From Pseudobdellovibrionaceae bacterium (lineage in GTDB: Bacteria > Bdellovibrionota > Bdellovibrionia > Bdellovibrionales > Bdellovibrionaceae), in assembly GCA_019637915.1 (NCBI GenBank), contig JAHBUV010000001.1, forward strand, positions 2,140,565 through 2,204,564: a stretch of DNA of 64,000 nt. The letters are read 5' to 3'. How positions within the stretch are numbered: the stretch's first letter is position 1; every line of letters begins with the position of its first letter. Below, in pieces: positions 1 through 64,000 of this stretch. A program made the position numbers and the translations under genes. Below the pieces are notes generated by a model, which worked only from the letters and a program-made list of their open reading frames with translations, did no database searches and was not told the origin of the DNA.

Positions 1-1237
1 AGGGGCCGCCGTGGGGATTGACGACGACGGGCAGGTTCTTGGCGGGAATGCCTTTCGGCAGGGTGAGATAACCGTTGATGACCAGGCCGTCCCGGCTCAG
101 GTACTGGATCGGCCGCATCGTCGCCAGCTGCCCCGCCGGCAGATGGGTGCCGAGTTTCGCGAGCTCCTTGAGGGAGTCCTTTTTCGCGTCGTAAAGGTAG
201 TAAGCGCCCATGGAATCGTCCGCGGCGGTGCGCACCACGAACAGATCCTCATCCTTGTTGTTGGAGACGTAACGGATTTCCTCGTCGGGCAGCTTACTTT
301 CGATGCGGCGGTGCAGGGCTTCCCGCTGGGGGTCGAAAAAAACGTAGTTCGGTTTCCAGGTGACCACCATGGCGCCCGTCAACAGCTTGCGCTTTTGCGA
401 GACCAGCGGCTGGGACACGTCGTTGTCGGGGTGCTGGTAGACGACGCGGATTTCCTTGTCGGTCCGCGGGTCGTATTCGACGATGGATTTTTTGTCCCGG
501 CCGAGGTTCGAGGAGACGTACAGGCGTTTGTTGTCGAAGGTGAACAGCAAAGGCTCGAAGCTGTCCTTGAAGCTCAAGGTCTTGATGGGGCGGAATTTCT
601 GCTTCTCGTTGTCGCGATAAAGAACGCGGGTGTTCACGCCGTCGCTCTCGACCGCGACGCGCACCTTGCCCTGGTGATCGGTCATCCAGCCGGCCACCTT
701 GCCCGGGTTCTGGGCCACCATTTTTTCCACGCCGGATTTCACGTTCACCCGGTAGACGTCGAAAACTTCGGGGTTGCGGCGGTTGTGGCTGAGCAGGACC
801 TCGCTGTCGCTCACGTCGCGCAGGTCATCCACCATCTCGGCGCGGACGCCGGCGTAAGGGGTGAGTTCTTTCTCCGCCCCCGTCTTCACGTTCACCGAAA
901 AGACGTGGAAATTCTCGTCGCCGCCGAAATCGCGGACATACAGGACGCTCTCGCCTTTCCAGAAAAAACCCGCGACGTCGCGGTCCTTCATGGAGGTCAG
1001 GCGCTTTTCTTCGCCGCCGCCCACGGGACGGACGAAGATGTTCATGCGCTTTTCCCAGGGCTTCAGGTAGGCGAGCCAATGTCCGTCGTTGGAAATGACG
1101 AAGCTGGTGATTTCAGGGTTCTTGAAGAAGTCCCGCACCGGAATGCGCGGCGGTTCCTCGTTTTTCGCGGCCGTGGCCACGCTCGCGGCCGACAGCAGGC
1201 TCAAGGCGGTCAGGACCGCCGCAAAAGATGTTTTCAT
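1..1237 (-). CDS. S9 family peptidase (prolyl-oligopeptidase type), partial
   Basis: Exported serine peptidase of the S9/acylaminoacyl-peptidase type, expected to trim oligopeptides in the periplasm. The protein starts at 1237 (CAT on the plus strand) behind a good GGGAGGT site and opens with a signal peptide ending in an Ala-rich VATAA segment. About 390 residues of beta-propeller-like sequence follow (LAYLKPWEKRMNIFV, VLYVRDFGGDENFHVFSV). The reading frame is open to the left edge, where the last residues are VVNPHGGP, the hallmark at the start of the S9 alpha/beta-hydrolase domain. The catalytic Ser, Asp and His therefore lie outside the window. About 412 codons are visible; family members are usually 640-700 residues. 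No partner gene is coupled to it here. Confidence 0.85.
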   Translation of the reverse strand, partial: MKTSFAAVLTALSLLSAASVATAAKNEEPPRIPVRDFFKNPEITSFVISNDGHWLAYLKPWEKRMNIFVRPVGGGEEKRLTSMKDRDVAGFFWKGESVLYVRDFGGDENFHVFSVNVKTGAEKELTPYAGVRAEMVDDLRDVSDSEVLLSHNRRNPEVFDVYRVNVKSGVEKMVAQNPGKVAGWMTDHQGKVRVAVESDGVNTRVLYRDNEKQKFRPIKTLSFKDSFEPLLFTFDNKRLYVSSNLGRDKKSIVEYDPRTDKEIRVVYQHPDNDVSQPLVSQKRKLLTGAMVVTWKPNYVFFDPQREALHRRIESKLPDEEIRYVSNNKDEDLFVVRTAADDSMGAYYLYDAKKDSLKELAKLGTHLPAGQLATMRPIQYLSRDGLVINGYLTLPKGIPAKNLPVVVNPHGGP

Positions 1238-1261
1238 CGGACCTCCCATTCAGGGGAAATC

Positions 1262-2296
1262 CTACAGCTTGGAGGCGTAAACGAAAAGCTCTTTGCCTTG
1301 GCGGGAGGGAACTGATTTTTGCCAGCGGCCCCAGAACAAAAAACGGAAGCCCTTGCGCAGGCGTTCGCGCAACTCCCATTCGCTGCCGCCGTAAGGGGGG
1401 CCGGAGGGTTTGTGCATGGCGAAGAAAACGCCCATGAGATGGCCGTTCGGGGCCAGCCAGCGCTGCCATCTTTTCACCAGTTCCGGGCGGCGCCCGGGAT
1501 CGATGGCGCAGTAGCAGGTCTGTTCGAAAATCACGTCGTAAGCGGCGTCATGCTCGGGACCGAGCTGGAACAAATCGGCCACGATGAATTTCAAATTGGG
1601 AAGATGGCCGTAGCGGCCGCGGGCGCGTTCGATCGCCTCCGGGGAGAAATCCACGCCCGTGACGAAGTGCCCTTCGTGCGCGAGGTAGGCGGCGTCGTGG
1701 CCTTCGCCGCAGCCGGGGACGAGGATGCGGCATTTCGGCAGGCGCAGGCGCGGGTACATGTCCTTCAGCGCGGGGGCGGGTTCGCCCAGGTCCCAGCCGG
1801 GACGCTGTTCATCGTGATAAATCTGATTCCAGTCGCCGGAGCCGCGGATTTTCCCGTCGCGGTCGAAAAGACCGGGAAGTTCGATGCGTTCGCCGTCGAT
1901 GGTGACGGACTCATCATCGAAACCGTCGAGCAGGTCGAAAAAATCCGCCTGCACGGGGCGCGACAGCACGAAGGGAATTCCGCGCTTGGTTTTGCCGTGA
2001 AAACGGTCCCACTCGTCCAGGCGGAGGGTGTGGGGGTCGAAATCCTCTTCATGCTCGTAGGGAAACAACAAAGACCATTGAGAATCGTTTTTCTCGATGC
2101 GCACGGCCACCAGGGGTTCGTCGAAGGCCTCGACGATGACCTCGTTGCCGCCGCTCTCCGAGAGCAGGGCGCCGTTTTCGGCGAAACGCAGGTTTTCCAG
2201 CAACTCGCGGCCGACGGCGGGGTCCGTCCAGCGGGTTTCGCCGCTCAGGGCGTAGCCCTCTTCATCGATGGCGATGAAACGGGAGGGGAGACTCAT
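1262..2296 (-). CDS. TPMT-like SAM-dependent methyltransferase with extra N-terminal domain
   Basis: 344 residues. The C-terminal half (about 155-344) reads as a thiopurine S-methyltransferase-like class I methyltransferase: a WNQIYHDEQRPGWDLGEP entry motif near 156-173, the SAM loop VPGCGEG at 193-199 and the acidic VTGVDFSPEAI strand after it. Proteins of this family methylate small thiols, selenium or halide compounds; the substrate here is not known. Residues 1-150 form a separate domain with no similarity I recognise (conserved-looking LLFPYEHEEDFDPHTLRLDEWDR near 76-98). The start overlaps the stop of the upstream anchored protein by 4 bp (ATGA), so the two are translationally coupled. 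Confidence 0.8.
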   Translation of the reverse strand: MSLPSRFIAIDEEGYALSGETRWTDPAVGRELLENLRFAENGALLSESGGNEVIVEAFDEPLVAVRIEKNDSQWSLLFPYEHEEDFDPHTLRLDEWDRFHGKTKRGIPFVLSRPVQADFFDLLDGFDDESVTIDGERIELPGLFDRDGKIRGSGDWNQIYHDEQRPGWDLGEPAPALKDMYPRLRLPKCRILVPGCGEGHDAAYLAHEGHFVTGVDFSPEAIERARGRYGHLPNLKFIVADLFQLGPEHDAAYDVIFEQTCYCAIDPGRRPELVKRWQRWLAPNGHLMGVFFAMHKPSGPPYGGSEWELRERLRKGFRFLFWGRWQKSVPSRQGKELFVYASKL

Positions 2297-2796
2297 TTCT
2301 CCGGAGCTTTTTCAGGCGTCGTTTTGGGCGCGGCGGGGGCCGCCGGCGCGGCCGGGGCGGCGGTTTCGGCTTCATCCGCGTCCGCCGTGGGCGTCACGAT
2401 GATGCCCTCGGTGAAGTTGATGGAATCGCCGGTGGTGCGCACTTCCTGGATCACCCATTTGTCGACGGTGGCGTCGTCGCTGGGCTCGCGGTGCAAGAGG
2501 GCTTCGCCTTCGACCACCTGCTCGGTGGTTTCATTGTTGCCTTCGGCGGTCTCGACCAGGCGGTAGGAGAAGACGGCGCGGACTTTGTTGTCATCCAGGG
2601 TTTCCGTCCACAGGCGGGTGACCTGCAGATCTTGAGCGTGGGGCTTTTTCGCGCGCACCGTTTCCGTGATCATGGTGATCAAGCGCTCTTGAATGCCGGA
2701 GTGCGTCTCGAAACCGATGGCCGGGGAGCTGTGAACGAGATTCCACGTCCAGATCAAGGCGATCGTGAAGGCCACAAGACTCAAAATTTTTTGCAT
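2293..2796 (-). CDS. small membrane-anchored protein with Ala/Pro-rich tail, function unknown
   Basis: 167 residues starting at 2796, chosen because an AGAGGGA site lies just upstream and the protein then begins with an N-terminal hydrophobic segment (MQKILSLVAFTIALIWTW) that looks like an uncleaved anchor. A soluble region of about 120 residues follows, with alternating charged and hydrophobic strands (VRAVFSYRLVET, VVEGEALLHR). The end is a low-complexity tail (APAAPAAPAAPKTTPEKAPEK-like) that could cross part of the periplasm or wall. I recognise no family. It is coupled by an ATGA overlap to the methyltransferase downstream, and only 33 bp separate it from the divergent leucine operon. 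Confidence 0.7.
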   Translation of the reverse strand: MQKILSLVAFTIALIWTWNLVHSSPAIGFETHSGIQERLITMITETVRAKKPHAQDLQVTRLWTETLDDNKVRAVFSYRLVETAEGNNETTEQVVEGEALLHREPSDDATVDKWVIQEVRTTGDSINFTEGIIVTPTADADEAETAAPAAPAAPAAPKTTPEKAPEK

Positions 2797-2829
2797 GGCA
2801 ATCCCTCTTTTGCTAGACCAAGATATCTC

Positions 2830-3465
2830 ATGAATTCTCAATGGATGACAACTCTCTTATCAAAAGGCATCGAGCTCGAACAGAGCCTGCGCAAGAACAT
2901 CGGCCAGGCGCAATCGCAGCTCAAAAAGGAACTTGAATCCCGGGGCCTGCGTTTGTCCCCGGCGGACCTGGCGGCTCTGCTGGAGGAGATGGCTCCCGCC
3001 GCCTCACGCGCCGCACTGAGTTCGGCGCTGGACTACCTGCGGCCTTTCTCGGCGGGTCTGGGTTTTCGCGTGTCGCGATTGTCCGACACCCAGATCGAGA
3101 TGATCGTGCCGGCCCGCAGCCGCAACTGCAATGAAGAGGGTCACCTGCACGAGGGGGCTTTGGTCACCGCCGGCATCGAGGCCGCGAAATTGCTGTGGAC
3201 CCGTCACGCTCCTCTCGGGGAATTCAAAATCCAGGTGACGTCGGCGGCGTTTGAAAGCCACCGCCCCACCCGGGTGGATGCGCGGGTTCGTCTGGAACTC
3301 GTGGAAACGGCGCGGGAGATCCTGCTGTCGCAGCTGCGCAAAAATCGTGAGGTCACGTCGGAGACGGCCCTGCGTTTCGTCGATGAAAGCGAACAAAGCA
3401 TCGGGGACCTGCGTCTGACGTTGCTTTTGCGGTACACCCCCTCCCTCGAAGCCCCGGAGGGCTGA
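2830..3465 (+). CDS. hotdog-fold protein (DUF4442/PaaI-like), first gene of the leucine operon
   Basis: 211 residues if started at 2830; an in-frame ATG at 2845 (MTTLLSKG) is an alternative and neither has a strong ribosome site. After an N-terminal helical stretch, residues from about 60 on resemble a hotdog thioesterase-like domain of the DUF4442 class: a [14 protein letters not shown] strand, then [20 protein letters not shown], the helix that in PaaI-type proteins carries the active-site region. It probably binds or hydrolyses an acyl-CoA. Its stop overlaps the start of the carboxyltransferase gene (TGATG), so it is made together with the carboxylase. The link to methylcrotonyl- or isovaleryl-CoA is inference from position. 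Confidence 0.65.
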
Positions 3466-5072
3466 TGGAAATTCTTGAGTCATCCTTGAGTCCGCAATCC
3501 GCGGATTTCCGCGCCAATGCCGAGGCCATGAACGTTTTGATCGGTGACTGGCGCTCGCGCCTGGAGCTGGTGAAAAAAGGCGGCGGCGACGAGGCCACCC
3601 GCCGTCACAAGGAGCGCGGCAAGCTCACGGCTCGCGAGCGCATCGAGAACCTGATCGATCCCGACACGGCCTTCCTCGAGTTTTCGACCCTGGCGGCCTG
3701 GGACATGTACGACCAGCAGGCGCCCGGCGCGGGCGTCGTCACCGGCATCGGCATGATCGAAGGCACCGAGTGCCTGATCGTGGCGAACGATGCCACCGTC
3801 AAGGGAGGCACCTATTTCCCGATGACGGTGAAAAAGCATCTGCGGGCCCAGGAGATCGCCCTGGAAAACGGCCTGCCCTGCATTTACCTGGTGGATTCCG
3901 GCGGCGCTTTCCTGCCTCTGCAGGCGGAGGTTTTCCCGGACCGCGATCACTTCGGGCGGATTTTCTACAACCAGGCCCGCATGTCGGCCCTGGGCATCCC
4001 GCAGATCGCCGTCGTCATGGGCTCCTGCACGGCGGGCGGCGCCTACGTCCCCGCCATGAGCGACGAGAACGTCATCGTCAAGGGCAACGGCACGATCTTC
4101 CTGGGCGGGCCGCCCCTCGTGCGCGCCGCCACCGGGGAGGTGGTGACGGCGGAAGAGCTCGGCGGCGGCCGCACGCACTCCGAGATCAGCGGCGTCACCG
4201 ATCATCTCGCCGACAATGACGAACACGCCCTCGAGATCACGCGCTCCATCGTTTTCAACCTGAACCGGCAGCGTCGCGTGAACATGAGGGTCCTGCCGGT
4301 GGAAGAGCCCCTGTACCCGTCGCGGGAATTGTACGGCGTGATCCCGAAGGACTCGAAAGTCCCCTTCGACGTGCGCGAGGTCATCGCGCGCCTGGTGGAC
4401 GGCAGCCGCTTCCATGAGTTCAAGCCCCTGTACGGCAAAACCCTGGTCACCGGTTTCGCCCACATCCACGGCATGCCGGTGGGGATCCTCGCCAACAACG
4501 GCGTGCTCTTCAGCGAGAGCGCCCTGAAGGCCGCGCACTTCATCGAGCTGTGCGAACAGCGCGAGGTGCCGTTGATCTTTTTGCAGAACATCACCGGTTT
4601 CATGGTCGGCAAGAAGTACGAGAACGAAGGCATCGCCAAGCACGGCGCCAAGATGGTCATGGCCGTCAGCAACGCCCGCGTGCCGAAATTCACCGTCGTG
4701 ATCGGCGGCTCCTACGGCGCCGGCAACTACGGCATGTGCGGCCGCGCCTACCAGCCGCGGCAGTTGTGGATGTGGCCGAACGCCCGCATCTCCGTCATGG
4801 GCGGGGAGCAGGCGGCGAACGTGCTGTTGACGGTGAAGCTGGATCAGCTGGCCGCCAAGGGCCAATCGATGTCGGCGGACGAGCAGGCCGATTTCAAACG
4901 CCCGACGCTGGAAAAATACGATCAGGAAAGCTCCGCTTATTATTCAACGGCCCGTTTGTGGGACGACGGGATCATCGATCCCGCCGACACGCGCCGGGTC
5001 CTTGCCCTGGGCATCGCCGCCTCGCTGAACCGCGAATGGGACGAGCCGCGCCAGGGCGTTTTCAGGATGTGA
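3465..5072 (+). CDS. liuB: methylcrotonoyl-CoA carboxylase, carboxyltransferase (beta) subunit
   Basis: 535 residues, full length for MccB/LiuB. It transfers CO2 from carboxybiotin to 3-methylcrotonyl-CoA in leucine degradation. Visible features are the N-terminal [16 protein letters not shown] region, the first oxyanion/CoA half with [10 protein letters not shown] (144-153) and [11 protein letters not shown] (186-196), and the C-terminal half with [20 protein letters not shown] and [16 protein letters not shown]. The [16 protein letters not shown] stretch is typical of MCC rather than propionyl-CoA carboxylase. It is coupled upstream to the hotdog gene and followed after 2 bp by the hydratase gene, matching the Liu gene order. 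Confidence 0.93.
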
Positions 5073-5074
5073 TC

Positions 5075-5854
5075 ATGTCGCTTGTCAGCGTGATGGAAAG
5101 AAAACACATCGTCTCGGTGCGCATGAACCGCCCGGACGTCCGCAATGCCTTCAATCCCGAGATGATCGAGGAACTGACGCGCATTTTCCGCGGCTTCGAA
5201 AAACGCAAAGACCTGCGCGCCGTGATTTTTTCCGGCGAGGGGAAGATCTTCTGCGCCGGGGCCGACCTGTCGTGGATGAAGGCCATGGTGAATTACTCCC
5301 TCGAGCAGAACCGCGAGGACTCGATGAAGCTCTTCAGCATGTTCGAGGCGATGGCCTTGTGCCCGCTGCCGGTGCTGGGGCTCGCTCACGGCGCCGCCTA
5401 CGGCGGGGCTTTGGGGCTGCTCGCCTGCTGCGACGAAGTCATCGTGGAAAAGGGCACTTCGTTTTGTTTCTCGGAAGTGAAACTGGGGATCGCGCCCGCC
5501 GTCATCTCGAGTTTCGTTTTGCGCAAGACCAGCGCGGGCCTCGTGCGTCCATTGATGCTCTCGGGCCGCGTGTTCGACGCCGAAGAGGCGCGCCGCACGG
5601 GATTGGTCCACCACATCGTCGAGGCCGGCGGCGGCCTGAATGAAATCGAAAAACTCGCCCTGCAGTGGTGCGAAGCCGGGCCGGAAGCGGTCCGCGAGAC
5701 CAAAAGGCTCCTGAACGACAACCCGAATCTCGATTGGGACCAGCAGCGCGAGCGCACGGCGCGCCTGATCGCCGAGCGCCGCGTGAGCACGGAAGGGCAG
5801 GAGGGACTGAAGAGCTTCCTCGAAAAACGCAATCCCTCCTGGAGGGACCTGTGA
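5075..5854 (+). CDS. liuC: methylglutaconyl-CoA hydratase (crotonase family)
   Basis: 259 residues. Crotonase fold with the oxyanion-hole segment KIFCAGADLSWM (57-68), the second one AHGAAYGGALGLLACCDEV (104-122) and the acidic residue of FSEVKLGIAP (Glu134). In this operon the expected reaction is hydration of 3-methylglutaconyl-CoA, the carboxylase product, to HMG-CoA, the substrate of the lyase encoded downstream. The start at 5075 is 2 bp behind the liuB stop; the gene ends in a GTGA overlap with the biotin carboxylase gene. The family is certain. The exact substrate rests on the gene neighbourhood. Confidence 0.9.
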   Translation: MSLVSVMERKHIVSVRMNRPDVRNAFNPEMIEELTRIFRGFEKRKDLRAVIFSGEGKIFCAGADLSWMKAMVNYSLEQNREDSMKLFSMFEAMALCPLPVLGLAHGAAYGGALGLLACCDEVIVEKGTSFCFSEVKLGIAPAVISSFVLRKTSAGLVRPLMLSGRVFDAEEARRTGLVHHIVEAGGGLNEIEKLALQWCEAGPEAVRETKRLLNDNPNLDWDQQRERTARLIAERRVSTEGQEGLKSFLEKRNPSWRDL

Positions 5855-7335
5855 AGAGAAATTTCCAGCGCGTCGCCATCGCCAACCGCGGCGAGGTCGC
5901 CGTGCGCATCATCAAGGCCTGCGAAGAGCTGGGCCTGGAAACCCTGCTCCTGCACTCGGAAGCCGACATCAATTCCCGCGCTTACCGCATGGCCACGAAA
6001 ACCATCTGCATCGGCCCCGCGCCGACGGCGGAAAGCTACTTGAGCATCGAGGCCAACATCCGGGGTGCCATCGCCGGCGAGGCGCAGGCCGTGCACCCGG
6101 GCTTCGGTTTCCTGTCCGAGAACGCCGATTTCGCCGAGGCTTGTGAAAAAGCGGGACTCGTTTTCATCGGCCCCGCGCCGGAATCCATCCGCCAATTGGG
6201 CGACAAGGTCCATTGCAAATCCCTGGCGAAATCCGCCGGTCTGCCCCTGGTGCCCGGTTATCAGGGCGACGACCAGGGAGTGGACCGTCTGGTGAACGAG
6301 GCGGAAAAAATCGGCTTCCCGGTGATCGTCAAGGCGGCCGCCGGCGGCGGCGGGCGCGGCATGAAACTGCTGCACTCGCGGGAGGAAGCCCGCGACTTGA
6401 TCGAGTCCGCGCAGCGCGAAGCCCGATCGGCCTTCGGTTCGTCGAAGGTTTTCCTGGAAAAGTACCTCGACCGGGCGAAGCACATCGAATTCCAGATTTT
6501 CGGGGACGCCTCCGGCCGCGTCGTGCACTTGTTCGATCGCGAATGCTCGGTGCAACGCCGCCACCAGAAAATCATCGAAGAGGCCCTGTCGCCGTCTTTG
6601 ACGGAGGAATTGCGCCGCCGCATGGGCGAGGCCGCCGCCGCCATCGGCGCACTCGGCCGCTACCGCGGGGCGGGAACGGTGGAGTTCCTGCTGCAGGACG
6701 GGGAGTTTTACCTGCTCGAGGTGAACACGCGCCTGCAGGTCGAACACCCGGTGACCGAGATGGTGCTCGGCATGGATCTGGTGAAAGCCCAGATTCTCAC
6801 CGCCATGGGCGAATACGTTTTTGACGATCGCCAGATGCGCGTGCCCCGCGGTCATGCCATCGAATGCCGCCTGTACGCGGAGAACCCCTACCTCGGCGGC
6901 ATTCCCAGCACGGGCGTGTTGGGAACCGTGGAGTGGCCCGAGGGCCCGGGCCGCCGTTTTGAATACGGCTTTGAGAAAGGCGACGAGATCACGTCCTTTT
7001 ACGACCCCATGATCGCGAAAGTCATCGTGTGGGACGAAACGCGGCCGCGCGCCATCCGCAAGATGATCCGCACTTTGCGCGACAGCGTGATCTTCGGCGT
7101 GCGCACGAACATCCCTTACCTGATCGAGATCCTGAGCCATCCGGAATTCGTGAACGGCGTCATGACAACAAGATTCATTGAAAATAATTTCCCGGGCCCC
7201 CTGGCCGAGCCCGAGCTGAGCCCGGCGGAGGAAGCCCTGGTGGCTTTCGCCCGCAAGCACCGCCCCGGCGCGGCCGCCGGCGGCGTTTCCGCCCCGGCCG
7301 CCACGCCCTGGACGGGATTCTGGAGGGGGATCTGA
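5851..7335 (+). CDS. biotin carboxylase subunit of methylcrotonoyl-CoA carboxylase (no BCCP domain)
   Basis: 494 residues from a GTG at 5851 with a GGAGGG site; longer in-frame starts upstream lie inside liuC and are not used. It has a complete biotin carboxylase/ATP-grasp: AIANRGEVAVRI (9-20), VHPGFGFLSENA (81-92), the glycine loop KAAAGGGGRGMK (161-172), ECSVQRRHQK (231-240) and EVNTRLQVEHP (290-300). The usual MCC alpha chain runs on for about 170 residues through the BT linker and the biotin domain. Here the chain stops after a short Ala/Pro-rich tail, and the biotin domain is encoded by the next gene. It carboxylates biotin with ATP and bicarbonate. Confidence 0.92.
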   Translation: MKRNFQRVAIANRGEVAVRIIKACEELGLETLLLHSEADINSRAYRMATKTICIGPAPTAESYLSIEANIRGAIAGEAQAVHPGFGFLSENADFAEACEKAGLVFIGPAPESIRQLGDKVHCKSLAKSAGLPLVPGYQGDDQGVDRLVNEAEKIGFPVIVKAAAGGGGRGMKLLHSREEARDLIESAQREARSAFGSSKVFLEKYLDRAKHIEFQIFGDASGRVVHLFDRECSVQRRHQKIIEEALSPSLTEELRRRMGEAAAAIGALGRYRGAGTVEFLLQDGEFYLLEVNTRLQVEHPVTEMVLGMDLVKAQILTAMGEYVFDDRQMRVPRGHAIECRLYAENPYLGGIPSTGVLGTVEWPEGPGRRFEYGFEKGDEITSFYDPMIAKVIVWDETRPRAIRKMIRTLRDSVIFGVRTNIPYLIEILSHPEFVNGVMTTRFIENNFPGPLAEPELSPAEEALVAFARKHRPGAAAGGVSAPAATPWTGFWRGI

Positions 7336-7712
7336 TGGATCTGCGCCTGCGCTTCGAAGGAAAAGAACTCAAAGCCCGCGCCGAAACCGTGAACGGCGTT
7401 TTGTGGGTTCATCACGATGGACGCACTTTCGCCGTGGAAAATCAGGGCGGCCGCAAAAAACGCGGCCGTCACGGGGAGGGCGCGGGAGGCGACATCGAGT
7501 CCCCCATGCCCGGGAAGGTGACGAAGATCCTTAAAAAAACCGGTGACGCCGTGAAAAAGGGCGACGCGGTCGTGGTCATGGAAGCGATGAAGATGGAATA
7601 CACCCTGAAATCGGAAACGGACGGGGTGATCGAGGAAATCCCCTGCGCCGTGGGCGATCAGGTGGGCTTGGGGCAAACCCTGGTTCGCTTCCGCGTGGCG
7701 GAGGGAGCATGA
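7335..7712 (+). CDS. stand-alone biotin carboxyl carrier protein of the carboxylase
   Basis: 125 residues. Residues 53-122 are a biotinyl domain with the attachment motif EAMKM, giving biotinyl-Lys86, and the usual SPMPGKV entry strand. Residues 1-40 form a small beta-rich segment (LRLRFEGKELKARAETVNG) that looks like a remnant of the BT/linker region of MCC alpha. A Lys/Arg/Gly-rich linker of about 12 residues lies between them. The start overlaps the biotin carboxylase stop by 1 base, and its end overlaps the lyase start by 4 bp. It probably shuttles carboxybiotin between the biotin carboxylase and LiuB. Confidence 0.9.
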   Translation: MDLRLRFEGKELKARAETVNGVLWVHHDGRTFAVENQGGRKKRGRHGEGAGGDIESPMPGKVTKILKKTGDAVKKGDAVVVMEAMKMEYTLKSETDGVIEEIPCAVGDQVGLGQTLVRFRVAEGA

Positions 7713-8644
7713 GCGGGAAGTCCGTGAGCTTGGTGGAGATGGGCCTGCGCGACGGCTTGCAGAACGAGAAGATCGTTCTCGACAACGACACGCGCGTCGA
7801 GTTCGCCCGGCGTTTGAGCGAGGCCGGGGTGCGCCGCCTGGAAGCGGGGGCCTTCGTGCATCCGGCCTGGGTGCCGCAAATGGCGGGCTCCGCCGAGGTG
7901 ATCGGTCGCGTTTTGTCCCTGCAAAAAGCGAAAAAGATCCACCCGAAAACCGCGGTCTCCGCCCTGGTGCCCAACGAGAAGGGCATGGAAATGGCCCTGG
8001 ACGCGGGCGTGAAGGAAATCGCCATTTTCGCCGCCAGCAGCGAGTCCTTTTCCCGGAAAAACATCAATTGCAGCATCGACGAGAGTTTCGAAAGATTCAT
8101 TCCCGTCGTGAAAACGGCCCGCCGGAACAGGATCAAAGTGCGCGGTTACCTGAGCACCTGCTTCGGCTGTCCCTTCGAGGGGGAAGTGCCGGAAGCGCGG
8201 GTTGTGAAACTCGCCCGGCGTATGGCGGAGCTCGGGGTGTATGAAATCTCGATCGGTGACACCATCGGCGTCGCCGATCCCGGCCAGATCGAGAGCCTGT
8301 TCAGGAAACTGAAGCGCGTCGTCCCGGTCAAAAAACTCGCCGGGCATTTCCATGATACCCGCGGCCAGGCCCTGGTGAACATCTTCGCCGCCTGGAAGCT
8401 CGGCGTGCGGGTGTTCGACACGAGCCTGGGCGGTCTGGGCGGATGCCCTTACGCTCCCGGCGCCACCGGCAATGTGGCCACGGAGGACGTGGTTTACATG
8501 TTCGAGGGCATGGGCGTGAAAACAGGCCTGGATCTGGATGCTTTGCTCGCCATCAATCCCTGGATGGCGGAAAAAATCCAGCATCCTCTGCCCTCGAAGG
8601 TGGGCCGTGCCGGCCGCTTGAAACCCCTGGGCCCCGTCGTCTAG
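7709..8644 (+). CDS. mvaB: hydroxymethylglutaryl-CoA lyase
   Basis: 311 residues, normal length. It splits HMG-CoA into acetyl-CoA and acetoacetate, the last leucine-specific step. Motifs: RDGLQNE (14-20) at the start of the TIM barrel, the metal-binding GHFHDT strand, and GGLGGCPYAPGATGN, which carries the catalytic Cys. It is the last gene of the operon: the next gene starts about 45 bp downstream and shows no clear coupling. No isovaleryl-CoA dehydrogenase is in the window, so the first step must be encoded elsewhere. Confidence 0.95.
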   Translation: MSGKSVSLVEMGLRDGLQNEKIVLDNDTRVEFARRLSEAGVRRLEAGAFVHPAWVPQMAGSAEVIGRVLSLQKAKKIHPKTAVSALVPNEKGMEMALDAGVKEIAIFAASSESFSRKNINCSIDESFERFIPVVKTARRNRIKVRGYLSTCFGCPFEGEVPEARVVKLARRMAELGVYEISIGDTIGVADPGQIESLFRKLKRVVPVKKLAGHFHDTRGQALVNIFAAWKLGVRVFDTSLGGLGGCPYAPGATGNVATEDVVYMFEGMGVKTGLDLDALLAINPWMAEKIQHPLPSKVGRAGRLKPLGPVV

Positions 8645-8687
8645 GAATCCCCCTTGAAAGGCCCGGGATTTGCTGGGTGTTCCGCGA

Positions 8688-10211
8688 ATGACATGGCGTC
8701 GGCTTCATCTCTTCATGGTTTGCACCTTGGGCCTTTCCAGCCTGGTCGTTTTGTATTTAGGGCGCAAACCCCTCTGTATTGATTCCAGGGTGGTGGAGCG
8801 CATCGACCGCGTCTCGCCCCAGGGCGTGGAGTCCGCCTGGCGCTGCAGCCTGAACCGGGACACGGGCTTTTCGCCTTTCCTGTCCCGTCACCTCACCCTG
8901 TGGGAACCGCGGATCAAGGAGGTGGAAGAGAACCTGGGACGCCTGCGGGGTTTTCAAAAGCCCCTGCGCATCGTGATCCTGAGCGAGCGTCCCTGGGCTT
9001 ACCACTTGAGCGAAGGCCTGCTGTTCATCGGCGAGAGGATGCTCGCGTCCCGCGGCCACCTGGAGCGGGCGTTCGTGAAGGCCTGGCTGCGTGAAAACGA
9101 CAAGGACCTGCCGGCGCCGGACCTCATCGAGGAGTCGCAAGCCGATCTGCTGCAAAAAATCGTTTCGAACTCTCTGGCCCTGGAGGACGGCGGCCGGGGC
9201 CTGCGCATGCGCTTCAAGGCGCGTTGGCCGCAGGTGATGAAAGACGCCGAGGCTTATTGCGCCTCCCCCTGGAAAGCCTCGGAGCACTACGAGCCTTGCG
9301 AGAAAAACCCCGCCGCTCTCGGCGATCTCGCCTGGCGTTTGAGTCTGCGCCCCCTGGTTTCCGCGGCGCTGATCAGCGCCTGGAAAGAGCAAAGCCTCGC
9401 GGATCGTTTGCGGATGCTCTCGGCCCTGCCGCAGTGGCTGGGTTCCGTGAGTGGCGCCGAGATCTCCCGCTCCGAAGGGACCGTGGGTCCCTCCGCGTCC
9501 TCGCGGGCCGTGCGCGACGTGATCCGTCTCGTGTCGCGCCGTTCGCTCCTGGTGGGCGGGGAGCGCACGGTCTCTTTCGCCGGGTCTTTTTCCGGGCATT
9601 TGCGCGACGCCGGTTTCCGGGAGGAGCAGCCGGAGCTGAACCTGGATGTTCTCGTGGTGAGCGAGGACGGGATCAAAAACCCCCGCAGCCTGGTGAAAAA
9701 CCTGAGCCTCCTCGCCGGCGGCGAGAAAAACCTCCGCATCGCCGTCAAGGATCCGGAAAACCTGTGGGTCCTGCCGAACCAAAGACGCCTGCCGTGGCGG
9801 GAACTCGAAGGGTTGAAGGCGGAACGCATCGCCGTTCTCCGCTGCGGGAACTTGGATTTCGATTTCGACTGGGTTTTGTCTTTCGAAGGTTTGGCGCAAC
9901 GCCTGTTCGTGGTCGATGCCTGCGGAAGCGGGAACCCGCCGGATCTGAACCCCTGGGTGAAGAACGGCGCGGAGGCCTTCGCCGCCGCCAACAAGGGCGT
10001 CCATTTCATCCAGTTCCATTTGCCGTCGTTGGCTTTGCGCGGGAAAGAGCTCAAAGGGCGCAGCGCGGTTTTGCCGGTCATCGAGCGCCATGACGTCAAT
10101 GACCCGGTCTTGCGGACTCTGGGCTGGCAGGACCTGCGCCGATCGGAGGAATCGGATGCGTGGCATCCGCGCGCTTTCGTCGACGCCATCGAATGGTTCC
10201 GCGTGAACTAA
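8688..10211 (+). CDS. membrane-anchored protein with caspase-like DACGSG motif, function unknown
   Basis: 507 residues from the ATG at 8688; an upstream in-frame TTG at 8670, eight bases after an AAAGG, would add 6 residues. An N-terminal hydrophobic segment (LFMVCTLGLSSLVVLYLG) anchors a large exported domain. The middle is helical and charged, with several Cys. Near residues 404-416 the strand RLFVVDACGSGNP has the form of the caspase/CHAT catalytic-Cys strand (DACxSG). The place where a GHG strand would be expected about 25-30 residues earlier reads VLRCGN, so the catalytic His would be missing or elsewhere. I recognise no full-length family, so the peptidase link is only a motif-level guess. 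Confidence 0.6.
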   Translation: MTWRRLHLFMVCTLGLSSLVVLYLGRKPLCIDSRVVERIDRVSPQGVESAWRCSLNRDTGFSPFLSRHLTLWEPRIKEVEENLGRLRGFQKPLRIVILSERPWAYHLSEGLLFIGERMLASRGHLERAFVKAWLRENDKDLPAPDLIEESQADLLQKIVSNSLALEDGGRGLRMRFKARWPQVMKDAEAYCASPWKASEHYEPCEKNPAALGDLAWRLSLRPLVSAALISAWKEQSLADRLRMLSALPQWLGSVSGAEISRSEGTVGPSASSRAVRDVIRLVSRRSLLVGGERTVSFAGSFSGHLRDAGFREEQPELNLDVLVVSEDGIKNPRSLVKNLSLLAGGEKNLRIAVKDPENLWVLPNQRRLPWRELEGLKAERIAVLRCGNLDFDFDWVLSFEGLAQRLFVVDACGSGNPPDLNPWVKNGAEAFAAANKGVHFIQFHLPSLALRGKELKGRSAVLPVIERHDVNDPVLRTLGWQDLRRSEESDAWHPRAFVDAIEWFRVN

Positions 10212-10215
10212 GGCG

Positions 10216-10599
10216 TCAGACGCACTTGATGTTGTTCTCGTGGCTCTCGGCGCGTTTTTCCTTGATGCGATTTTTCCCGTCGACGAAGACCACGGTGGGT
10301 TCGTGCCGGCGGGCCTCCTCCGCCGTCAGGCCGCAGTAAGCGCAGATGATCACCAGATCGCCGGGCAGGACGTGACGGGCGGCCGCGCCGTTGAGGCAGA
10401 TCTCCCCCTTGCGGCCCTGGATCACGTAGGTGGAAAAGCGCGCGCCGTTGTTGCAGTTGTAAATGTCCACGCGTTCGTTCAGCAGCAGGCCCGCGGCCGC
10501 GATCAGATCAGGGCAAACCGACACCGAGCCTTCGTAATTCAGGTCGGCTTGCGTGACGGTGGCGCGGTGAATTTTGCATTTCAACAGACTGAGGTTCAT
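10216..10599 (-). CDS. panD: aspartate 1-decarboxylase
   Basis: 127 residues from the ATG at 10599, behind GGGAGGA. It makes beta-alanine from aspartate for pantothenate. The pyruvoyl precursor cleavage site is visible as YEGSVSV with Gly24-Ser25, and the chain carries the conserved [17 protein letters not shown] and [21 protein letters not shown] segments. The start overlaps the coaX stop by 4 bp (ATGA). It is the last gene of a six-gene pantothenate/CoA operon. Confidence 0.96.
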
Positions 10600-11387
10600 A
10601 AGGTCCTCCCGGACACTTCGGGGTTCATTTGCAAAGCGATGAGCAGGCCTTTCAGGACGAGATCGGGCAGGATCACGTCGAAGACCTTTTCTTTTTCGAA
10701 CAAAGAGGCGAAACCGCCCGTGCCGATGACGACGGGGCGCTGTTTGCCGAAGCACTCTTTCGTCAGGCGATCCGTGAGTTCGCGGATCTGCCCGACGTGG
10801 CCGTAATAAAGGCCCGACTGGATGCTTTCGACGGTGGAGCGCCCCAGAGCGTCGGCGGCGGGGATGATCTCCACGGACGGGAGCTTCGCGGTTTTGCTTT
10901 CCAGGGATTCCATGCACAGGCGCAATCCCGCCAGGATCGAGCCGCCCAGGTACTCGCGCTCCACGGAGACCACGTCGAAGGTGGTGGCCGTCCCGAGATC
11001 GACGATGATCAGGTTCTGGTTCGGGTAGAGATGGGTTCCCGCGATGGCGTTGGCGATGCGGTCGGCGCCCACCTCCAGGGGGTTGCGGTACTTGATCTTG
11101 AGTCCGGTCTTCACCCCCGCTTGCAGGATGAAGGGCTCGAGATTGAAGTACTTCCGGCAAGCGCCGCGCAGCGAGTACACCACGTCGGGGACCACGGAGC
11201 ACAGGGCGATTTCCTTGATCGACAGGGGGTCGATGCCGTTTTCCCGCAGCACCATGCGCAGGAACAGGCCCACCTCGTCCGACGAGGGGCCTTGTTTGGA
11301 GTTGCGGCGGAAACTCAGCCGCATGCGGTCGCCCTCGAAGACGCCGCCGTAGATCTGGCTGTTGCCGACATCCAGAGCGAGGATCAT
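10596..11387 (-). CDS. coaX: type III pantothenate kinase
   Basis: 263 residues from the ATG at 11387, chosen for its AAAAGGAGAA site and because ILALDVGNS is the canonical CoaX N-terminus. Phosphorylates pantothenate. ASKHA fold: [12 protein letters not shown] (6-17), [11 protein letters not shown] and [13 protein letters not shown] are the phosphate, pantothenate and adenosine loops. The type III enzyme is not feedback-inhibited by CoA, unlike CoaA. It is sandwiched between coaBC and panD with 4-bp overlaps on both sides. Confidence 0.95.
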
Positions 11388-12640
11388 GAATTCTCCTTTT
11401 CCATCATCCACGAAGCGAGCCAGCCCGACATCTCGTTGAAGCCGGCCAGGGGGACTTCGCGGTCTTTCGTGTGAATCGTGTAGGGGTGCACGCCGCGGGC
11501 GTCGTCGATGCGGGCCTGATCATTGTGCACGACCACGTCGCTCGCGGCGAGAACGCGCTCGACGGCGGATTTTTCCCCGGCCTTGTCGGCCCGGCTGGTG
11601 AGCTTGAATCCCACCACGCGGATGTCCTTGTTGGCGGACCAGGAGCGCAGCTCGGGGAGGAGTTTCGGCGCGGGTTTGAACTCCAGGGTGAGTTCTCCCC
11701 CCGAGGGGGTTTTGGCGGACTTCATTTCGCGGCCGTTCAGCAGCACGCGTTCCAGTCGGTAATCGCTGACGGCCGCCATCTGCACGACGTGGGTGAAGCG
11801 CTCCTCTTGCAGCGAACGGCGCAGGGTCTCCGCCAGATCGTCGAATCCCACGAAGGTTTTCTCGCGCACCTCGGCGGCCGTGGCGGGAACGGCGCTTTCG
11901 GCGCGCAACAAGGTGACCTCCATGCCCAGGCCCGAGAGCAAGTCGGCCAGACGGGCGCCGGAACGTCCCGTGCTGGTGTTGGTGAGAACGCGCACGTCGT
12001 CGATGCGCTCGCGCGTTCCCCCGGCGGTGATCAGCACTTTCAAGGGAGGAACCGCGGACGGGCGCGCGGCGCCGGCGCCGGCCGCTTCGCCGCCGAAAGC
12101 ATCAAGGACCTCGCGAAGGATCAAATCCGGCTCGAGCAGCTTGCCGAAACCCGTTTCGCCGCAGGCCAGAACCCCGGACGCCGTTTCCAGGATGCGCACG
12201 CCCATCCCTTTGAGTTTTTGCAGGGAGCTTTGCGTCGCCGGATGCAGATACATCGTCGTGTTCATGGCCGGGGCGATCAGGAAGGGTTTTTTGAAATCAT
12301 GGGCCAGGAACAGGGTCGTCAGCAGGTCGTCTCCGAGGCCTTGAGCGATGCGATTGATGAAGTTCGCCGTCGCCGGCGCCGCGAGCACGAGATCGGCGTC
12401 GCGGATCAGGTGAATGTGGTCCATGGCGCGGCCGCGCTCCCAAAGATCCGACAGAACGGGCCGCCCGCTGAGTCCCTCGAGGGTCGCGGCACCGACGAAT
12501 TCCAGGGCGGCGGGACTCGCCACCACCCGCACGTCATGGCCCGCCTGCACGAGGCGCGAAACCACCTGGCAGGCCTTGTAACAGGCGATGGAACCCGTCA
12601 TCAGGAAGAGCACGCGTTTTTTCGCTTCAAATTTGGACAT
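11384..12640 (-). CDS. coaBC: bifunctional phosphopantothenoylcysteine decarboxylase / phosphopantothenate-cysteine ligase
   Basis: 418 residues. The N-terminal flavoprotein (CoaC) half has GSIACYK (16-22), His75 in MDHIHL, the PAMN clamp (124-127) and the catalytic Cys160 in [14 protein letters not shown]. The C-terminal CoaB half starts near residue 200 with [15 protein letters not shown] and TNTSTGRSG. It converts 4'-phosphopantothenate and cysteine to 4'-phosphopantetheine. Its start lies 14 bp inside the panC end (GACAATGTCC), a tight overlap in a different frame. CoaD and CoaE, the last CoA steps, are not in this window. Confidence 0.95.
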
Positions 12641-13379
12641 TGTCGATCAACCTCGTTTCACCGAGGAAAGCGGCGATGTAGCGCCGCCCCCCGCGGTCTT
12701 CGATGTAATCCACTTTGAATCCGTTGTCCTCCAGCCAGCCGCGCGCCTCCTGGGGCGACTTCGATTGGGTGAGGGCCTTGAAAATCAACGGCGCCTTCCC
12801 GCGTTCGGCGGGGCTCAGCCGCACGTTGCGCGAGCTCATCGCCAGGCCGTCCGCCTCGCGCACGGTGGGCACGGGAACGACGTTCAGATCCAGGAAAAAG
12901 GCGTCGACCATGCCGCGGATCAACTGCAGCTGCTGGCCGTCCTTTTCGCCGAAGTAGGCGTTTTGCGGGCGCACCAACTGGAAGAGCTTCAGGACGACGG
13001 TGAGAACGCCGTCGAAATGCCCGGGGCGGTGGGCGCCGCAGAGTTCGCGGCTGAAGTCGTTTTCCTGAACGCGGTAATGGTATCCGTCGGGATAGAGGTC
13101 CTCTTTGCGGGGGGCGAACACCGCATCCACGCCGCTTTGTTCCGCGAGGCGCAGGTCCGCCTCCCAGGTGACCGGGTATTTTTCGAAATCCTTCGGATCG
13201 TTGAATTGCGTGGGGTTCACGAAAACGCTCAGCACGACGAGATCATTCCCGGCGCGGGCCCGGGCGAGCAGAGAGGCGTGGCCCTCGTGCAAGGCCCCCA
13301 TGGTGGGCACGAAGCCGACGCGGCCTTGTTGCGAACGGCGCCATTCGCGCATTTCGGCGACCGTGTGGAGCACCTTCAT
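12627..13379 (-). CDS. panC: pantoate--beta-alanine ligase
   Basis: 250 residues from the ATG at 13379, chosen because MKVLHTVAEMREW is the normal PanC start; longer openings upstream fall inside panB. It joins pantoate and beta-alanine via pantoyl-AMP. The nucleotidyltransferase motif PTMGALHEGHASL contains the HxGH-type signature; FVNPTQFNDPKDFEKYP, FGEKDGQQLQLIRGMV and SSRNVRLSP are family blocks. It is shorter than the usual 280 residues because the C-terminal domain is compact. Overlaps panB by 4 bp and coaBC by 14 bp. Confidence 0.95.
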   Translation of the reverse strand: MKVLHTVAEMREWRRSQQGRVGFVPTMGALHEGHASLLARARAGNDLVVLSVFVNPTQFNDPKDFEKYPVTWEADLRLAEQSGVDAVFAPRKEDLYPDGYHYRVQENDFSRELCGAHRPGHFDGVLTVVLKLFQLVRPQNAYFGEKDGQQLQLIRGMVDAFFLDLNVVPVPTVREADGLAMSSRNVRLSPAERGKAPLIFKALTQSKSPQEARGWLEDNGFKVDYIEDRGGRRYIAAFLGETRLIDNVQI

Positions 13380-14164
13380 GAGTAGCTCTCTTTCTCGGAG
13401 GGAAAGCGTTTCCCGACGACGTCCTGGTGGAACTCCGTGAAGGCGCGGATCAGCTCCTCCGCCCCGTTGAAGTAGGTGCGCAGGAATTTCGGTTTGAAAC
13501 CCGGATTCATGCCGAGCATGTCCTGCAGCACGAGGACCTGGCCATCGACGTCGGGTCCGGCGCCGATGCCGATGACGGGAATCGACAGGGAGCGCGAGAT
13601 CTCGGCCGCGACGGCGCCGGGCACGCACTCCAGGACCAGGGAGAAGCAGCCGGCTTCCTGCAGCTGGCGGGATTGCTCTTTCAGCAGCGCGGCGGCGCGA
13701 TCCTCGCGGCCCTGAACCCGGAAGCCGCCCAGCTGGTGGATCGATTGCGGCGTCAGGCCCAGGTGCCCCATGACGGGGATCCCGGACTGCACGAGATGGC
13801 GGACGAGCTCAAGGTTGCCGTCGGCGCCCTCGAGTTTCACGGCGTGGGCGCCGGCCTTCATCAGCTCGCCGGCGGCGCGCACGTTGCTGGCCAGGTCCTG
13901 GCGGTAGGACAGAAAAGGCAAATCGGCGATGAGCAGCTTCGCGGGCGCCCCGCGCGCGACGGCGGCGGTCTGCAGGACCATCATCGGCAGATCGGCGTTC
14001 AGGGTCGTCGGATGGCCGTGCATGACCATGGCGGCCGAATCGCCGACCAGGATGGCGTCGACGGGAGAATCGTTCATCAGGCGCGCGAAGGAGAAGTCGT
14101 AGCAGGTCAGCATGGACAGCTTTTCGCCGCGGTTCTTTTTGTTTTGGAAATCGAGGATGCTCAT
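13376..14164 (-). CDS. panB: 3-methyl-2-oxobutanoate hydroxymethyltransferase
   Basis: 262 residues from the ATG at 14164 with a strong AAGGAGG site. TIM-barrel enzyme that makes ketopantoate from 2-oxoisovalerate and methylene-tetrahydrofolate. Landmarks: LTCYDFSFARLMND, VGDSAAMVMHGHPTTL (metal- and ketoacid-binding), KLEGADG, GHLGLTPQSIHQLGGF, and LECVPGAVAAEIS with the catalytic Glu region. It overlaps the upstream Rossmann/DUF2520 gene by 4 bp. Confidence 0.95.
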   Translation of the reverse strand: MSILDFQNKKNRGEKLSMLTCYDFSFARLMNDSPVDAILVGDSAAMVMHGHPTTLNADLPMMVLQTAAVARGAPAKLLIADLPFLSYRQDLASNVRAAGELMKAGAHAVKLEGADGNLELVRHLVQSGIPVMGHLGLTPQSIHQLGGFRVQGREDRAAALLKEQSRQLQEAGCFSLVLECVPGAVAAEISRSLSIPVIGIGAGPDVDGQVLVLQDMLGMNPGFKPKFLRTYFNGAEELIRAFTEFHQDVVGKRFPSEKESYS

Positions 14165-14865
14165 GTGGTCGCCTCCTTCATGGCGAGATAAACGTTCCGC
14201 CACGGGTCGTTTTGCAAAGCTTCGAGATTTTTGCGGATGGTGCCCTCATCTTTGCGCACCAGCGGGCCGGTGAGGGCGGCCGAACCCCGCGCCAGGTAAT
14301 TTTCGGCCACGCGGGCGATGTACAGGCGGATGCCGTCTTCGGGCAGGCCGAGGCGGCGCAGTTCCGTTTCCATCTGGTTCCACAGGAGGACGGGGAAATT
14401 CCCGCCCAGCACGCAAAGCGCGTGGTACAGGGCTTTGTCCCCGGCCGGCAGCACGGTGAAAGGGTTCGGCAGGGGCAGGATGTCCCGCAGGTTGTCCGCG
14501 CCGGTGACGCTGAAATGGATGCGGGGATAAAAATCCGCGGGGTAAAAATCCGGTCCGAAACTCATCAAAGGATGCAGGGCGATCGTGCCCGGCAGATTCA
14601 AGGCGCCGGAGAAGTGCACGATCTTTCCCTGAAAATCCCGCAAATGAGCGTCGCGGAAAGCGCCGATGGCGCCGTCGCTGATCGCCAGGGCCACGATGTG
14701 GCAGGAGGGCAGGAGCTCGCGCCAGCGGGCCTCGCCCTCGGAGCGCTCCCAGGTCAGGAAAGACCATCCCAATTGTTTGAAATAAAAGCGCCAATGGCGC
14801 GCGAGTCGGCCGCCGCCAACCAAAAGGAGAGTCTTCTGATGAGGTCCTTGTCCAATTCGGATCAA
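14161..14865 (-). CDS. Rossmann-fold/DUF2520 protein, candidate ketopantoate reductase (PanG-like)
   Basis: 234 residues from a TTG at 14865, supported by GGGAGG about seven bases upstream; no ATG is available. Residues 10-30 form a nucleotide-binding beta-alpha-beta unit (TLLLVGGGRLARHW). The following strands (VALAISDGAIGAF, HFSGAL, HPLMSFG) and the helical C-terminal half match the Rossmann-like plus DUF2520 arrangement. No panE is seen in this otherwise complete panBC-coaBC-coaX-panD operon. Established knowledge: Francisella uses PanG, an alternative ketopantoate reductase encoded with panB and panC. I infer the same role here; the alternative is an unrelated oxidoreductase. Confidence 0.75.
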   Translation of the reverse strand: MIRIGQGPHQKTLLLVGGGRLARHWRFYFKQLGWSFLTWERSEGEARWRELLPSCHIVALAISDGAIGAFRDAHLRDFQGKIVHFSGALNLPGTIALHPLMSFGPDFYPADFYPRIHFSVTGADNLRDILPLPNPFTVLPAGDKALYHALCVLGGNFPVLLWNQMETELRRLGLPEDGIRLYIARVAENYLARGSAALTGPLVRKDEGTIRKNLEALQNDPWRNVYLAMKEATT

Positions 14866-14960
14866 GTCCTGCCTCCCGGGAACGGAAAATCAATTTTCGA
14901 GCAGTCATCGTCCTGAGGATCGACGCTGTCAGCCGCAATCTCTCACCGTGAGTCAGGTAA

Positions 14961-14981
14961 ATCAAGGGTTCTTGATATGAT
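14961..14981 (+). promoter_or_regulatory. inverted repeat abutting a -10-like box
   Basis: ATCAAG-GGTT-CTTGAT (14961-14976) is a perfect 6-bp dyad directly followed by TATGAT (14976-14981), 26 bp ahead of the start at 15008. The -35 region is poor, which would fit an activator- or repressor-controlled promoter. A second small dyad (GAAAAT-CA-ATTTTC) lies closer to the divergent pan/coa operon. Confidence 0.35.
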
Positions 14982-15007
14982 GTGCCAAGAGTGGTAGGCC
15001 GAAGGTC

Positions 15008-15739
15008 ATGGGACGTTGGATCTTTTATGCGATGTTGTCTCTGATCGCCGTGAGCGGCCTGGTCGTGGTGATTTACTACGGCATCCAGCCGCGGAGCGTG
15101 CCGAAAATCAAGTTCAGCCAGTTCAGCGCCGCCGAGGACATCGGCCGCGCCACGGCTCAGCGCCTGCGCCTGGAGATTCAAGGCGCGCCGTTCCTGATCG
15201 TGGGCGTGTGGCCCGACACGGAGGAGCAGGTCCGCGTCGTGGACGGCCTCCTCAAGGCGCTGAACGAACCCGGTTTAGCCTACGAGGTCATCGTCGCGGA
15301 GCCCGGGCTCGGCCTGGTCGAGCGTTTCGCGGTGAACGAGCGGGTCAGCCTGCGCGATGAGACCACGCGTTTCGCGGAAGGCGCGAAGCAGATCCTCGCC
15401 TCCGGAAAGCGCCTGGTGGCCCTGGTCCCCAGCAGTTACTCGAGCCAGCTGATCCCCGACGGCCAGGCGAACCGCCTGAAAAAGGAATTCGGGATGGATC
15501 CGACCAGCATCACCCTGATGCCCTTCCCGGTCCGGCGGGAGGACGAGAAAAAGCGCAGCGTCCGTTGCGACACCAACATCAAGGATGAGACCGGCATCGG
15601 TCCCCTGGCGTGCGCGGCCCTGTTCAAGGCCCGCACCATGTACCGCGGTAAAAAAGATCTTTCGAAGTACTCCGCCTCCCTGGATCTGGTCGGCGGACGC
15701 GATTACCTTCTCCTGGTCGCCCCTCCGCAGGGCGACTAG
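15008..15739 (+). CDS. membrane-anchored periplasmic protein, function unknown
   Basis: 243 residues. The N-terminal segment IFYAMLSLIAVSGLVVVIYYG is a single transmembrane anchor. The rest is soluble and mixed alpha/beta (PFLIVGVWPDTEEQVRVVDG, YEVIVAEPGLGLVERF, LVALVPSSYSSQLIP), with two Cys near the C-terminus (VRCDTN, LACAALF) that could form a disulphide outside the cytoplasm. I recognise no family. It has an AAGG site before the ATG and its own intergenic region. Its stop overlaps the stop of the convergent nucleotidase gene by 3 bases. Confidence 0.7.
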   Translation: MGRWIFYAMLSLIAVSGLVVVIYYGIQPRSVPKIKFSQFSAAEDIGRATAQRLRLEIQGAPFLIVGVWPDTEEQVRVVDGLLKALNEPGLAYEVIVAEPGLGLVERFAVNERVSLRDETTRFAEGAKQILASGKRLVALVPSSYSSQLIPDGQANRLKKEFGMDPTSITLMPFPVRREDEKKRSVRCDTNIKDETGIGPLACAALFKARTMYRGKKDLSKYSASLDLVGGRDYLLLVAPPQGD

Positions 15740-17103
15740 ATCTCGTGGGAGAGGGGACGGCGGGGCGCGCGGAAGTAAGTCCGCGGTGAGAGCTCCAGCA
15801 AGTCCGACAGCTTCGGCATGTAGACGCAGGCGTAACGCTCGATCTGATAGGCGAGGTAGCTTTCCTCGTTCCCGGCGCGCATCAGCTGTCCCCAGTTCGG
15901 GTTGTACAGCGTGTGCTGGGTCTTGATCAGGGCGCTGATCTGCGAGTCGATCTCGGCGATGCTTTTCTGCAGGGTCTCGACGCGGTTCTCGTCGAGCCGG
16001 CCCTCGTCCACCTTGCGGGTCATCAGGTCGGTGAGTTCGTCCTCGAGGGGCTCTTTCTTTTTCATCAGCAGGTCGATCTCGTTGTTGATGGGTTCGGCCT
16101 TGCTGTTGTTGGCGAGTTCGCCCTCGAGCTCTTCCAGCACCATGGCGGTGCGCCAGTTGCAGTCTTTTTTGAGTCGCAGGATGTCGCCGTAGATGTGGTC
16201 GCCGATGTAGAGGATGTCGTCCCCGTCGAGGCCGAGTTCCGTGGTGAACTGCTTGGCGTTCCCGCCCTGGTACATGCCGGGCGTGAGCTTCTCGTTCATG
16301 TTGGTCATGGTGCCGTCATGCGGGTTGACGCGCAGGAAGCGGGCGTTTTCGTAGAAGAAGCGCGGTTTCGAGGCGAAGGTGATGACGAACTCGAAAAGAT
16401 CCAGCCAGGATTTGTTCTCTTTCAGGAAGGGCGTGATGGCGTAATCCAGCAGCAGCTTCGTGTAGTGGTAATCCGAGTTGGTGATGATGAAGATCTTCTT
16501 GCCGTGCTTTTTGTATTTCTCGAGGGCCCGCACCACGGCCTCGTCCTTGATGATATAGTGGTCGAGGTTGCGCTTCACCTCCTCCTTGAGGGAGCCGTCG
16601 CGGTGGGCCTCGTCGACGGCGTCCAGGACGTCGTCAGCGATCTGCACGTACTCGGGGTACTGGTTCGAGGTGTCGCTGTCCTTCAGGTCGACGAGCTGCG
16701 AGAACAGCACGGCGAGGGAGTAGGAGAACGACGTGTCCACCGCCATGTAGTCGCCCGTCGACAGATCGATGTAGGTGGAGCGGTAGATCTTCTGGTGGTT
16801 TTTGAAATCGAGGGGCTTCAGGCCGTGGAAGCTGGCGCGGATCGCCGTATAGCGGTTGAGCTTGAGCAGGTTGCCCTTGGCGCGGTCGATGACCAGGCCG
16901 CGGATGGCGAAGTTGTCGTCGAACTGCAGTTTTTTGATGGTCTCGGGGTAACCGCGCTTGAGGAGTTTCTCGATGACCGTCGCATGCGACAGTCTTTCGA
17001 AATTCAGGGATTTGTAACGGACCAAGGTATGGTCCATGTCCAAGCCGATATAGCGGATTTTTTTCAGATTCAGGGTGCGGTTCACAAACACGTGGCCGGG
17101 CAC
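15736..17103 (-). CDS. HAD-IG family 5'-nucleotidase
   Basis: 455 residues from a GTG at 17103 behind CTGGAGG. The HAD nucleophile motif is GLDMDHTLVRY with Asp22 and Asp24; ITNSDYHYTKLLLDYA is motif II, and GDDILYIGDHIYGDILRLKK holds the C-terminal acidic motif. The long insertion with YMAVDTSFSYSLAVLF and the glutamate-rich helical region (about 325-400) match the cytosolic purine (IMP/GMP) 5'-nucleotidase family. It likely dephosphorylates purine nucleotides, which could feed salvage. A TATAAT-like box lies about 55 bp upstream on this strand. Confidence 0.85.
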   Translation of the reverse strand: MPGHVFVNRTLNLKKIRYIGLDMDHTLVRYKSLNFERLSHATVIEKLLKRGYPETIKKLQFDDNFAIRGLVIDRAKGNLLKLNRYTAIRASFHGLKPLDFKNHQKIYRSTYIDLSTGDYMAVDTSFSYSLAVLFSQLVDLKDSDTSNQYPEYVQIADDVLDAVDEAHRDGSLKEEVKRNLDHYIIKDEAVVRALEKYKKHGKKIFIITNSDYHYTKLLLDYAITPFLKENKSWLDLFEFVITFASKPRFFYENARFLRVNPHDGTMTNMNEKLTPGMYQGGNAKQFTTELGLDGDDILYIGDHIYGDILRLKKDCNWRTAMVLEELEGELANNSKAEPINNEIDLLMKKKEPLEDELTDLMTRKVDEGRLDENRVETLQKSIAEIDSQISALIKTQHTLYNPNWGQLMRAGNEESYLAYQIERYACVYMPKLSDLLELSPRTYFRAPRRPLSHEI

Positions 17104-17157
17104 GACGCCTCCAGGTTCCCAGGTTGCATTTTGACGCGAAAAAACGCGGCATCTTTC

Positions 17158-17163
17158 ATTATA
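17158..17163 (-). promoter_or_regulatory. -10-like box (TATAAT) for the nucleotidase gene
   Basis: On the minus strand a perfect TATAAT lies 55 bp upstream of the GTG start at 17103. No convincing -35 hexamer is at 16-18 bp, so it may be an activated promoter. A short CGCG-A6-CGCG hairpin follows in the leader. Confidence 0.35.
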
Positions 17164-17267
17164 ACGGGAACGAAATCAGGACGCGAGAAGTTTGTCCGTT
17201 GAATTTCAATTCGACGGAGGGGATCGAACATTGACGCATCATTTATCGAAACGTAACCAGGATCAGG

Positions 17268-18533
17268 ATGGCGCGAGGCAATCAGTCCCCTTTGGATGAA
17301 CTTTCAGCGGAACAGCGCGTGGCGCTGGCCGTGCTTCAGTCGGGGGAGAACGTTTTCCTGACGGGCGGCGCGGGCAGCGGCAAGAGTTTCGTCATCCGCC
17401 ATTTCATGCGCGAGATCGACACCAGGGCCCTGCCCATCCTCGCCTCCACCGGGGCCGCCGCGGTCCTCCTGGGCGGGCGCACCTTCCACAGCTTTTTCGG
17501 CCTCGGCATCATGGACGGCGGTCCCGACGCCACTTACGAAAGGGCCGCGAAAGACGCGAAGCTCATGGCCCGCCTGCGCAAGGTCGAGGGCGTGATCATC
17601 GACGAGATTTCCATGATCCCGGGGGCGGCGCTGATGATCGCCGAGGCCCTGGCGCAAAAAGCGCGCGAATCGAAACTGCCCTGGGGCGGCCTGCGCCTGA
17701 TCGCCGTCGGCGATTTCGCCCAGCTGCCGCCCGTGGCGAAAAACCGCGAGGACCGCGATTGGTCCTTCATGAACCCCGTCTGGTCGCGGACCGGGTTTCA
17801 GGATTGCCTCCTCTCCCACAACCAGCGCGTGAAAGACGACCGCTTCCTCGATGTCTTGCAGGACGTGCGCCACGGCCTGGTGACCCCGCGGGTGAGGGAG
17901 TTCCTCGAGGACCGCACGCGCGTCCACGATGAGGAACACCCGGCGCCGCGGCTTTTCCCGCGCCGTCAGCAGGCGGAGGAGTACAACGCGCGCCGCCTGG
18001 CCGAGATCCCCGAGAACGAGGAAATCATCGATTCGATTTATTTCGGTCACGAAAAACACGTCGCGATCCTGATGAAAAACGCGCCGGTGCCGGCGCAGTT
18101 GAAGTTGAAAGCCGGTTGCCAGGTGCTCTTCGTGCAAAACGACGCGCAAAAACGCTGGGTCAACGGCACGCGCGGCCAGGTGACGGAGATCCACGCCGAC
18201 CGGGTGGTGGTGAGAAAGCAGGGCGGCCGCGAAGTCAGCGTGGAGAAAGTTTCTTTCGGCCTGCAGGACGCCGAGGGCAACCCCCTGGCCACGGTCATCC
18301 AATTCCCTTTGGTGCTCGCTTACGCCACGACCATCCACAAAAGCCAGGGGGCGACTTTGGACGATCTGTGGTGCGACCTGGGCGCCCTCTGGGAGCCGGG
18401 GCAAGCCTATGTGGCTTTAAGCCGCCTGCGCAGCGCCGAGGGCCTCAACTTGCTGCGCTGGAGCCCGCGTTCCGTCATCACCGACCCCCGGGTGATGGAC
18501 TTTTACCGCCGTCTGCGCCCGGTCAACGTCTGA
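17268..18533 (+). CDS. Pif1/RecD2-like superfamily 1B helicase, short form
   Basis: 421 residues. Walker A GGAGSGKSF (33-41), motif Ia STGAAAVLLGGRTFHSFFGLG (60-80), Walker B IIDEISMI (110-117), motif III AVGDFAQLPPV (146-156), and C-terminal motifs YATTIHKSQGATLD and QAYVALSRLRSAEGL. This is the core of a Pif1-type 5'-3' DNA helicase without extra nuclease or zinc domains. Such enzymes unwind forks, R-loops and G-quadruplex DNA. It stands alone, with divergent and co-directional neighbours of unrelated function. Confidence 0.88.
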   Translation: MARGNQSPLDELSAEQRVALAVLQSGENVFLTGGAGSGKSFVIRHFMREIDTRALPILASTGAAAVLLGGRTFHSFFGLGIMDGGPDATYERAAKDAKLMARLRKVEGVIIDEISMIPGAALMIAEALAQKARESKLPWGGLRLIAVGDFAQLPPVAKNREDRDWSFMNPVWSRTGFQDCLLSHNQRVKDDRFLDVLQDVRHGLVTPRVREFLEDRTRVHDEEHPAPRLFPRRQQAEEYNARRLAEIPENEEIIDSIYFGHEKHVAILMKNAPVPAQLKLKAGCQVLFVQNDAQKRWVNGTRGQVTEIHADRVVVRKQGGREVSVEKVSFGLQDAEGNPLATVIQFPLVLAYATTIHKSQGATLDDLWCDLGALWEPGQAYVALSRLRSAEGLNLLRWSPRSVITDPRVMDFYRRLRPVNV

Positions 18534-18596
18534 ATCTTGCCTCCCCAGGAAAACGGGACTAGGGTTGTTTTCTTAAGTCTGACACTCGGAGGGACT

Positions 18597-19691
18597 ATGG
18601 AACATGTCGATCTCGCATCCTTGAACAGCCGGATGCACGCCGGAAAAATCAACGAGCAGAATCCCCTGGGTCTGAACGGGGTGGACTTCCTGGAGTACTC
18701 GGGTCCTGACGGCGAAGCCCTGGACATCCTTTTCCGCCGCATGGGCTTCAAGGAGGTCGCGAACATCGAGGGCAAGAACCTGCGCCTGTTCCGCCAGGGC
18801 GACATCAACTTCATCCTCAACACCGAACCCGGCACGTTCGCCGACGGTTTCACGAAACTGCACGGTCCCTGCGCCGCCGCCTGCGGCGTGCGCGTGGCGG
18901 ACGCGGAAAAGGCCTTCCAAACCGCCGTGGCCCGCGGCGGCCGCCCTTACGAAGGCAGCGACGCCAAAAAAGGCGCGACCCCCTTCCCGGCGATCTACGG
19001 CATCGGCGATTCCCTGGTTTATTTCATCGACGAGAAAAACCACAACCGCCTGTACAACGAGATCTTCAAGGTGAAGCCCGAGGACAAAGCGCCGAAGGGC
19101 GTGGGTCTCACGTACATCGATCACTTCACCAACAACGTCCCGCGCGGCGAGATGGACAAGTGGTGCGATTTCTACACCAAGGTTTTCGGCTTCCGTGAAA
19201 CGCGCTACTTCGACATCCGCGGCAAAAAAACCGGCCTGCTGTCGAAAGTGATGCGCTCACCCTGCGGCAAGTTCTCGGTGCCGATCAACGAACCGACCGA
19301 GAGCAAATCGCAGATCCAGGAGTACCTGGACGAGTACAAAGGCTCGGGCATCCAGCACGTCGCCCTGGTGACGGAAAACATCATCGACACCCTGGAGACG
19401 ATGAAATCCAGCAAGATCGAGTTCCTGACGCCGCCGCCGCACACCTACTACGCGATGCTGAACGATCGCGTGCCGAACGTGACCGAGGAGGTGGACCGCC
19501 TCGAGCGCAACGCCATCCTGGTGGACGGCGACGATGAAGGCTATCTGCTGCAGATCTTCACCAAGAACGTGATCGGGCCGATCTTCTATGAGCTGATCCA
19601 GCGCAACAACCATTTCGGTTTCGGCGACGGCAACTTCCAGGCTCTGTTCGACGCCATCGAGCGCGATCAGAAAGAGCGCGGTTACCTGTAA
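18597..19691 (+). CDS. hppD: 4-hydroxyphenylpyruvate dioxygenase
   Basis: 364 residues from the ATG at 18597, with a CGGAGGG site. It converts 4-hydroxyphenylpyruvate to homogentisate. Two vicinal-oxygen-chelate domains; the iron ligands are His176 (YIDHFTNNV), His254 (GIQHVALVT) and Glu332 (FYELIQRN). LQIFTKNVIGPIFYELIQR is the family signature. It is followed after 18 bp by hmgA, so the two steps of tyrosine ring cleavage are co-transcribed. Confidence 0.96.
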   Translation: MEHVDLASLNSRMHAGKINEQNPLGLNGVDFLEYSGPDGEALDILFRRMGFKEVANIEGKNLRLFRQGDINFILNTEPGTFADGFTKLHGPCAAACGVRVADAEKAFQTAVARGGRPYEGSDAKKGATPFPAIYGIGDSLVYFIDEKNHNRLYNEIFKVKPEDKAPKGVGLTYIDHFTNNVPRGEMDKWCDFYTKVFGFRETRYFDIRGKKTGLLSKVMRSPCGKFSVPINEPTESKSQIQEYLDEYKGSGIQHVALVTENIIDTLETMKSSKIEFLTPPPHTYYAMLNDRVPNVTEEVDRLERNAILVDGDDEGYLLQIFTKNVIGPIFYELIQRNNHFGFGDGNFQALFDAIERDQKERGYL

Positions 19692-19709
19692 AGTCCACGG
19701 GGAGGACTC

Positions 19710-20819
19710 ATGCACCAGTACTCTCAAGGCATCCACACTTCGCAAGGCCACAAAGGCATTCCGGAGAAACACTACGAAGAGGAGCAGGGGCGCAAAGGCT
19801 TTTTCGGCCCCGTTTCCCATCTGATCAAGCCCGAGCCCAGCTCGCGCTGGGTGAACATCGAGGGGCCCCTCAAGCCCCATCTCTACGACATCGTCGAGGT
19901 CGCGAAGAACCACGGGAAGTGGCAGCGCCTGATGTTCAACTCGGACGTGGCGATTTACAATTTCTGGCTGAAGCCCGACGGGCCCGAGACGCGCAGATCC
20001 ACCCGCAACGCCGACGGTGACACTTTGTATTTCGTCCACCAGGGCAAGGGCGTGGTGCTGACGGAGTACGGCCTGCTGAGTTACTCGCGCGGCTCTTACG
20101 TCTGCATCCCGAAATCCCTGCACCACACCTTTTTCCCCGAGGAAGAAACCCAGTTCCTGGTGATCGAGTCCCTGAACTCGTTCTACCGGGAGCCGGAGCG
20201 GGGCATGGTGGGGCGCAACGCTTTCTACGATCCGGCCTCGTTCGGCAAGCCGGATCTCGAGCGCCTCCATCAGTTCAAAAAAGACAAAGGCGTGAAGATC
20301 CTGTCCATCGACATCAAACGCCTGGACGCGGTCACCACTTTCACTTACGAGGGCGACGTGTACGACACCGTCGGCTGGAAGGGCGATTACTTCCCCTTCA
20401 CCCTGCACATCAACGACCTCATGCCGATGATGAGCCACCGCGTGCACTTGCCGCCGTCCACCCACACGACCTTCGTCGCCAACGGTTTCGTGGTCTGCAC
20501 CTTCATGCCGCGCCCGGTGGAAAGCGATCCCGACGCGCTGAAAGTGCCCTTCTACCACCAGAACATCGATTACGACGAAGTGCTCTTCTATCACGACGGC
20601 AACTTCTTCAGCCGCGAGGGCCTGCACTCCGGCATGATCACGCTGCACCCGGCGGGTTTCCCCCATGGTCCCCATCCGAAGGCCCATGAGTCGATCAAAA
20701 CCAAAACCTTCCTGGATGAAGTCGCCGTGATGGTCGATAGCTGGAAACCTTTCCAGGTCGATCCCATCGCCGCCGGCGTGGAAGTGCCCGAGTACTGGAA
20801 ATCATGGATGAAAAAGTAA
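19710..20819 (+). CDS. hmgA: homogentisate 1,2-dioxygenase
   Basis: 369 residues, the compact bacterial form. Opens the homogentisate ring to maleylacetoacetate. The cupin-fold metal region is clear: HQNIDYDEVLFYHDGNFFSR (His283, Glu290) and TLHPAGFPHGPHP (His313, His319). An upstream GGGGAGG site precedes the ATG. Its end overlaps ribD by 16 bp. The isomerase and fumarylacetoacetase that finish the pathway are not in this window. Confidence 0.94.
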   Translation: MHQYSQGIHTSQGHKGIPEKHYEEEQGRKGFFGPVSHLIKPEPSSRWVNIEGPLKPHLYDIVEVAKNHGKWQRLMFNSDVAIYNFWLKPDGPETRRSTRNADGDTLYFVHQGKGVVLTEYGLLSYSRGSYVCIPKSLHHTFFPEEETQFLVIESLNSFYREPERGMVGRNAFYDPASFGKPDLERLHQFKKDKGVKILSIDIKRLDAVTTFTYEGDVYDTVGWKGDYFPFTLHINDLMPMMSHRVHLPPSTHTTFVANGFVVCTFMPRPVESDPDALKVPFYHQNIDYDEVLFYHDGNFFSREGLHSGMITLHPAGFPHGPHPKAHESIKTKTFLDEVAVMVDSWKPFQVDPIAAGVEVPEYWKSWMKK

Positions 20820-21910
20820 GTCCCGGGGATTTCCTGACGAACGCCGGGGCGATGTCCCTGGCGATCGCCGAGGCCCGCCGGGGCGCCGCCCACGTCAGCC
20901 CGAATCCTCCCGTGGGTTGCGTGATTCTCGATGCCGGGGGACGCTTCCTGGCCGCCGGCCATCACGAAAAACACGGAACCGCCCATGCCGAAGTGAACGC
21001 CGTGCGCGGCCTCCCGATGGAGGCCCTGCGGGGCGCGCAGGTTTTCGTCACGCTCGAGCCCTGCGCCCACGAGGGCAAAACCCCTTCTTGCGCCAGGATG
21101 CTGGCGAAGCTTCCCGTCGCCCGTGTCGTTTATGGCCTGCGGGATCCCAATCCCCTGGTCAGCGGGCAGGGCGCCGGGATTCTGCGCGAGGCCGGCATTC
21201 CCTGCGATTTGTACTCCTCCCTCGAGGGCGATCACCTGCGAAACGAGCTGGAAGATGTCGCCGAGATTTTCCTCTGGAATTTTCGGCAGGGAAAAATCTT
21301 CGTCGCCTTAAAAACCGCCAGCAGCCTGGACGGGCGCATCGCTTTGGCGGACGGGCGGTCGAAATGGATCACCGGCCCCGAGTCGCGGCGGCGCGTCCAT
21401 GAGCTGCGCGCCGATCACGATGCGGTGCTGGTGGGATCGGGAACGGTCATCGCGGACGATCCCGCTTTGGACGTGCGGCATCCGCTGATCCGGAAAAAAA
21501 ACAAAGTCGTGGTGCTCGACGGGTCGGGCCGCCTGGCTTCGCGCCACGAGGAGTTTCAGCTGGGCCGCCTCCGCGCCGCCGAGGAGGTCGTCTGGATTCA
21601 TGAAAAGCTCCCGCTTCCGGAGCTCCTCGATCATCTCTGGTCGCTGGGCCTGCGCTCCGTGCTGATCGAAGGCGGCGGCCGCGTGGGCGGCGCTTTCCTG
21701 CGGGAATCTCTGGTGAATCGCCTGCACCTTTTTCAGGCACCGGTGCTTTTGGGTTCCACCGGCCTGTCCTGGAGCGAAGGCCTCGCGGTGGGGGACATGG
21801 CCCAGCGCCCGTCGCTGCAGCAGGTTCAGCGCCGGACTTTCGGCCGGGATTCTTATCTGACGGGGCTCCTGCGAAACCCTTGGAACGGTGCAGCTTTTCG
21901 CGACATGTAA
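20804..21910 (+). CDS. ribD: bifunctional riboflavin deaminase/reductase
   Basis: 368 residues. N-terminal cytidine-deaminase-like domain with PNPPVGCVI (33-41), HAEVNA (61-66) and the zinc motif PCAHEGKTPSC (86-96). The C-terminal reductase begins near 165 (FVALKTASSLDGRIALADG) with KWITG and VLIEGGGRVGGAFL. It performs the second and third steps of riboflavin synthesis. The start at 20804 lies 16 bp inside hmgA; an internal ATG at 20852 is possible but would remove the usual N-terminal helix. No FMN riboswitch is visible, and no other rib gene is near. Confidence 0.93.
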   Translation: MDEKVSPGDFLTNAGAMSLAIAEARRGAAHVSPNPPVGCVILDAGGRFLAAGHHEKHGTAHAEVNAVRGLPMEALRGAQVFVTLEPCAHEGKTPSCARMLAKLPVARVVYGLRDPNPLVSGQGAGILREAGIPCDLYSSLEGDHLRNELEDVAEIFLWNFRQGKIFVALKTASSLDGRIALADGRSKWITGPESRRRVHELRADHDAVLVGSGTVIADDPALDVRHPLIRKKNKVVVLDGSGRLASRHEEFQLGRLRAAEEVVWIHEKLPLPELLDHLWSLGLRSVLIEGGGRVGGAFLRESLVNRLHLFQAPVLLGSTGLSWSEGLAVGDMAQRPSLQQVQRRTFGRDSYLTGLLRNPWNGAAFRDM

Positions 21911-22061
21911 AAATTTCAGGCTGAAATCCTGAAGGCTTTCGAGGGCCTCGCCCTGGGGTCCGGTGTCAGCCAATCTTCAAAAGAACGCCCATCGTGCGCC
22001 AGGCCCCGGGCATGGTATTCTTGTCTCGTGGTCACGGCCACGGAGGACCTTAAAAATTTTT

Positions 22062-22484
22062 ATGAACAACGACGACGGTCATAGTAGCTCTTTAGTTCAA
22101 ACACTCAAAAACGAATGGTCTCTTCTCTGGGAAAGCATCGCGGGCGAAGGGGATGAAACCCCGAACGCGCGCGAGGTCTTCGAGCAAGGCCCCTTGAAAA
22201 TCCTTTCCCTCGAGGACATCAGACATCTCACGCTCGAGCTCAGCCAGGGCCGCAAGCGCCTCAACCAGCGTTTGGAATCCCTGGGCAAAGAGATCGAATG
22301 GAATTCGGCGAAGCTGGAAAGCCTGCGCCTGGTGGGCGGTGAGGACACCGACACGGTTCAGAAGATCCACGAGCTGAACGACCAGGGTCAGAGGATCAGC
22401 CAGGAGCTGGCGAAACTCGACCAGATCCTGCGCACGACCCGCGAGCAGGAAGACAGCCTGCGCGGTCAGCTCACCACCGCCTGA
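22062..22484 (+). CDS. small coiled-coil protein, function unknown
   Basis: 140 residues. The first 60 residues are acidic and unremarkable. Residues 60-135 have strong heptad character and few prolines (LTLELSQGRKRLNQRLESLG, ISQELAKLDQILRTTREQ), predicting a long two-helix coiled coil. No signal peptide. A GGAGG lies about 15 bases upstream of the ATG, farther than usual, with an A/T-rich TTAAAAATTTTT between them. I recognise no family. It ends 11 bp before the stop of the facing hydroxylase gene. Confidence 0.6.
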   Translation: MNNDDGHSSSLVQTLKNEWSLLWESIAGEGDETPNAREVFEQGPLKILSLEDIRHLTLELSQGRKRLNQRLESLGKEIEWNSAKLESLRLVGGEDTDTVQKIHELNDQGQRISQELAKLDQILRTTREQEDSLRGQLTTA

Positions 22485-22495
22485 TCTGAAATGAA

Positions 22496-24238
22496 TCAAA
22501 TCGTCCCGGCGAGATGGATGCCGTCCTGAATGACGTCGGCGCCCGCTTTCTGACTTTTCGCCAGGGCATTGAGCGTGGTCTGCAGCTCCGTGGTCAGCGG
22601 GGAGTACGGCAGGCGGTTCAAGGACAATTCGTACATTTCCAGGATGAGCAGCCAATCCTGCGGGAACTCGCGCCGGTGGGCATGGAACAACGCCGTGAGC
22701 TCCTCCTCCATGGCTTTCCCGGAGGTCTTGTTCTCGCGCCAGGCGCGGACGGCGGCGTAGTGCTGGTGCTGCCGGAGTTCCCGCTCGCTGTACTTGGGGG
22801 CCGGCACGCGGGCGGCGACGAAGCTGTCGAGCTCGCCGTAGGCCTCGTGATCGGGCGGTCCGCCGTAAACGGAGGGCGTCGCCAGACCGAAAACGATGTC
22901 GTAGACGCCCCACTCGGGCTCGAACAGCACGCGGTTTTTCCACTGGGCTTTCGCGTCCACCAGGGACAGCACGAGGGTTTTTCCGTTCCGACACAGGTGT
23001 TGCTGGCAGCGTCCGGTCACCTTGATGCCGCTGACGTACTCGAGGGTGATCGCGCCACCTTCGACGGCGCCCAGGGATTTCCATTCCTCGTCGGTGAGAA
23101 GGGCGGGGTTTTTCCCGGGGAATTTCCGCAAAGCCCCCAGCGGCGTGCTGTAACCGTGGGCATGATGGTTTTTGTCGTGGCCCGGAAGTTCCTTGTGCCC
23201 GAAGGCCAGCTGGCTGGGACCGTCGAAGCGCAGGAAAGCGAGTTCGCCGTCGTCATCGGTGACCACCTCCACGCAGCGCCCGCCGATCTGGATACCCGAA
23301 TCGAGCTCCACCGTGTTGACGGTGTCGGCGAGGATGGCTTTGTGGATGCTTTCCAGGCCGCCGCGGCGGAAGGCCATTTTTTCCGCCAGGTCCTCCAACA
23401 CTTTGTTGAGCGTCGGGAAATCCGGGGTCACGAAAAGATGCGGCTGCGGTTCGGTGATGTCGTAGGTGTAGTTGATGCAGTCGACGCTCAAGGGGATTTT
23501 CTTCACCTTTTTGCTCAAGCACCATTTCGATTCGCCGACCGAGGACAGCAGGCCCGCGCCGAAGATCTTCGGGTGCTCGAGCGAGCCGATCAGCCCGTAC
23601 TCCGCCGTCCACCAGTTCATGCGCGACAGCCAGGTGGCTTCGGAGACGTGCGAGGTTTTGCCGGTCACTTCCTCCAGGCGTTTTTCCGCCCGCGCGATGT
23701 CCACCGTCGTCGAACCGGGGTTTTCCTTGAGGTCGGAAAGGTCGCGGATCGCCTCGTAGACCTCGATGTCCTCGCGGCTGATCAGGGCCTTGCTGGCCAC
23801 CTGCGCGTAGTTGCGCAAGTACGCGGCGAACTCCGGGTGGGCGAGCATGGGGGCGTGCCCCGCCGCCTCGTGGACGATGTCGGGGGCGGGGGTGTAGGTC
23901 AGGTGGTCGGCGGTGCGCACGTCGGAGGCGATGGGCAGCACGTTCAGGGATTGCAGCTCCATGAAGGCCGCCGGCGGGATGAAGCCGCTGACGGGCAGGG
24001 CGCGCCAACCGAAGCGCGAAAGCTTTTCGCTGATGTCGCTGATGCGCGGGATGCGCTCGATCTCGATGCCGGTTTTCTCGAGCCCGTCGAGGTAGGACTC
24101 GTGGGCGTTGTGGGCCAGATAGGCCCGCAGCTGCCGCAAACAAAAGCGCCAGACCGCATGGTCGATCGGCGTGTAGGCGCGCTCCTCCTGCTTGACGACG
24201 TATTTGCGCAGATGCTTCGGCAGCTCTTCCGTCATCAC
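22496..24238 (-). CDS. aromatic amino acid hydroxylase with ~290-residue C-terminal extension
   Basis: 580 residues. The catalytic domain (about 20-290) matches pterin-dependent Phe/Tyr/Trp hydroxylases: iron ligands His123 and His128 in PDIVHEAAGHAP and Glu213 in WWTAEYGLIG. Bacterial phenylalanine hydroxylases end near 300 residues; here another 290 residues follow, rich in beta-like segments (IQIGGRCVEVVTDDDGE, ITLEYVSGIKVTGRC) and ending in a helical region. There is no N-terminal ACT domain. Beside hppD and hmgA the likely job is Phe to Tyr. Overlaps hldD by 4 bp. The extension is unassigned. Confidence 0.88.
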   Translation of the reverse strand: MMTEELPKHLRKYVVKQEERAYTPIDHAVWRFCLRQLRAYLAHNAHESYLDGLEKTGIEIERIPRISDISEKLSRFGWRALPVSGFIPPAAFMELQSLNVLPIASDVRTADHLTYTPAPDIVHEAAGHAPMLAHPEFAAYLRNYAQVASKALISREDIEVYEAIRDLSDLKENPGSTTVDIARAEKRLEEVTGKTSHVSEATWLSRMNWWTAEYGLIGSLEHPKIFGAGLLSSVGESKWCLSKKVKKIPLSVDCINYTYDITEPQPHLFVTPDFPTLNKVLEDLAEKMAFRRGGLESIHKAILADTVNTVELDSGIQIGGRCVEVVTDDDGELAFLRFDGPSQLAFGHKELPGHDKNHHAHGYSTPLGALRKFPGKNPALLTDEEWKSLGAVEGGAITLEYVSGIKVTGRCQQHLCRNGKTLVLSLVDAKAQWKNRVLFEPEWGVYDIVFGLATPSVYGGPPDHEAYGELDSFVAARVPAPKYSERELRQHQHYAAVRAWRENKTSGKAMEEELTALFHAHRREFPQDWLLILEMYELSLNRLPYSPLTTELQTTLNALAKSQKAGADVIQDGIHLAGTI

Positions 24239-25200
24239 AGCACCGCATCTTTCGCGGCCAGGTGGTTTTTCACGTCATCCTCGATGGCTTTTTCCAGGGG
24301 CCATTGCGGGGGGCTCATGCCCTGGCCCCGCCACTTGTCCATGCTCGCCTCGGTGAAATACTGGTACTGGTTGCGGATGTTGTCGGGGATTTCGAGCCAT
24401 TTGATTTTCGGTGTTTTCCCGGAGGCTTTGAAGACCGCCTGAGCCAGGTCCAGCCAGGAGCGCGCCTGGCCGAAGCCCATGTTGTAAACGCCGTTCGCCG
24501 GCTGGCGGTCCATCAGTTCCACCATCCAGCGCGTGACGTCTTTCACGTAAATGAAATCGCGGACCTGTTCGCCGTCGCGGAAGCGCGGATTGTAGGATTT
24601 GAACAGGCCGAGCTCCCCGGTTTTCCGGATCTGGTGGTAGGCCTTGAAAACCAGGCTCGCCATCGGGCCTTTGAAGTATTCATTGGGGCCGAAGACGTTG
24701 AAGAACTTCAGGCCGTACCAACGGGGCGGGGTTTTCTTCTGCTTCGCCGCCCAGCGGTCCATCTGGACTTTCGATTCGCCGTAGAGGTTCAAGGGCTTCA
24801 GAATCTCCGCGTCGGTGCGGTCGCTGAAGCCGTGCTCCCCGGCGCCGTAAGTCGCGGCGGAGCTCGCGTAGACGAGGTTTTTGCCTTTTTCCGCGCACCA
24901 GGTGAACAGCTTTTGCGAGTACTCGAGGTTGTTCCGGCGCAGGAAATCCCAGTCGGTTTCCGTCGTCGAAGAGCAGGCGCCCAGGTGGAAAACCCAGCTC
25001 ACCGAATCGGCGGCGGGGCTTTGCAGGAAGTCCCAGAGCCGGTCCCGGTGGATGAAATCCGCGATCGTCCGGCGGCCCAGGAGATCGTGGACGTCGCGAC
25101 CGACGGGGTCGACGGCGAGGATGTTGGCGATCCCCCTCTGGTTGAGTTCCCAGACAAGGGCGCTTCCGATAAAACCATTGGCTCCGGTGACGATGATCAT
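24235..25200 (-). CDS. hldD: ADP-L-glycero-D-manno-heptose 6-epimerase
   Basis: 321 residues. Extended short-chain dehydrogenase: TGANGFIGSALV (5-16) binds NADP, SSAATYG and the YGESK motif give the Ser/Tyr/Lys active site, and FFNVFGPNEYFKGPMASLVF is the diagnostic HldD block. It makes ADP-L-glycero-D-manno-heptose for the lipopolysaccharide inner core, so the organism is Gram-negative. The downstream hydroxylase gene overlaps its stop by 4 bp, although the functions are unrelated. Confidence 0.94.
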   Translation of the reverse strand: MIIVTGANGFIGSALVWELNQRGIANILAVDPVGRDVHDLLGRRTIADFIHRDRLWDFLQSPAADSVSWVFHLGACSSTTETDWDFLRRNNLEYSQKLFTWCAEKGKNLVYASSAATYGAGEHGFSDRTDAEILKPLNLYGESKVQMDRWAAKQKKTPPRWYGLKFFNVFGPNEYFKGPMASLVFKAYHQIRKTGELGLFKSYNPRFRDGEQVRDFIYVKDVTRWMVELMDRQPANGVYNMGFGQARSWLDLAQAVFKASGKTPKIKWLEIPDNIRNQYQYFTEASMDKWRGQGMSPPQWPLEKAIEDDVKNHLAAKDAVL

Positions 25201-25232
25201 GCCGGCAGATTACGCCCCTGTGAGCGCCTTAG

Positions 25233-25242
25233 ACAAGCTTGT
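25233..25242. promoter_or_regulatory. 10-bp palindrome between divergent genes
   Basis: ACAAGCTTGT is a perfect palindrome in the 104-bp region between hldD and the S41 protease gene. It could be an operator shared by both; a site this short can also occur by chance. Confidence 0.2.
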
Positions 25243-25304
25243 AAAGCCTGCAAAAACACCCCGTCCCGGCGCAATAGAGAGGACCTGGAGCCCGAAAACC
25301 CGGC

Positions 25305-26897
25305 ATGGGCCTTGCTCAATTCCGTCACGTGATTTTCGTGGGACGTTGGTGGAAATACCTTCCAGTTTTATCCTTTTCCGTGCTGGCGGCGGGGGTCGGT
25401 CTGACGCTCTATCGCGCCGGCCAGCCGCCCCTCATCGAAGTGAAATCGACGGATCAGTACTGGAGCGAAACGGGCCTGGAGCCCAAGGCGTTGGAGGACC
25501 TCGTCGATGACGAGTCCTGCCGCAGCTCGCAGCGCTATTTCCTGGCCTGCGCCAACGCCGTGGCCACGGTGGCCGATCGCCTGGGCCTGCGGGTCGCCTT
25601 GGACGGCAAAATCGAGAAAGCTTCGGCGACGCGGACGGAAATCAACGAGCGCCGGATGCTGGCGCCCTGGAAAGAACTTTACGCGAACAACGCCGCCGCC
25701 GTGAAAGGCCTTTCCTTCCATTCGGTCTGGCGCGGTCTTTCGGGCCCGGCCATGCCGGAAAGCAAAAAAGCTTTCCTGACGGGAACGGCGTTCAACGCTT
25801 TCCTGTCGGTGTTCCGCGACCCGCACACCTACGTGTTGCCCATCAACTACTACCGGGACGTGGTGGCGCCGACCATGGCCCCGTCGTCGGCCTTGGGCAT
25901 CGTTTTGTCGCGCACGTCGCGCGGCTATTACCTGCGCAAAGTCATGGAGGGGTCGCCGGCGGAAAAGGCCGGCCTCAAGCGCGGCGATTGGATCCTGTCG
26001 GTGAACGGCCACGAGCTCGGCTCGCTGCCGCCGCAGCGCCTGAGCGAAATCCTGAAAGCCGAAAACGGCGAAGTCACGAGTCTCGTGGCCCGTCGCGGCC
26101 AGGAGAGGATGAAAGTCGACATCGTCCGCAGCGCCAGCGTTTTCCCCTCCCTGAGCATGAAGACCTTCGGCGGCGACAAGCCCGTGGGCGTTTTGACTCT
26201 GCACAAATTCGCCAAGGGCAGTTGCCGGGAATTCAAAAGCGCCTTGAGCGCCTTCAAGGACCAGGGCCTGGCCGGTCTGCTGATCGATCTGCGCGACAAT
26301 TCGGGCGGGCAGATGGATGAAGCGGCCTGCATGGTGAGCCTCTTCGTGGGACCGAAGGCCCCGGCCTTCCGCATTCGCTACCTCGATCCCGCCCGTGAGC
26401 CGGAGATCTATTACGGTCAGGAGGAAATCCTGTGGACGGGCAAAGTCGCCGTCATCATGAACACGGGCACGGCGAGCGCCTCCGAAATCCTGGCCGGCAG
26501 CCTGCGCGACCACGGCAAAGCTTTGCTGGTGGGCGAGCGCACTTTCGGCAAAGGCTCTTTCCAGGAAGGCGAGATCTGGGACCGCAACCGCCGCGTGGCT
26601 TTCTTCCAGACGAAGGGTTTTTATTACCTGCCCTCGGGCTATTCACCGCAAATGCACGGGCTGGAGCCCGACGTTCCGGTGCGCTTCCGCGAATCCCCGA
26701 GCCAGCGCGAGGAGGATCAGTACGTGAACCCCTTGCGCCCGCCGACCACGGTGGTCCAACGCGCCAAGGCCATCGACATCGCGACCTGCGTTCCGCAAGA
26801 AGGCGCCGGCATGGACGACCAGCAGCTTGATCAAGCCCGCCAGGCCCTTTTCTGCGCGCCCACCGCGGCCGCCGCCGGAGACGCCGATGCTCGATAA
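25305..26897 (+). CDS. S41 family C-terminal processing peptidase with PDZ domain
   Basis: 530 residues. An N-terminal anchor (YLPVLSFSVLAAGVGLTLY) places it on the periplasmic side. Region 60-175 is a helical N-terminal domain, about 190-275 a PDZ domain (ALGIVLSRTSRGYYLRKVME, GLKRGDWILSVNG), and about 290-460 the protease core. IDLRDNSGGQMDEA, the nucleophile motif TGTASASEI (Ser391/Ser393) and ERTFGKGSFQ with Lys416 form the Ser-Lys dyad. It ends with a Cys-containing, Ala-rich tail. It likely degrades or matures envelope proteins. Overlaps the esterase gene by 11 bp. Confidence 0.9.
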   Translation: MGLAQFRHVIFVGRWWKYLPVLSFSVLAAGVGLTLYRAGQPPLIEVKSTDQYWSETGLEPKALEDLVDDESCRSSQRYFLACANAVATVADRLGLRVALDGKIEKASATRTEINERRMLAPWKELYANNAAAVKGLSFHSVWRGLSGPAMPESKKAFLTGTAFNAFLSVFRDPHTYVLPINYYRDVVAPTMAPSSALGIVLSRTSRGYYLRKVMEGSPAEKAGLKRGDWILSVNGHELGSLPPQRLSEILKAENGEVTSLVARRGQERMKVDIVRSASVFPSLSMKTFGGDKPVGVLTLHKFAKGSCREFKSALSAFKDQGLAGLLIDLRDNSGGQMDEAACMVSLFVGPKAPAFRIRYLDPAREPEIYYGQEEILWTGKVAVIMNTGTASASEILAGSLRDHGKALLVGERTFGKGSFQEGEIWDRNRRVAFFQTKGFYYLPSGYSPQMHGLEPDVPVRFRESPSQREEDQYVNPLRPPTTVVQRAKAIDIATCVPQEGAGMDDQQLDQARQALFCAPTAAAAGDADAR

Positions 26898-27540
26898 GGA
26901 AATGGGCAAGATCAAAACGAAGTTGTTCCGCCACCGCTTCATCCCGGCCAAGGTCCGCTCGGAAAAACTGATGATCGTTTTGCACGGGCGCGGGGATTCC
27001 ATGCACCCTTTCCGCGCTTTCGACGAGGAGTTGGCGATCCCCGAGATGAATTACCTTCTGCTCAATGCCCCCCGCCGCTTCCTCGACGGCTGGTCCTGGT
27101 ACGGGGAGCCGCCGTACCAGAAAGACGGCGTGAAGCGCATCCGCGAGAAGATCTTCGAACTGCTGGCGGACCTGCAGGCGCAGGGCTGGAAGAGCGAGAA
27201 CATCTTCTTCTTCGGTTTTTCCCAGGGCTGCCTGGTTTCGGCGGACATCGGCTTGAATTACCCGAAAAAACTCGGCGGCATCGTCGGCATCAGCGGTTAT
27301 TTCCAGTTCTTCCCGCGCTGGCGCCAGCACCTCACCGTGGAGTCGCGCCGCACGCCCTGGATGTTCACCCACGGCCGCCAGGATGACGTGCTGAAACTGG
27401 ACGAGACCAAATTCGGGGTCAGCAAGCTCAAGCACGCCGGCCTGAAAGTGAAATGGGTCGAGCTCGACAAAGAGCACGTCCTCGAGGAAAGAGAGTACCC
27501 CGTCATCCGCGCCTGGTTGAAAGAGCGCCTCCGGCCCTGA
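26887..27540 (+). CDS. phospholipase/carboxylesterase-like alpha/beta hydrolase
   Basis: 217 residues from the ATG at 26887. Cytosolic alpha/beta hydrolase of the carboxylesterase/thioesterase (YpfH-like) group: VLHGRGDS (31-38) is the oxyanion strand, FGFSQGC gives Ser112, HGRQDDVL the Asp (166/167) and DKEHVLEE His197. Substrates of the family are short acyl esters or acyl-protein thioesters; the specific one is unknown. The start lies inside the end of the protease gene, so it is probably co-translated. Confidence 0.85.
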   Translation: MLDKEMGKIKTKLFRHRFIPAKVRSEKLMIVLHGRGDSMHPFRAFDEELAIPEMNYLLLNAPRRFLDGWSWYGEPPYQKDGVKRIREKIFELLADLQAQGWKSENIFFFGFSQGCLVSADIGLNYPKKLGGIVGISGYFQFFPRWRQHLTVESRRTPWMFTHGRQDDVLKLDETKFGVSKLKHAGLKVKWVELDKEHVLEEREYPVIRAWLKERLRP

Positions 27541-27618
27541 GCGGCCCGCTCGAAAAGATCCGCGGGTCCAGTCCGCGAAGTCTCAAGTTCCCCCTCTGAA
27601 GAGCCGATCCAAAAGGAG

Positions 27619-28644
27619 ATGAAATGCCTGTCGCGCGCGTTCACTCTTTTGCTGGTTTCTTCCGTCGCCTTCGCGCAAGCGAATGAGGATGCCGTCCATT
27701 CCGCCGCTCCCGTCGAGAGCGCCGAAACCCCCGTCGCGCCCGTGGGCACGCCGGATTGGGAAAAAACGCAACTCCCCGCGGGTTTCCTGCCGCAACCCGT
27801 GACCGCTCCCGCCGCCGTGAATCCCGCGGCGGCCGTTCCGCTCCAGGCCCTGACCTTGCCCGCCGCCGCGCTGGAAAGCGGCGGCAGCGGTGGAGGCGGC
27901 GGCCTGGCCGCCCTGGCCGGCGCTTGCATCGCGGCCCTGGGGGCGGGCGGAATCTTCGGCTCCACGCCGGGCAACCAGGAAACGGTGAAGCTGGTGGGCG
28001 AGCAGGCGGACAAGCTGAATGATTATTTCGGTTATCAGTACGAGCCTTCCCTGGATCGCCAGTTCGCGGAGCAGATGGGCGCCGAGATCACGGCCCATGC
28101 CCCGGGCTGCGAGAACAACTTCATCAACAAGGAAGGCCGACTGGGTCCCTGGGGCCGCACGGCCCTTCAGGAGATCCGCGACCGTCCCCAGTCTTACGTG
28201 AAGAACAGCCCGCCGGACGTTTTGAGAATGTGCCCGAACTACGGCAAATTCGACGAGAAGAAGCGCGAACAATTCTGGGTGTGGATGTTCCTCTCGCTGG
28301 CCGCGCCGGAATCGAGCTGCAAAGCCAACGCGGCCAATAAGAACGCCCCGAACGGAGTGGCCAAAGGTCTTTTCCAGCTGGAAAAACCTCTCTGCGACCG
28401 CGTCGGCGTTTACGGCAACCTCTATGAGCCGCACACCAACGTGCGTTGCGCGGTGAAGGCCCTGGGGGTGGAACTGGATCGCCGGGACAATCTGATGTCA
28501 CCGACCTCGAAGGGCAGCGACAGCCGCCGGACCTATTGGGGGCCTTTGCGCAACGATCACCACAACAAGCAGCGCGGCGGCGACATCGCCGGCGCCAAGA
28601 AGTTCGAGAATCTCCTGAAACAATTCAAAGGCTGCCGCTCTTAA
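27619..28644 (+). CDS. secreted lysozyme/transglycosylase-like protein
   Basis: 341 residues. Signal peptide to about residue 20 (VSSVAFAQA), then a 100-residue low-complexity Ala/Pro/Val linker with a glycine run at about 88-96. The C-terminal 200 residues carry LSLAAPESSCKANAAN and NGVAKGLFQLEKPLCDRV. This Glu (231) followed by a G-x-A-x-G-L-F-Q-L pattern is the layout of goose-lysozyme/SLT lytic transglycosylases. Six or more Cys suggest disulphides. It could cleave peptidoglycan, its own or a prey cell's. The SLT assignment rests on motif spacing only. The stop codon lies in a hairpin. Confidence 0.65.
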   Translation: MKCLSRAFTLLLVSSVAFAQANEDAVHSAAPVESAETPVAPVGTPDWEKTQLPAGFLPQPVTAPAAVNPAAAVPLQALTLPAAALESGGSGGGGGLAALAGACIAALGAGGIFGSTPGNQETVKLVGEQADKLNDYFGYQYEPSLDRQFAEQMGAEITAHAPGCENNFINKEGRLGPWGRTALQEIRDRPQSYVKNSPPDVLRMCPNYGKFDEKKREQFWVWMFLSLAAPESSCKANAANKNAPNGVAKGLFQLEKPLCDRVGVYGNLYEPHTNVRCAVKALGVELDRRDNLMSPTSKGSDSRRTYWGPLRNDHHNKQRGGDIAGAKKFENLLKQFKGCRS

Positions 28645-28653
28645 AAGAGCGGC
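28634..28653 (+). terminator. hairpin spanning the stop codon of the lysozyme-like gene
   Basis: GCCGCTCTT and AAGAGCGGC are perfect 9-base complements separated by two bases; the TAA stop sits in the middle. No T-run follows, so it is either a weak terminator or an mRNA 3'-end stabiliser. Confidence 0.4.
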
Positions 28654-28698
28654 TTCGGCGCGTGATCGCGGGAAAGCGCGCGGGCAAGGCGCCGTTCC

Positions 28699-30555
28699 TC
28701 AGATCGTCTCGCGGTTTTCTTTCACAATGCTGAGGAGTTTCGTGTAGAGGTCGACGCGCACCACGGGGGCTTTGCGGGTCTCGCGGTAGGGACGGCTCAG
28801 GTTCACTTCCGGGAAGCCGACGTGTTCCTGCACCAGGCGGTCGATGATTTTCTGGACCTGGTCCAGGGACAGTCCGCGGCGGCGTTGTTGCAGCATCTCG
28901 TCGACGATCTCGATGAGGGCGTTGCCGGTGATGCGGCCTTCGTTGTTCAGCTTGGCGGCGCGTTCCGACAGACCGCCGAGCAGGCCCTCGGGATTTTTCC
29001 CGCCGGCGGCTTTGACCAGGGATTTGTAAATGTCCTGGAAGCGGCGGATCTGGTCGCGGTGCTTGCGGCCCAGGCGGGCGTCGCGGGATTTGGCGAACCC
29101 CGACAGCATCAGCGAGTGGAATTCGTTCTCGTCCATGTTGATTTCACTGAAACGGGCGCCCAGGCCGGCGTAGAAGGCGGGCAGGGCGCGCAGGATGTTG
29201 CGCATGTTGTACAGCGCCGGGTGATTGATCCCGTCCGCCACTCTTTGCGGGGCGCCGCTGATTTTGGCGCGTTCAAAGCCCGAGAAGAGGCGGTCGAATT
29301 CGTCGAAGAGACCGCGGTGGTTCTTCAGGATCGAAGCCCTTTGCTCGGTGCTGAAACCGACGCGGTAAAGCAGGCGTTCGGCGCGCTGTTCGGCGAAAAT
29401 CCTGTCGAACTTCTGCATGACGGGATGTTGGGCGAAAGACCGGATGTTCTTTTTCTTGCCGGTTTTCAGGTAGTCCGCCATCTGCACGAAGACTTGCACG
29501 ATCAGGCGGGCTTTCAGGCGCTGTTCGTTCAAATTCGTCGAGAAGCGCTCGACGTCGTCATAGCGGTAGCGGTCGTGGCGGATCCCGAACTGGCGGACGC
29601 TGCCGTAGTCGATGATGCCGGCGTCGGCGAGGACGTTGTCGCCGTCCCAATCGAGCCAGGCGAAAATGTAATCCATGTCGAGCTTGGCCGTGAAGTCGGC
29701 GAAGGATTCGCAGACCGCCGCGCACATCTCGTCGTATTTGCGCGAGTCCTTGCTCTTGATCTGCCAACGGCGGTTTTTCACCTGGCGGTCGATGAAATAA
29801 TCCGTCGCCCGGCGCAGTTCATCCAGGCGCTCCTGCTTCAAATACAGGAACAGATGCGCTGGGCGGATGAGGTTCGGGGCGGCGCGAACGCCGATGCCGA
29901 CGCCGCGACCGAGGTCGATGATGCACAGGACGCGTTCCGTGGCGATGCCCTGCAGGTGCATGCTTTCCGCGAGGATGGCGGCGCTCAGGAGCTCGTCGAT
30001 CTCCGCCTGCCCGCAACCGTAACCATAAGCGGTGTCGCCGGTTTTCAGGGGGCGGTTGGCCTGCACGGCTCCCGGCGCGAGGCAGGTCACCCCGGTGCCC
30101 CGGGACGAAACGTCCCAGGTCGTGCCCCGGTGGCTGACGACGCCGTTCCAGATGCCGCGCCCGTCGCCGGAGGTGCGGCCTTGTTTGTCGGCGTGCTGCA
30201 GCTGCAGGTAGCGGGTGGCCATGTAGGCGTGCGGCTTGATGGTCTCGGGATCGATGCGGCGTTTGCTGAGTTCGTCGTATTCGTTGATGATCTGCAAGCT
30301 GAACGTGGACAGGAGCTTCTGTTCCAGGTCCGAATTCATCTGGTGCGGATGATCGGCGCTGATCAATCCCATTTCTTTGGCGAGGAAAAAATTGAAGTAG
30401 GCGATCTTGCCTTGGCGCAGTTCGCGCACGCGATAGCCGACGAAACCTTCCGGCACGGCGGTCATCCAGGGATGTTGTCCGTCGATGCGGTCGAACTCTG
30501 TATAAAAGTTCTCCGCGACGAAAGACTTTTGCAGGCGATTTTGTTTCGTCGTCAT
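28699..30555 (-). CDS. divergent SelO-family (YdiU/UPF0061) protein AMPylase-like protein
   Basis: 618 residues from the ATG at 30555; earlier in-frame starts reach 30687 without a ribosome site. I recognise the block order of SelO pseudokinases: SGDGRGIWNG (129-138), WDVSSRGTGVT (147-157), AAILAESMHLQGIATERVL (192-210), a VRAAPNLIRPAHLFLY block (223-238), and the metal segment LDWDGDNV (301-308) followed by GIIDYGSVRQFG (313-324). In SelO this last part reads NTDN and IDYGP. The Lys of the usual LKGxGxT block is Arg152 here. SelO transfers AMP to proteins and is linked to redox stress. The central sequence is diverged, so activity is uncertain. Confidence 0.6.
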   Translation of the reverse strand: MTTKQNRLQKSFVAENFYTEFDRIDGQHPWMTAVPEGFVGYRVRELRQGKIAYFNFFLAKEMGLISADHPHQMNSDLEQKLLSTFSLQIINEYDELSKRRIDPETIKPHAYMATRYLQLQHADKQGRTSGDGRGIWNGVVSHRGTTWDVSSRGTGVTCLAPGAVQANRPLKTGDTAYGYGCGQAEIDELLSAAILAESMHLQGIATERVLCIIDLGRGVGIGVRAAPNLIRPAHLFLYLKQERLDELRRATDYFIDRQVKNRRWQIKSKDSRKYDEMCAAVCESFADFTAKLDMDYIFAWLDWDGDNVLADAGIIDYGSVRQFGIRHDRYRYDDVERFSTNLNEQRLKARLIVQVFVQMADYLKTGKKKNIRSFAQHPVMQKFDRIFAEQRAERLLYRVGFSTEQRASILKNHRGLFDEFDRLFSGFERAKISGAPQRVADGINHPALYNMRNILRALPAFYAGLGARFSEINMDENEFHSLMLSGFAKSRDARLGRKHRDQIRRFQDIYKSLVKAAGGKNPEGLLGGLSERAAKLNNEGRITGNALIEIVDEMLQQRRRGLSLDQVQKIIDRLVQEHVGFPEVNLSRPYRETRKAPVVRVDLYTKLLSIVKENRETI

Positions 30556-30650
30556 CTCTGATTGTCTTATCGGCAGACGTTTTGCCTCTTTAAATGGAAG
30601 GCCTGAATTCGCGACCAAGGACTTGATGCGTCGTCCCATTCTGAGGAAGA

Positions 30651-30687
30651 GTGTCGAGGAACGGCCGCTCCTCATCGGGGTCGACAC
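30651..30687. repeat. nested inverted repeat in a divergent intergenic region
   Basis: Outer arms GTGTCGA (30651-30657) and TCGACAC (30681-30687) are perfect; an inner GAGGA/TCCTC pair (30656-30660, 30669-30673) is nested. It lies between the SelO-like gene and the secreted protein gene and could be an operator or a leader hairpin. Confidence 0.35.
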
Positions 30688-30789
30688 TTTGCGGGAAGTT
30701 CAACGCGCCTTCAGTCGATTGAAGGGAGCTGGCGCGGGGTCCGGGCGGCACCATCTTTGCTTCGGGATAAAGGTCGAGGAGGAATGGCC

Positions 30790-31431
30790 ATGCTGTCTTA
30801 TTCATTGTCTCATCTTGGGATGGCTCTCACCGTGTTGACTCTCTCCGCGATGCCGGCGACGGCCGCGAAGGACAATGGCAAGGGACGCTTGCTGAATCCC
30901 GTGAAGGCGAGCGGCGCCCCGAGCTGCACGGCCCGCCCGGACTTCCTCAAAGAAACGCGCACCGAGATCAGCGGCGGTTTCGCCGGCCTGCCGAAAGGCC
31001 AGGTCCTGGTCGCCCGCGACGCCGAGATGTGGGTCGAAAACACCGAAGGCGATCGCCCGGTGCGGCTGCATTCCTACCAGTCTTTCGTGCGTTCGCGCCA
31101 AAGCAAAATCCTCTGCGGAGACGTGCCGGAAAAATTCGCCGATCGCTTCTCTTTGATCGCGCCGACCTTGATCGATGCCGATTCCAAACAGAAAATCGGC
31201 CACTCCCTGTGGCAGTTCCAGGTGATCGCCGATCGCGAAGGCCTTTCCGCCTGGAACAAAAAGAGCCCCGTGATGTCGAAGACGGGAGCTTTGGACGCCT
31301 TCTTCCTTAAGGACATGAAGCTCGCTTACCGCCTGTACCACATCGGCGACAACGAGTTCGAGCTCCTGGTCCAGAAGGAAGCTGACGGCATGCTGCAGAC
31401 CCTCTCCGTGCGCTACGAAACGGTCCGCTGA
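30790..31431 (+). CDS. secreted protein, function unknown
   Basis: 213 residues from the ATG at 30790; GGAGG at 30778-30782 gives 7-base spacing, better than the ATG at 30784. Signal peptide LTVLTLSAMPATAA. The mature part has two Cys (about 37 and 102) and beta-like segments such as GQVLVARDAEMWVENT, LWQFQVIADREG and FELLVQKEADGMLQTLSV. No family is recognised. It may be a periplasmic beta-rich protein. It converges on corA with a 3-bp gap. Confidence 0.65.
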   Translation: MLSYSLSHLGMALTVLTLSAMPATAAKDNGKGRLLNPVKASGAPSCTARPDFLKETRTEISGGFAGLPKGQVLVARDAEMWVENTEGDRPVRLHSYQSFVRSRQSKILCGDVPEKFADRFSLIAPTLIDADSKQKIGHSLWQFQVIADREGLSAWNKKSPVMSKTGALDAFFLKDMKLAYRLYHIGDNEFELLVQKEADGMLQTLSVRYETVR

Positions 31432-31434
31432 GGC

Positions 31435-32379
31435 TCAATCCTTCTCGGGGGTGCTGAGCCAGCCGCGGTGGCGCATCCAGAGGAAGATGGAAAGGGCGAC
31501 GAGGGCCATCACGCCGATGGTGATCTGGTAGCCGTGTTCCCAATGAAGCTCCGGCATGGTTTCGAAGTTCATACCGTAGATCCCGGCGATGAAATTCAAG
31601 GGCAAGAACAAAATGGAAACGACGGTCAGCACGCGCATGATCTCGTTCGTGCGGAAGCTCGCCTCATTGGTCTTCTGGCTGGCGAGGGCGATGTGCAGGT
31701 TCAAAAGCGTCGTGACGTTCTCCAGGTCGTCGTCGGCGTAGAAGAGCAGGCGGTCGGCCCGTTCCTTCGAGTCCTGCATGTCCTTCCAGGCGAAGACGGG
31801 ATGGGCGGCGACGCGGGTGAAGACGTCGATCGTGAACTTCAGGATCTTGCGGTAGGCCGACAGGCGGCGCTTCAGGAGGAAGCCGTCCTTCAGGAGGCGT
31901 CCCGTGCGGTGACCCTTGATGAGGTTGTCCTCGAAGGTGTCGATCTTCTTCTCGATCAGGGTCAGGGGGGCGTCGTAGCTCATCAGGGAGCCCATGATCA
32001 GCTGGCGCATGAACTCGCGGATGTCGGTCTTCCCGGGGCTCGCCACCACGCGCTCGCGAAGTTCCTTCAGGAAATCGGGATCCAGGCGGTGGATGGTGAA
32101 AAGTCCCCGGGGCGTGAGGAAGAGGGCGATCTTCGTCGTGAGTTTTTCGATGCTGTCGGCGTTGCTTTTGTAGGCCGTGTCCACCACGCGCAGGATGACG
32201 AAGATGATCGATTCGGTGTCCAGGACCTCGTACTTCGGCAGGTGCTCGGGGTCCAGGCAGCTCAGCAGGGGGCGCAAGGGGATGCCGGTCTCCGCGGACA
32301 GGGCGGTGAGGTCCTCTTTTTTTGGGGCGAGGATGTCGGTCCAGCGCTGGTCCTGCAGCTGCGTTTCCGTGCGGATCAT
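31435..32379 (-). CDS. corA: CorA family Mg2+/divalent metal transporter
   Basis: 314 residues. A long soluble N-terminal funnel domain, then two C-terminal membrane helices (about 248-268 and 285-302) with the signature IYGMNFE (GMN at 269-271) between them. The sequence around the pore helix (VVSILFLPLNFIAGIYGMN) is canonical. It imports Mg2+ or related divalent metals through the inner membrane. Its start overlaps the stop of the upstream ATP-grasp-like gene by 4 bp. Confidence 0.93.
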   Translation of the reverse strand: MIRTETQLQDQRWTDILAPKKEDLTALSAETGIPLRPLLSCLDPEHLPKYEVLDTESIIFVILRVVDTAYKSNADSIEKLTTKIALFLTPRGLFTIHRLDPDFLKELRERVVASPGKTDIREFMRQLIMGSLMSYDAPLTLIEKKIDTFEDNLIKGHRTGRLLKDGFLLKRRLSAYRKILKFTIDVFTRVAAHPVFAWKDMQDSKERADRLLFYADDDLENVTTLLNLHIALASQKTNEASFRTNEIMRVLTVVSILFLPLNFIAGIYGMNFETMPELHWEHGYQITIGVMALVALSIFLWMRHRGWLSTPEKD

Positions 32380-33503
32380 TCGAACACCACCGGCGTGAAG
32401 CCGCCGTATTTCGTTTTCAGATTGGTGACCTGTCCCTGGTAAAGCCGGGCCACGATCCCTTCGAGCCGGTCACCGAAGAAGTGGCAGCGCAAATCGTATT
32501 TGAACGTCTGGGGTCCCTCCGGGGTTTCGAAGCCCGCTTCCGGCGCGGGGACGAACTCCTGCGCCAGCATGTCCCCGTCCAGGAGCCCGTCGAAAACCTT
32601 GCGGCTGACCGAAGCCCCGCGGAAGGCTTTCTTCGAGCCGAATTCCCTTTTGGGTTTGAAGAAGAGATGTTTCCGCCGGGACCAGATGTCATCGGCGTTC
32701 TCGCGTCGCAAGGTCTCGCAGGCCGGGATGATTTTTTCCAGGATGGCGGTGGATTCCGCGTCGAGACCCAGGGCCGCGAGCGCTCCCGGCCGGCTCCACT
32801 CGATGAGTCGCTCTTTGTCGGCCAGCAGGCCGTACTCGAAAGGATTCGGCGAGAGCCTGGGACGGCCCTTCAGGAAACCTTCGCGCAGGGAACGCAAGGC
32901 CGGGTCCTCGAGATAGAAATCCGTCGAGCGGTTGTAGATCAGATCCGGCAAAGGCTCCGTCAGGGCGTCCTCGATGTCGCGGATCTCCGCCTTCCAACCG
33001 AAAGAGCGCAGCCATTCGCGGGCCACCAGGAATTCGGCGTACAGCCGCTGCTCCCGGGGCTTTTGATCGGCGACGACCACGAAGGGGGAAAGCGTGTTCC
33101 CGGCGATCCGCCGCAGATCATCGCGCCATTGCCCGGGGCTGAAGTCCGCGACGGGGAAGGGCAGGCGCCGCGCCTGGTACATTTCCCAACCCAGGATCAG
33201 GAACGAGGCGTTGGTGTTGATCTCGATGAGCTTCAGGGCGCCGGCGGCGTCGAGGTGGAAATCAAGGCTCATCATCGTGGAGGGATAGCCGGGATCGGCG
33301 GACTGATCCGGCCGGGAGCGCAGCACTTCACGCAGTTGATGCACGGCTTTGACAACCGCGACGATTTCATCACGCCGGCGCGGCGGGAGCTTCAACACGA
33401 AGGGCGACAGCAGCTGCTCCGAAACCAGGTCGTCCCCCAGCTCCTCGCCGAGGGCCGGGTAACGCCGCTTCAAATGAGAGAGAAATTCCCGCTTCAGATC
33501 CAC
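32376..33503 (-). CDS. probable ATP-grasp-fold protein, function unknown
   Basis: 375 residues from a GTG at 33503 (VDLKREFLSHLKRRYPAL); an in-frame opening reaches 33626 but would run across the divergent xthA leader. Features suggest a circularly permuted ATP-grasp: LKLIEINTNASFLILG near 90-105 and, at the C-terminus, HLFFKPKREFGSKKAFRG, DMLAQEFVPAP and KYDLRCHFFGDRLEGIVARL. These resemble ATP-binding lysines and the Arg/Glu/Asn metal set of peptide-ligase-like enzymes. The product is unknown. It is coupled to corA by a 4-bp overlap. Confidence 0.5.
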   Translation of the reverse strand: MDLKREFLSHLKRRYPALGEELGDDLVSEQLLSPFVLKLPPRRRDEIVAVVKAVHQLREVLRSRPDQSADPGYPSTMMSLDFHLDAAGALKLIEINTNASFLILGWEMYQARRLPFPVADFSPGQWRDDLRRIAGNTLSPFVVVADQKPREQRLYAEFLVAREWLRSFGWKAEIRDIEDALTEPLPDLIYNRSTDFYLEDPALRSLREGFLKGRPRLSPNPFEYGLLADKERLIEWSRPGALAALGLDAESTAILEKIIPACETLRRENADDIWSRRKHLFFKPKREFGSKKAFRGASVSRKVFDGLLDGDMLAQEFVPAPEAGFETPEGPQTFKYDLRCHFFGDRLEGIVARLYQGQVTNLKTKYGGFTPVVFE

Positions 33504-33527
33504 TCCCGTGGTGTAGCAGATTCCCCG

Positions 33528-33553
33528 GCGGGGTGGAAGGGATAGCACCCCGC
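33528..33553. repeat. 8-bp inverted repeat between ATP-grasp gene and xthA
   Basis: GCGGGGTG and CACCCCGC are perfect complements with a 10-base loop, in the 107-bp region between two divergent starts. Possible operator or leader hairpin for the minus-strand gene. Confidence 0.35.
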
Positions 33554-33610
33554 GGGCTTTCCCAAAGGGTGGTTTGACCGCGCGCCGCTCCCTGTGCCAA
33601 AAAGGAGTCC

Positions 33611-34387
33611 ATGAAAATCGTGACATGGAACGTGAACGGCATCCGCGCGAGCTATAAAAAAGGCCTGTCTGATTTCGTCAGCAGCGAGCGGCCGGACATC
33701 CTGTGCCTGCAAGAGACCAAAGCCCACCGCGAGCAGGTTGAACCCGCCGCACAGACCCTCGGCTATCGACACGATTATTGGTCGTCGGCGACCCGCAAAG
33801 GCTACAGCGGCGTCGCGACCTTCACGGACCGGGAGCCGCGCTCCGTGCTGAAGGGCTGGGGGCAGGACGAGTACGATTCGGAAGGGCGCCTGATGATCAC
33901 GGATCACGAGTGTTTCGTCCTCTACAATATTTATTTTCCCAACGGCGGTTCCGGCGAGCCCCGTCACAACTTCAAGCAGAAATTCCTGAAGGACCTGAAC
34001 CAGCACGTCGCGGGGGTTTTGAAGAAAGGCCGCGAGGTCATCCTGGTCGGCGACTACAACGTCGCCCACCGCGAGATCGACGTGCACGACCCGGTCCGCC
34101 TGTCGAAAGAAAGCGGTTTCCTGCCGGAAGAGCGCGCCTGGTTCGGTTCCTTCCTCGAGCTCGGCTTCCTGGACACGTTCCGCCTGTTCCACGGCGACCA
34201 GCGCGACCGCTACAGCTGGTGGAGTTACCGTGAACTGGCGCGCATCTCGAACCGCGGCTGGAGGATCGACTACATCTGCATCAGCAGGGGTCTGCAGAAA
34301 TACCTGAAATCCGCCGACATCCTGGACCGCGTGCAGGGCTCCGACCACTGCCCGGTCGTGGCGGAATTCGATTTCGAGGTGACGTGA
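33611..34387 (+). CDS. xthA: exodeoxyribonuclease III
   Basis: 258 residues with an AAAAAGGAG site. Class II AP endonuclease/3' exonuclease of base-excision repair. Motifs in order: TWNVNGIRAS (5-14), ILCLQETK (30-37) with the metal Glu, the GYSGVATF segment, LVGDYNVAHREIDVHDP with catalytic Asp/Asn, DTFR, WRIDYICIS and the final SDHCPVV with Asp-His. Length is normal. The stop overlaps the start of fxsA (TGATG). Confidence 0.95.
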   Translation: MKIVTWNVNGIRASYKKGLSDFVSSERPDILCLQETKAHREQVEPAAQTLGYRHDYWSSATRKGYSGVATFTDREPRSVLKGWGQDEYDSEGRLMITDHECFVLYNIYFPNGGSGEPRHNFKQKFLKDLNQHVAGVLKKGREVILVGDYNVAHREIDVHDPVRLSKESGFLPEERAWFGSFLELGFLDTFRLFHGDQRDRYSWWSYRELARISNRGWRIDYICISRGLQKYLKSADILDRVQGSDHCPVVAEFDFEVT

Positions 34388-34923
34388 TGTTTTTTCTGGC
34401 GCCGTTTCCCGTGTTCCTGTTCGAGTTCATCGCCTTCGTGTGGCTGGCGTCGAGCTTCGGGTTCTTCAAAGTCCTCCTCTGGTACATCCTGCCCTCGTTC
34501 CTGGGATTCGTTTTCCTGTCCCTGCAATCGCGGGCGGCGCTGCTGACCTTGCAGAAACGTTTGGCGGAAGGGCGCGATCCCGGTTTTCAGCTGCTCAACA
34601 CGGCGGCGAAGTTCCTGGCGGGCGTTTTCCTGGTGATCCCGATGCTGACGACGCGGGTCCTCGGCGTGATCCTGCTGGTGCCCGGTTTGCGGCACGTTTT
34701 TCTTCTGAGCGTTCACGCCTGGATCGCGCGCAAAATCACCCAAGGGACTTTCCGCGTGTTTCGGGGCGGTCCCATGGGAGGCGGCGGCATGGGGGGAACC
34801 CGTTTCCGCACCTACACCTTCACGGGCGGCGCCGACCCGCGGGAGGCGCGCGAAGAGCGCGACGCCACCGTCATCGACGTGCAGCCCCTTGAGATCGAAC
34901 ACACGGAAAAAAAAGATTCCTGA
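34387..34923 (+). CDS. fxsA: FxsA family membrane protein
   Basis: 178 residues starting at the ATG at 34387 (a GTG directly before it would add one residue). Small inner-membrane protein: hydrophobic helices FPVFLFEFIAFVWLASSF, LLWYILPSFLGFVFLSL and FLAGVFLVIPMLTTRVLG, then a cytoplasmic Gly-rich stretch (GGPMGGGGMGG) and an acidic tail. FxsA is known from E. coli for relieving phage T7 exclusion when overexpressed; its normal role is unclear. It is translationally coupled to xthA and followed by a terminator. Confidence 0.85.
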   Translation: MFFLAPFPVFLFEFIAFVWLASSFGFFKVLLWYILPSFLGFVFLSLQSRAALLTLQKRLAEGRDPGFQLLNTAAKFLAGVFLVIPMLTTRVLGVILLVPGLRHVFLLSVHAWIARKITQGTFRVFRGGPMGGGGMGGTRFRTYTFTGGADPREAREERDATVIDVQPLEIEHTEKKDS

Positions 34924-34928
34924 AAGAC

Positions 34929-34965
34929 CGGGATCTCAGCGCGCGGCCGAGATCTCGCGGTTTTT
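34929..34965 (+). terminator. intrinsic terminator after fxsA
   Basis: CGGGATCTC (34929-34937) pairs with GAGATCTCG (34949-34957) with one G-U pair; CGG and TTTTT follow. The hairpin reaches into the 3' end of the facing penicillin-binding protein gene. Confidence 0.5.
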
Positions 34966-36204
34966 GATGACCGGCTCGAAGGCCTTGCGGAACAGGGTCT
35001 TGCCCAGGTAGGCCGACTTCACCGTCCAGTATTTTTTGCTCACGGTCAGGGCCGCGATGGCCACCTTGCGCGTGTCGCCCGAGGCGTAACCGACGAACCA
35101 GTCGACGCGGCCGCGCGGGTTGTCGCCGGTCAAGTGGCCGGTTTTCCCGCCCATCTCGAGATCGCGGTATTTGCGGTCGCGCACGAGGGGACGGAAGGAG
35201 TTGCGCGAAGTCCCGCTCAGGATGGTTTCCTCCATCAGCTCGCGGACCTTGTCGGCGGAGTCGGCGCTCATGATCGAGCCGTTGTCGATCGCCTCGGCCT
35301 GATAGATCACGCGGCCTTCGCCGTCCGAGAGGTTGTCGACCAGGTAGGGCATGACCATGCGCCCGCCGTTGATCACGGAGGCCGCGATCATCGCGCCCTG
35401 CACGGGGCTCATGCGGTTCGATTTGGTGAAACCGGAGGCGACTTCCGTCAGCTCGAAACCTTTTTCCGTCGGCACGAAGGAGGTCCCCACTTCCACGGGG
35501 AAATCGCTCGGGATGGTCTGGTTGAACATGTAACGGGTGGCGTACTCGTTGATCTCTTCCGGCGTGAGTTTTTCCAGGCTCAGGCGGCCGAAGGCGGTGT
35601 TGTAGGAGCGCGCGAAAGCGTCGCGCAGGGTGATGGTGCGGGTCCAGCGGTTGATCCGGTCGGACATGACGTTCTTGCGGTAGAGGGTGTAGTTCCCGCC
35701 GTTGAAGCGGATGGTGTGCGAGGGCGCCACGCCCGCGGAGTCCACGGCGGCCGTGGCCGTGACGATTTTGAAAACCGAAGCCGCCGGGTAAGTGGCGCGC
35801 GTGACGAGGTTCACCGGCTCGTCCGCGTCTTTCTGATAGCTCGTGAAGGCCAGCACCCGTCCCGTTTCCGCGTCCATCATGAAGATGGCGCCGTAATCCG
35901 GTTTGTAGCGTTTCAGCAGAACTTCCGCTTCTTTCTGCAAAACAGGATCGATCGTGTACTGCGCTTTCAGCTCTTGTGAAACGCCGGCGAGCTTGACGGG
36001 AAGCCTCTCGGGAAATTCCATTTTGCTGAGTGATTGCTCGAGGGCTTTGGAGATGCTAGTGCGACGCTCCAAATTTTGCTGGAGACGCAGCTGGATTTGC
36101 TCCTCGACGTTGGGTTTTTGGCTGAAAAAAACCATCAAACCCAGCAAAGAAGCCGACGAAAACGTGAAGAAAGACAATAGTTTGGCGCGTTTTGAACGAA
36201 TCAT
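34936..36204 (-). CDS. penicillin-binding protein, transpeptidase only
   Basis: 422 residues from the ATG at 36204. Single N-terminal anchor (LLSFFTFSSASLLGLMVFF), a short helical stalk, then a penicillin-binding transpeptidase domain with SVFK (Ser143-Lys146), SYN (200-202) and KTG (354-356). There is no glycosyltransferase domain and no PBP-dimer domain, so it is smaller than FtsI or PBP2. It likely cross-links peptidoglycan as a specialised DD-transpeptidase. The upstream region is shared with the divergent TetR gene. Confidence 0.87.
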   Translation of the reverse strand: MIRSKRAKLLSFFTFSSASLLGLMVFFSQKPNVEEQIQLRLQQNLERRTSISKALEQSLSKMEFPERLPVKLAGVSQELKAQYTIDPVLQKEAEVLLKRYKPDYGAIFMMDAETGRVLAFTSYQKDADEPVNLVTRATYPAASVFKIVTATAAVDSAGVAPSHTIRFNGGNYTLYRKNVMSDRINRWTRTITLRDAFARSYNTAFGRLSLEKLTPEEINEYATRYMFNQTIPSDFPVEVGTSFVPTEKGFELTEVASGFTKSNRMSPVQGAMIAASVINGGRMVMPYLVDNLSDGEGRVIYQAEAIDNGSIMSADSADKVRELMEETILSGTSRNSFRPLVRDRKYRDLEMGGKTGHLTGDNPRGRVDWFVGYASGDTRKVAIAALTVSKKYWTVKSAYLGKTLFRKAFEPVIKNREISAAR

Positions 36205-36270
36205 CACAACCAGTCTAACGCAGGCTGGGTGTGGCCACAAGGCCGGGTTCTTCGCCTGCTGAGGAAATAT

Positions 36271-36283
36271 TCACGTGGCGTGA
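36271..36283. promoter_or_regulatory. candidate TetR operator
   Basis: TCACG-TGG-CGTGA is a perfect 5-bp dyad with a 3-bp spacer, 33 bp upstream of the TetR-family start and 67 bp from the penicillin-binding protein start. Its position between divergent genes fits autoregulation; nothing else in the sequence proves it. Confidence 0.35.
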
Positions 36284-36315
36284 CAAATGACAGGAGAACT
36301 TGTTACTGAGGCCCC

Positions 36316-36930
36316 ATGAAAACCAAAGAGAGAATTCTCCAGACTTCCATCGAGTTGTTCAACCGCCACGGTGTCGGTCCGATGACAACCAATCACATCG
36401 CCAAGGCGATGGAGATCAGTCCAGGGAATTTGTATTTCCACTACGACAACAAGGAAGAGATCCTGCGCGAGGTTTTCAAGCGCATGTGCAAAGAGACCTA
36501 TGAAATCTGGCGCCCGCGCCGCCGTTCCAAGACCCCTTCCCTGAAGTTCATCGATGAGAATTTCGAGCTTTATTGGAAGTATCGTTTTTTCCACCGCGAG
36601 ATGTACGCCCTTCGCCGCAAGGACACCCAGCTGGCGCGCATGTGGCGGACCCACATCCAGAAGATGATGACCCTCATGCAGCTCCTCTACCGCCGCTGGG
36701 TCCGCGAGGGCCAGATGGTCGAGATCAAGGACAAGGCCGAGATGCTCTACATCTCGGAGTCCCTCCTGGCCATGGCGACGACTTTCCTGCAGTTCTTCGA
36801 AAGCTCGGAGAGGCAGCCCGGCCGTCGCTCCGTCGAGCGGGGAAAGCGCCACGTGGCCCGCCTCATGCTCCCTTTCGCCGCTGCCGAAACCCGAGACGAA
36901 CTGGAAAAATTTATCGCCTCGGCGATCTGA
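36316..36930 (+). CDS. TetR family transcriptional regulator
   Basis: 204 residues. N-terminal TetR helix-turn-helix: RILQTSIELFNRHGVGPMTT, NHIAKAMEISPGNLYFHYDN, KEEIL. The C-terminal ligand domain is helical, with an Arg-rich segment (WRPRRRS) and a hydrophobic AEMLYISESLLAMATTFLQF helix; the ligand is unknown. Regulators with a similar ISPGNLYFHY motif often control lipid or envelope functions. It lies divergent from the transpeptidase gene, which is a plausible target together with itself. Confidence 0.9.
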   Translation: MKTKERILQTSIELFNRHGVGPMTTNHIAKAMEISPGNLYFHYDNKEEILREVFKRMCKETYEIWRPRRRSKTPSLKFIDENFELYWKYRFFHREMYALRRKDTQLARMWRTHIQKMMTLMQLLYRRWVREGQMVEIKDKAEMLYISESLLAMATTFLQFFESSERQPGRRSVERGKRHVARLMLPFAAAETRDELEKFIASAI

Positions 36931-36950
36931 TTTCCCTCTGAAGTCGCGTT

Positions 36951-36980
36951 AAAGGGCCCGTCGTTTCTGGCAGGGCCTTT
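36951..36980 (+). terminator. stem-loop after the TetR gene
   Basis: AAAGGGCCC (36951-36959) pairs with GGGCCTTT (36973-36980), leaving one bulged G. Only a short T stretch is present, so termination efficiency is unclear. Confidence 0.35.
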
Positions 36981-37014
36981 GCTCTCTTCCCCGGAGATTC
37001 GGTGGGGAGTTCGC

Positions 37015-37362
37015 ATGAATAAGCTGTTTCTTTCGCTCGTGTTTCCGGTCGTCCTGGCCCATGTTCCCGCCTATGGCGCCTGCCAGGACCTCATGGAGGA
37101 ACTGCGGGTCATGCGCAAGGCCCAGCAGAGCCTGTTGACGGGCCTCGCCGACAACCACGAGACCTTCGCCTCGGCCATCGAGGACATGACCTCGATGCTG
37201 AAGCTCAGTTCCGAAAAGGCCTCCCGTCCCGAGCTGTTGTCGATGAACAGGAAGGCCCAGGCTTTCCGCAAACGCGGCCGGAGCGCCCAACGCCAGACGG
37301 AGCGTCTCGACGCCGCCACCGCCGACCTCATTTCCCGGATTGAGGATTGTTTGAAGGATTGA
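37015..37362 (+). CDS. small secreted helical protein, function unknown
   Basis: 115 residues from the ATG at 37015 with a GGTGGGGAG site. Signal peptide (LFLSLVFPVVLAHVPAYGA), then a mature part of about 94 residues that is almost entirely helical, with heptads and a Cys at each end (ACQDLM, IEDCLKD), suggesting one disulphide closing a helical hairpin. I recognise no family. Its last 35 bp overlap the end of the facing 819-residue gene. Confidence 0.65.
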   Translation: MNKLFLSLVFPVVLAHVPAYGACQDLMEELRVMRKAQQSLLTGLADNHETFASAIEDMTSMLKLSSEKASRPELLSMNRKAQAFRKRGRSAQRQTERLDAATADLISRIEDCLKD

Positions 37363-39787
37363 GCAGGAGGTGGGTGCCGGCCCCGCGGGCCGCGCCCCCC
37401 GCCAGGGAATCGGGCAGATGGTAATTCGCGTTGATGCCGGTTTTCCTGAGTTCGTCGTTCTGCTGCCGCACCGCCTGGCGGAGAGCGTCCTGAATGGTCT
37501 CCATCTCTTTCGCGGTGAAATTCGTTTTCCCTGAAGAACCGATGATCAGGTCCACGGCGCCGTCGTAGGCCTTCCGTCCCTGCATGTCGACGCCGAAGGT
37601 GAACTCTTTGAGTTTGCCGGCGGGGATTTTCCCTTCCAGCGCCTTCTGCAGGTTCTTCTCGATCAGCTCGCCATGGGTGCTGATCAGGGTGCGGTCGCCT
37701 TTCTCCTTGATGCCGTCGCGGATGAAGGCCAGGCGCACGTCGCGGGTCTGCGGATCGGCGGCGATGTCGTTCATCATCTTCTGTTTGTCCGAGCGGCTGA
37801 GCGCCTTCTTGACGACGCCGGCGCAGTTGTCACCCGTGCACTCGGAGACGTTGCCGGTGATTTTCTGGAGTTTGTCGATCTTGCTTTGGAAATCCCCGGT
37901 GACGGCCTGTTCCCCGGCGCGCGTCGCGGTGATGGCGCTCCGGGTGTCGGTGGCGCGGGCCAGCCCGCGGGCCGTGGCCTGCTGGTTGGCGGATCCCATG
38001 CCTTTGAAGTCGACGCTGAAGCCGCCCTGGGCCGCCTCGTCCAGATTCACGATCTTGCGTTCGGTGATGAAGATGTTCGGGTTGAAGCGGTCGACCTTGC
38101 GGTTGTAATCGAGCAGCTGGGCGGCGTCGTCCCGGCCGAGATCGATCCCGTAGCGCGAGCGCACGGCGGCCGCGAGTTTCTCCGGGTCGGAGTTCTTTTT
38201 CGCCAGGTCGAAAACCTCGCGGTTCAGCGTTTTCCGTCCCGCCTCGCCCTCCATCAGCCGGGAGGAGCCGAACTTGCTTTCCAGCTGGACGCGGGCGCTT
38301 TCGGCCTCTTTCAGGTTGCCGGCGGCGCGCTCGCGGGCCGCAGCGTTGGAGGAGGTCACGAGGCTGTTGCCGTCGCCTTGTTCGCGCGCCTGCCGGGTGT
38401 AGAGGTTGGCGCCGTCGGCATCGGTGTCCAAACCGCCGCGGAACCAGGTGTCGGGCTTGTCGGTGGCGCGGACGACCTGGTTCACGCGCAGTTCGTCGGC
38501 GAACTCTTTGTTGGTGGATTTCAGGATGTCATCGAGTTGCTTCTCGATGTCCGCGGGCACCTTCCCCCGGAAAGCGAAGGAACTCGTTTTGGGATCGCTG
38601 TAGCCCAGGATCTCGAGGCCGGGGTTGTTCCTCTCGAGCTCCTTGATTTTGCCGCCGAGGATCTCTTTGTGGCGGTTGGTGAGGGCGGTGACGAGGTTCA
38701 TGTCGCCGGTGCTGTCGTTCAGGTGTTTCATGGCGGAGTTCTCGACCTGATAGAACAGCGTTTTGCCGTCGCCGGTTTTCTCGGCCGCTTCTTTGGCGGC
38801 GAGGAAAGCGCGGTTCTCCGCCGGCGTGGTGGCGACTTTCGAGAGATTGGCTTCGATGTAGGATTGGCGCGAAAGGCTGGGGAGGGCTTTCGCGCCCAGG
38901 CCCACGCCGGTTTTGGCGCGCATCTGGCTGGCCGCGAAACGCATCAGGGCCGGGGATTTGGCGGCGATACCGCCGGCGATGGCCGGTGCCGCTTCGGCGA
39001 AAAAGGCGTAGCAGGCCAGCTGGCTCGCGAACCTGGTGTTCAGGCAATACAGTCGGTCCAGGGCGCGGACGTCCTTCGCCGTTTCACCGGCGGCCGTCAT
39101 TTGTTCGCTCATGAAGGATTTCACGGTGATCCAGAAGGAGCTGTTCTCCGACTCTTCGGAAAAAGGCGGCGGGTGGGGCGTGCTGGAGTCTTGGTAGGCG
39201 CGCAGGGCCTTTTCGTTGGCCAGACGCTGCATCTGCCGGCGGTTCTGCTCGCCGGTGGAGTTCATGCGCGCCTGAGCGTTTCTCCACAGCACATCGAGTT
39301 TGGCGACGGAGTTCATGGCTTTCAGATCGGCGATTTTGCTTTCGTCCGGTTTGGCGCCGTGGGCTTCCTCGTAGAGTTTCATCTTGCAGGGCAGGGAGTT
39401 CGCGCAGGTTTTCAGGTAGTTGGTCGTCGCCTCGTGGGACTTTTTGAGAAACTCGTAGGGGTCGAGGATCGCGGCCTTCATCACTTCGCGGCCGATTTCA
39501 TCGAGGCTGTCCCAGCAGCCGGCGACAAAGCCCATCAGGCCGCTTTTCCCCTGACTGTCGGTCGCGCAGTCGCGCCTTTCGCAGGCGAATTCGTCTTTCA
39601 CGGCCTGGTCGCAACCGAGGGCTTTCATGCGCAGTTCACAGGAGTTCCGGGCGGCGCGGACGGCGGGATCGGTGGACAGGCCGGTCTCACAGCGGGGCGG
39701 GGTCGCTGTGCAGTTTGAGACAATGGCCCAGGCCTGAATCTGGAAAAAGAAAAAGACCCAGAAAAACAAAAACTTGGCTGGTCCCAC
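37328..39787 (-). CDS. large secreted protein with Cys-rich N-terminus, function unknown
   Basis: 819 residues from a GTG at 39787 preceded by GAGAAGG at very short spacing, so the exact start is uncertain. Signal peptide FLFFWVFFFFQIQAWA. Residues 22-130 hold eight or more Cys (NCTATPPRCE, SCELRMKALGC, ACERRDC). Then come long helical regions, a hydrophobic patch (CYAFFAEAAPAIAGGIAA) near 265, and polar Ala/Lys/Asp-rich domains to the end with a CTGDNC pair. No enzyme motif or repeat that I can name is present. It resembles lineage-specific exported proteins of Bdellovibrio-like bacteria in style only. Confidence 0.65.
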   Translation of the reverse strand: MGPAKFLFFWVFFFFQIQAWAIVSNCTATPPRCETGLSTDPAVRAARNSCELRMKALGCDQAVKDEFACERRDCATDSQGKSGLMGFVAGCWDSLDEIGREVMKAAILDPYEFLKKSHEATTNYLKTCANSLPCKMKLYEEAHGAKPDESKIADLKAMNSVAKLDVLWRNAQARMNSTGEQNRRQMQRLANEKALRAYQDSSTPHPPPFSEESENSSFWITVKSFMSEQMTAAGETAKDVRALDRLYCLNTRFASQLACYAFFAEAAPAIAGGIAAKSPALMRFAASQMRAKTGVGLGAKALPSLSRQSYIEANLSKVATTPAENRAFLAAKEAAEKTGDGKTLFYQVENSAMKHLNDSTGDMNLVTALTNRHKEILGGKIKELERNNPGLEILGYSDPKTSSFAFRGKVPADIEKQLDDILKSTNKEFADELRVNQVVRATDKPDTWFRGGLDTDADGANLYTRQAREQGDGNSLVTSSNAAARERAAGNLKEAESARVQLESKFGSSRLMEGEAGRKTLNREVFDLAKKNSDPEKLAAAVRSRYGIDLGRDDAAQLLDYNRKVDRFNPNIFITERKIVNLDEAAQGGFSVDFKGMGSANQQATARGLARATDTRSAITATRAGEQAVTGDFQSKIDKLQKITGNVSECTGDNCAGVVKKALSRSDKQKMMNDIAADPQTRDVRLAFIRDGIKEKGDRTLISTHGELIEKNLQKALEGKIPAGKLKEFTFGVDMQGRKAYDGAVDLIIGSSGKTNFTAKEMETIQDALRQAVRQQNDELRKTGINANYHLPDSLAGGAARGAGTHLLLNPSNNPQSGK

Positions 39788-40010
39788 ACCTTCTCATCGG
39801 GCTTTGGGGTCAGAAAACTTAGTTAGCTATAAAAATATTAAGAGAACTCGCCTTAGAACGTGAAATTGGGACGCAACGCGTTTTGTTCTCGTGATTGAAG
39901 GTCTTTCTTGGGACAATAGTGAAAACAGATGGTGACAGGGATGCCTGATTACGTCTCAAAAAGGGACCCTCTCTTTACCAAATCCCATCGATTATCAGTA
40001 TGTTGTCAGT

Positions 40011-40064
40011 GTTTAAGGTGGTTTAAGATTTTCGCTTGCAAAAAATTCAGAGTTCATTCTTAAT
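40011..40064 (+). promoter_or_regulatory. promoter region of the DksA-like gene with phased direct repeats
   Basis: GTTTAAG occurs at 40011-40017 and again at 40021-40027, exactly one helical turn apart. TTGCAA (40036-40041) is a -35-like hexamer and CTTAAT (40059-40064) a weak -10 at 17 bp. The repeats sit where an activator would bind. Confidence 0.4.
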
Positions 40065-40070
40065 GGGTCA

Positions 40071-40085
40071 GTTCCAATTTGGAAC
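40071..40085. promoter_or_regulatory. perfect 15-bp palindrome near the predicted transcription start
   Basis: GTTCCAA-T-TTGGAAC is a perfect 7-bp dyad about seven bases downstream of the -10-like box and 25 bp before the DksA-like start. Candidate operator for a dimeric repressor. Confidence 0.45.
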
Positions 40086-40109
40086 CCGTGCAACGAGGGG
40101 GAGAAGAGA

Positions 40110-40475
40110 ATGGGGATCTCTGCCAAATTGATCGAAGAGTGCAAACGCAAATTGGTCTTGGCCAAGGGCGAATTGCTGAACCGGGTGAAAGAGGCTCGCG
40201 CCAACCTGGTGGATGAAGACAAAGGCGGCGACGAAGCGGACCAGACGGTTCGGGTTCTTGCGGAAGCCGAATTCCTGAACATGCAGGATCGCCTGCGTTC
40301 GCAACTCATGGAAATCGAAAGCGCTCTGTCCCGCATCGAGGGCGGCAGTTTCGGTTTGTGCGAGGAAACGGAAGAGCCCATCGAGGCCGACCGCCTTTTG
40401 GCGATTCCGTGGACCCGCTTGTCCATCGAAGGCGCGGAAATCCGCGAATCGATGAACAAACGCTACGCTCGATAA
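40110..40475 (+). CDS. DksA/TraR-family protein lacking the zinc-finger cysteines
   Basis: 121 residues with a GAGGGGGAG site. N-terminal helices form a DksA-like coiled coil (KLVLAKGELLNRVKEARANL, a DEADQ segment, then MQDRLRSQLMEIESALSRIEGGSFG). The C-terminal finger region reads FGLCEETEEPIEADRLLAIPWTRLSIEGAE: of the four zinc cysteines of DksA only the first is kept, the others being Thr, Ser and Ala/Gly. The family binds the RNA polymerase secondary channel, often with ppGpp. Cys-poor DksA paralogues are known to work without zinc. It likely adjusts transcription under starvation. Confidence 0.82.
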   Translation: MGISAKLIEECKRKLVLAKGELLNRVKEARANLVDEDKGGDEADQTVRVLAEAEFLNMQDRLRSQLMEIESALSRIEGGSFGLCEETEEPIEADRLLAIPWTRLSIEGAEIRESMNKRYAR

Positions 40476-40498
40476 AAAAAATCCGTTCCGGGGGGAAT

Positions 40499-40530
40499 AA
40501 AGAGGAGCCGCAGGGTTCCTCTTTGCTTTT
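40499..40530 (+). terminator. intrinsic terminator after the DksA-like gene
   Basis: AAAGAGGAGCC (40499-40509) pairs with GGTTCCTCTTT (40514-40524) over 11 bp with one G-U; GCTTTT follows. An A-rich stretch on the other side may make it work for the facing lipoprotein gene too. Confidence 0.65.
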
Positions 40531-40760
40531 CACTTCACGATTTTTTTGCGGGCGGGGGTCTGCCGGCTGAGTTTCTCGGCGGCGGAGGGCTCGCGGCCCT
40601 TGTGGGTGTTCACCGTCTCCGAGGCGGTGGGAACGCAGCGCAAAGCGGTTTCCGCGTTGTGATCCTGGCACTTCCAGTCGTTTTTTCCCACGGGGGGAAC
40701 GGGCGTGGAGGCGCAAGCGGCCAGGGTGAAAAGACTCAAGCACAACATCAGGTGTTTCAT
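40530..40760 (-). CDS. small lipoprotein, function unknown
   Basis: 76 residues from the ATG at 40760 with a GAGGAGGGG site. Type II signal peptide with lipobox LAAC (LCLSLFTLAACAST), so it is probably lipid-anchored. The mature part is short, polar and likely disordered, with two further Cys (DWKCQDH, LRCVPT) and a basic C-terminus (TPARKKIVK). No family recognised. Confidence 0.7.
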   Translation of the reverse strand: MKHLMLCLSLFTLAACASTPVPPVGKNDWKCQDHNAETALRCVPTASETVNTHKGREPSAAEKLSRQTPARKKIVK

Positions 40761-40888
40761 CCCCCTCCTCATCGGCTGATTCCGGCCGGAGTTCACATCG
40801 ACCAAGGTCCAGACAATTTCACGCGGCGGCGGCAGTCATTCCTTGCCGCGCCGGACGTCTTGTTTTGTGATGGGGCGGGAGGACTGTC

Positions 40889-41350
40889 ATGAAGACCGTG
40901 CTGGGGATCCTGGTGTTCCTGATCGCCGTCGCCGCGGGGGCGGACGCGAACGAGTGCTGTCGCCCTTGCGATCCCCCGAGTCCGGGCGATCCCGCCGGAA
41001 GAATCGCTTGCGCCCAACGGGCCGTGCAGTCGGTGGGTTTCACGCGGCCCGAGTCCATCCGCCTGTGCGCGGCGGCCTGGTCGGAAGCGCCGGCCCTGTG
41101 CGCGGCCCGGGCTTACCGTGTGCCGTTCTCGAAAGAGGAATTGATCGATCTCTGCCGCCGGGCCCTGACGGACGGACCCGCCGCCTGCGCGGAAGTGGCC
41201 TACCGCGGCCTGCTCGCGAAAGAGGACATCCTCATTCTGTGCCGTCGCCATGGGCGCATCGAGCACGCGCAGTGCGCGGTGCAGGCCTTGAAAAACGGCT
41301 ACAGCCGCGAAGAGGCCCTGAGCCTTTGCAAAGCCACCCGGCTTTTCTAG
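40889..41350 (+). CDS. secreted tandem cysteine-repeat protein, function unknown
   Basis: 153 residues. Signal peptide (VLGILVFLIAVAAGADA), then ECCRPCDPP. From about residue 38 the chain repeats a 29-residue unit with Cys at fixed places: Cys, 10 residues, Cys, 17 residues, Cys. At least three consecutive units are visible (LCAAAWSEAPALCAARAY, LCRRALTDGPAACAEVAY, LCRRHGRIEHAQCAVQAL), each followed by a short acidic-hydrophobic helix. This predicts a stack of helical hairpins pinned by disulphides, outside the cytoplasm. I know no named family for it. A GGGCC-TCC-GGCCC hairpin follows the stop. Confidence 0.75.
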   Translation: MKTVLGILVFLIAVAAGADANECCRPCDPPSPGDPAGRIACAQRAVQSVGFTRPESIRLCAAAWSEAPALCAARAYRVPFSKEELIDLCRRALTDGPAACAEVAYRGLLAKEDILILCRRHGRIEHAQCAVQALKNGYSREEALSLCKATRLF

Positions 41351-41362
41351 GGCCTCCGGCCC
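41350..41362 (+). repeat. short GC hairpin after the cysteine-repeat gene
   Basis: GGGCC-TCC-GGCCC is perfect and begins at the last base of the stop codon. No T-run follows, so it is more likely a 3'-end stabiliser than a terminator. Confidence 0.25.
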
Positions 41363-41497
41363 GAGGGCCCGAAGACGCCAACGACCGTCTAAAACTTCGA
41401 CACCTGCCTTCGGTGGAAGGGCTTTAAAGACCCCGGGCCGGGGGATCCGCTTGGTTTTGATCTTGCTTCCTTCAGGGATCATGTCCGAGGAGTCGCT

Positions 41498-43354
41498 ATG
41501 AAGAAGACCTGGAAAAGCCTTCGTGCCGTGTGGTTGATGCCGTTCCTGCTGGGATCGAGCCCGGCCCTGGCTTTCAATTTCAATGATTCCGCCCCTGCGG
41601 CGGCGGACGGGGAGCAGGTCGAAGACAGCGTCGTGACGCTCTCCGGGAAGGGCGTCCCCCTGCCGGTCCCGAGACCGGGAGCGACCCCGGATTCGCAACC
41701 CGCGCCGGCCCCCGCTCCGGGCAAAGCCCCGACGGTCGCGGTGACGGGCCTGGCCGCCCTGATCAAACAGCGCGTGGAACAGAGTGAAGTGATCTCCGTC
41801 GCCGGCCACGCGATCAAAACCGCCACCCTGAAGGAGCTTTACAAGGCCCGCGATTTCGAACCCATTTGGATCACGGACAAAGCCTCCAAGGAGCTGGCCG
41901 GCACTTTGCGCATGATTCTCGTCGATGAGTCCGAGGACCGCGGTTTGAACCCGCGCGATTACTGGGTTTCGCCGATGGACAGCCTGATGGACAGCCGCGA
42001 GGTGAGCGCCCTCGTCGAGTTCGAGCTGCTGGCGAGCCTGGGCTACGTTCAATACGCCAAGGACACCGCCACCGGCCGCATCGACCCGCGCGACGGCTCC
42101 CAGAACCTCGATGACATCGACAAGAACATCAAGCGCGATTACCGCGATTACATCTATATGAACCACATCGCGCAGGATCACGAGACCCTGGTTCGCGGGT
42201 TGCGTCGCCTCGAGCCCCGCACCGGCGAATATCAGGCGCTCTTGAAGGCCCTCGAGCGCCTGCGCGCCTCCGCCGAACTCGGCGGCTGGCCGGAGTTCTG
42301 GGATCAGACCGTGCTGAAGCCGGGAATGGAGCACGCCAACGTGCAGGGCGTGCGCCGCCGCCTGATCGATTTCGGCGCTTTGCCGGTGTCCGAAAGAAAC
42401 AATACGAGTCAGGTTTACGATGGCAACCTGGTGCGCGCCGTGCAGCGCCTGCAGCAGGTGACTTACCAGAAAGCCGACGGCGTGATTGGGGCCGCGACCT
42501 ACAAGATCCTGAACGTGCCCTTGCGCGACCGCATCCAGCAGACGCGCGCCAACATCGAGCGCTGGCGCTACATGCCGCGCTCTTTCGTCGATCCCAAAAA
42601 AGTCGAAGCCGGACAGAACGACCGTTACATCTTCATCGATCTCGGCCGCCAGGAGCTGGATGTGGTCGAGTGGAACGCCGGGAGCCGCGACATGAAGGTG
42701 AGCATGCGCATGCGCGTGGTGGTGGGCCGCGACGCCCGCAGCACGCCGACCCTGGTGGACCGCATCACCAGCCTGATCGTGCGCCCGTACTGGTACGCCC
42801 CGAAGAGCATCGTCGCCAAAGACATCGTCAAAGCCATGCAGGCCAACCGCGGCTATCTGCGCTCGGCGCGCATCCGCGTCTTCGGCGCCCAGGGCGAGGT
42901 GTCCAACCCGGAAAACCTGCCGTGGGGCCGGTACTCCGAGAGCAATCCCCCGCCCTATGAATTCCGTCAGGAGCCCGGACAGGAAAACTCGCTGGGCCTG
43001 CTGCGTTTCAGCCTGACCAACAACCGCGCCATTTACCTGCACGACACCAATCACAAGGAGTACTTCCAGTACTCCATCCGTTATTTTTCCTCGGGTTGCA
43101 TCCGCCTGGAGCATCCGTTTGAACTGGCGGATTACCTGATGCGCGACCAGGCGACGAGCGGCGATGAGATCCGCCTGCTCAGCGAGGATCCCGGCGTGAT
43201 CGCCCGCGAGGTGAAGATCCCGCGCGAATCGCAGGTCCGGGTTTACATTTTCGGCTCGACGATGACCCTTTACCGCGACGGCATGATCGGATTCGTGGAC
43301 GACATCTACACGCAAGACCGCCGCATCATCGAGGCCATGAACCGACCGAAGTGA
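41498..43354 (+). CDS. L,D-transpeptidase (YcbB/LdtD type) with peptidoglycan-binding domain
   Basis: 618 residues. Signal peptide (MPFLLGSSPALAF), a Pro/Ala-rich linker to about 80, a helical scaffold domain with Phe-x-Pro-x-Trp (DFEPIWITD), a peptidoglycan-binding domain at about 280-340 (VRRRLIDFGALP, GVIGAATYKIL), and a YkuD domain with His515 (YLHDTNHKEYF) and the catalytic SSGCIR (Cys534, Arg536). It makes 3-3 cross-links or attaches proteins to peptidoglycan. This scaffold-PGBD-YkuD order is that of YcbB. A strong terminator follows. Confidence 0.93.
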   Translation: MKKTWKSLRAVWLMPFLLGSSPALAFNFNDSAPAAADGEQVEDSVVTLSGKGVPLPVPRPGATPDSQPAPAPAPGKAPTVAVTGLAALIKQRVEQSEVISVAGHAIKTATLKELYKARDFEPIWITDKASKELAGTLRMILVDESEDRGLNPRDYWVSPMDSLMDSREVSALVEFELLASLGYVQYAKDTATGRIDPRDGSQNLDDIDKNIKRDYRDYIYMNHIAQDHETLVRGLRRLEPRTGEYQALLKALERLRASAELGGWPEFWDQTVLKPGMEHANVQGVRRRLIDFGALPVSERNNTSQVYDGNLVRAVQRLQQVTYQKADGVIGAATYKILNVPLRDRIQQTRANIERWRYMPRSFVDPKKVEAGQNDRYIFIDLGRQELDVVEWNAGSRDMKVSMRMRVVVGRDARSTPTLVDRITSLIVRPYWYAPKSIVAKDIVKAMQANRGYLRSARIRVFGAQGEVSNPENLPWGRYSESNPPPYEFRQEPGQENSLGLLRFSLTNNRAIYLHDTNHKEYFQYSIRYFSSGCIRLEHPFELADYLMRDQATSGDEIRLLSEDPGVIAREVKIPRESQVRVYIFGSTMTLYRDGMIGFVDDIYTQDRRIIEAMNRPK

Positions 43355-43385
43355 TGGTGGAATTCCCCGTGGAAAACCCGGGAAA

Positions 43386-43410
43386 CCGGCCCCTGGCGGC
43401 CGTTTTTTTT
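43386..43410 (+). terminator. intrinsic terminator after the L,D-transpeptidase gene
   Basis: CGGCC (43387-43391) pairs with GGCCG (43398-43402) with a six-base loop, followed by eight T residues. It ends at the stop of the facing agmatinase gene. Confidence 0.75.
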
Positions 43411-44458
43411 ATTTTCCTTCGTTGGTGACGACCGACCAGCCGCAGAGCTTGTACAGCACGCGCGCCCCGACGTTGCCGTCCCATTCGGCGTCGGCTTCGT
43501 CACCGCCGCCGCTGGACACTTCGTTCACGTCGAAGCCGACGATCCGGCGGCCCGTCGCCGCGATCTGCGAGAAAAGGTAAAACACCTGATCGACGCTGAG
43601 ACCGCCCGGCACCGGCGTGCCGGTGTGGGGGCAGAAGGCCGGATCCAGGCCGTCGATGTCGAATGAAACATAAACCTTCTGCGGCAGTTCCTTCAGGATG
43701 TCCCGGCAGACGGCGGCCCAGCTTTCCCCTTCCATCAGGCGCTTTTTCAACTGCAGATCGAAAAAGGTTTTGATGTCGGGCCGCGATTCGCTGAGTTCGT
43801 ATTCCTCCTCGCTGAAATCGCGGATGCCGACCTGCACGAGCTTCTTCGGCTTCAGCGGGTCGCTCATGACGTTGTACATGATGGAGGCGTGGGATTGCGT
43901 GAAGCCCTGGTAGGCCTGGCGCAGGTCCGCGTGGGCGTCGATGTGCAGGACGCCGAAATCGCCTTGGTGCTGGCTCGAGACGGCGCGGATCGCGCCGAGG
44001 GGGGTTGAGTGATCGCCGCCGACCAGGCCCAACAGCTTTCCGGCCTTCAGGACGCGCAGGCTTTCCTTGCTCACCCAGGCGGTCATTTCCTCGCAGGCCT
44101 GGTTCACTTCCTGAACCAGCTTGTCCATGCGCTCGTGGTCTTCGCTCAGGTTGGTGCGCAGCTCGATCAGCAGCTGGGCCTTTTCCTTGAAACGATCATT
44201 CTTCGCTTTCAGCTCTTCCGGAAAGGGCAGCATGTGGTAGCCGGCCTCGTAGGCTTTGCCGGTTTCGATGTCGAAGAGGTCGACCTGTTCGCTGGCGTTG
44301 CGCACCAGGGAGGGGCCGAGGCTCGCGCCGGCGCCGTAAGAGGTCGTCACTTCCCACGGCACGGGCAGCAAAACGACCCGGGATTCGTCCTCACTCAAGG
44401 GGATGCCGAAAATACCGAAATCCGCGGAAATGGTGGTGGTGGGATCGAATTGCGCCAT
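43409..44458 (-). CDS. speB: agmatinase/ureohydrolase family protein
   Basis: 349 residues. Binuclear-manganese ureohydrolase: GLVGGDHSTPLG, VLHIDAHADLR and SFDIDGLDPAFCPHTGTPVPGG hold the metal-binding His/Asp residues. It hydrolyses agmatine to putrescine and urea, or arginine if it is an arginase. An insertion near 80-130 is predicted to be coiled. Arginine decarboxylase is encoded at 48541-50466, so agmatinase is the likely role. It is transcribed divergently from the oligopeptide transporter genes. Confidence 0.85.
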   Translation of the reverse strand: MAQFDPTTTISADFGIFGIPLSEDESRVVLLPVPWEVTTSYGAGASLGPSLVRNASEQVDLFDIETGKAYEAGYHMLPFPEELKAKNDRFKEKAQLLIELRTNLSEDHERMDKLVQEVNQACEEMTAWVSKESLRVLKAGKLLGLVGGDHSTPLGAIRAVSSQHQGDFGVLHIDAHADLRQAYQGFTQSHASIMYNVMSDPLKPKKLVQVGIRDFSEEEYELSESRPDIKTFFDLQLKKRLMEGESWAAVCRDILKELPQKVYVSFDIDGLDPAFCPHTGTPVPGGLSVDQVFYLFSQIAATGRRIVGFDVNEVSSGGGDEADAEWDGNVGARVLYKLCGWSVVTNEGK

Positions 44459-44517
44459 GGCTGAGACTCCTCGAAAAAGTCTTTAGTCCTTACAGGTTGT
44501 GAGGGGGCTGGCCAAGC

Positions 44518-44547
44518 TTCACGGAGGCAGATAATGCGCGGTATAAA
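44518..44547 (+). promoter_or_regulatory. sigma70-like promoter for the oligopeptide transporter genes
   Basis: TTCACG (44518-44523), an 18-bp spacer and TATAAA (44542-44547), about 80 bp ahead of the binding-protein start. The long leader has no obvious structure. Confidence 0.45.
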
Positions 44548-44627
44548 ATTCCCCCTCGCCTTGATTATTCGCGTCGATTCCGAGACTTTAAGCGCACTTT
44601 GACGTTTTACTCAATGGGGGTGTTTTG

Positions 44628-46250
44628 ATGAAACTGCACGCTTTGTTGACCCTGCTTTTGACCGCCGCTTTCGCCCTTCCCGCGACAGCGGTCGAACCAA
44701 ACGCCAAGGCCCCTAAAGGGGGGACTTTCAATTACAATCTGGGCGGGGAACCGCCGACCGTGCACCCCATCATGAGCACGGATCTGTACTCCCGCAAAGT
44801 GCGTGAGTGGATGGGCGACACCCTGGCCGCCCGCGACGCCAACACCTACGATTGGAAGCCGCGCCTGGCGGAAAAGTGGGAAATCTCCAAAGACAACAAG
44901 GTCTTCACCTTCCATCTCCGTCAGGGGTTGAAGTTCCACGACGGCAAGGACGTGACGGCGGAAGACGTGAAGTTCTCCTTCGACGCCATCTTCGAGCCGA
45001 AATACGAAGCCGCCCACATGCGTCCTTATTATGAGGGCATCGCCAAGGCGGAAGTGGTCGACCCCCACACCATCCGCTTCACGGCCAAAGACACCTACTT
45101 CAAAAACTTCGATGTGGTGGCCGAACTGGAAGTCATCCCGAAGCACATCTATTCGGACATCGCGAAGTCGAAAAAAATGACCCGCGAGTACGTGGGCGTC
45201 GGGCCTTACAAACTCGAGAAATTCGATCGCGGCCAAATGATCGTGCTCAAGCGCTTCGAGCCCTGGGCCGAGACGGTCGGCGCCAGCTGGCCGGGAGCTT
45301 ACAACTTCGACCGCGTCATCATGCGTTTCTACAAGGACGAGAACGTCGAGCTGGAACGCCTGAAAAAAGGCGATCTCGATTACGGCGAGCTGAGCGCGGA
45401 AGCCTACGTGAAAAAAGCCGTTGGCGAGCCCTGGGGCAAGAGCGTCCTGAAGAAAAAAGTCGAGAACGACGGTCCCGTCAGCTACGGTTTCGTGGGCTGG
45501 AATTTCCGTCGCGACCTTTTCCAGGACCGCAACACCCGCATCGCCCTGGCTCACCTGTTGAACCGGGACGAGATCATCAAGAAGTTCGCTTACGGATTGT
45601 CGGAAGCGGCCCGCGGGCCCGTCTTCAACCGCTCCGAATACGCTTCGCCGAAAGTGAAAGCCTTCAACTTCGATCCCAAGGCCGCCCGCGAACTGCTCGC
45701 GAAAGCCGGCTGGAAGGATGACGACAAGAACGGCGTCCTCGAGAAAAACATCAACGGCAAGAACGTCGAATTCCGTTTCGCTTTGATCTACCCGAACAAA
45801 GACACCGAGAAGTACTGGACGCTGTACCGCGAGGACCTGAAGAAGGCCGGCATCGAGATGGATCTGCGTTACCTCGAATGGAACTCCTTCCTGAAGCTGA
45901 TCGACGAGGGCAACTTCGACGCCGCGGCCCTCGCCTGGGGTGGCGGGGATCTCTTCTGGGATCCGAAGCAGATCTGGCACAGCTCGAGCGCCGTCCCCGG
46001 CGGTTCGAACTTCATCGCTTACAAAAATCCGGAAGTGGACAAGCTGATCGATGAGTCGCGCCAGATCATGGACCGCAACAAGCGCCGCGACAGCCTCCGC
46101 AAAGTGTACGAGCTGATCGCCGCGGACGCCCCCTACGCTTTCCTGACGAACCCCAAGTTCGCTTACTACGGTTTGTCCTCACGTGTTCAGCAGCCGGGCG
46201 AGACCTTCAAGTACCGCGTGGGTTATGAATACTGGTGGGTGAAGCCTTAG
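44628..46250 (+). CDS. oppA: peptide ABC transporter, periplasmic binding protein (family 5)
   Basis: 540 residues from the ATG at 44628 with a GGGGG site. Cleavable signal peptide (TLLLTAAFALPATA) and no lipobox, so it is a free periplasmic protein. Family 5 blocks: GGTFNYNLGGEPPTVHP, LAEKWEISKDNKVFTFHLR, LKFHDGKDVTAEDVKFSFD, VGVGPYKLEKFDRG and RIALAHLLNRDEI. It captures oligopeptides or related solutes. It is followed by two permease genes; the matching ATPases are at 58577-60543. The exact ligand cannot be read from the sequence. Confidence 0.9.
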   Translation: MKLHALLTLLLTAAFALPATAVEPNAKAPKGGTFNYNLGGEPPTVHPIMSTDLYSRKVREWMGDTLAARDANTYDWKPRLAEKWEISKDNKVFTFHLRQGLKFHDGKDVTAEDVKFSFDAIFEPKYEAAHMRPYYEGIAKAEVVDPHTIRFTAKDTYFKNFDVVAELEVIPKHIYSDIAKSKKMTREYVGVGPYKLEKFDRGQMIVLKRFEPWAETVGASWPGAYNFDRVIMRFYKDENVELERLKKGDLDYGELSAEAYVKKAVGEPWGKSVLKKKVENDGPVSYGFVGWNFRRDLFQDRNTRIALAHLLNRDEIIKKFAYGLSEAARGPVFNRSEYASPKVKAFNFDPKAARELLAKAGWKDDDKNGVLEKNINGKNVEFRFALIYPNKDTEKYWTLYREDLKKAGIEMDLRYLEWNSFLKLIDEGNFDAAALAWGGGDLFWDPKQIWHSSSAVPGGSNFIAYKNPEVDKLIDESRQIMDRNKRRDSLRKVYELIAADAPYAFLTNPKFAYYGLSSRVQQPGETFKYRVGYEYWWVKP

Positions 46251-46274
46251 TTTCGGTTCAAAGGGGACTTTGCC

Positions 46275-47300
46275 TTGTTCATTTATCTCGTTCGCCGCAT
46301 GATCCTGTTGATCCCCACGTTCCTGGGGATCACGCTCGTCACGTTCCTTTTGATCAACCTCGCCCCGGGCGGCCCGGTCGAGCAGAAGCTGCAGGCGATG
46401 CGCTTCGCCGGGGCGATGGGCGGCGGTGACGGCGGTGGCGGCCGCGATTCCGCGGTTTCCGAAGAGGTGGTCGAAGCCCTGAAGAAACAATACGGTTTCG
46501 ACAAACCCGTGCATGTCCGTTACTTCATCTGGCTGAGGAACCTCGTCCACCTGGATTTCGGCAACAGTTTCACTTACGAAGAACCCGTCATCGACGTCAT
46601 CGCCAGCAAATTCCCGGTGTCGCTGCAGTTCGGGATCGCCTCTTTGTTCCTGACCTACATCGTCTGCATCCCGCTCGGGGTGAAGAAAGCCCGGCAGGCG
46701 GGGGGGGCCTTCGACCAGGTCTCGGGCCTGATCCTTTATTTCGCTTACTCCATTCCGCCGCTGGTCCTGGGGATTTTCCTGATCGTTTTCCTGGCGGGAT
46801 CGAGTTACCTGAACTGGTTCCCCATCGGCGGTTTCCAGTCGGACGACTATGAAAGTTTCACTTTGATGGGCAAGATCGGCGATCGCGTCTGGCACTTCGT
46901 TCTGCCCTTGTGCTGTTACGTGATCGGCAGCTTCACGGAGCTGACCATGCTCATGCGGAACTCCATGCTGGACGTCATCAAGTCGGACTACGTGCGCACG
47001 GCCCGCGCCAAGGGGCTCTCGGAAAACAAGGTCATCTTCAAACACGCCTTGCGCAACGCCCTCATCCCCATCGCCACGGGCCTGTCGGGGTTTTTCGCCC
47101 TCTTCCTGGCGGGCTCCCTGATCATCGAGCAGATTTTCAACCTGGACGGCATCGGCCTGCTCAGCTATCAGTCCATTTTGTCCCGTGATTACAACGTCAT
47201 CATGGGATTGACCTTCATTTCGTCGATGATTCTGCTGTTCGGCCGCATTTTCAGCGACGTCGTCTACGTGCTGATTGACCCGAGGATCGATTTCAAATGA
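46275..47300 (+). CDS. oppB: peptide ABC transporter permease (OppB/DppB type)
   Basis: 341 residues from a TTG at 46275 behind AAAGGGG. Six membrane helices beginning with FIYLVRRMILLIPTFLGITL, the hallmark OppB N-terminus. APGGPVEQ follows, and the EAA loop (VRTARAKGLSENKVIFKHALRNALIPI) contacts the ATPase. A glycine-rich insertion (GGGDGGGGRD) near residue 50 is unusual. Overlaps the next permease gene by 4 bp. Confidence 0.93.
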   Translation: MFIYLVRRMILLIPTFLGITLVTFLLINLAPGGPVEQKLQAMRFAGAMGGGDGGGGRDSAVSEEVVEALKKQYGFDKPVHVRYFIWLRNLVHLDFGNSFTYEEPVIDVIASKFPVSLQFGIASLFLTYIVCIPLGVKKARQAGGAFDQVSGLILYFAYSIPPLVLGIFLIVFLAGSSYLNWFPIGGFQSDDYESFTLMGKIGDRVWHFVLPLCCYVIGSFTELTMLMRNSMLDVIKSDYVRTARAKGLSENKVIFKHALRNALIPIATGLSGFFALFLAGSLIIEQIFNLDGIGLLSYQSILSRDYNVIMGLTFISSMILLFGRIFSDVVYVLIDPRIDFK

Positions 47301-48346
47301 ACTTGCGACGCTGGGATCCTCTGGAAAGATTTTTCATCCGCAACGAACTCACGCTCAAACGCTGGCGGCGTTTCAAACGCAACAAGATCGCCATGTTCTG
47401 CCTGTGGGTGATGGTGGCCTTTTTCTTTTTCAGCTTCACGGCGGAATTCTGGGCCAACAGCAAACCGCACTTCATGAAGTACCAGGGGCATTACTACGCG
47501 CCTTTGTTCTTCGATTACCACCCCAGTCGGTTCGGCCTGAATGACATCTTCGTGATGGATTACCGCAGCCTCGAGATGAAAGACGGCGACTGGTGGATCT
47601 GGCCGCTGGTGCAGTGGAATCCCTACGAGAACAACAGCGTGGTGGAGAACTACCCGTCGCCGCCGACGCGGGACAATTTCTTCGGCACCGATGACCGCGG
47701 CCGGGACGTGTTCACGCGCTTGCTGTACGGCCTTCGTTACACCCTGATTTTCGCCATGGGCAGCTGGTTCCTGACCTATTGCGTGGGTTGCGCCATCGGC
47801 GCCTTCATGGGTTATTTCGGCGGCAAGACCGATCTGCTCGGCATGCGGGCCGTGGAGATCATCGAAAGCATGCCGGTGTTCTTCATCCTCATCACGATGA
47901 TCTCGATCTTCAATCCCAACATCGGGCTCTTGATCTGCTTCATGGTGCTGTTCGGTTGGACGAACATCTCGCAGTACATGCGGGCGCAGTTCCTGTCGCT
48001 GCGCAAGCGCGAGTACATCGAGGCGGCGCGCGCCATCGGCGCCAACAACGCGCGGATCGTGTTCAAGCACATCCTGCCGAACGCGCTGACGCCCATCGTG
48101 ACTTTCGCGCCGTTCACCATCGCGGCCTACGTGTCGACTTTGTCCTTCATGGATTACCTGGGCCTGGGTTTGCGGCCTCCGACCCCGAGTTGGGGGGAGC
48201 TCCTGTCGCAAGCCCAGAGATACTTCACCATCGCTGAGTGGCTGGTCTGGGCCCCGGCCGGCGCCCTCGTGATCACGCTGACCCTGCTGATCAACATCGG
48301 CCTCGCCGTGCGCGACGCCTTCGACCCCCGCTCCTCCGTCGGCTAA
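47297..48346 (+). CDS. oppC: peptide ABC transporter permease (OppC/YejE type)
   Basis: 349 residues. The first helix (IAMFCLWVMVAFFFFSFTAEF) is followed by a periplasmic insertion of about 80 residues (GDWWIWPLVQWNPYENNS) that resembles YejE more than OppC. Then FFGTDDRGRDVFTRLLYGLR and an EAA loop (EAARAIGANNARIVFKHILPNALTPI) close a standard permease. It forms the pore with the preceding protein. Its TAA stop directly touches the left end of the 194-bp inverted-repeat element. Confidence 0.92.
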   Translation: MNLRRWDPLERFFIRNELTLKRWRRFKRNKIAMFCLWVMVAFFFFSFTAEFWANSKPHFMKYQGHYYAPLFFDYHPSRFGLNDIFVMDYRSLEMKDGDWWIWPLVQWNPYENNSVVENYPSPPTRDNFFGTDDRGRDVFTRLLYGLRYTLIFAMGSWFLTYCVGCAIGAFMGYFGGKTDLLGMRAVEIIESMPVFFILITMISIFNPNIGLLICFMVLFGWTNISQYMRAQFLSLRKREYIEAARAIGANNARIVFKHILPNALTPIVTFAPFTIAAYVSTLSFMDYLGLGLRPPTPSWGELLSQAQRYFTIAEWLVWAPAGALVITLTLLINIGLAVRDAFDPRSSVG

Positions 48347-48373
48347 AAGGTACCGCCTACTTTCTGGTACCCC
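48347..48373 (+). repeat. left terminal inverted repeat
   Basis: Begins AAGGTACCGCCTACTTTCTG, continues GGTACCCC with the shared GG at the join. It starts at the base after the oppC stop codon. Contains two GGTACC sites 11 bases apart. Confidence 0.8.
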
Positions 48374-48513
48374 TCCGCGTTAACGGCATTCTTAAACGGC
48401 GCTCCGCTGTTCTCCAAATGTGACCCATGGACGAGTTCTCGCTCCGTCATCTTTTCGCTTCAAAAGAGAGGCACCATGCCAGAGAAAAGGCCATTCCTTG
48501 TCTCTGACACGGT

Positions 48514-48540
48514 GGGATACCAGAAAGTAGGCGGTACCTT
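48514..48540 (-). repeat. right terminal inverted repeat
   Basis: Read on the minus strand it repeats the left end with a single C-to-T change in the inner GGTACC. It ends at the base before the speA stop codon. Confidence 0.8.
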
Positions 48541-50466
48541 CTATTCGGCTTCTTCGAGGTAGGTGTAGCCGGAGAGGCCTTCTTCGTAGTGTTTGATGAG
48601 CAGGCGGGCTTCCTGCTTGGCGATGGTGCCGCGCTGGATGCCTTCCTCGATGGCCTGGCGGACGCTGTCCACCATGCCGGCGCGGTCGAACTGCACGTAG
48701 GTCAGCACCTCGGTCACGGTGTCGCCGGGGACGTAGTGATCGATGGTGTAACCGGCCTCCGACAGGGACACGTGGACCGCGTCGGTGTCGCCGAACAGAT
48801 TGTGCAGGTCGCCCAGGATCTCCTGGTAGGCGCCCGTCAGGAAGATGCCCATGTAGTAGGGCTTGCCCTCTTCCACGTGGTGCACCTGGATGGTCTTGCG
48901 GTAACTGCCGTTCTCGACGTCGATGAATTTCTCGATCTTGCCGTCGGAATCGCAGGTCAGGTCCGCCAGGGTGGCCGAGTGATTCGGCTCCTCATTCAGC
49001 TGATGGATCGGCATGACGGGAAAGAGCTGCCCCACGGCCCAGGAGTCCGGCACCGACTGGAACACCGAGAAGTTGCAGAAGTAGGTGTCGCAGAGTTCGT
49101 CGTCGAGCTTGGCGACGATGTCCTCGCAATCCGGGGTCTTTTTCGCGATCAACGACATCTTCGTGGCGATCGTGAAGTACATGCTTTCGCACCAGGCCCG
49201 CTGTTCCAGGGACAGGACGCCGTAGGTGAACAGCTGCAGGGTCTCCTGCTTCGCCACGAGCAGATCGTTGAAGCACTCGTTGATGTTGTCCTTGTTCACC
49301 TTCTCGTAGATGTACTGCAGGTCCTGCATGATGTTGGGGTCGCCCTTGATCGCCGGACGCGGCGGGGTTTCCCGGTGCAGCTCGTTTTTCCCCATGACGT
49401 TGAACACCAGCACGGAGTGGTGGGCCACCAGCGCGCGGCCGCACTCGGTGACGATGTTCGGGTGGGGGATGCCCTTTTCATCGCACATCGCCTGCAGGGT
49501 CGAGACGACGTCGTTCGCGTACTCCTGCTCGGAGTAATTGATGGAGCTGTCGGTTTTGCCCGAGCCGTCGTAATCGACGCCGAGGCCGCCGCCCACGTCG
49601 ATGTATTTGAGGCCGGCGCCCATCTTGATGAGTTCGGAGTAAAAACGCGCGCCCTCTTTGAGGGAGGACTTGATGCTCGAGATGTTCGGGACCTGGGAGC
49701 CGATGTGGTAATGCAGCAGCTCCAGGCAATCGAGCATGTTCTCTTTGCGCAGGGTTTCGACGCCGTCGACGATTTCCACCGCGGTCAGGCCGAATTTCGA
49801 GCGCGCGCCGCTCGAGTCCACCCACTTGCCGGCACCCTGCGTGTAGAGCTTGGCGCGGAAACCGATGCGCGGGCGGGCATTGAATTTCTTGGCGGCGTTG
49901 ATGATCAAGGCCAGCTCTTCCTTGCGGTCGACGACGATGATCGTGTTGCGGCCGAGCTTCTGCGACAGGATGGCGGTCTCGATGTACTCCTGGTCCTTGA
50001 AACCGTTGCAGATGATGACCCCGTCGCTGTTGTTGGCCATGGCCAGCACCACCAGCAGTTCCGGCTTCGAGCCGCACTCGAGGCCCAGGCGCAGGTCCTT
50101 CCCGAAACGCACGATCTCCTGCACGAGATGGCGCTGCTGGTTCACCTTGATCGGGTAAACGCCGCAGTAGTTGCCCTTGTAGTTGTGGTCGGCGAAGGCT
50201 TTCTGGAAGCAGGAATGCATCAGCTCGACGCGGGATTTGATGATGTCCTGGAAACGGATCATGATCGGCACGCGGATGCCGCGGTCAAGCAGATCCTGGG
50301 TCAGCTCGTAGAGGTCCACCGACGGGCCGTTGCTCCCTTGCGGGGTGATTTGCACGCGGCCTTGGGGATTGACGCGGAAATAACCGTTCCCCCAATTGTT
50401 GATGCCGTACATCTCGGCGCTTTTTTCAGGACTCCAGTTCGTTCCGTTGCCATTCGTCGTGGACAT
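48541..50466 (-). CDS. speA: biosynthetic arginine decarboxylase
   Basis: 641 residues, full length. PLP enzyme with fold type III barrel: YGINNWGNGYFRVN near the N-terminus, VYPIKVNQQRHLVQEI with the PLP lysine, a LHYHIGSQVPNISSIK block, YIDVGGGLGVDYDGS, and the C-terminal CDSDGKIEKFI block with the catalytic-type Cys. It makes agmatine from arginine; with the agmatinase at 43409 it gives putrescine. Its stop abuts the inverted-repeat element. Confidence 0.95.
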   Translation of the reverse strand: MSTTNGNGTNWSPEKSAEMYGINNWGNGYFRVNPQGRVQITPQGSNGPSVDLYELTQDLLDRGIRVPIMIRFQDIIKSRVELMHSCFQKAFADHNYKGNYCGVYPIKVNQQRHLVQEIVRFGKDLRLGLECGSKPELLVVLAMANNSDGVIICNGFKDQEYIETAILSQKLGRNTIIVVDRKEELALIINAAKKFNARPRIGFRAKLYTQGAGKWVDSSGARSKFGLTAVEIVDGVETLRKENMLDCLELLHYHIGSQVPNISSIKSSLKEGARFYSELIKMGAGLKYIDVGGGLGVDYDGSGKTDSSINYSEQEYANDVVSTLQAMCDEKGIPHPNIVTECGRALVAHHSVLVFNVMGKNELHRETPPRPAIKGDPNIMQDLQYIYEKVNKDNINECFNDLLVAKQETLQLFTYGVLSLEQRAWCESMYFTIATKMSLIAKKTPDCEDIVAKLDDELCDTYFCNFSVFQSVPDSWAVGQLFPVMPIHQLNEEPNHSATLADLTCDSDGKIEKFIDVENGSYRKTIQVHHVEEGKPYYMGIFLTGAYQEILGDLHNLFGDTDAVHVSLSEAGYTIDHYVPGDTVTEVLTYVQFDRAGMVDSVRQAIEEGIQRGTIAKQEARLLIKHYEEGLSGYTYLEEAE

Positions 50467-50512
50467 CTCTTGTGCGATCCCTCCGTCAGTGAAGGGCCCG
50501 CTTGCGAGGCCC

Positions 50513-52927
50513 CTATTTCACGATCAAGTTCAAAATCCGGCCTGCCTTGTAGATCACCTTGGCGATGCTCAGTCCGGCGAGATGGGGCGCGATCGCCGTT
50601 TCCGCTTGGGCGGCGGCGACGGCCGTCTCTTCCGGAGCGTCCGGGGCGATCTGGATGGTTCCACGCATCTTCCCGTTCACTTGCACGCCGAGAGTGACCT
50701 TTTCGTCAGCGAGCAGGGAATTATCATATTGAGGCCAGGGTGCAAGCGAAACGAAACCCTGTCCACCCATTTTTTCCCAGAGTTCCTCCGCCAGGTGGGG
50801 CGCGAAGGGCATGAGCAGCTGCGCGAGGGGCCGCAGCGCCTCTTTCGAGCGGGTTTCCGTGCGGTAGAGTTCGTTCACGTAGATCATCATGGCCGAGATC
50901 GCCGTGTTGAAACTCATATTCTCGATGTCGTCGGTGACCTTTTTGATGGTTTTGTGAAGAAGACGTCTCACGTCCTCCGGGACCGCTGTGTCGTCGGCGG
51001 CGAGGACGCCCTCGTCGTTCACCACGAGGCGGGTGATGCGGTCCAAAAAGCGGCGCACGCCCTCGATGCCCGTGGGCGACCAGGGTTTGTCCTTGTCCAA
51101 AGGACCCAGGAAACAAATGAAAGTGCGCACGGCATCGGCGCCGACTTCGTCGCGGATGGAGTCGGCGGGCACGACGTTGCCCCGGGATTTCGACATTTTT
51201 TCGCCGTCCGCGCCCAGGATCATCCCCTGGTGGGCGAGCTTTTGGATCGGCTCGTCGGTGGACGTGAGGCCGACATCGAAGAGAACCTTGTGCCAAAAGC
51301 GCGCGTACAGCAGATGACCCACCGTGTGCTCCGGCCCGCCGACGTAGAGATCCACCGGCATCCAGTACTTCTGCGCCTCCTGGGAAAAAGGCTCGCGGTC
51401 ATTGTGCGGATCCGTGTAGCGCAGGAAGTACCAGGAGGAACCGGCCGATCCCGGCATGGTGTCGGTCTCGCGGCGGCCTTCCTCGCCGTCCTTGTCCACG
51501 TAGCGCACCCAATCGGCGTTGCGCGCCAGGGGTGCCTCGCCTTTTTCGGAAGGTTCGTACTCGGCGACCTCCGGCAGCAGCACCGGCAACTCCTCCACCG
51601 GCACCGTGCGCAGGCCCTTTTTCGGGAAGTGCACGACCGGAAAGGGCTCGCCCCAGTAGCGTTGGCGGCTGAAGAGCCAGTCGCGCAGTTTGTACTGCAC
51701 TTCGGGCCTGCCGAGTTTTTCTTTTTCCAGATGCCGGTTCATCCGGGCGACGGCCTCGGTTTTCGACAGACCATCCAGGAATTCCGAATTCACCAGGCGG
51801 CCTTCGCCGGTCATGGCGGATTCCAGGGGGGTGCCGGCGTTTTCGCCCTCGGCGATCAGCACGCGCTTGACCGGCAGGTGGAATTTCCGGGCGAATTCGA
51901 AGTCGCGTTCGTCATGGCCCGGGACGGCCATGATGGCGCCCGTGCCGTAATCCATCATCACGTAGTCGGCGATCCACACCGGGATTTTCTCGCCGGTCAA
52001 AGGATGTACGGCGTGGCCGCCGGTGGCGACGCCGGTTTTGTCCGTGGCGGCCTTGCGGTCGACCTCCAGTTTGCCGGCGGTGGCTTTCTGATAGGCCTCG
52101 ACGGCGCTTTTCCGGTCGGGCGAAGTGAGCTTCGCCACCAAGGGGTGCTCGGGCGCCATCACCATGAAGGTCACACCGAAGAGGGTGTCGGGCCGGGTGG
52201 TGAAGATCTCGAGTTCGTCCCCGTGACCGTCGAGCTTGAAACGCACCAGCGCCCCGACGGATTTGCCGATCCAGTTGCGCTGGCCCTCTTTGGTCCGGTC
52301 CGGCCAGTCGATCTTGTCGAGGCCTTCCAAGAGGCGCTCGGCGTAGTCGGTGATCTTCAGCATCCATTGTTTCATCGGCATGCGCACGACGGGATGACCG
52401 CCGCGCTCGGATTTGCCGTCGACCACTTCCTCGTTGGCGAGCACCGTGCGCAAGGCCGGGCACCAGTTCACCGGAACTTCTTTCTGGTAGGCGAGGCCTT
52501 TTTCGAACAGCTTGGTGAAGATGAACTGCGTCCACTTGTAGTACTTCGGGTCGCAGGTGGAGATCTCGCGGCTCCAGTCGAAACTGAAACCGAAGGATTG
52601 CAGGGTCGAGCGGAAGCTGCCGATGGCCTTGTCGGTGGTCACGGCCGGATGAATGCCGGTCTGGATGGCGTACTGCTCGGCCGGCAGGCCGAAGGCGTCC
52701 CAACCCATGGGATGCAGGACATTGAAACCCCGGGCGCGCTTGTAGCGCGAGACGATGTCGGAAGGCATGTAGGAGGCCATGTGGCCGACGTGCAGCCCGG
52801 ACCCCGAAGGATAGGGGAACATGTCGAGGGCGTAGTACTTCGGCTTCTGGGACTTGGCTTCGGCCTTGAAAGCCTGGCCTTCAGCCCAGCGTTTCTGCCA
52901 TTTTTTTTCAATGTCGGCGGATTTCAT
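50513..52927 (-). CDS. leuS: leucyl-tRNA synthetase
   Basis: 804 residues, slightly shorter than the common 860. Class Ia synthetase: FPYPSGSGLHVGHM (HIGH-like) near 38-50, the CP1 editing domain with EIFTTRPDTLFGVTFMVM, the ARFWHKVLFD region, EKMSKSRGN (KMSKS) and the anticodon-binding C-terminus (HLAEELWEKMG). It charges tRNA-Leu and edits mischarged tRNA. No ribosome site is visible before the ATG, and a -10-like box sits just 8 bases upstream, so the mRNA may be leaderless. Confidence 0.95.
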   Translation of the reverse strand: MKSADIEKKWQKRWAEGQAFKAEAKSQKPKYYALDMFPYPSGSGLHVGHMASYMPSDIVSRYKRARGFNVLHPMGWDAFGLPAEQYAIQTGIHPAVTTDKAIGSFRSTLQSFGFSFDWSREISTCDPKYYKWTQFIFTKLFEKGLAYQKEVPVNWCPALRTVLANEEVVDGKSERGGHPVVRMPMKQWMLKITDYAERLLEGLDKIDWPDRTKEGQRNWIGKSVGALVRFKLDGHGDELEIFTTRPDTLFGVTFMVMAPEHPLVAKLTSPDRKSAVEAYQKATAGKLEVDRKAATDKTGVATGGHAVHPLTGEKIPVWIADYVMMDYGTGAIMAVPGHDERDFEFARKFHLPVKRVLIAEGENAGTPLESAMTGEGRLVNSEFLDGLSKTEAVARMNRHLEKEKLGRPEVQYKLRDWLFSRQRYWGEPFPVVHFPKKGLRTVPVEELPVLLPEVAEYEPSEKGEAPLARNADWVRYVDKDGEEGRRETDTMPGSAGSSWYFLRYTDPHNDREPFSQEAQKYWMPVDLYVGGPEHTVGHLLYARFWHKVLFDVGLTSTDEPIQKLAHQGMILGADGEKMSKSRGNVVPADSIRDEVGADAVRTFICFLGPLDKDKPWSPTGIEGVRRFLDRITRLVVNDEGVLAADDTAVPEDVRRLLHKTIKKVTDDIENMSFNTAISAMMIYVNELYRTETRSKEALRPLAQLLMPFAPHLAEELWEKMGGQGFVSLAPWPQYDNSLLADEKVTLGVQVNGKMRGTIQIAPDAPEETAVAAAQAETAIAPHLAGLSIAKVIYKAGRILNLIVK

Positions 52928-52934
52928 ATGAGTG

Positions 52935-52964
52935 AAATTAGGCTTTCGATCCCCTCGGGGTCAA
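52935..52964 (-). promoter_or_regulatory. candidate leuS promoter
   Basis: On the minus strand TTGACC (52964-52959), an 18-bp spacer and TAATTT (52940-52935). The predicted start of transcription is at or next to the leuS ATG at 52927, which would give a leaderless message. A second TTGACC lies 18 bp further upstream. Confidence 0.4.
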
Positions 52965-52967
52965 GAC

Positions 52968-53012
52968 CTTCGGTCGGGTCAATTTTCGAGGGAAAACGAC
53001 CGAAGAATTGAC
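52968..53012. promoter_or_regulatory. two interleaved perfect inverted repeats between leuS and the cyclase gene
   Basis: CTTCGGTCG (52968-52976) pairs with CGACCGAAG (52997-53005); GTCAATT (52978-52984) pairs with AATTGAC (53006-53012). The order is A, B, A', B'. The second arm ends 2 bp before the cyclase ATG, where a ribosome site would be expected. Confidence 0.5.
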
Positions 53013-53014
53013 AT

Positions 53015-54031
53015 ATGGTCCCTGAGATCAACAGCCGAAGTCCCCAGAATTGCCGGATCCTCGTGATCGGATCCGACCCGGGCAGCCGTGAAACGCTGCT
53101 CGAGCCCCTGCGTTGGGAAATGTGGGACGCGCGCGGCGTTTCCTCCAGCGAGGAAGCCGAAGCCTTGTTCGACTCCTGGCGGCCGCAAATCGTTCTGTTG
53201 GACGCCAACCCCGATCCGCAGGGCGCCGCCTGGGTGACGAACATCCGCGGCCGCCTGCCGCACGCCTCGGTGCTTTTCATCTCGGACGACTCCGGCACGG
53301 ACGCCATCATCACGGGCCTGGATCAGGGCGCCGACGATTACATCATCAAACCCTTCGTCCCCCTGGAGCTCCTGGCGCGCATCCGCACCCATTTGCGCAT
53401 CCGCGATCTGCATGAGCAGCTGGTGATCGCCAATGAAAAGCTCAAGGAGCTCGTCGACATCGACGACCTGACGGGCCTTTACAACATGCGCTCCCTCTAC
53501 CAGCGCCTGGAGTTCGAGATCGAGCGCGGCCGCCGTTTCGGCCGCGACGTCTGCGTCGTCATGATGGACATGGACAATTTCAAGTCCGTGAACGACGGGC
53601 ATGACCATCTTTTCGGCAGCTACGTCCTCTCGGAAATCGGCAAGATCATCAAGGCCAACACCCGCAACATCGACATCCCGGCCCGCTACGGCGGGGATGA
53701 ATTCCTGGTGGTGCTGACCGAGGTGAACGAGGAGGGCGCGCGCCTTTTCTGCGAACGCCTGCGCAAAGCCATCGCCAAAAACACCTTCGTGAGCGGCGAG
53801 GACTCGATCAATCTGACGGTCTCCCTGGGGTTCGCCCTCGTGCAACCCGGCGAAGTGCTGTCCTCGAAGGAGCTCGTCCGCCGCGCCGACCACGCCCTGT
53901 ACGAGGCCAAACGCACCGGCCGCGACCGGGTTTGCACCTTCGTGCCGAACAACAACGTGCATGCGCTCCCCGTGAAAAAAATCGCGGATCCGGCCTCCCT
54001 GCGCCGCCCGAAAAAAGCCTCGGGAGGCTGA
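53015..54031 (+). CDS. response regulator with diguanylate cyclase (REC-GGDEF)
   Basis: 338 residues. Residues 13-130 are a receiver domain (RILVIGSDPGSRETL, phospho-acceptor Asp in IVLLDANPD, Lys in DYIIKPF). A helical linker leads to a GGDEF domain at about 150-310 with DDLTGLYNMRSL, VVMMDMDNFKSVNDGHDH and the active site YGGDEFL. The product-inhibition I-site RNID lies five residues before it. It makes cyclic di-GMP when phosphorylated. No ribosome site precedes the ATG, and its upstream region is full of dyads. No histidine kinase is adjacent. Confidence 0.93.
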   Translation: MVPEINSRSPQNCRILVIGSDPGSRETLLEPLRWEMWDARGVSSSEEAEALFDSWRPQIVLLDANPDPQGAAWVTNIRGRLPHASVLFISDDSGTDAIITGLDQGADDYIIKPFVPLELLARIRTHLRIRDLHEQLVIANEKLKELVDIDDLTGLYNMRSLYQRLEFEIERGRRFGRDVCVVMMDMDNFKSVNDGHDHLFGSYVLSEIGKIIKANTRNIDIPARYGGDEFLVVLTEVNEEGARLFCERLRKAIAKNTFVSGEDSINLTVSLGFALVQPGEVLSSKELVRRADHALYEAKRTGRDRVCTFVPNNNVHALPVKKIADPASLRRPKKASGG

Positions 54032-54070
54032 GGTTGACGGTCCCCCTCGCCTTTGAGATACGACAAGGCG

Positions 54071-55075
54071 ATGTCCTCCCCTGAAAACACGCCCGTTCCA
54101 TCTCCCGACCGGAGCCGCCTCGCGGCGGCCTGGATCTCGTTCGGCGCCAGCCTGGGGCTGCTCGCGCTGAAGTCCTACAGCTACGAGGTCACCGGTTCCT
54201 CCGCCGTCCTGTCGGACGCCCTGGAGAGCATTGTCAACGTCCTGACCGCCGCCGTGGCCCTGTTCGTGATCCGTTTCGCCGCCCAACCCGCCGACCGCGA
54301 GCACCCTTACGGCCACGGCAAGGCGGAGTACTTTTCGGCCTCCTTCGAGGGCGGCCTGATTTTTTTCGCCGCCATGGTGATCTTCCTGGAGAGCCTGCGG
54401 GCTTTTTTCCACGGCGTTTCGTTGCGCGAACTGGATTACGGTTTCCTCCTCATGCTGATCGCGGCCCTGCTGAATCTGCTGTTGGGGATTTACCTGAAGC
54501 GCACCGGCCGCCGGCAGAATTCCGAGGCTTTGAGCGCCAGCGGCGCCCACGTGCTGTCGGACGTGAAAACCACCGTGGGCGTGGCGCTGGGGCTGTTGCT
54601 GGTGAAGATCACGGGTTACACCTGGCTGGATCCCCTGGCGGCCATGATCGTCGCCCTGTTCCTCGCCTGGGAGGGCTACCGCATCGTCCGCCGTTCGGTG
54701 GGCGGGCTGATGGACGAGCGCGACTTCGGTCTGCTCGAGACCCTGGCCGCGGCCATGTGGAAGCACCGCCGTCCCGGCGTGATCGAAATCCATCAGCTCC
54801 GCATCCTGCGTTCCGGGAACTTCCATCACGTCGACGGCCACATGGTGGTGCCGGAGTACTGGGACGTGTCCCAGGCCCACGAGCTCACCGAGCGGTTCGA
54901 GCGCGCCGTGGCCGCGGAATACCCCCACGACATCGAGTTCGCTTTCCACACCGACCCTTGCCGTCAGCGTTATTGCCAGGTGTGCGACATGCCGGATTGC
55001 CCGATTCGCCTCGCCGCCTTCAAGTTTTTGCAACCCTTCACCGTCCCCCGTTTGATCGGGGAGGCGAATTTTTAG
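54071..55075 (+). CDS. cation diffusion facilitator (Zn/Fe/Mn exporter) with C-terminal Cys cluster
   Basis: 334 residues from the ATG at 54071. Six membrane helices; metal residues in SDALESIVNVLTAAV (helix 2) and SGAHVLSDVKTTVGV (helix 5), with the loop HPYGHGKAEY typical of CDF proteins. The cytoplasmic C-terminal domain carries HHVDGHMVVPEYWDV and then a Cys cluster, CRQRYCQVCDMPDC, which could bind metal. It exports divalent metal by proton antiport. It is followed within 7 bp by trmB. Confidence 0.9.
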   Translation: MSSPENTPVPSPDRSRLAAAWISFGASLGLLALKSYSYEVTGSSAVLSDALESIVNVLTAAVALFVIRFAAQPADREHPYGHGKAEYFSASFEGGLIFFAAMVIFLESLRAFFHGVSLRELDYGFLLMLIAALLNLLLGIYLKRTGRRQNSEALSASGAHVLSDVKTTVGVALGLLLVKITGYTWLDPLAAMIVALFLAWEGYRIVRRSVGGLMDERDFGLLETLAAAMWKHRRPGVIEIHQLRILRSGNFHHVDGHMVVPEYWDVSQAHELTERFERAVAAEYPHDIEFAFHTDPCRQRYCQVCDMPDCPIRLAAFKFLQPFTVPRLIGEANF

Positions 55076-55082
55076 GTGCCAG

Positions 55083-55778
55083 ATGATGGATTCACTTCCC
55101 CGCCGCCGCATCAACCTGACCCGGACCTTGCCGAATCCGAACCGCTACACCACGGCCCTGGAAGGGGAGTTCTCGCGCTACGCCTTCAGCGAGGAGCGCG
55201 CGCCGGACAACAAAGGTCAATGGCGTTCGAAGGTGTTCGAAACCGGCGATGACCGTCCCATGGATCTGGAGATCGGCACGGGCAACGGTTTTCACTTCGG
55301 TCACCGCGCCATCACGTTCCCCAACCGCTGCATTGTCGGCATCGAGATCAAGTACAAGCCCCTGTTCCAGGCCATCCGCCGTCCCCTGAAGGCGGGGGCG
55401 AAGAACGCGGCCATGTGCCGCTTTCACGCTTTCAACATCGACGACCTGTTCGCCGACGGCGAGTTGAACGACGTCTACATCCATTTCCCTGACCCGTGGA
55501 CCTCGCCGAAAAAGCCCAAGAACCGCATCGTCAACCGCGCCATGCTGGCGACTTTGCACCGCATGCAGCGCCCGGGCTCGATGATCGAGTTCAAGACCGA
55601 TTCCCGCGAGGCCTTCCTGTGGTGCCTGGAGGAGATCGCCGCCAGTCCTTACAAGGTCGAGGCGCGGACCCTGGATTTGCACCGGTCGGAATGGGCCGCC
55701 GGCAATTTCATGACCTTCTTTGAAAGCCTGTTCGTGAAAGACGGCATCGAGATCAATTACATCCGGCTGCGCCGCTGA
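55083..55778 (+). CDS. trmB: tRNA (guanine-N7-)-methyltransferase
   Basis: 231 residues. Installs m7G46 in tRNA. SAM loop LEIGTGNGFHFGHRA near 62-76, VGIEIKYKPLFQAI, the catalytic VYIHFPDPWTSPKKPKNRI block and FKTDSREAFLW. The N-terminal extension (RRRINLTRTLPNPNRYTTAL) is usual for proteobacterial TrmB. It is probably co-transcribed with the CDF gene. Confidence 0.94.
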   Translation: MMDSLPRRRINLTRTLPNPNRYTTALEGEFSRYAFSEERAPDNKGQWRSKVFETGDDRPMDLEIGTGNGFHFGHRAITFPNRCIVGIEIKYKPLFQAIRRPLKAGAKNAAMCRFHAFNIDDLFADGELNDVYIHFPDPWTSPKKPKNRIVNRAMLATLHRMQRPGSMIEFKTDSREAFLWCLEEIAASPYKVEARTLDLHRSEWAAGNFMTFFESLFVKDGIEINYIRLRR

Positions 55779-55783
55779 GCGGA

Positions 55784-56071
55784 TCACCAGTAGCGCGCGT
55801 CGACGGTGACGTCGCCCAGGACCCGGGCCTGGCAACTGACGCGGGTGTCGGCGGGCAAATTGTCCTTTTCCCGCAGGAACAGCTCGTCCGGCGTCGGCGG
55901 CGAGAGGTTTTCCCCGCCCGCCAGCACTTTCAGCACGCATTTCGCGCAGACCGCCTCGCCCCCGCAGCTGGAGGCGACGGGAACGCCGGCGTCCTGAAGG
56001 GCGTTCATGAGAACGGCTCCCACTTCAACTGTGATTAAATCGCCTTGGCGGGCGCGACGGATGACCGGCAT
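55784..56071 (-). CDS. 2Fe-2S ferredoxin
   Basis: 95 residues. Plant/adrenodoxin-type cluster ligands Cys36, Cys42, Cys45 (SSCGGEAVCAKC) and Cys80 (RVSCQARV). Single-domain electron carrier; the partner is not encoded next to it. It converges on trmB and is divergent from trxB. A role with an oxygenase or Fe-S assembly is possible but not shown. Confidence 0.9.
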   Translation of the reverse strand: MPVIRRARQGDLITVEVGAVLMNALQDAGVPVASSCGGEAVCAKCVLKVLAGGENLSPPTPDELFLREKDNLPADTRVSCQARVLGDVTVDARYW

Positions 56072-56162
56072 GACGGAATTCTAACTCGGGATCCCTTCCT
56101 TTGATTAAGCCCCGCATCATCTGTTAGGTTGTTGGCAACTGAATTCCATCCTGAGGTGCCTC

Positions 56163-57116
56163 GTGAATCCTGCCGACAATCAGAATCAAATTGTGGAAAA
56201 CGTCATCATCATCGGCTCCGGCCCCGCCGGACTGACCTCCGCCGTTTATTCCGCCCGCGCCAACCTGAAGCCCCTGATGATCGAGGGGGAGGAAGCCGGC
56301 GGGCAGCTGATGATCACGACAGATGTCGAAAATTACCCCGGTTTCGACCACGGCATCACCGGCCCGGATCTGATCGCGGTGATGCGCAAGCAGGCCGAGC
56401 GTTTCGGCACGCGCTTCATCACCCGCAACGTCACGAAGGTGGATTTCTCGCAACGCCCCTTCAAGATCTGGGTCGGCCAGACGATGTACCAGGCCCGTTC
56501 CGTCATCATCTCGACGGGGGCGAGCGCCCGCTGGCTGGGACTGGCTTCGGAAAAGCAGTACATGAACCGCGGCGTTTCGGCCTGCGCCACCTGCGACGGC
56601 GCTTTCTTCAAGAACGTCGAAGTTGGCATCGTCGGCGGCGGCGACACGGCCATGGAGGAGGCGAATTTCCTCACGCGTTTCGCCAGCAAAGTGCACGTCA
56701 TCCATCGTCGCGACAGCTTCCGCGCCTCGAAGATCATGCAGGAACGCACCATCAAGAACCCGAAGATCAACGTCCTGTGGAACAAGGAAGTCACGGAGGT
56801 CCTGGGCGACGGCAAGGTCGTGACCGGCCTGCGTCTGAACGACACCGTGACGGGCGAGAAGAGCGAGATGAAGGCCAACGGCCTGTTCATCGCCATCGGG
56901 CACAAGCCGAACACCGCCTTGTTCCAGGGCGTGCTCGACATGGATGAGAACGGTTACCTGAAAACCAAACCCGGCACGACTTACACCAATATCCCGGGCG
57001 TTTTCGCGGCGGGCGACGTGCAGGATCACGTGTACCGCCAGGCCATCACGGCGGCGGGCACGGGCTGCATGGCCGCCATCGACAGCGAACGCTGGTTGGA
57101 AGCGCAAGGCGTTTGA
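56163..57116 (+). CDS. trxB: thioredoxin-disulfide reductase
   Basis: 317 residues from a GTG at 56163 with a GAGGTG site. FAD motif IIGSGPAGLTSAVYSARA, GGQLMITTDVENYPGF, the redox-active CATC (SACATCDGAFF), NADPH motif VGGGDTAMEEANFL and C-terminal GVFAAGDVQDHVYRQAITAAG. It reduces thioredoxin with NADPH. It is followed after 19 bp by a response regulator gene. Confidence 0.96.
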   Translation: MNPADNQNQIVENVIIIGSGPAGLTSAVYSARANLKPLMIEGEEAGGQLMITTDVENYPGFDHGITGPDLIAVMRKQAERFGTRFITRNVTKVDFSQRPFKIWVGQTMYQARSVIISTGASARWLGLASEKQYMNRGVSACATCDGAFFKNVEVGIVGGGDTAMEEANFLTRFASKVHVIHRRDSFRASKIMQERTIKNPKINVLWNKEVTEVLGDGKVVTGLRLNDTVTGEKSEMKANGLFIAIGHKPNTALFQGVLDMDENGYLKTKPGTTYTNIPGVFAAGDVQDHVYRQAITAAGTGCMAAIDSERWLEAQGV

Positions 57117-57135
57117 CCGTCATAAAGGGGACAGG

Positions 57136-57639
57136 ATGTCGAAACGGATCAACACCAGGGACCTGGTGAGCAAAATCGAGAAAATGACGAAGGCGCGCAT
57201 CGCTTCCCAGGAGGTGGTGCCGCTCAGCCAATTCCGCGAGGCGAAGAAAAAGCTCGAGGTGAAAACGCTCCTGATCATCGAGGACGATGAATCGATGCGC
57301 GCCGCCCTTCAGCGGATCTTCGAACCGGAAGGCTATCAGCTGAAGATCGCCGCCGACGCCACGGAGCTTTCCAAGGTTTTCGACGACACGCCCATCGATC
57401 TGATCCTCCTCGACATCGGCCTGCCCTGGGTGAACGGCTTTGAATTGGCGCAGCTGCTGAAAGAGCACAAGGACCTCAAGGGCATCCCGCTGGTTTTCGT
57501 TTCCGGAAGCGCTTCGGAAGAGGACGTGAAACAGGCTTTTTCCCTGGGGGCCGATGACTTCGTGAAAAAGCCCTTCGATGTCGACAAGCTCCGCAAAACC
57601 GTCTCGACCTTGCTGAAGCTCCACGTCAGCGACCGCTGA
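57136..57639 (+). CDS. single-domain response regulator with N-terminal extension
   Basis: 167 residues. Residues 1-42 are basic and helical (SKRINTRDLVSKIEKMTKAR) and unlike a standard domain. The receiver domain follows, with acidic Glu49-Asp50-Asp51, phospho-acceptor Asp93 (LILLDIGLP), Ser123 and Lys145 (DFVKKPFD). There is no output domain, so it may act by protein-protein contact or the N-terminal part may bind a partner. Probably co-transcribed with trxB. Confidence 0.88.
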   Translation: MSKRINTRDLVSKIEKMTKARIASQEVVPLSQFREAKKKLEVKTLLIIEDDESMRAALQRIFEPEGYQLKIAADATELSKVFDDTPIDLILLDIGLPWVNGFELAQLLKEHKDLKGIPLVFVSGSASEEDVKQAFSLGADDFVKKPFDVDKLRKTVSTLLKLHVSDR

Positions 57640-57650
57640 ACGCCGGTTCC

Positions 57651-58508
57651 TCAGGATCCGGAAGAGGCCTTTTTGCGGGCTTTTTGCCGGTGATCGCCGT
57701 AGGAGGCGAGCAGGGCCTCCAGGCGTTTGAAGGTGTGCTCATCGCCGTCCAGGAACATCAGTCGGCGGGGATTGTTGTAATCGCCGACGACGCGCCCCTG
57801 GAAGTGCAGGCGTCCCTTGGCGGAGTCCTTTTCGAATTTGTTCACCAGGATCAGATCAAACTGGATGTTCAGGAATTCCTTGGGCAGGTCGTCCTCGAGA
57901 AGGGTCCCGCCGGTGGAGATGTTCTTGGAGTTCGTGCGGAAGGTGCGCCCGGTCTTGCTGATCAGGATGACTTCGATGCGGAAGCTGTGGCGCTCGGCGA
58001 TCCGGCGGTCTTTCTCCGAGGGCTTGTTTTTTTTGCCGGCCATCTTGATCGCCACCGAGGGCTTGGCGTCCGGATCGATTTTTTCGGCGCTGAAATCCTC
58101 GTGGTAGTAGCCGTAGTCGTCGCGTTTTTTCGCGGGCTTCGGCTCGGCGGGCAGGATTTCCGTGTAGGGGGAGCCGCCGTCCTCCTCATCGAACTCGGTG
58201 CTCATCACGTGCGTGATGGTGTCCTCGATCTGCTTCTCGATTTTGATGGTTTTTTCGTCGTCGATTTTCTTCGCCGCCTCCACGGAGGGCGCGGGCGCCG
58301 GGGCGAAAACGAAAAACGGCTGCGGGGATTCCATGAATTTGACGAGGGGAATCCACTCCGTCCAGCCGGGCGTCCACAGGAAGTAACGCTCCGGGGATTT
58401 GCCTTTCAGGTTCAGCAAAGTGATCTGGGCCTGCAACGTGGCCATGGGCTTGGTCTGCTTCTGGGTCACGGCATCGTAGATGATCCAAATTTTGCCCGTC
58501 GCTTTCAC
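57651..58508 (-). CDS. GYF_2-like domain plus PilZ domain protein
   Basis: 285 residues from a GTG at 58508 with a GTGGAGGGA site; the longer open frame upstream has no such site. Residues 5-58 look like a GYF_2/DUF4339-type module (KIWIIYDAVTQKQTKPM, then FLWTPGWTEWIPLVKF). A charged, likely disordered linker (70-165) leads to a PilZ domain with the cyclic di-GMP motifs RHSFR (173-177) and NISTGG (196-201). It probably senses cyclic di-GMP and binds a partner through its N-terminus; the cyclase at 53015 is a possible source of the signal. Confidence 0.8.
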   Translation of the reverse strand: MKATGKIWIIYDAVTQKQTKPMATLQAQITLLNLKGKSPERYFLWTPGWTEWIPLVKFMESPQPFFVFAPAPAPSVEAAKKIDDEKTIKIEKQIEDTITHVMSTEFDEEDGGSPYTEILPAEPKPAKKRDDYGYYHEDFSAEKIDPDAKPSVAIKMAGKKNKPSEKDRRIAERHSFRIEVILISKTGRTFRTNSKNISTGGTLLEDDLPKEFLNIQFDLILVNKFEKDSAKGRLHFQGRVVGDYNNPRRLMFLDGDEHTFKRLEALLASYGDHRQKARKKASSGS

Positions 58509-58576
58509 TGTCCCTCCACGGGACTTTTCGGAGGGCGCGGGAACGGGCTTGAGGAAAAAGGCGGGGGGATATGGAC

Positions 58577-59557
58577 CTAGGTCGAGGCTTTGATCTTCAG
58601 GCAGGAGGCCCAATGATCCTGGCCGTAGGACTTCAGTTCCGGCGCGGTCTGGCGGCACTCTTCGCTGGCCAGGGGGCAGCGCGGGTTGAAATGGCAACCC
58701 GGCGGGGGGTTCACCGGACTCGGCACGTCCCCGTGCAGGATGATGCGCTCTTCGCGGCGGCGGGGATCCGGGATCGGGATCGCCGACAGCAGCGCTTTGG
58801 TGTAGGGGTGCAGGGGGTTTTTATAAAGCTCTTCGGACTCGGCGATCTCGACGATCTTGCCCAGGTACATGACCGCGACGCGGGTCGAGACGTGCTCGAC
58901 GACTTTCAGGTCGTGGGCGATGAACAAATAAGTCAGCCCCAGCTTCTGTTGCAGGTCCATGAGCAGGTTGATGACCTGGGCCTGGATGGACACGTCGAGG
59001 GCGGAAACCGGCTCGTCGCAGACGATGAGTTCGGGCCCGACGGCGAGGGCGCGCGCGATGCCGACGCGCTGGCGCTGGCCGCCGGAGAATTCGTGCGGGT
59101 AGCGGCTCAGGTGCTCGTCGCGCAAACCCACCAGGCGGATCAATTCGCGCACGCGGTCCTTGCGGTCCTTGGCGCTGGGGAAAAGACCGTGGATCAGCAG
59201 GGGTTCTTCCAGAACCGCGCCGATGGTCATGCGCGGATTGAGGCTGGCGTAAGGATCCTGGAAGATGATCTGCATTTTTTTGCGCAGCTCCCGCAAACCC
59301 TCGCCTTGCACGCGGGTGATGTCCTGGCCTTTGAAGGTCACCGTGCCCGAGGTCGGATCGATGAGGCGGATCACGCAGCGGCCGAGGGTGGATTTGCCGC
59401 AACCGGATTCCCCGACGAGCCCCAGGGTCTCGCCGCGCTTCACTTCAAAGGACACGTTCTGCACGGCCTTGACGCTGGCCACTTCGCGGCCCCACAGGCC
59501 GCCGGTGATGGGGAAGCTCTTCACCAGTTGATCGACTTTCAGCAGGGTTTCGCTCAT
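58577..59557 (-). CDS. oppF: peptide ABC transporter ATPase (OppF/DppF type)
   Basis: 326 residues. Walker [13 protein letters not shown]-loop [12 protein letters not shown], signature [15 protein letters not shown], Walker [13 protein letters not shown], and the oligopeptide-specific C-terminal block ([16 protein letters not shown]) with the Cys pattern [15 protein letters not shown] that can carry an Fe-S cluster. It overlaps the partner ATPase gene by 4 bp. The cognate permeases are probably those at 46275-48346, 10 kb away on the other strand. Confidence 0.93.
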
Positions 59558-60543
59558 GCTTTGTCCCCGTTCAGCGGAAAGTGGCAGGAGACGACCTGCG
59601 TGTCGTTGAGGGCGCGCAGCTCGGGGTATTCGACGCGGCAGCGCTCCTGCACGTAGGGGCAGCGGTCCTGGAAGCGGCAGGCCGGCGGGATGTCGAGCAG
59701 GCTCGGCACCAGGCCCGGGATGGTCTGCAGACGGTCCAGCTTGTGACCGGTTTCAAAGTGCGGAATCGAATCGAGCAGACCCTTCGTGTAGGGATGGCGG
59801 GGACGGTAGAAGATGTCCTCGACCGTGCCTTGCTCGACGATCTTGCCGGCGTACATGACGATGACGTCCTGGCACATCTCCGCGACGACGCCGAGGTCGT
59901 GGGTGATCAGGATCATGCCGGCCTGGAAGTCCTGCTGCAGTTTGCGCATCAGATCCAGGATCTGCGCCTGGATGGTCACATCCAGGGCGGTGGTGGGTTC
60001 GTCGGCGATCAGCAGTTTCGGATCGCAGGAGATCGCCATGGCGATCATCACGCGCTGGCGCATCCCCCCGGACAGTTGGTGGGGGTACTCTTTGTAGCGT
60101 TGTTCGGGGGCGGGAATGCCGACTTTGCGCAGGATGCCGATGGTGCGCTCGCGGACCTGATCGGCGGTCATCTTGGGATTGTGTTCTTTGATGGCTTCGT
60201 CGATCTGGTTGCCGATGGTGAAAACCGGGTTCAGGGAGGTCATCGGCTCCTGGAAGATCATGGCGATGTCGTTGCCGCGGATGGCGCGCATCTGCTGTTC
60301 CGGGAGCTTCAGCAGGTCGCGTCCTTCGAAGTTCACCTGGCCTTGCGCGATTTCGCCGGGGTTCTGGATCAGGCGCATGACCGAGAGCGACGTCACGGAT
60401 TTGCCGCAACCGCTCTCACCGACGATGCCGAGGGTGCGGCCGCGACGGACCTGGAAGCTCACATCGTCGACGGCGAAAAAAGTCCCGTCGTCGGTGCGAA
60501 AACGCGTTTTCAGGTTTTTCACATCCAGCAAAAGATCACTCAC
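59554..60543 (-). CDS. oppD: peptide ABC transporter ATPase (OppD/DppD type)
   Basis: 329 residues from a GTG at 60543, preferred over a TTG seven codons upstream because CAGG is at good distance. Walker [13 protein letters not shown]-loop [11 protein letters not shown], signature [15 protein letters not shown], Walker [13 protein letters not shown], and a C-terminal [14 protein letters not shown] cluster motif. It pairs with the downstream ATPase. A clear promoter lies just upstream, overlapping the phosphatase stop codon. Confidence 0.93.
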
Positions 60544-60575
60544 GTCAGCCTGAACCTCTCTCAAAAGGTTTTCAT

Positions 60576-60604
60576 TTTATACAGGCCGGAGGCCGCGACT
60601 TCAA
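60576..60604 (-). promoter_or_regulatory. sigma70-like promoter for the ATPase genes
   Basis: On the minus strand TTGAAG (60604-60599), a 17-bp spacer and TATAAA (60581-60576), 33 bp before the oppD start. The -35 hexamer covers the stop codon of the phosphatase gene. Confidence 0.55.
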
Positions 60605-61260
60605 CAAAGAGATGCAATCAAAGCAGGCAATTCACGGTAGTGGCCGATAATGCCTAAGGGCTGATATTTATTCAAAATTTCAATGCGGGTGTAACCGAAT
60701 CCGATGGCCACGGCGCCCACTCCGGCGGCTTGAGCCGAGGCCATATCGGGGGTGCCGTCACCGATCATCAGGGTCTGATGGGATTGAAATCCGGCGCGGG
60801 CCATCATGGTCTGGAGGGGCAGGGCGCTGGGTTTGCGCTCGGCCAGGGTGTCGGCGCCGAAAATGCCCTGCCAGGGAAAGCGCTCAAGGCCGTAGTGCTG
60901 CATCAAGGCCCGCGTGGGCTTTTCATTTTTATTGGTGATCAGGCCGATCCGGCCCCCGTCGCTCAACCATTTTTCGATGAAATCAAAAACGCCGGGAAAG
61001 ACCGTCGTCGTGCGGGTCATGTCGTTTTCATAGTTTTCCAGGAAGCGTTCGATCAGCAATTCCTGGCGGGCATGGTCGGTGACTTCCGGGAAAACGCCCG
61101 TGATCAGCATCTTCAGGCCCTCGCCGATGTGGCTGACGATCACCTCGTGGGCGAGCTCCTGTTTCCCGTGTTCGCGCAGGGTTTTGTTCACGGCGCTGGA
61201 GATATCCCCGGCCGAATCGATCAGGGTGCCGTCGAGGTCAAAGCAGAGCAAACGAATCAT
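60601..61260 (-). CDS. HAD hydrolase, phosphoglycolate phosphatase-like
   Basis: 219 residues. HAD subfamily IA with a helical cap: FDLDGTLIDS (7-16), ITNKNEKPTRALMQ (motif II), Lys in AERKPSALPLQ, and MIGDGTPDMASAQAAG (motif IV). Similar proteins dephosphorylate 2-phosphoglycolate or other small phosphates; the true substrate is open. Coupled by a 4-bp overlap to the upstream hydrolase gene. Confidence 0.88.
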   Translation of the reverse strand: MIRLLCFDLDGTLIDSAGDISSAVNKTLREHGKQELAHEVIVSHIGEGLKMLITGVFPEVTDHARQELLIERFLENYENDMTRTTTVFPGVFDFIEKWLSDGGRIGLITNKNEKPTRALMQHYGLERFPWQGIFGADTLAERKPSALPLQTMMARAGFQSHQTLMIGDGTPDMASAQAAGVGAVAIGFGYTRIEILNKYQPLGIIGHYRELPALIASLC

Positions 61261-62030
61261 GACCCATTTTCGGCCTTGAGCGGAGGCGGATCAAGTTTTA
61301 TCGCCACTTCCTTCAGAAAGCGTGTCACTGGTGGCTCATAATCCCCGGGGAAATCGCGCAAGCCGTTCAGGTGCTCCGCCCCGGGCAGGGCGAGCTTGCG
61401 CCAGTCCAGTTGCGCATGGGGGGCGAAGACGGCGTCGATCTGGTCCGGGGAAATCAGAGGATCTTTCCAGCCGCGGATCGAGAGGATGGGAAAATGTTTC
61501 GGGAACTCTTTGAGCTCGTCGCCGAGATCGCCGTGCAGATGCGGGCTCCAGAGCAATGATAAAAAAGGCGTCGCCGCCAGACGGCCGAACAGGGTCGGGA
61601 TCTTCTTTTCCCGCGCGTAGAGGTTGTAGATCGAGCGCACGAGTTTCCCCGAAGGCCCGCTGTCGGCGATCAGGGCTTTGATGTCGGCGCAGCGCCGGCG
61701 CGCCAAAGCCTCGATGGCGCCGCCGGTGGGATTGGAGAAGGAAAAAACGATCTTGTCGCCGTCGATCATGTTCAGCAGCTGTTCGATCTGGTCGGCGTAA
61801 ACGTGCTTGAAGCCGAAACGCCCGCGCGTGGAGACGGGCGGACGCCACGGTGAAAAACCTTCTTCGAGCTCGAAGGCGAAGGCATCGAAGCCGAGCCCGT
61901 TCACGAATTCGATGTGGCGATGGATCTGCGCTTTTTTCCCTTCGAAAAAGGGCACGAAAAAAACGGTCTCTTCGTACTTCTTCGCCGGAGCCGGGAAGAG
62001 TTCCCCGTGAAAGGGAAAAGAGACCGTCAT
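61257..62030 (-). CDS. alpha/beta hydrolase-like protein
   Basis: 257 residues. Strand-helix layout of an alpha/beta hydrolase: FVPFFEGKKAQIHRH, a degenerate nucleophile elbow FSFSNPTGGAIEAL (Ser near 97-99, not a plain GxSxG), Asp in RGWKDPLISP and His in GAEHLNGL. A cap-like segment lies at 130-180. The substrate is unknown. It follows the E1 gene after 9 bp and overlaps the phosphatase gene, so the three form an operon. Confidence 0.7.
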   Translation of the reverse strand: MTVSFPFHGELFPAPAKKYEETVFFVPFFEGKKAQIHRHIEFVNGLGFDAFAFELEEGFSPWRPPVSTRGRFGFKHVYADQIEQLLNMIDGDKIVFSFSNPTGGAIEALARRRCADIKALIADSGPSGKLVRSIYNLYAREKKIPTLFGRLAATPFLSLLWSPHLHGDLGDELKEFPKHFPILSIRGWKDPLISPDQIDAVFAPHAQLDWRKLALPGAEHLNGLRDFPGDYEPPVTRFLKEVAIKLDPPPLKAENGS

Positions 62031-62039
62031 GGAAAACTC

Positions 62040-64000
62040 CTAGTGCTTGTTCGCCGGATTGCGGGACGGCCAGAGTTCGGTCCAGTGGGTCGGCGAAGCG
62101 CCGGCCGCCTGGTGGGCCTCTCCCAGGGCCTGTTCGCTGACGATGGTCTGCTCGAGGGCTGTCTCCGAAAGGACTTTGCCGCAGGCCTCGACGATGGATT
62201 CGGCGTCGATGCCGTGATAGGCGAAAATCTCGCTCGGACGCCCCACCTTCGAGTGCTTGCGCACGGCGCAGGCCTCGTGGCGGACGCCGACGACGGAGCC
62301 CAGGTTGTCGAGCAAGCCGGCCTCCCCGTCGTGCACGCTGACGATCGGCACACGCTTGCCGGCGACGGTGATCAGTTCCCCGGCGGCGACGTCTTCGGTG
62401 CGGCGCAGGTGCAGATCGGCGTTGATGCCGAGGCCTTCGCGCAACCAGTGGTAATCGTTTTCATGGGCGAGGATCCCGCACAGCAAATCCGGCGAGGTCA
62501 CGACGACGACGTTGGCGTAAATGCCGCGCTCCAAGAGGGCTTCCGAGGCTTTCAGCGCCTCCGTGGAGGGAGAGCCCATGGAGAAGATGTTGACGACGTT
62601 GTCCCCGGGTTCGTAACCGGCGTAGCCGCGGTAATCAACCAGGTAGTAAGCGCCTTGCAGGACATCCTCACGGATCTTCAGCAGGATGTCGGCATCATCC
62701 ATGGCGGCGACTTCGCTTTCGCTGATGGCGCCCGCCATCGGGAATTCGGCGCGGGCGAGAGCTTGCGAGGCGTCGGCCTTGAAGCGGCGCTGGCGTTTCA
62801 GGTTCGTCATCATGTCTTTTTGCTCCACGCCGCGGGTGACGCCGCGGATGAGAACGCCGTTGCGGCCGGCGTTGTCGTTGAGCAGGTGGCGCTTCATGGC
62901 GTCCGACAGGATCCAGTCGAGCTCCTGGCAGAAGAAAGGCTCCCAAGTCACCTGGTTCGGGATCTGGATGTCGGATTTCCAGCCGTGCTGCGCGCCTTCC
63001 GGCGACAGGGTCACGCCCGAGGGCGTGCCGACGCAGATGAAGCTCGATTTCCAATAAAGATTGTAGAAGTACTGGTCGAGAGCGCGTTTGATGAAGAAGT
63101 CGTAGACCGTCATCAAGGGCATGATCGGCACGCCGACGGTGTCGCGCAGGCGGCCGAAGGAGCCGACGCAGCTCATGACGTTGCACTCGGCGATTTCGAA
63201 ACGCAGGAAACGGTCGCTGACGTCCTCGCCGGGCACGAGGTCCGGGGTCTTCTCGTCTTTGACGCCGTATTCCTCCTCGAGATCGGTGACCACGGGGGCG
63301 CCGAAGATCTTCCCGTCCATGGCGGGGTTCAGGTTCGTCGAGGTGCCGACGTCGGGGGCCATGGAGATGAACAGCTCCCCGGCGGTTTTCCATGACTTCT
63401 CGAAGTCGTTCAGGGGTTTCTGGCCCTGGGCGGCTTTCTTGTCGTCCCAAGGCGTGTTGGCGATGCGCACGAGCTTGGCGGTCAATTGCCCCAGCATCCA
63501 TTGCGTGTGCGGGTAGCTCGCCATCTTCAGATTGATGTCCAGGGAGTCCGGGATGCCGCCGTTCTTCTCGATCTGATCGAGGAAGAGTTTCTGGTTGCGC
63601 TCTTTGAGGGCAGCCTGGTTCCTCAAATCAGCGTAAAGCTTCTCGCCTCGCTCTTTGAGGAACTTGCCTTCCGCGCTGCCGGCGCTGAAACGCTCGAACA
63701 GTTTGTCGCCTTTGAGGCCTTGTTTGTTCTTGAGCTCGGCCACTTCGTCTTCGCTCGGGAGGGCGGAGTGGTTGCCCGGTTGCGCGGCCATGCGCAGGCC
63801 CCAGCCCTTCAGGGTGTGGGCGACGATCATCGTCGGGCGGCGCTTCGAGTCGCGGGCTTTGATCATGGCTTCGGCCAGGGACAGCATGTCGTGGCCGCCG
63901 AAGTCGCGGAAAGCGTCGAAGAGCTCCTGCTCGCTGACGTTGTCGAGGAACTTCTTCAGGTGCGGGTGTTCCTTGGCGATGCCTTTTTTCAGGGCCTTGA
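62040..64000 (-). CDS. aceE: pyruvate dehydrogenase E1-like (homodimeric) protein, 5' end outside window
   Basis: The frame is open to the right edge; 652 C-terminal residues are visible, of about 880 expected. Recognisable parts of the homodimeric E1/transketolase fold: VAHTLKGWGLRMAAQPGNHS, a pyrimidine-domain region (ECNVMSCVGSFGRLRDTVGV), a GTPSGVTLSPEGAQHGWKSD block like the TTLNGEGLQH block of AceE, and a C-terminal domain with VVVVTSPDLL. It decarboxylates pyruvate (or a similar 2-oxoacid) with thiamine diphosphate. The GDGE cofactor motif lies outside. The identity as AceE rather than another 2-oxoacid E1 is likely but not certain. Confidence 0.75.
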   Translation of the reverse strand, partial: KALKKGIAKEHPHLKKFLDNVSEQELFDAFRDFGGHDMLSLAEAMIKARDSKRRPTMIVAHTLKGWGLRMAAQPGNHSALPSEDEVAELKNKQGLKGDKLFERFSAGSAEGKFLKERGEKLYADLRNQAALKERNQKLFLDQIEKNGGIPDSLDINLKMASYPHTQWMLGQLTAKLVRIANTPWDDKKAAQGQKPLNDFEKSWKTAGELFISMAPDVGTSTNLNPAMDGKIFGAPVVTDLEEEYGVKDEKTPDLVPGEDVSDRFLRFEIAECNVMSCVGSFGRLRDTVGVPIMPLMTVYDFFIKRALDQYFYNLYWKSSFICVGTPSGVTLSPEGAQHGWKSDIQIPNQVTWEPFFCQELDWILSDAMKRHLLNDNAGRNGVLIRGVTRGVEQKDMMTNLKRQRRFKADASQALARAEFPMAGAISESEVAAMDDADILLKIREDVLQGAYYLVDYRGYAGYEPGDNVVNIFSMGSPSTEALKASEALLERGIYANVVVVTSPDLLCGILAHENDYHWLREGLGINADLHLRRTEDVAAGELITVAGKRVPIVSVHDGEAGLLDNLGSVVGVRHEACAVRKHSKVGRPSEIFAYHGIDAESIVEACGKVLSETALEQTIVSEQALGEAHQAAGASPTHWTELWPSRNPANKH

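Follow-up and report, generated by a model that had tools for sequence, protein, structure and literature searches.

The near-palindromic element of 194 bp at positions 48347–48540 of the window (the whole stretch of 64,000 nucleotides that was analysed) was attributed to REPINs. It is, with a probability of about 0.9, a non-autonomous doublet that belongs to a family of about 20 elements and is mobilised in trans by a RAYT transposase with matching ends. The family is new and its kind is known: REPINs, RAYT genes flanked by terminal inverted repeats and REP-supplied stop codons have all been described.

The element between the oppC and speA genes

According to the original prediction, an inverted-repeat element exactly fills the gap between the stop codons of two convergent genes, oppC and speA. 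The positions of both stop codons agree with this, and the gene names are backed by Pfam domains. The features of the locus are as follows.

47297–48346, forward strand: oppC-like permease gene (Pfam OppC_N and BPD_transp_1), whose stop codon at 48344–48346 adjoins the element
48347–48540, no strand assigned: whole REPIN-type element, filling the space between the oppC and speA stop codons
48346–48364, forward strand: left REP hairpin AAAGGTA-CCGCC-TACTTTC, with one G·T pair and the first A/C unpaired, assigned from the sequence
48365–48380, forward strand: inner part of the left arm, TGGTACCCCTCCGCGT, assigned by comparison with other copies
48381–48506, no strand assigned: copy-specific non-coding core, delimited by a genome search with the element
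48472–48514, no strand assigned: inner hairpin within the core region, with arms 48472–48490 and 48496–48514 (19 nt, 84% complementary)
48507–48522, reverse strand: inner part of the right arm, from the end inward TGGTATCCCACCGTGT, assigned by comparison with other copies
48523–48541, reverse strand: right REP hairpin GAAGGTA-CCGCC-TACTTTC, with a 7-bp stem and one G·T pair, assigned from the sequence
48541–50466, reverse strand: speA-like arginine decarboxylase gene (Pfam arginine decarboxylase domains), whose stop codon at 48541–48543 adjoins the element

Comparison of AAGGTACCGCCTACTTTCTGGTAcCCC (48347–48373) with the reverse complement of 48514–48540 (...GGTAtCCC) confirmed the predicted terminal inverted repeats: starting at the AA that precedes GGTACC, they differ at only one of 27 bp. 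A repeat search lengthened the arms to 37 nt with 89% complementarity (48344–48380 and 48507–48543). The pattern GGTACC-N11-GGTACC, which had been ascribed to each end, was found in the left arm only; the right arm reads GGTATCC where the left one has the second GGTACC, and the whole window contains only three GGTACC sites. The weaker inner symmetry that had been noted corresponds to the inner hairpin at 48472–48514. Both REP hairpins overlap a stop codon by one base: the oppC TAA ends on the first A of the left hairpin, and the speA TAG ends on the first G of the right one.

The GCGTCA/GCATCA-like box of the left inner arm was also found in other copies of the family. The core has no counterpart elsewhere in the genome, and all significant matches of the element lay in positions 1–43 or 158–194 of the query. 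Folding of the element was compared with that of shuffled sequences and gave a z-score of about −8 on both strands; the predicted RNA fold has an energy of about −92 kcal/mol.

Copies of the family and the RAYT gene

The 21-base end core GGTACCGCCTACTTTCTGGTA was searched for in the genome that contains the window (G000, 3.32 Mb), and 36 occurrences with no more than two mismatches were found. The reversed-pattern control gave none, and the number of chance matches expected in the window was zero. These end cores occupy 20 places, namely 16 inverted pairs and 4 solo arms. The spans of the pairs between the outer core ends were 53, 53, 53, 70, 83, 88, 90, 101, 112, 123, 123, 130, 141, 190, 833 and 1004 nt. 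Degenerate mates of the solo arms were not found within 1.5 kb, and these arms are probably decayed or recombined doublets. Each arm in the family starts with a 19-nt imperfect palindrome (consensus GAAGGTA-CCGCC-TACTTTC, one G·T pair). The inner sequence varies among copies, several of which are near-fully perfect palindromes (for example, those at 632168, 1069186, 2746945 and 2761287). At positions 22–40 the arms within one copy were 71% alike versus 57% between copies, a value as high as this being reached by 3 of 5000 permutations. Most copies are located at gene ends, and some lie between co-directional genes.

The pair with a span of 833 nt (G000:C1:2222577-2223409) lies beyond the window, about 34 kb from the element at 48347–48540, and its ends surround an ORF of 231 aa. 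Its product matched the profiles Pfam Y1_Tnp (E-value 2e-7) and NCBIfam NF047646 REP_Tyr_transpos (E-value 3e-15, with a score of 56 bits that is under the curated cut-off of 80 bits), as well as the solved E. coli TnpAREP 4ER8 (E-value 8e-4). The HUH motif (NHYH) and the Y---NP signature are intact. Judging by these sequence features, the protein is a RAYT, that is, a class 2 TnpAREP-type HUH/Y1 transposase. The HxH, Y and NP residues are invariant in 69 aligned relatives, which points to intactness and not to independent conservation, since the relatives were chosen by those motifs; the same alignment also keeps columns such as W34 and R19. The named best relatives come from Bdellovibrionota metagenome-assembled genomes and Bdellovibrio isolates, with identities of up to 47%, so that the host probably belongs to this phylum as well. 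This RAYT is the sole transposase gene that was found enclosed by family ends. In the genome of the same genus (G001), the end-core repeat was absent and no match to the family RAYT was found at a cut-off of 1e-20. The genome search for the end sequence, proposed in the original prediction as a check for a mobile family, revealed multiple, mainly paired copies and a RAYT/IS200-like gene bearing the same ends.

Some further arrangements were observed in this genome. Two REPINs located 2 kb apart have an identical core in opposite orientation (G000:C1:400915-401037 and 402971-403093; L062:4914-5040 and 6970-7096); no other copies of the family clearly have a core in common. Two copies of 53 nt lie 1.7 kb apart (L063:4679-4731 and 6344-6396), and the first of them is located in a long open frame. 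A pair of ends of the same family surrounds a gene for an isochorismatase/YcaC-like protein (G000:C1:3198489-3199498; L076:4490-5504), and its arms are alike even in the copy-specific part. Homologs of this protein were found in only 5 of 69 other genomes (32–48% identity) and not in the same-genus genome, where 5.2 kb of other genes separates the neighbours of the locus. The isochorismatase-like gene is possibly a passenger between the family ends. The genome also contains a second RAYT (G000:C1:670750-671367; L240:1620-2520) that has a separate REPIN family, AAAAGGTGCCAGGTCCTG...CAGGACCTGGCACCTTTT. Of this second family, at least eight copies were found (L241–L244, L076), it is present in the same-genus genome too, and one copy sits within the isochorismatase-gene pair (L076, about 5402–5462).

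Junctions with stop codons and occupancy of the gap

Stop codons were counted if they closed an open frame of 100 codons or more and ended at −1 to +2 relative to the GGTACC core. In G000, 20 of the 36 ends had such a stop codon, and in G076, a genome from another taxonomic family, 13 of 32 had one. The stop-codon rates at random positions of the same stretches were 0.85% and 0.5%, respectively. The three bases ahead of the core in G000 are nearly always R-A-A, even where no stop codon is located there. The flanks of 16 copies were joined after removal of R-A-A and its mirror, and the junctions obtained included CT^TA in three copies and CT^AG and CC^GG in two copies each (^ marks the junction); no consistent target-site duplication was found at these 16 joined flanks. 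A convergent CTAG overlap may have been the target, which would yield TGA on both sides after insertion. This reading is suggestive only, because a base-exact empty site was not found: for the pairs at 2746945 and 373077 such sites were sought in 40 genomes, where the flanking genes were non-adjacent or non-conserved.

IS200/IS605 and TnpAREP enzymes act on single-stranded DNA, in which they recognise the end hairpins and at these sites cleave the strand and rejoin it. For the element as a REPIN mobilised by the RAYT, we infer that the arms would fold in a single-stranded region, as at the lagging-strand template, and that the RAYT would recognise the end hairpins in trans, cut and rejoin the strand and put a copy elsewhere. 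Surviving insertions would be those located at the 3' end of a gene, in many cases between two convergent genes. At such junctions the terminal R-A-A of the element completes the stop codon and neither neighbour is damaged. A host T with GA from the element gives TGA, and a host TA with A or G gives TAA or TAG. The precise junctions may reflect target choice or selection. New cores could arise from capture of the DNA between two ends or from fold-back copying.

A RAYT system specialised for stop codons would go further: CT^AG-like sites at convergent gene ends would be preferred as targets, R-A-A would regenerate both stop codons, and a passenger such as the isochorismatase-like gene would be carried occasionally. 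We consider such specialisation distinctly unlikely. The principle of stop-codon supply is already known, because REPs located less than 20 bp from both convergent ORFs have been described, as have REP ends that supply TAG stop codons (PMC3733652).

Occupancy of the oppC–speA gap was compared among related genomes. In G004, G014 and G028 the gap measures 9, 17 and 62 bp, respectively. In G024 it is exactly filled by a RAYT element of 809 bp (TAA^AGGTACC...GGTAC^CTA), and a RAYT is also located between oppC and speA in G043. In G025, which belongs to another genus, a palindrome of 70 bp fills the gap (L222, G025:C39, about 1213–1282), and the arm of this palindrome occurs repeatedly in G025, with 6 matches in forward and 6 in reverse orientation at no more than three mismatches. 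Other REP-like hairpins are found at the speA stop codon in G006, G033, G036 and G019. The gap of the same-genus genome contains 503 bp of other sequence, and close relatives gave no base-exact empty site. As the occupancy differs among relatives, the site has been used repeatedly by different families and the copy in G000 is not ancestral to the locus. A single copy at a position conserved in all relatives, which had been named as the finding that would argue for a local terminator, is thereby contradicted, the repeat being absent from the same-genus genome and the gap being variable.

Alternative explanations and comparison with known systems

The element could now serve mainly as an RNA control element at both 3' ends, where a stable hairpin would slow terminating ribosomes or protect mRNA ends. 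The hairpin lies directly on both stop codons, the predicted fold of the window copy is as strong as given above, and there is a precedent in E. coli, where REPs no more than 15 nt away from a stop codon are reported to slow ribosomes, as summarised in PMC12306157. However, the core and the length vary by copy and the same-genus genome has no copies, which does not suggest a conserved role at the locus, and any such effect could be a consequence of insertion. A regulatory side effect of the element is plausible. This explanation is compatible with a mobile origin, and it is control of RNA as the selected function that we regard as fairly unlikely.

Convergent genes and a long near-perfect stem would also suit a non-mobile structure confined to this locus, either an intrinsic terminator acting in both directions or an RNase III substrate, both of which had been offered as alternatives in the original prediction. 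A crude consensus scan, however, revealed no T-tract terminator-like site at the element, no Rfam family was matched, about 20 copies are present genome-wide, some of them between co-directional genes, and the oppC–speA gap measures only 9–17 bp in relatives. An intrinsic terminator was rejected, the stem being multi-copy and not followed by a T-tract, and a local element of this kind is very improbable. The layout had been described as that of REPINs or MITEs, and the REPIN part of this statement fits. Like a MITE, the element is small, non-coding and multi-copy, and it has terminal inverted repeats. Nevertheless, the only transposase gene found within the family ends is the RAYT, each end is itself a REP-like hairpin and the 16 joined flanks lack a consistent duplication; mobilisation by a classical DDE transposase is hardly credible, and a MITE in this sense was rejected.

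A REPIN consists of two inverted REPs around a spacer and folds into a hairpin; these sequences are extragenic, occur more often as doublets than as singlets and have one associated RAYT (PMC3116915, Bertels & Rainey 2011). The element and its family correspond to this in the hairpin-forming inverted REP pair with a spacer, the repetition outside genes, the excess of doublets over singlets and the RAYT gene of the genome flanked by the same REP sequence. They differ in the low number of copies (about 20), in the REP sequence and in the spacer, which is nearly absent in some copies, reaches 150 nt in others and has unrelated cores. In TIRtrons/TIRYT, a RAYT-like gene is located between inverted repeats without a GTAG foot, and these repeats also occur as dimers and singles, some of them self-complementary (PMC3733652, Rocco, De Gregorio & Di Nocera 2013). 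Likewise, the RAYT of the G000 family is located between terminal inverted repeats of a non-GTAG kind, and further copies of these repeats occur elsewhere in the genome. Unlike in the main TIRYT group (subclass 2.1), its ends are of the GGTAC type and inspection of the conserved arm revealed no GGGGWSAS motif; the host phylum was not found in PMC3733652.

With E. coli-type GTAG REPs/BIMEs and TnpAREP (Nunvar 2010, PMC2817692; Quentin 2018, PMC6006769), the family shares a class 2 HUH and Y---NP transposase and the location at 3' ends. However, the GTAG/GTGG tetranucleotide is absent 5' of the hairpin foot in G000, and GTAG occurs only inside the stem, where it is not kept in related families. 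In other RAYT families the place 5' of the foot is taken by GGTA, GGAA or GTAA. A Y1 transposase, terminal hairpins and a presumed single-strand mechanism are common to the family and IS200/IS605, whereas the latter have the class 1 Y---Q signature and the G000 family has Y---NP, one transposase gene and many gene-less copies. The diversity of TnpAREP has already been described (PMC6006769). No report of REPINs, TIR-flanked RAYTs or TnpAREP in Bdellovibrio or Bdellovibrionota was found in the literature searched, which does not prove their absence.

Open questions in the field are the mechanism by which RAYTs move REPINs and the reason why REP sequences are located so near stop codons. Bdellovibrionota contain many independent RAYT/REPIN families with perfect ends and a shared end pattern, and one gap, that between oppC and speA, is occupied by different families in different lineages; therefore, target choice versus selection and the co-evolution of RAYT and REP become testable. 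For annotation, the attribution means one candidate regulatory RNA or terminator fewer.

Inverted repeats of the A-GGTAC/GGTGC type commonly frame RAYT loci throughout Bdellovibrionota; examples from related genomes are AAGGTAC-GCC-GTACCTT and AGGTGC-CAT-GCACCT. The genome G076 has 61 end cores that differ from the G000 core by 2–3 mismatches and are mostly located in REPINs of 54 nt; its own RAYT, 37–38% identical to that of G000, is flanked by these end cores. Both partners have changed in 3 of the 25 stem pairs of the 54-nt REPINs, the change in one arm being matched in the other, and pairing is kept in 99.6% of cells; the covariation score was reached by 0 of 500 shuffles. Such paired changes would be expected both if the fold is under selection and if the element is copied in hairpin form. 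A second box, GCGTCA/GCATCA, located about 30 nt inside the ends, recurs across different RAYT families of the phylum (L104, L179, L182, L190 and the G000 copies).
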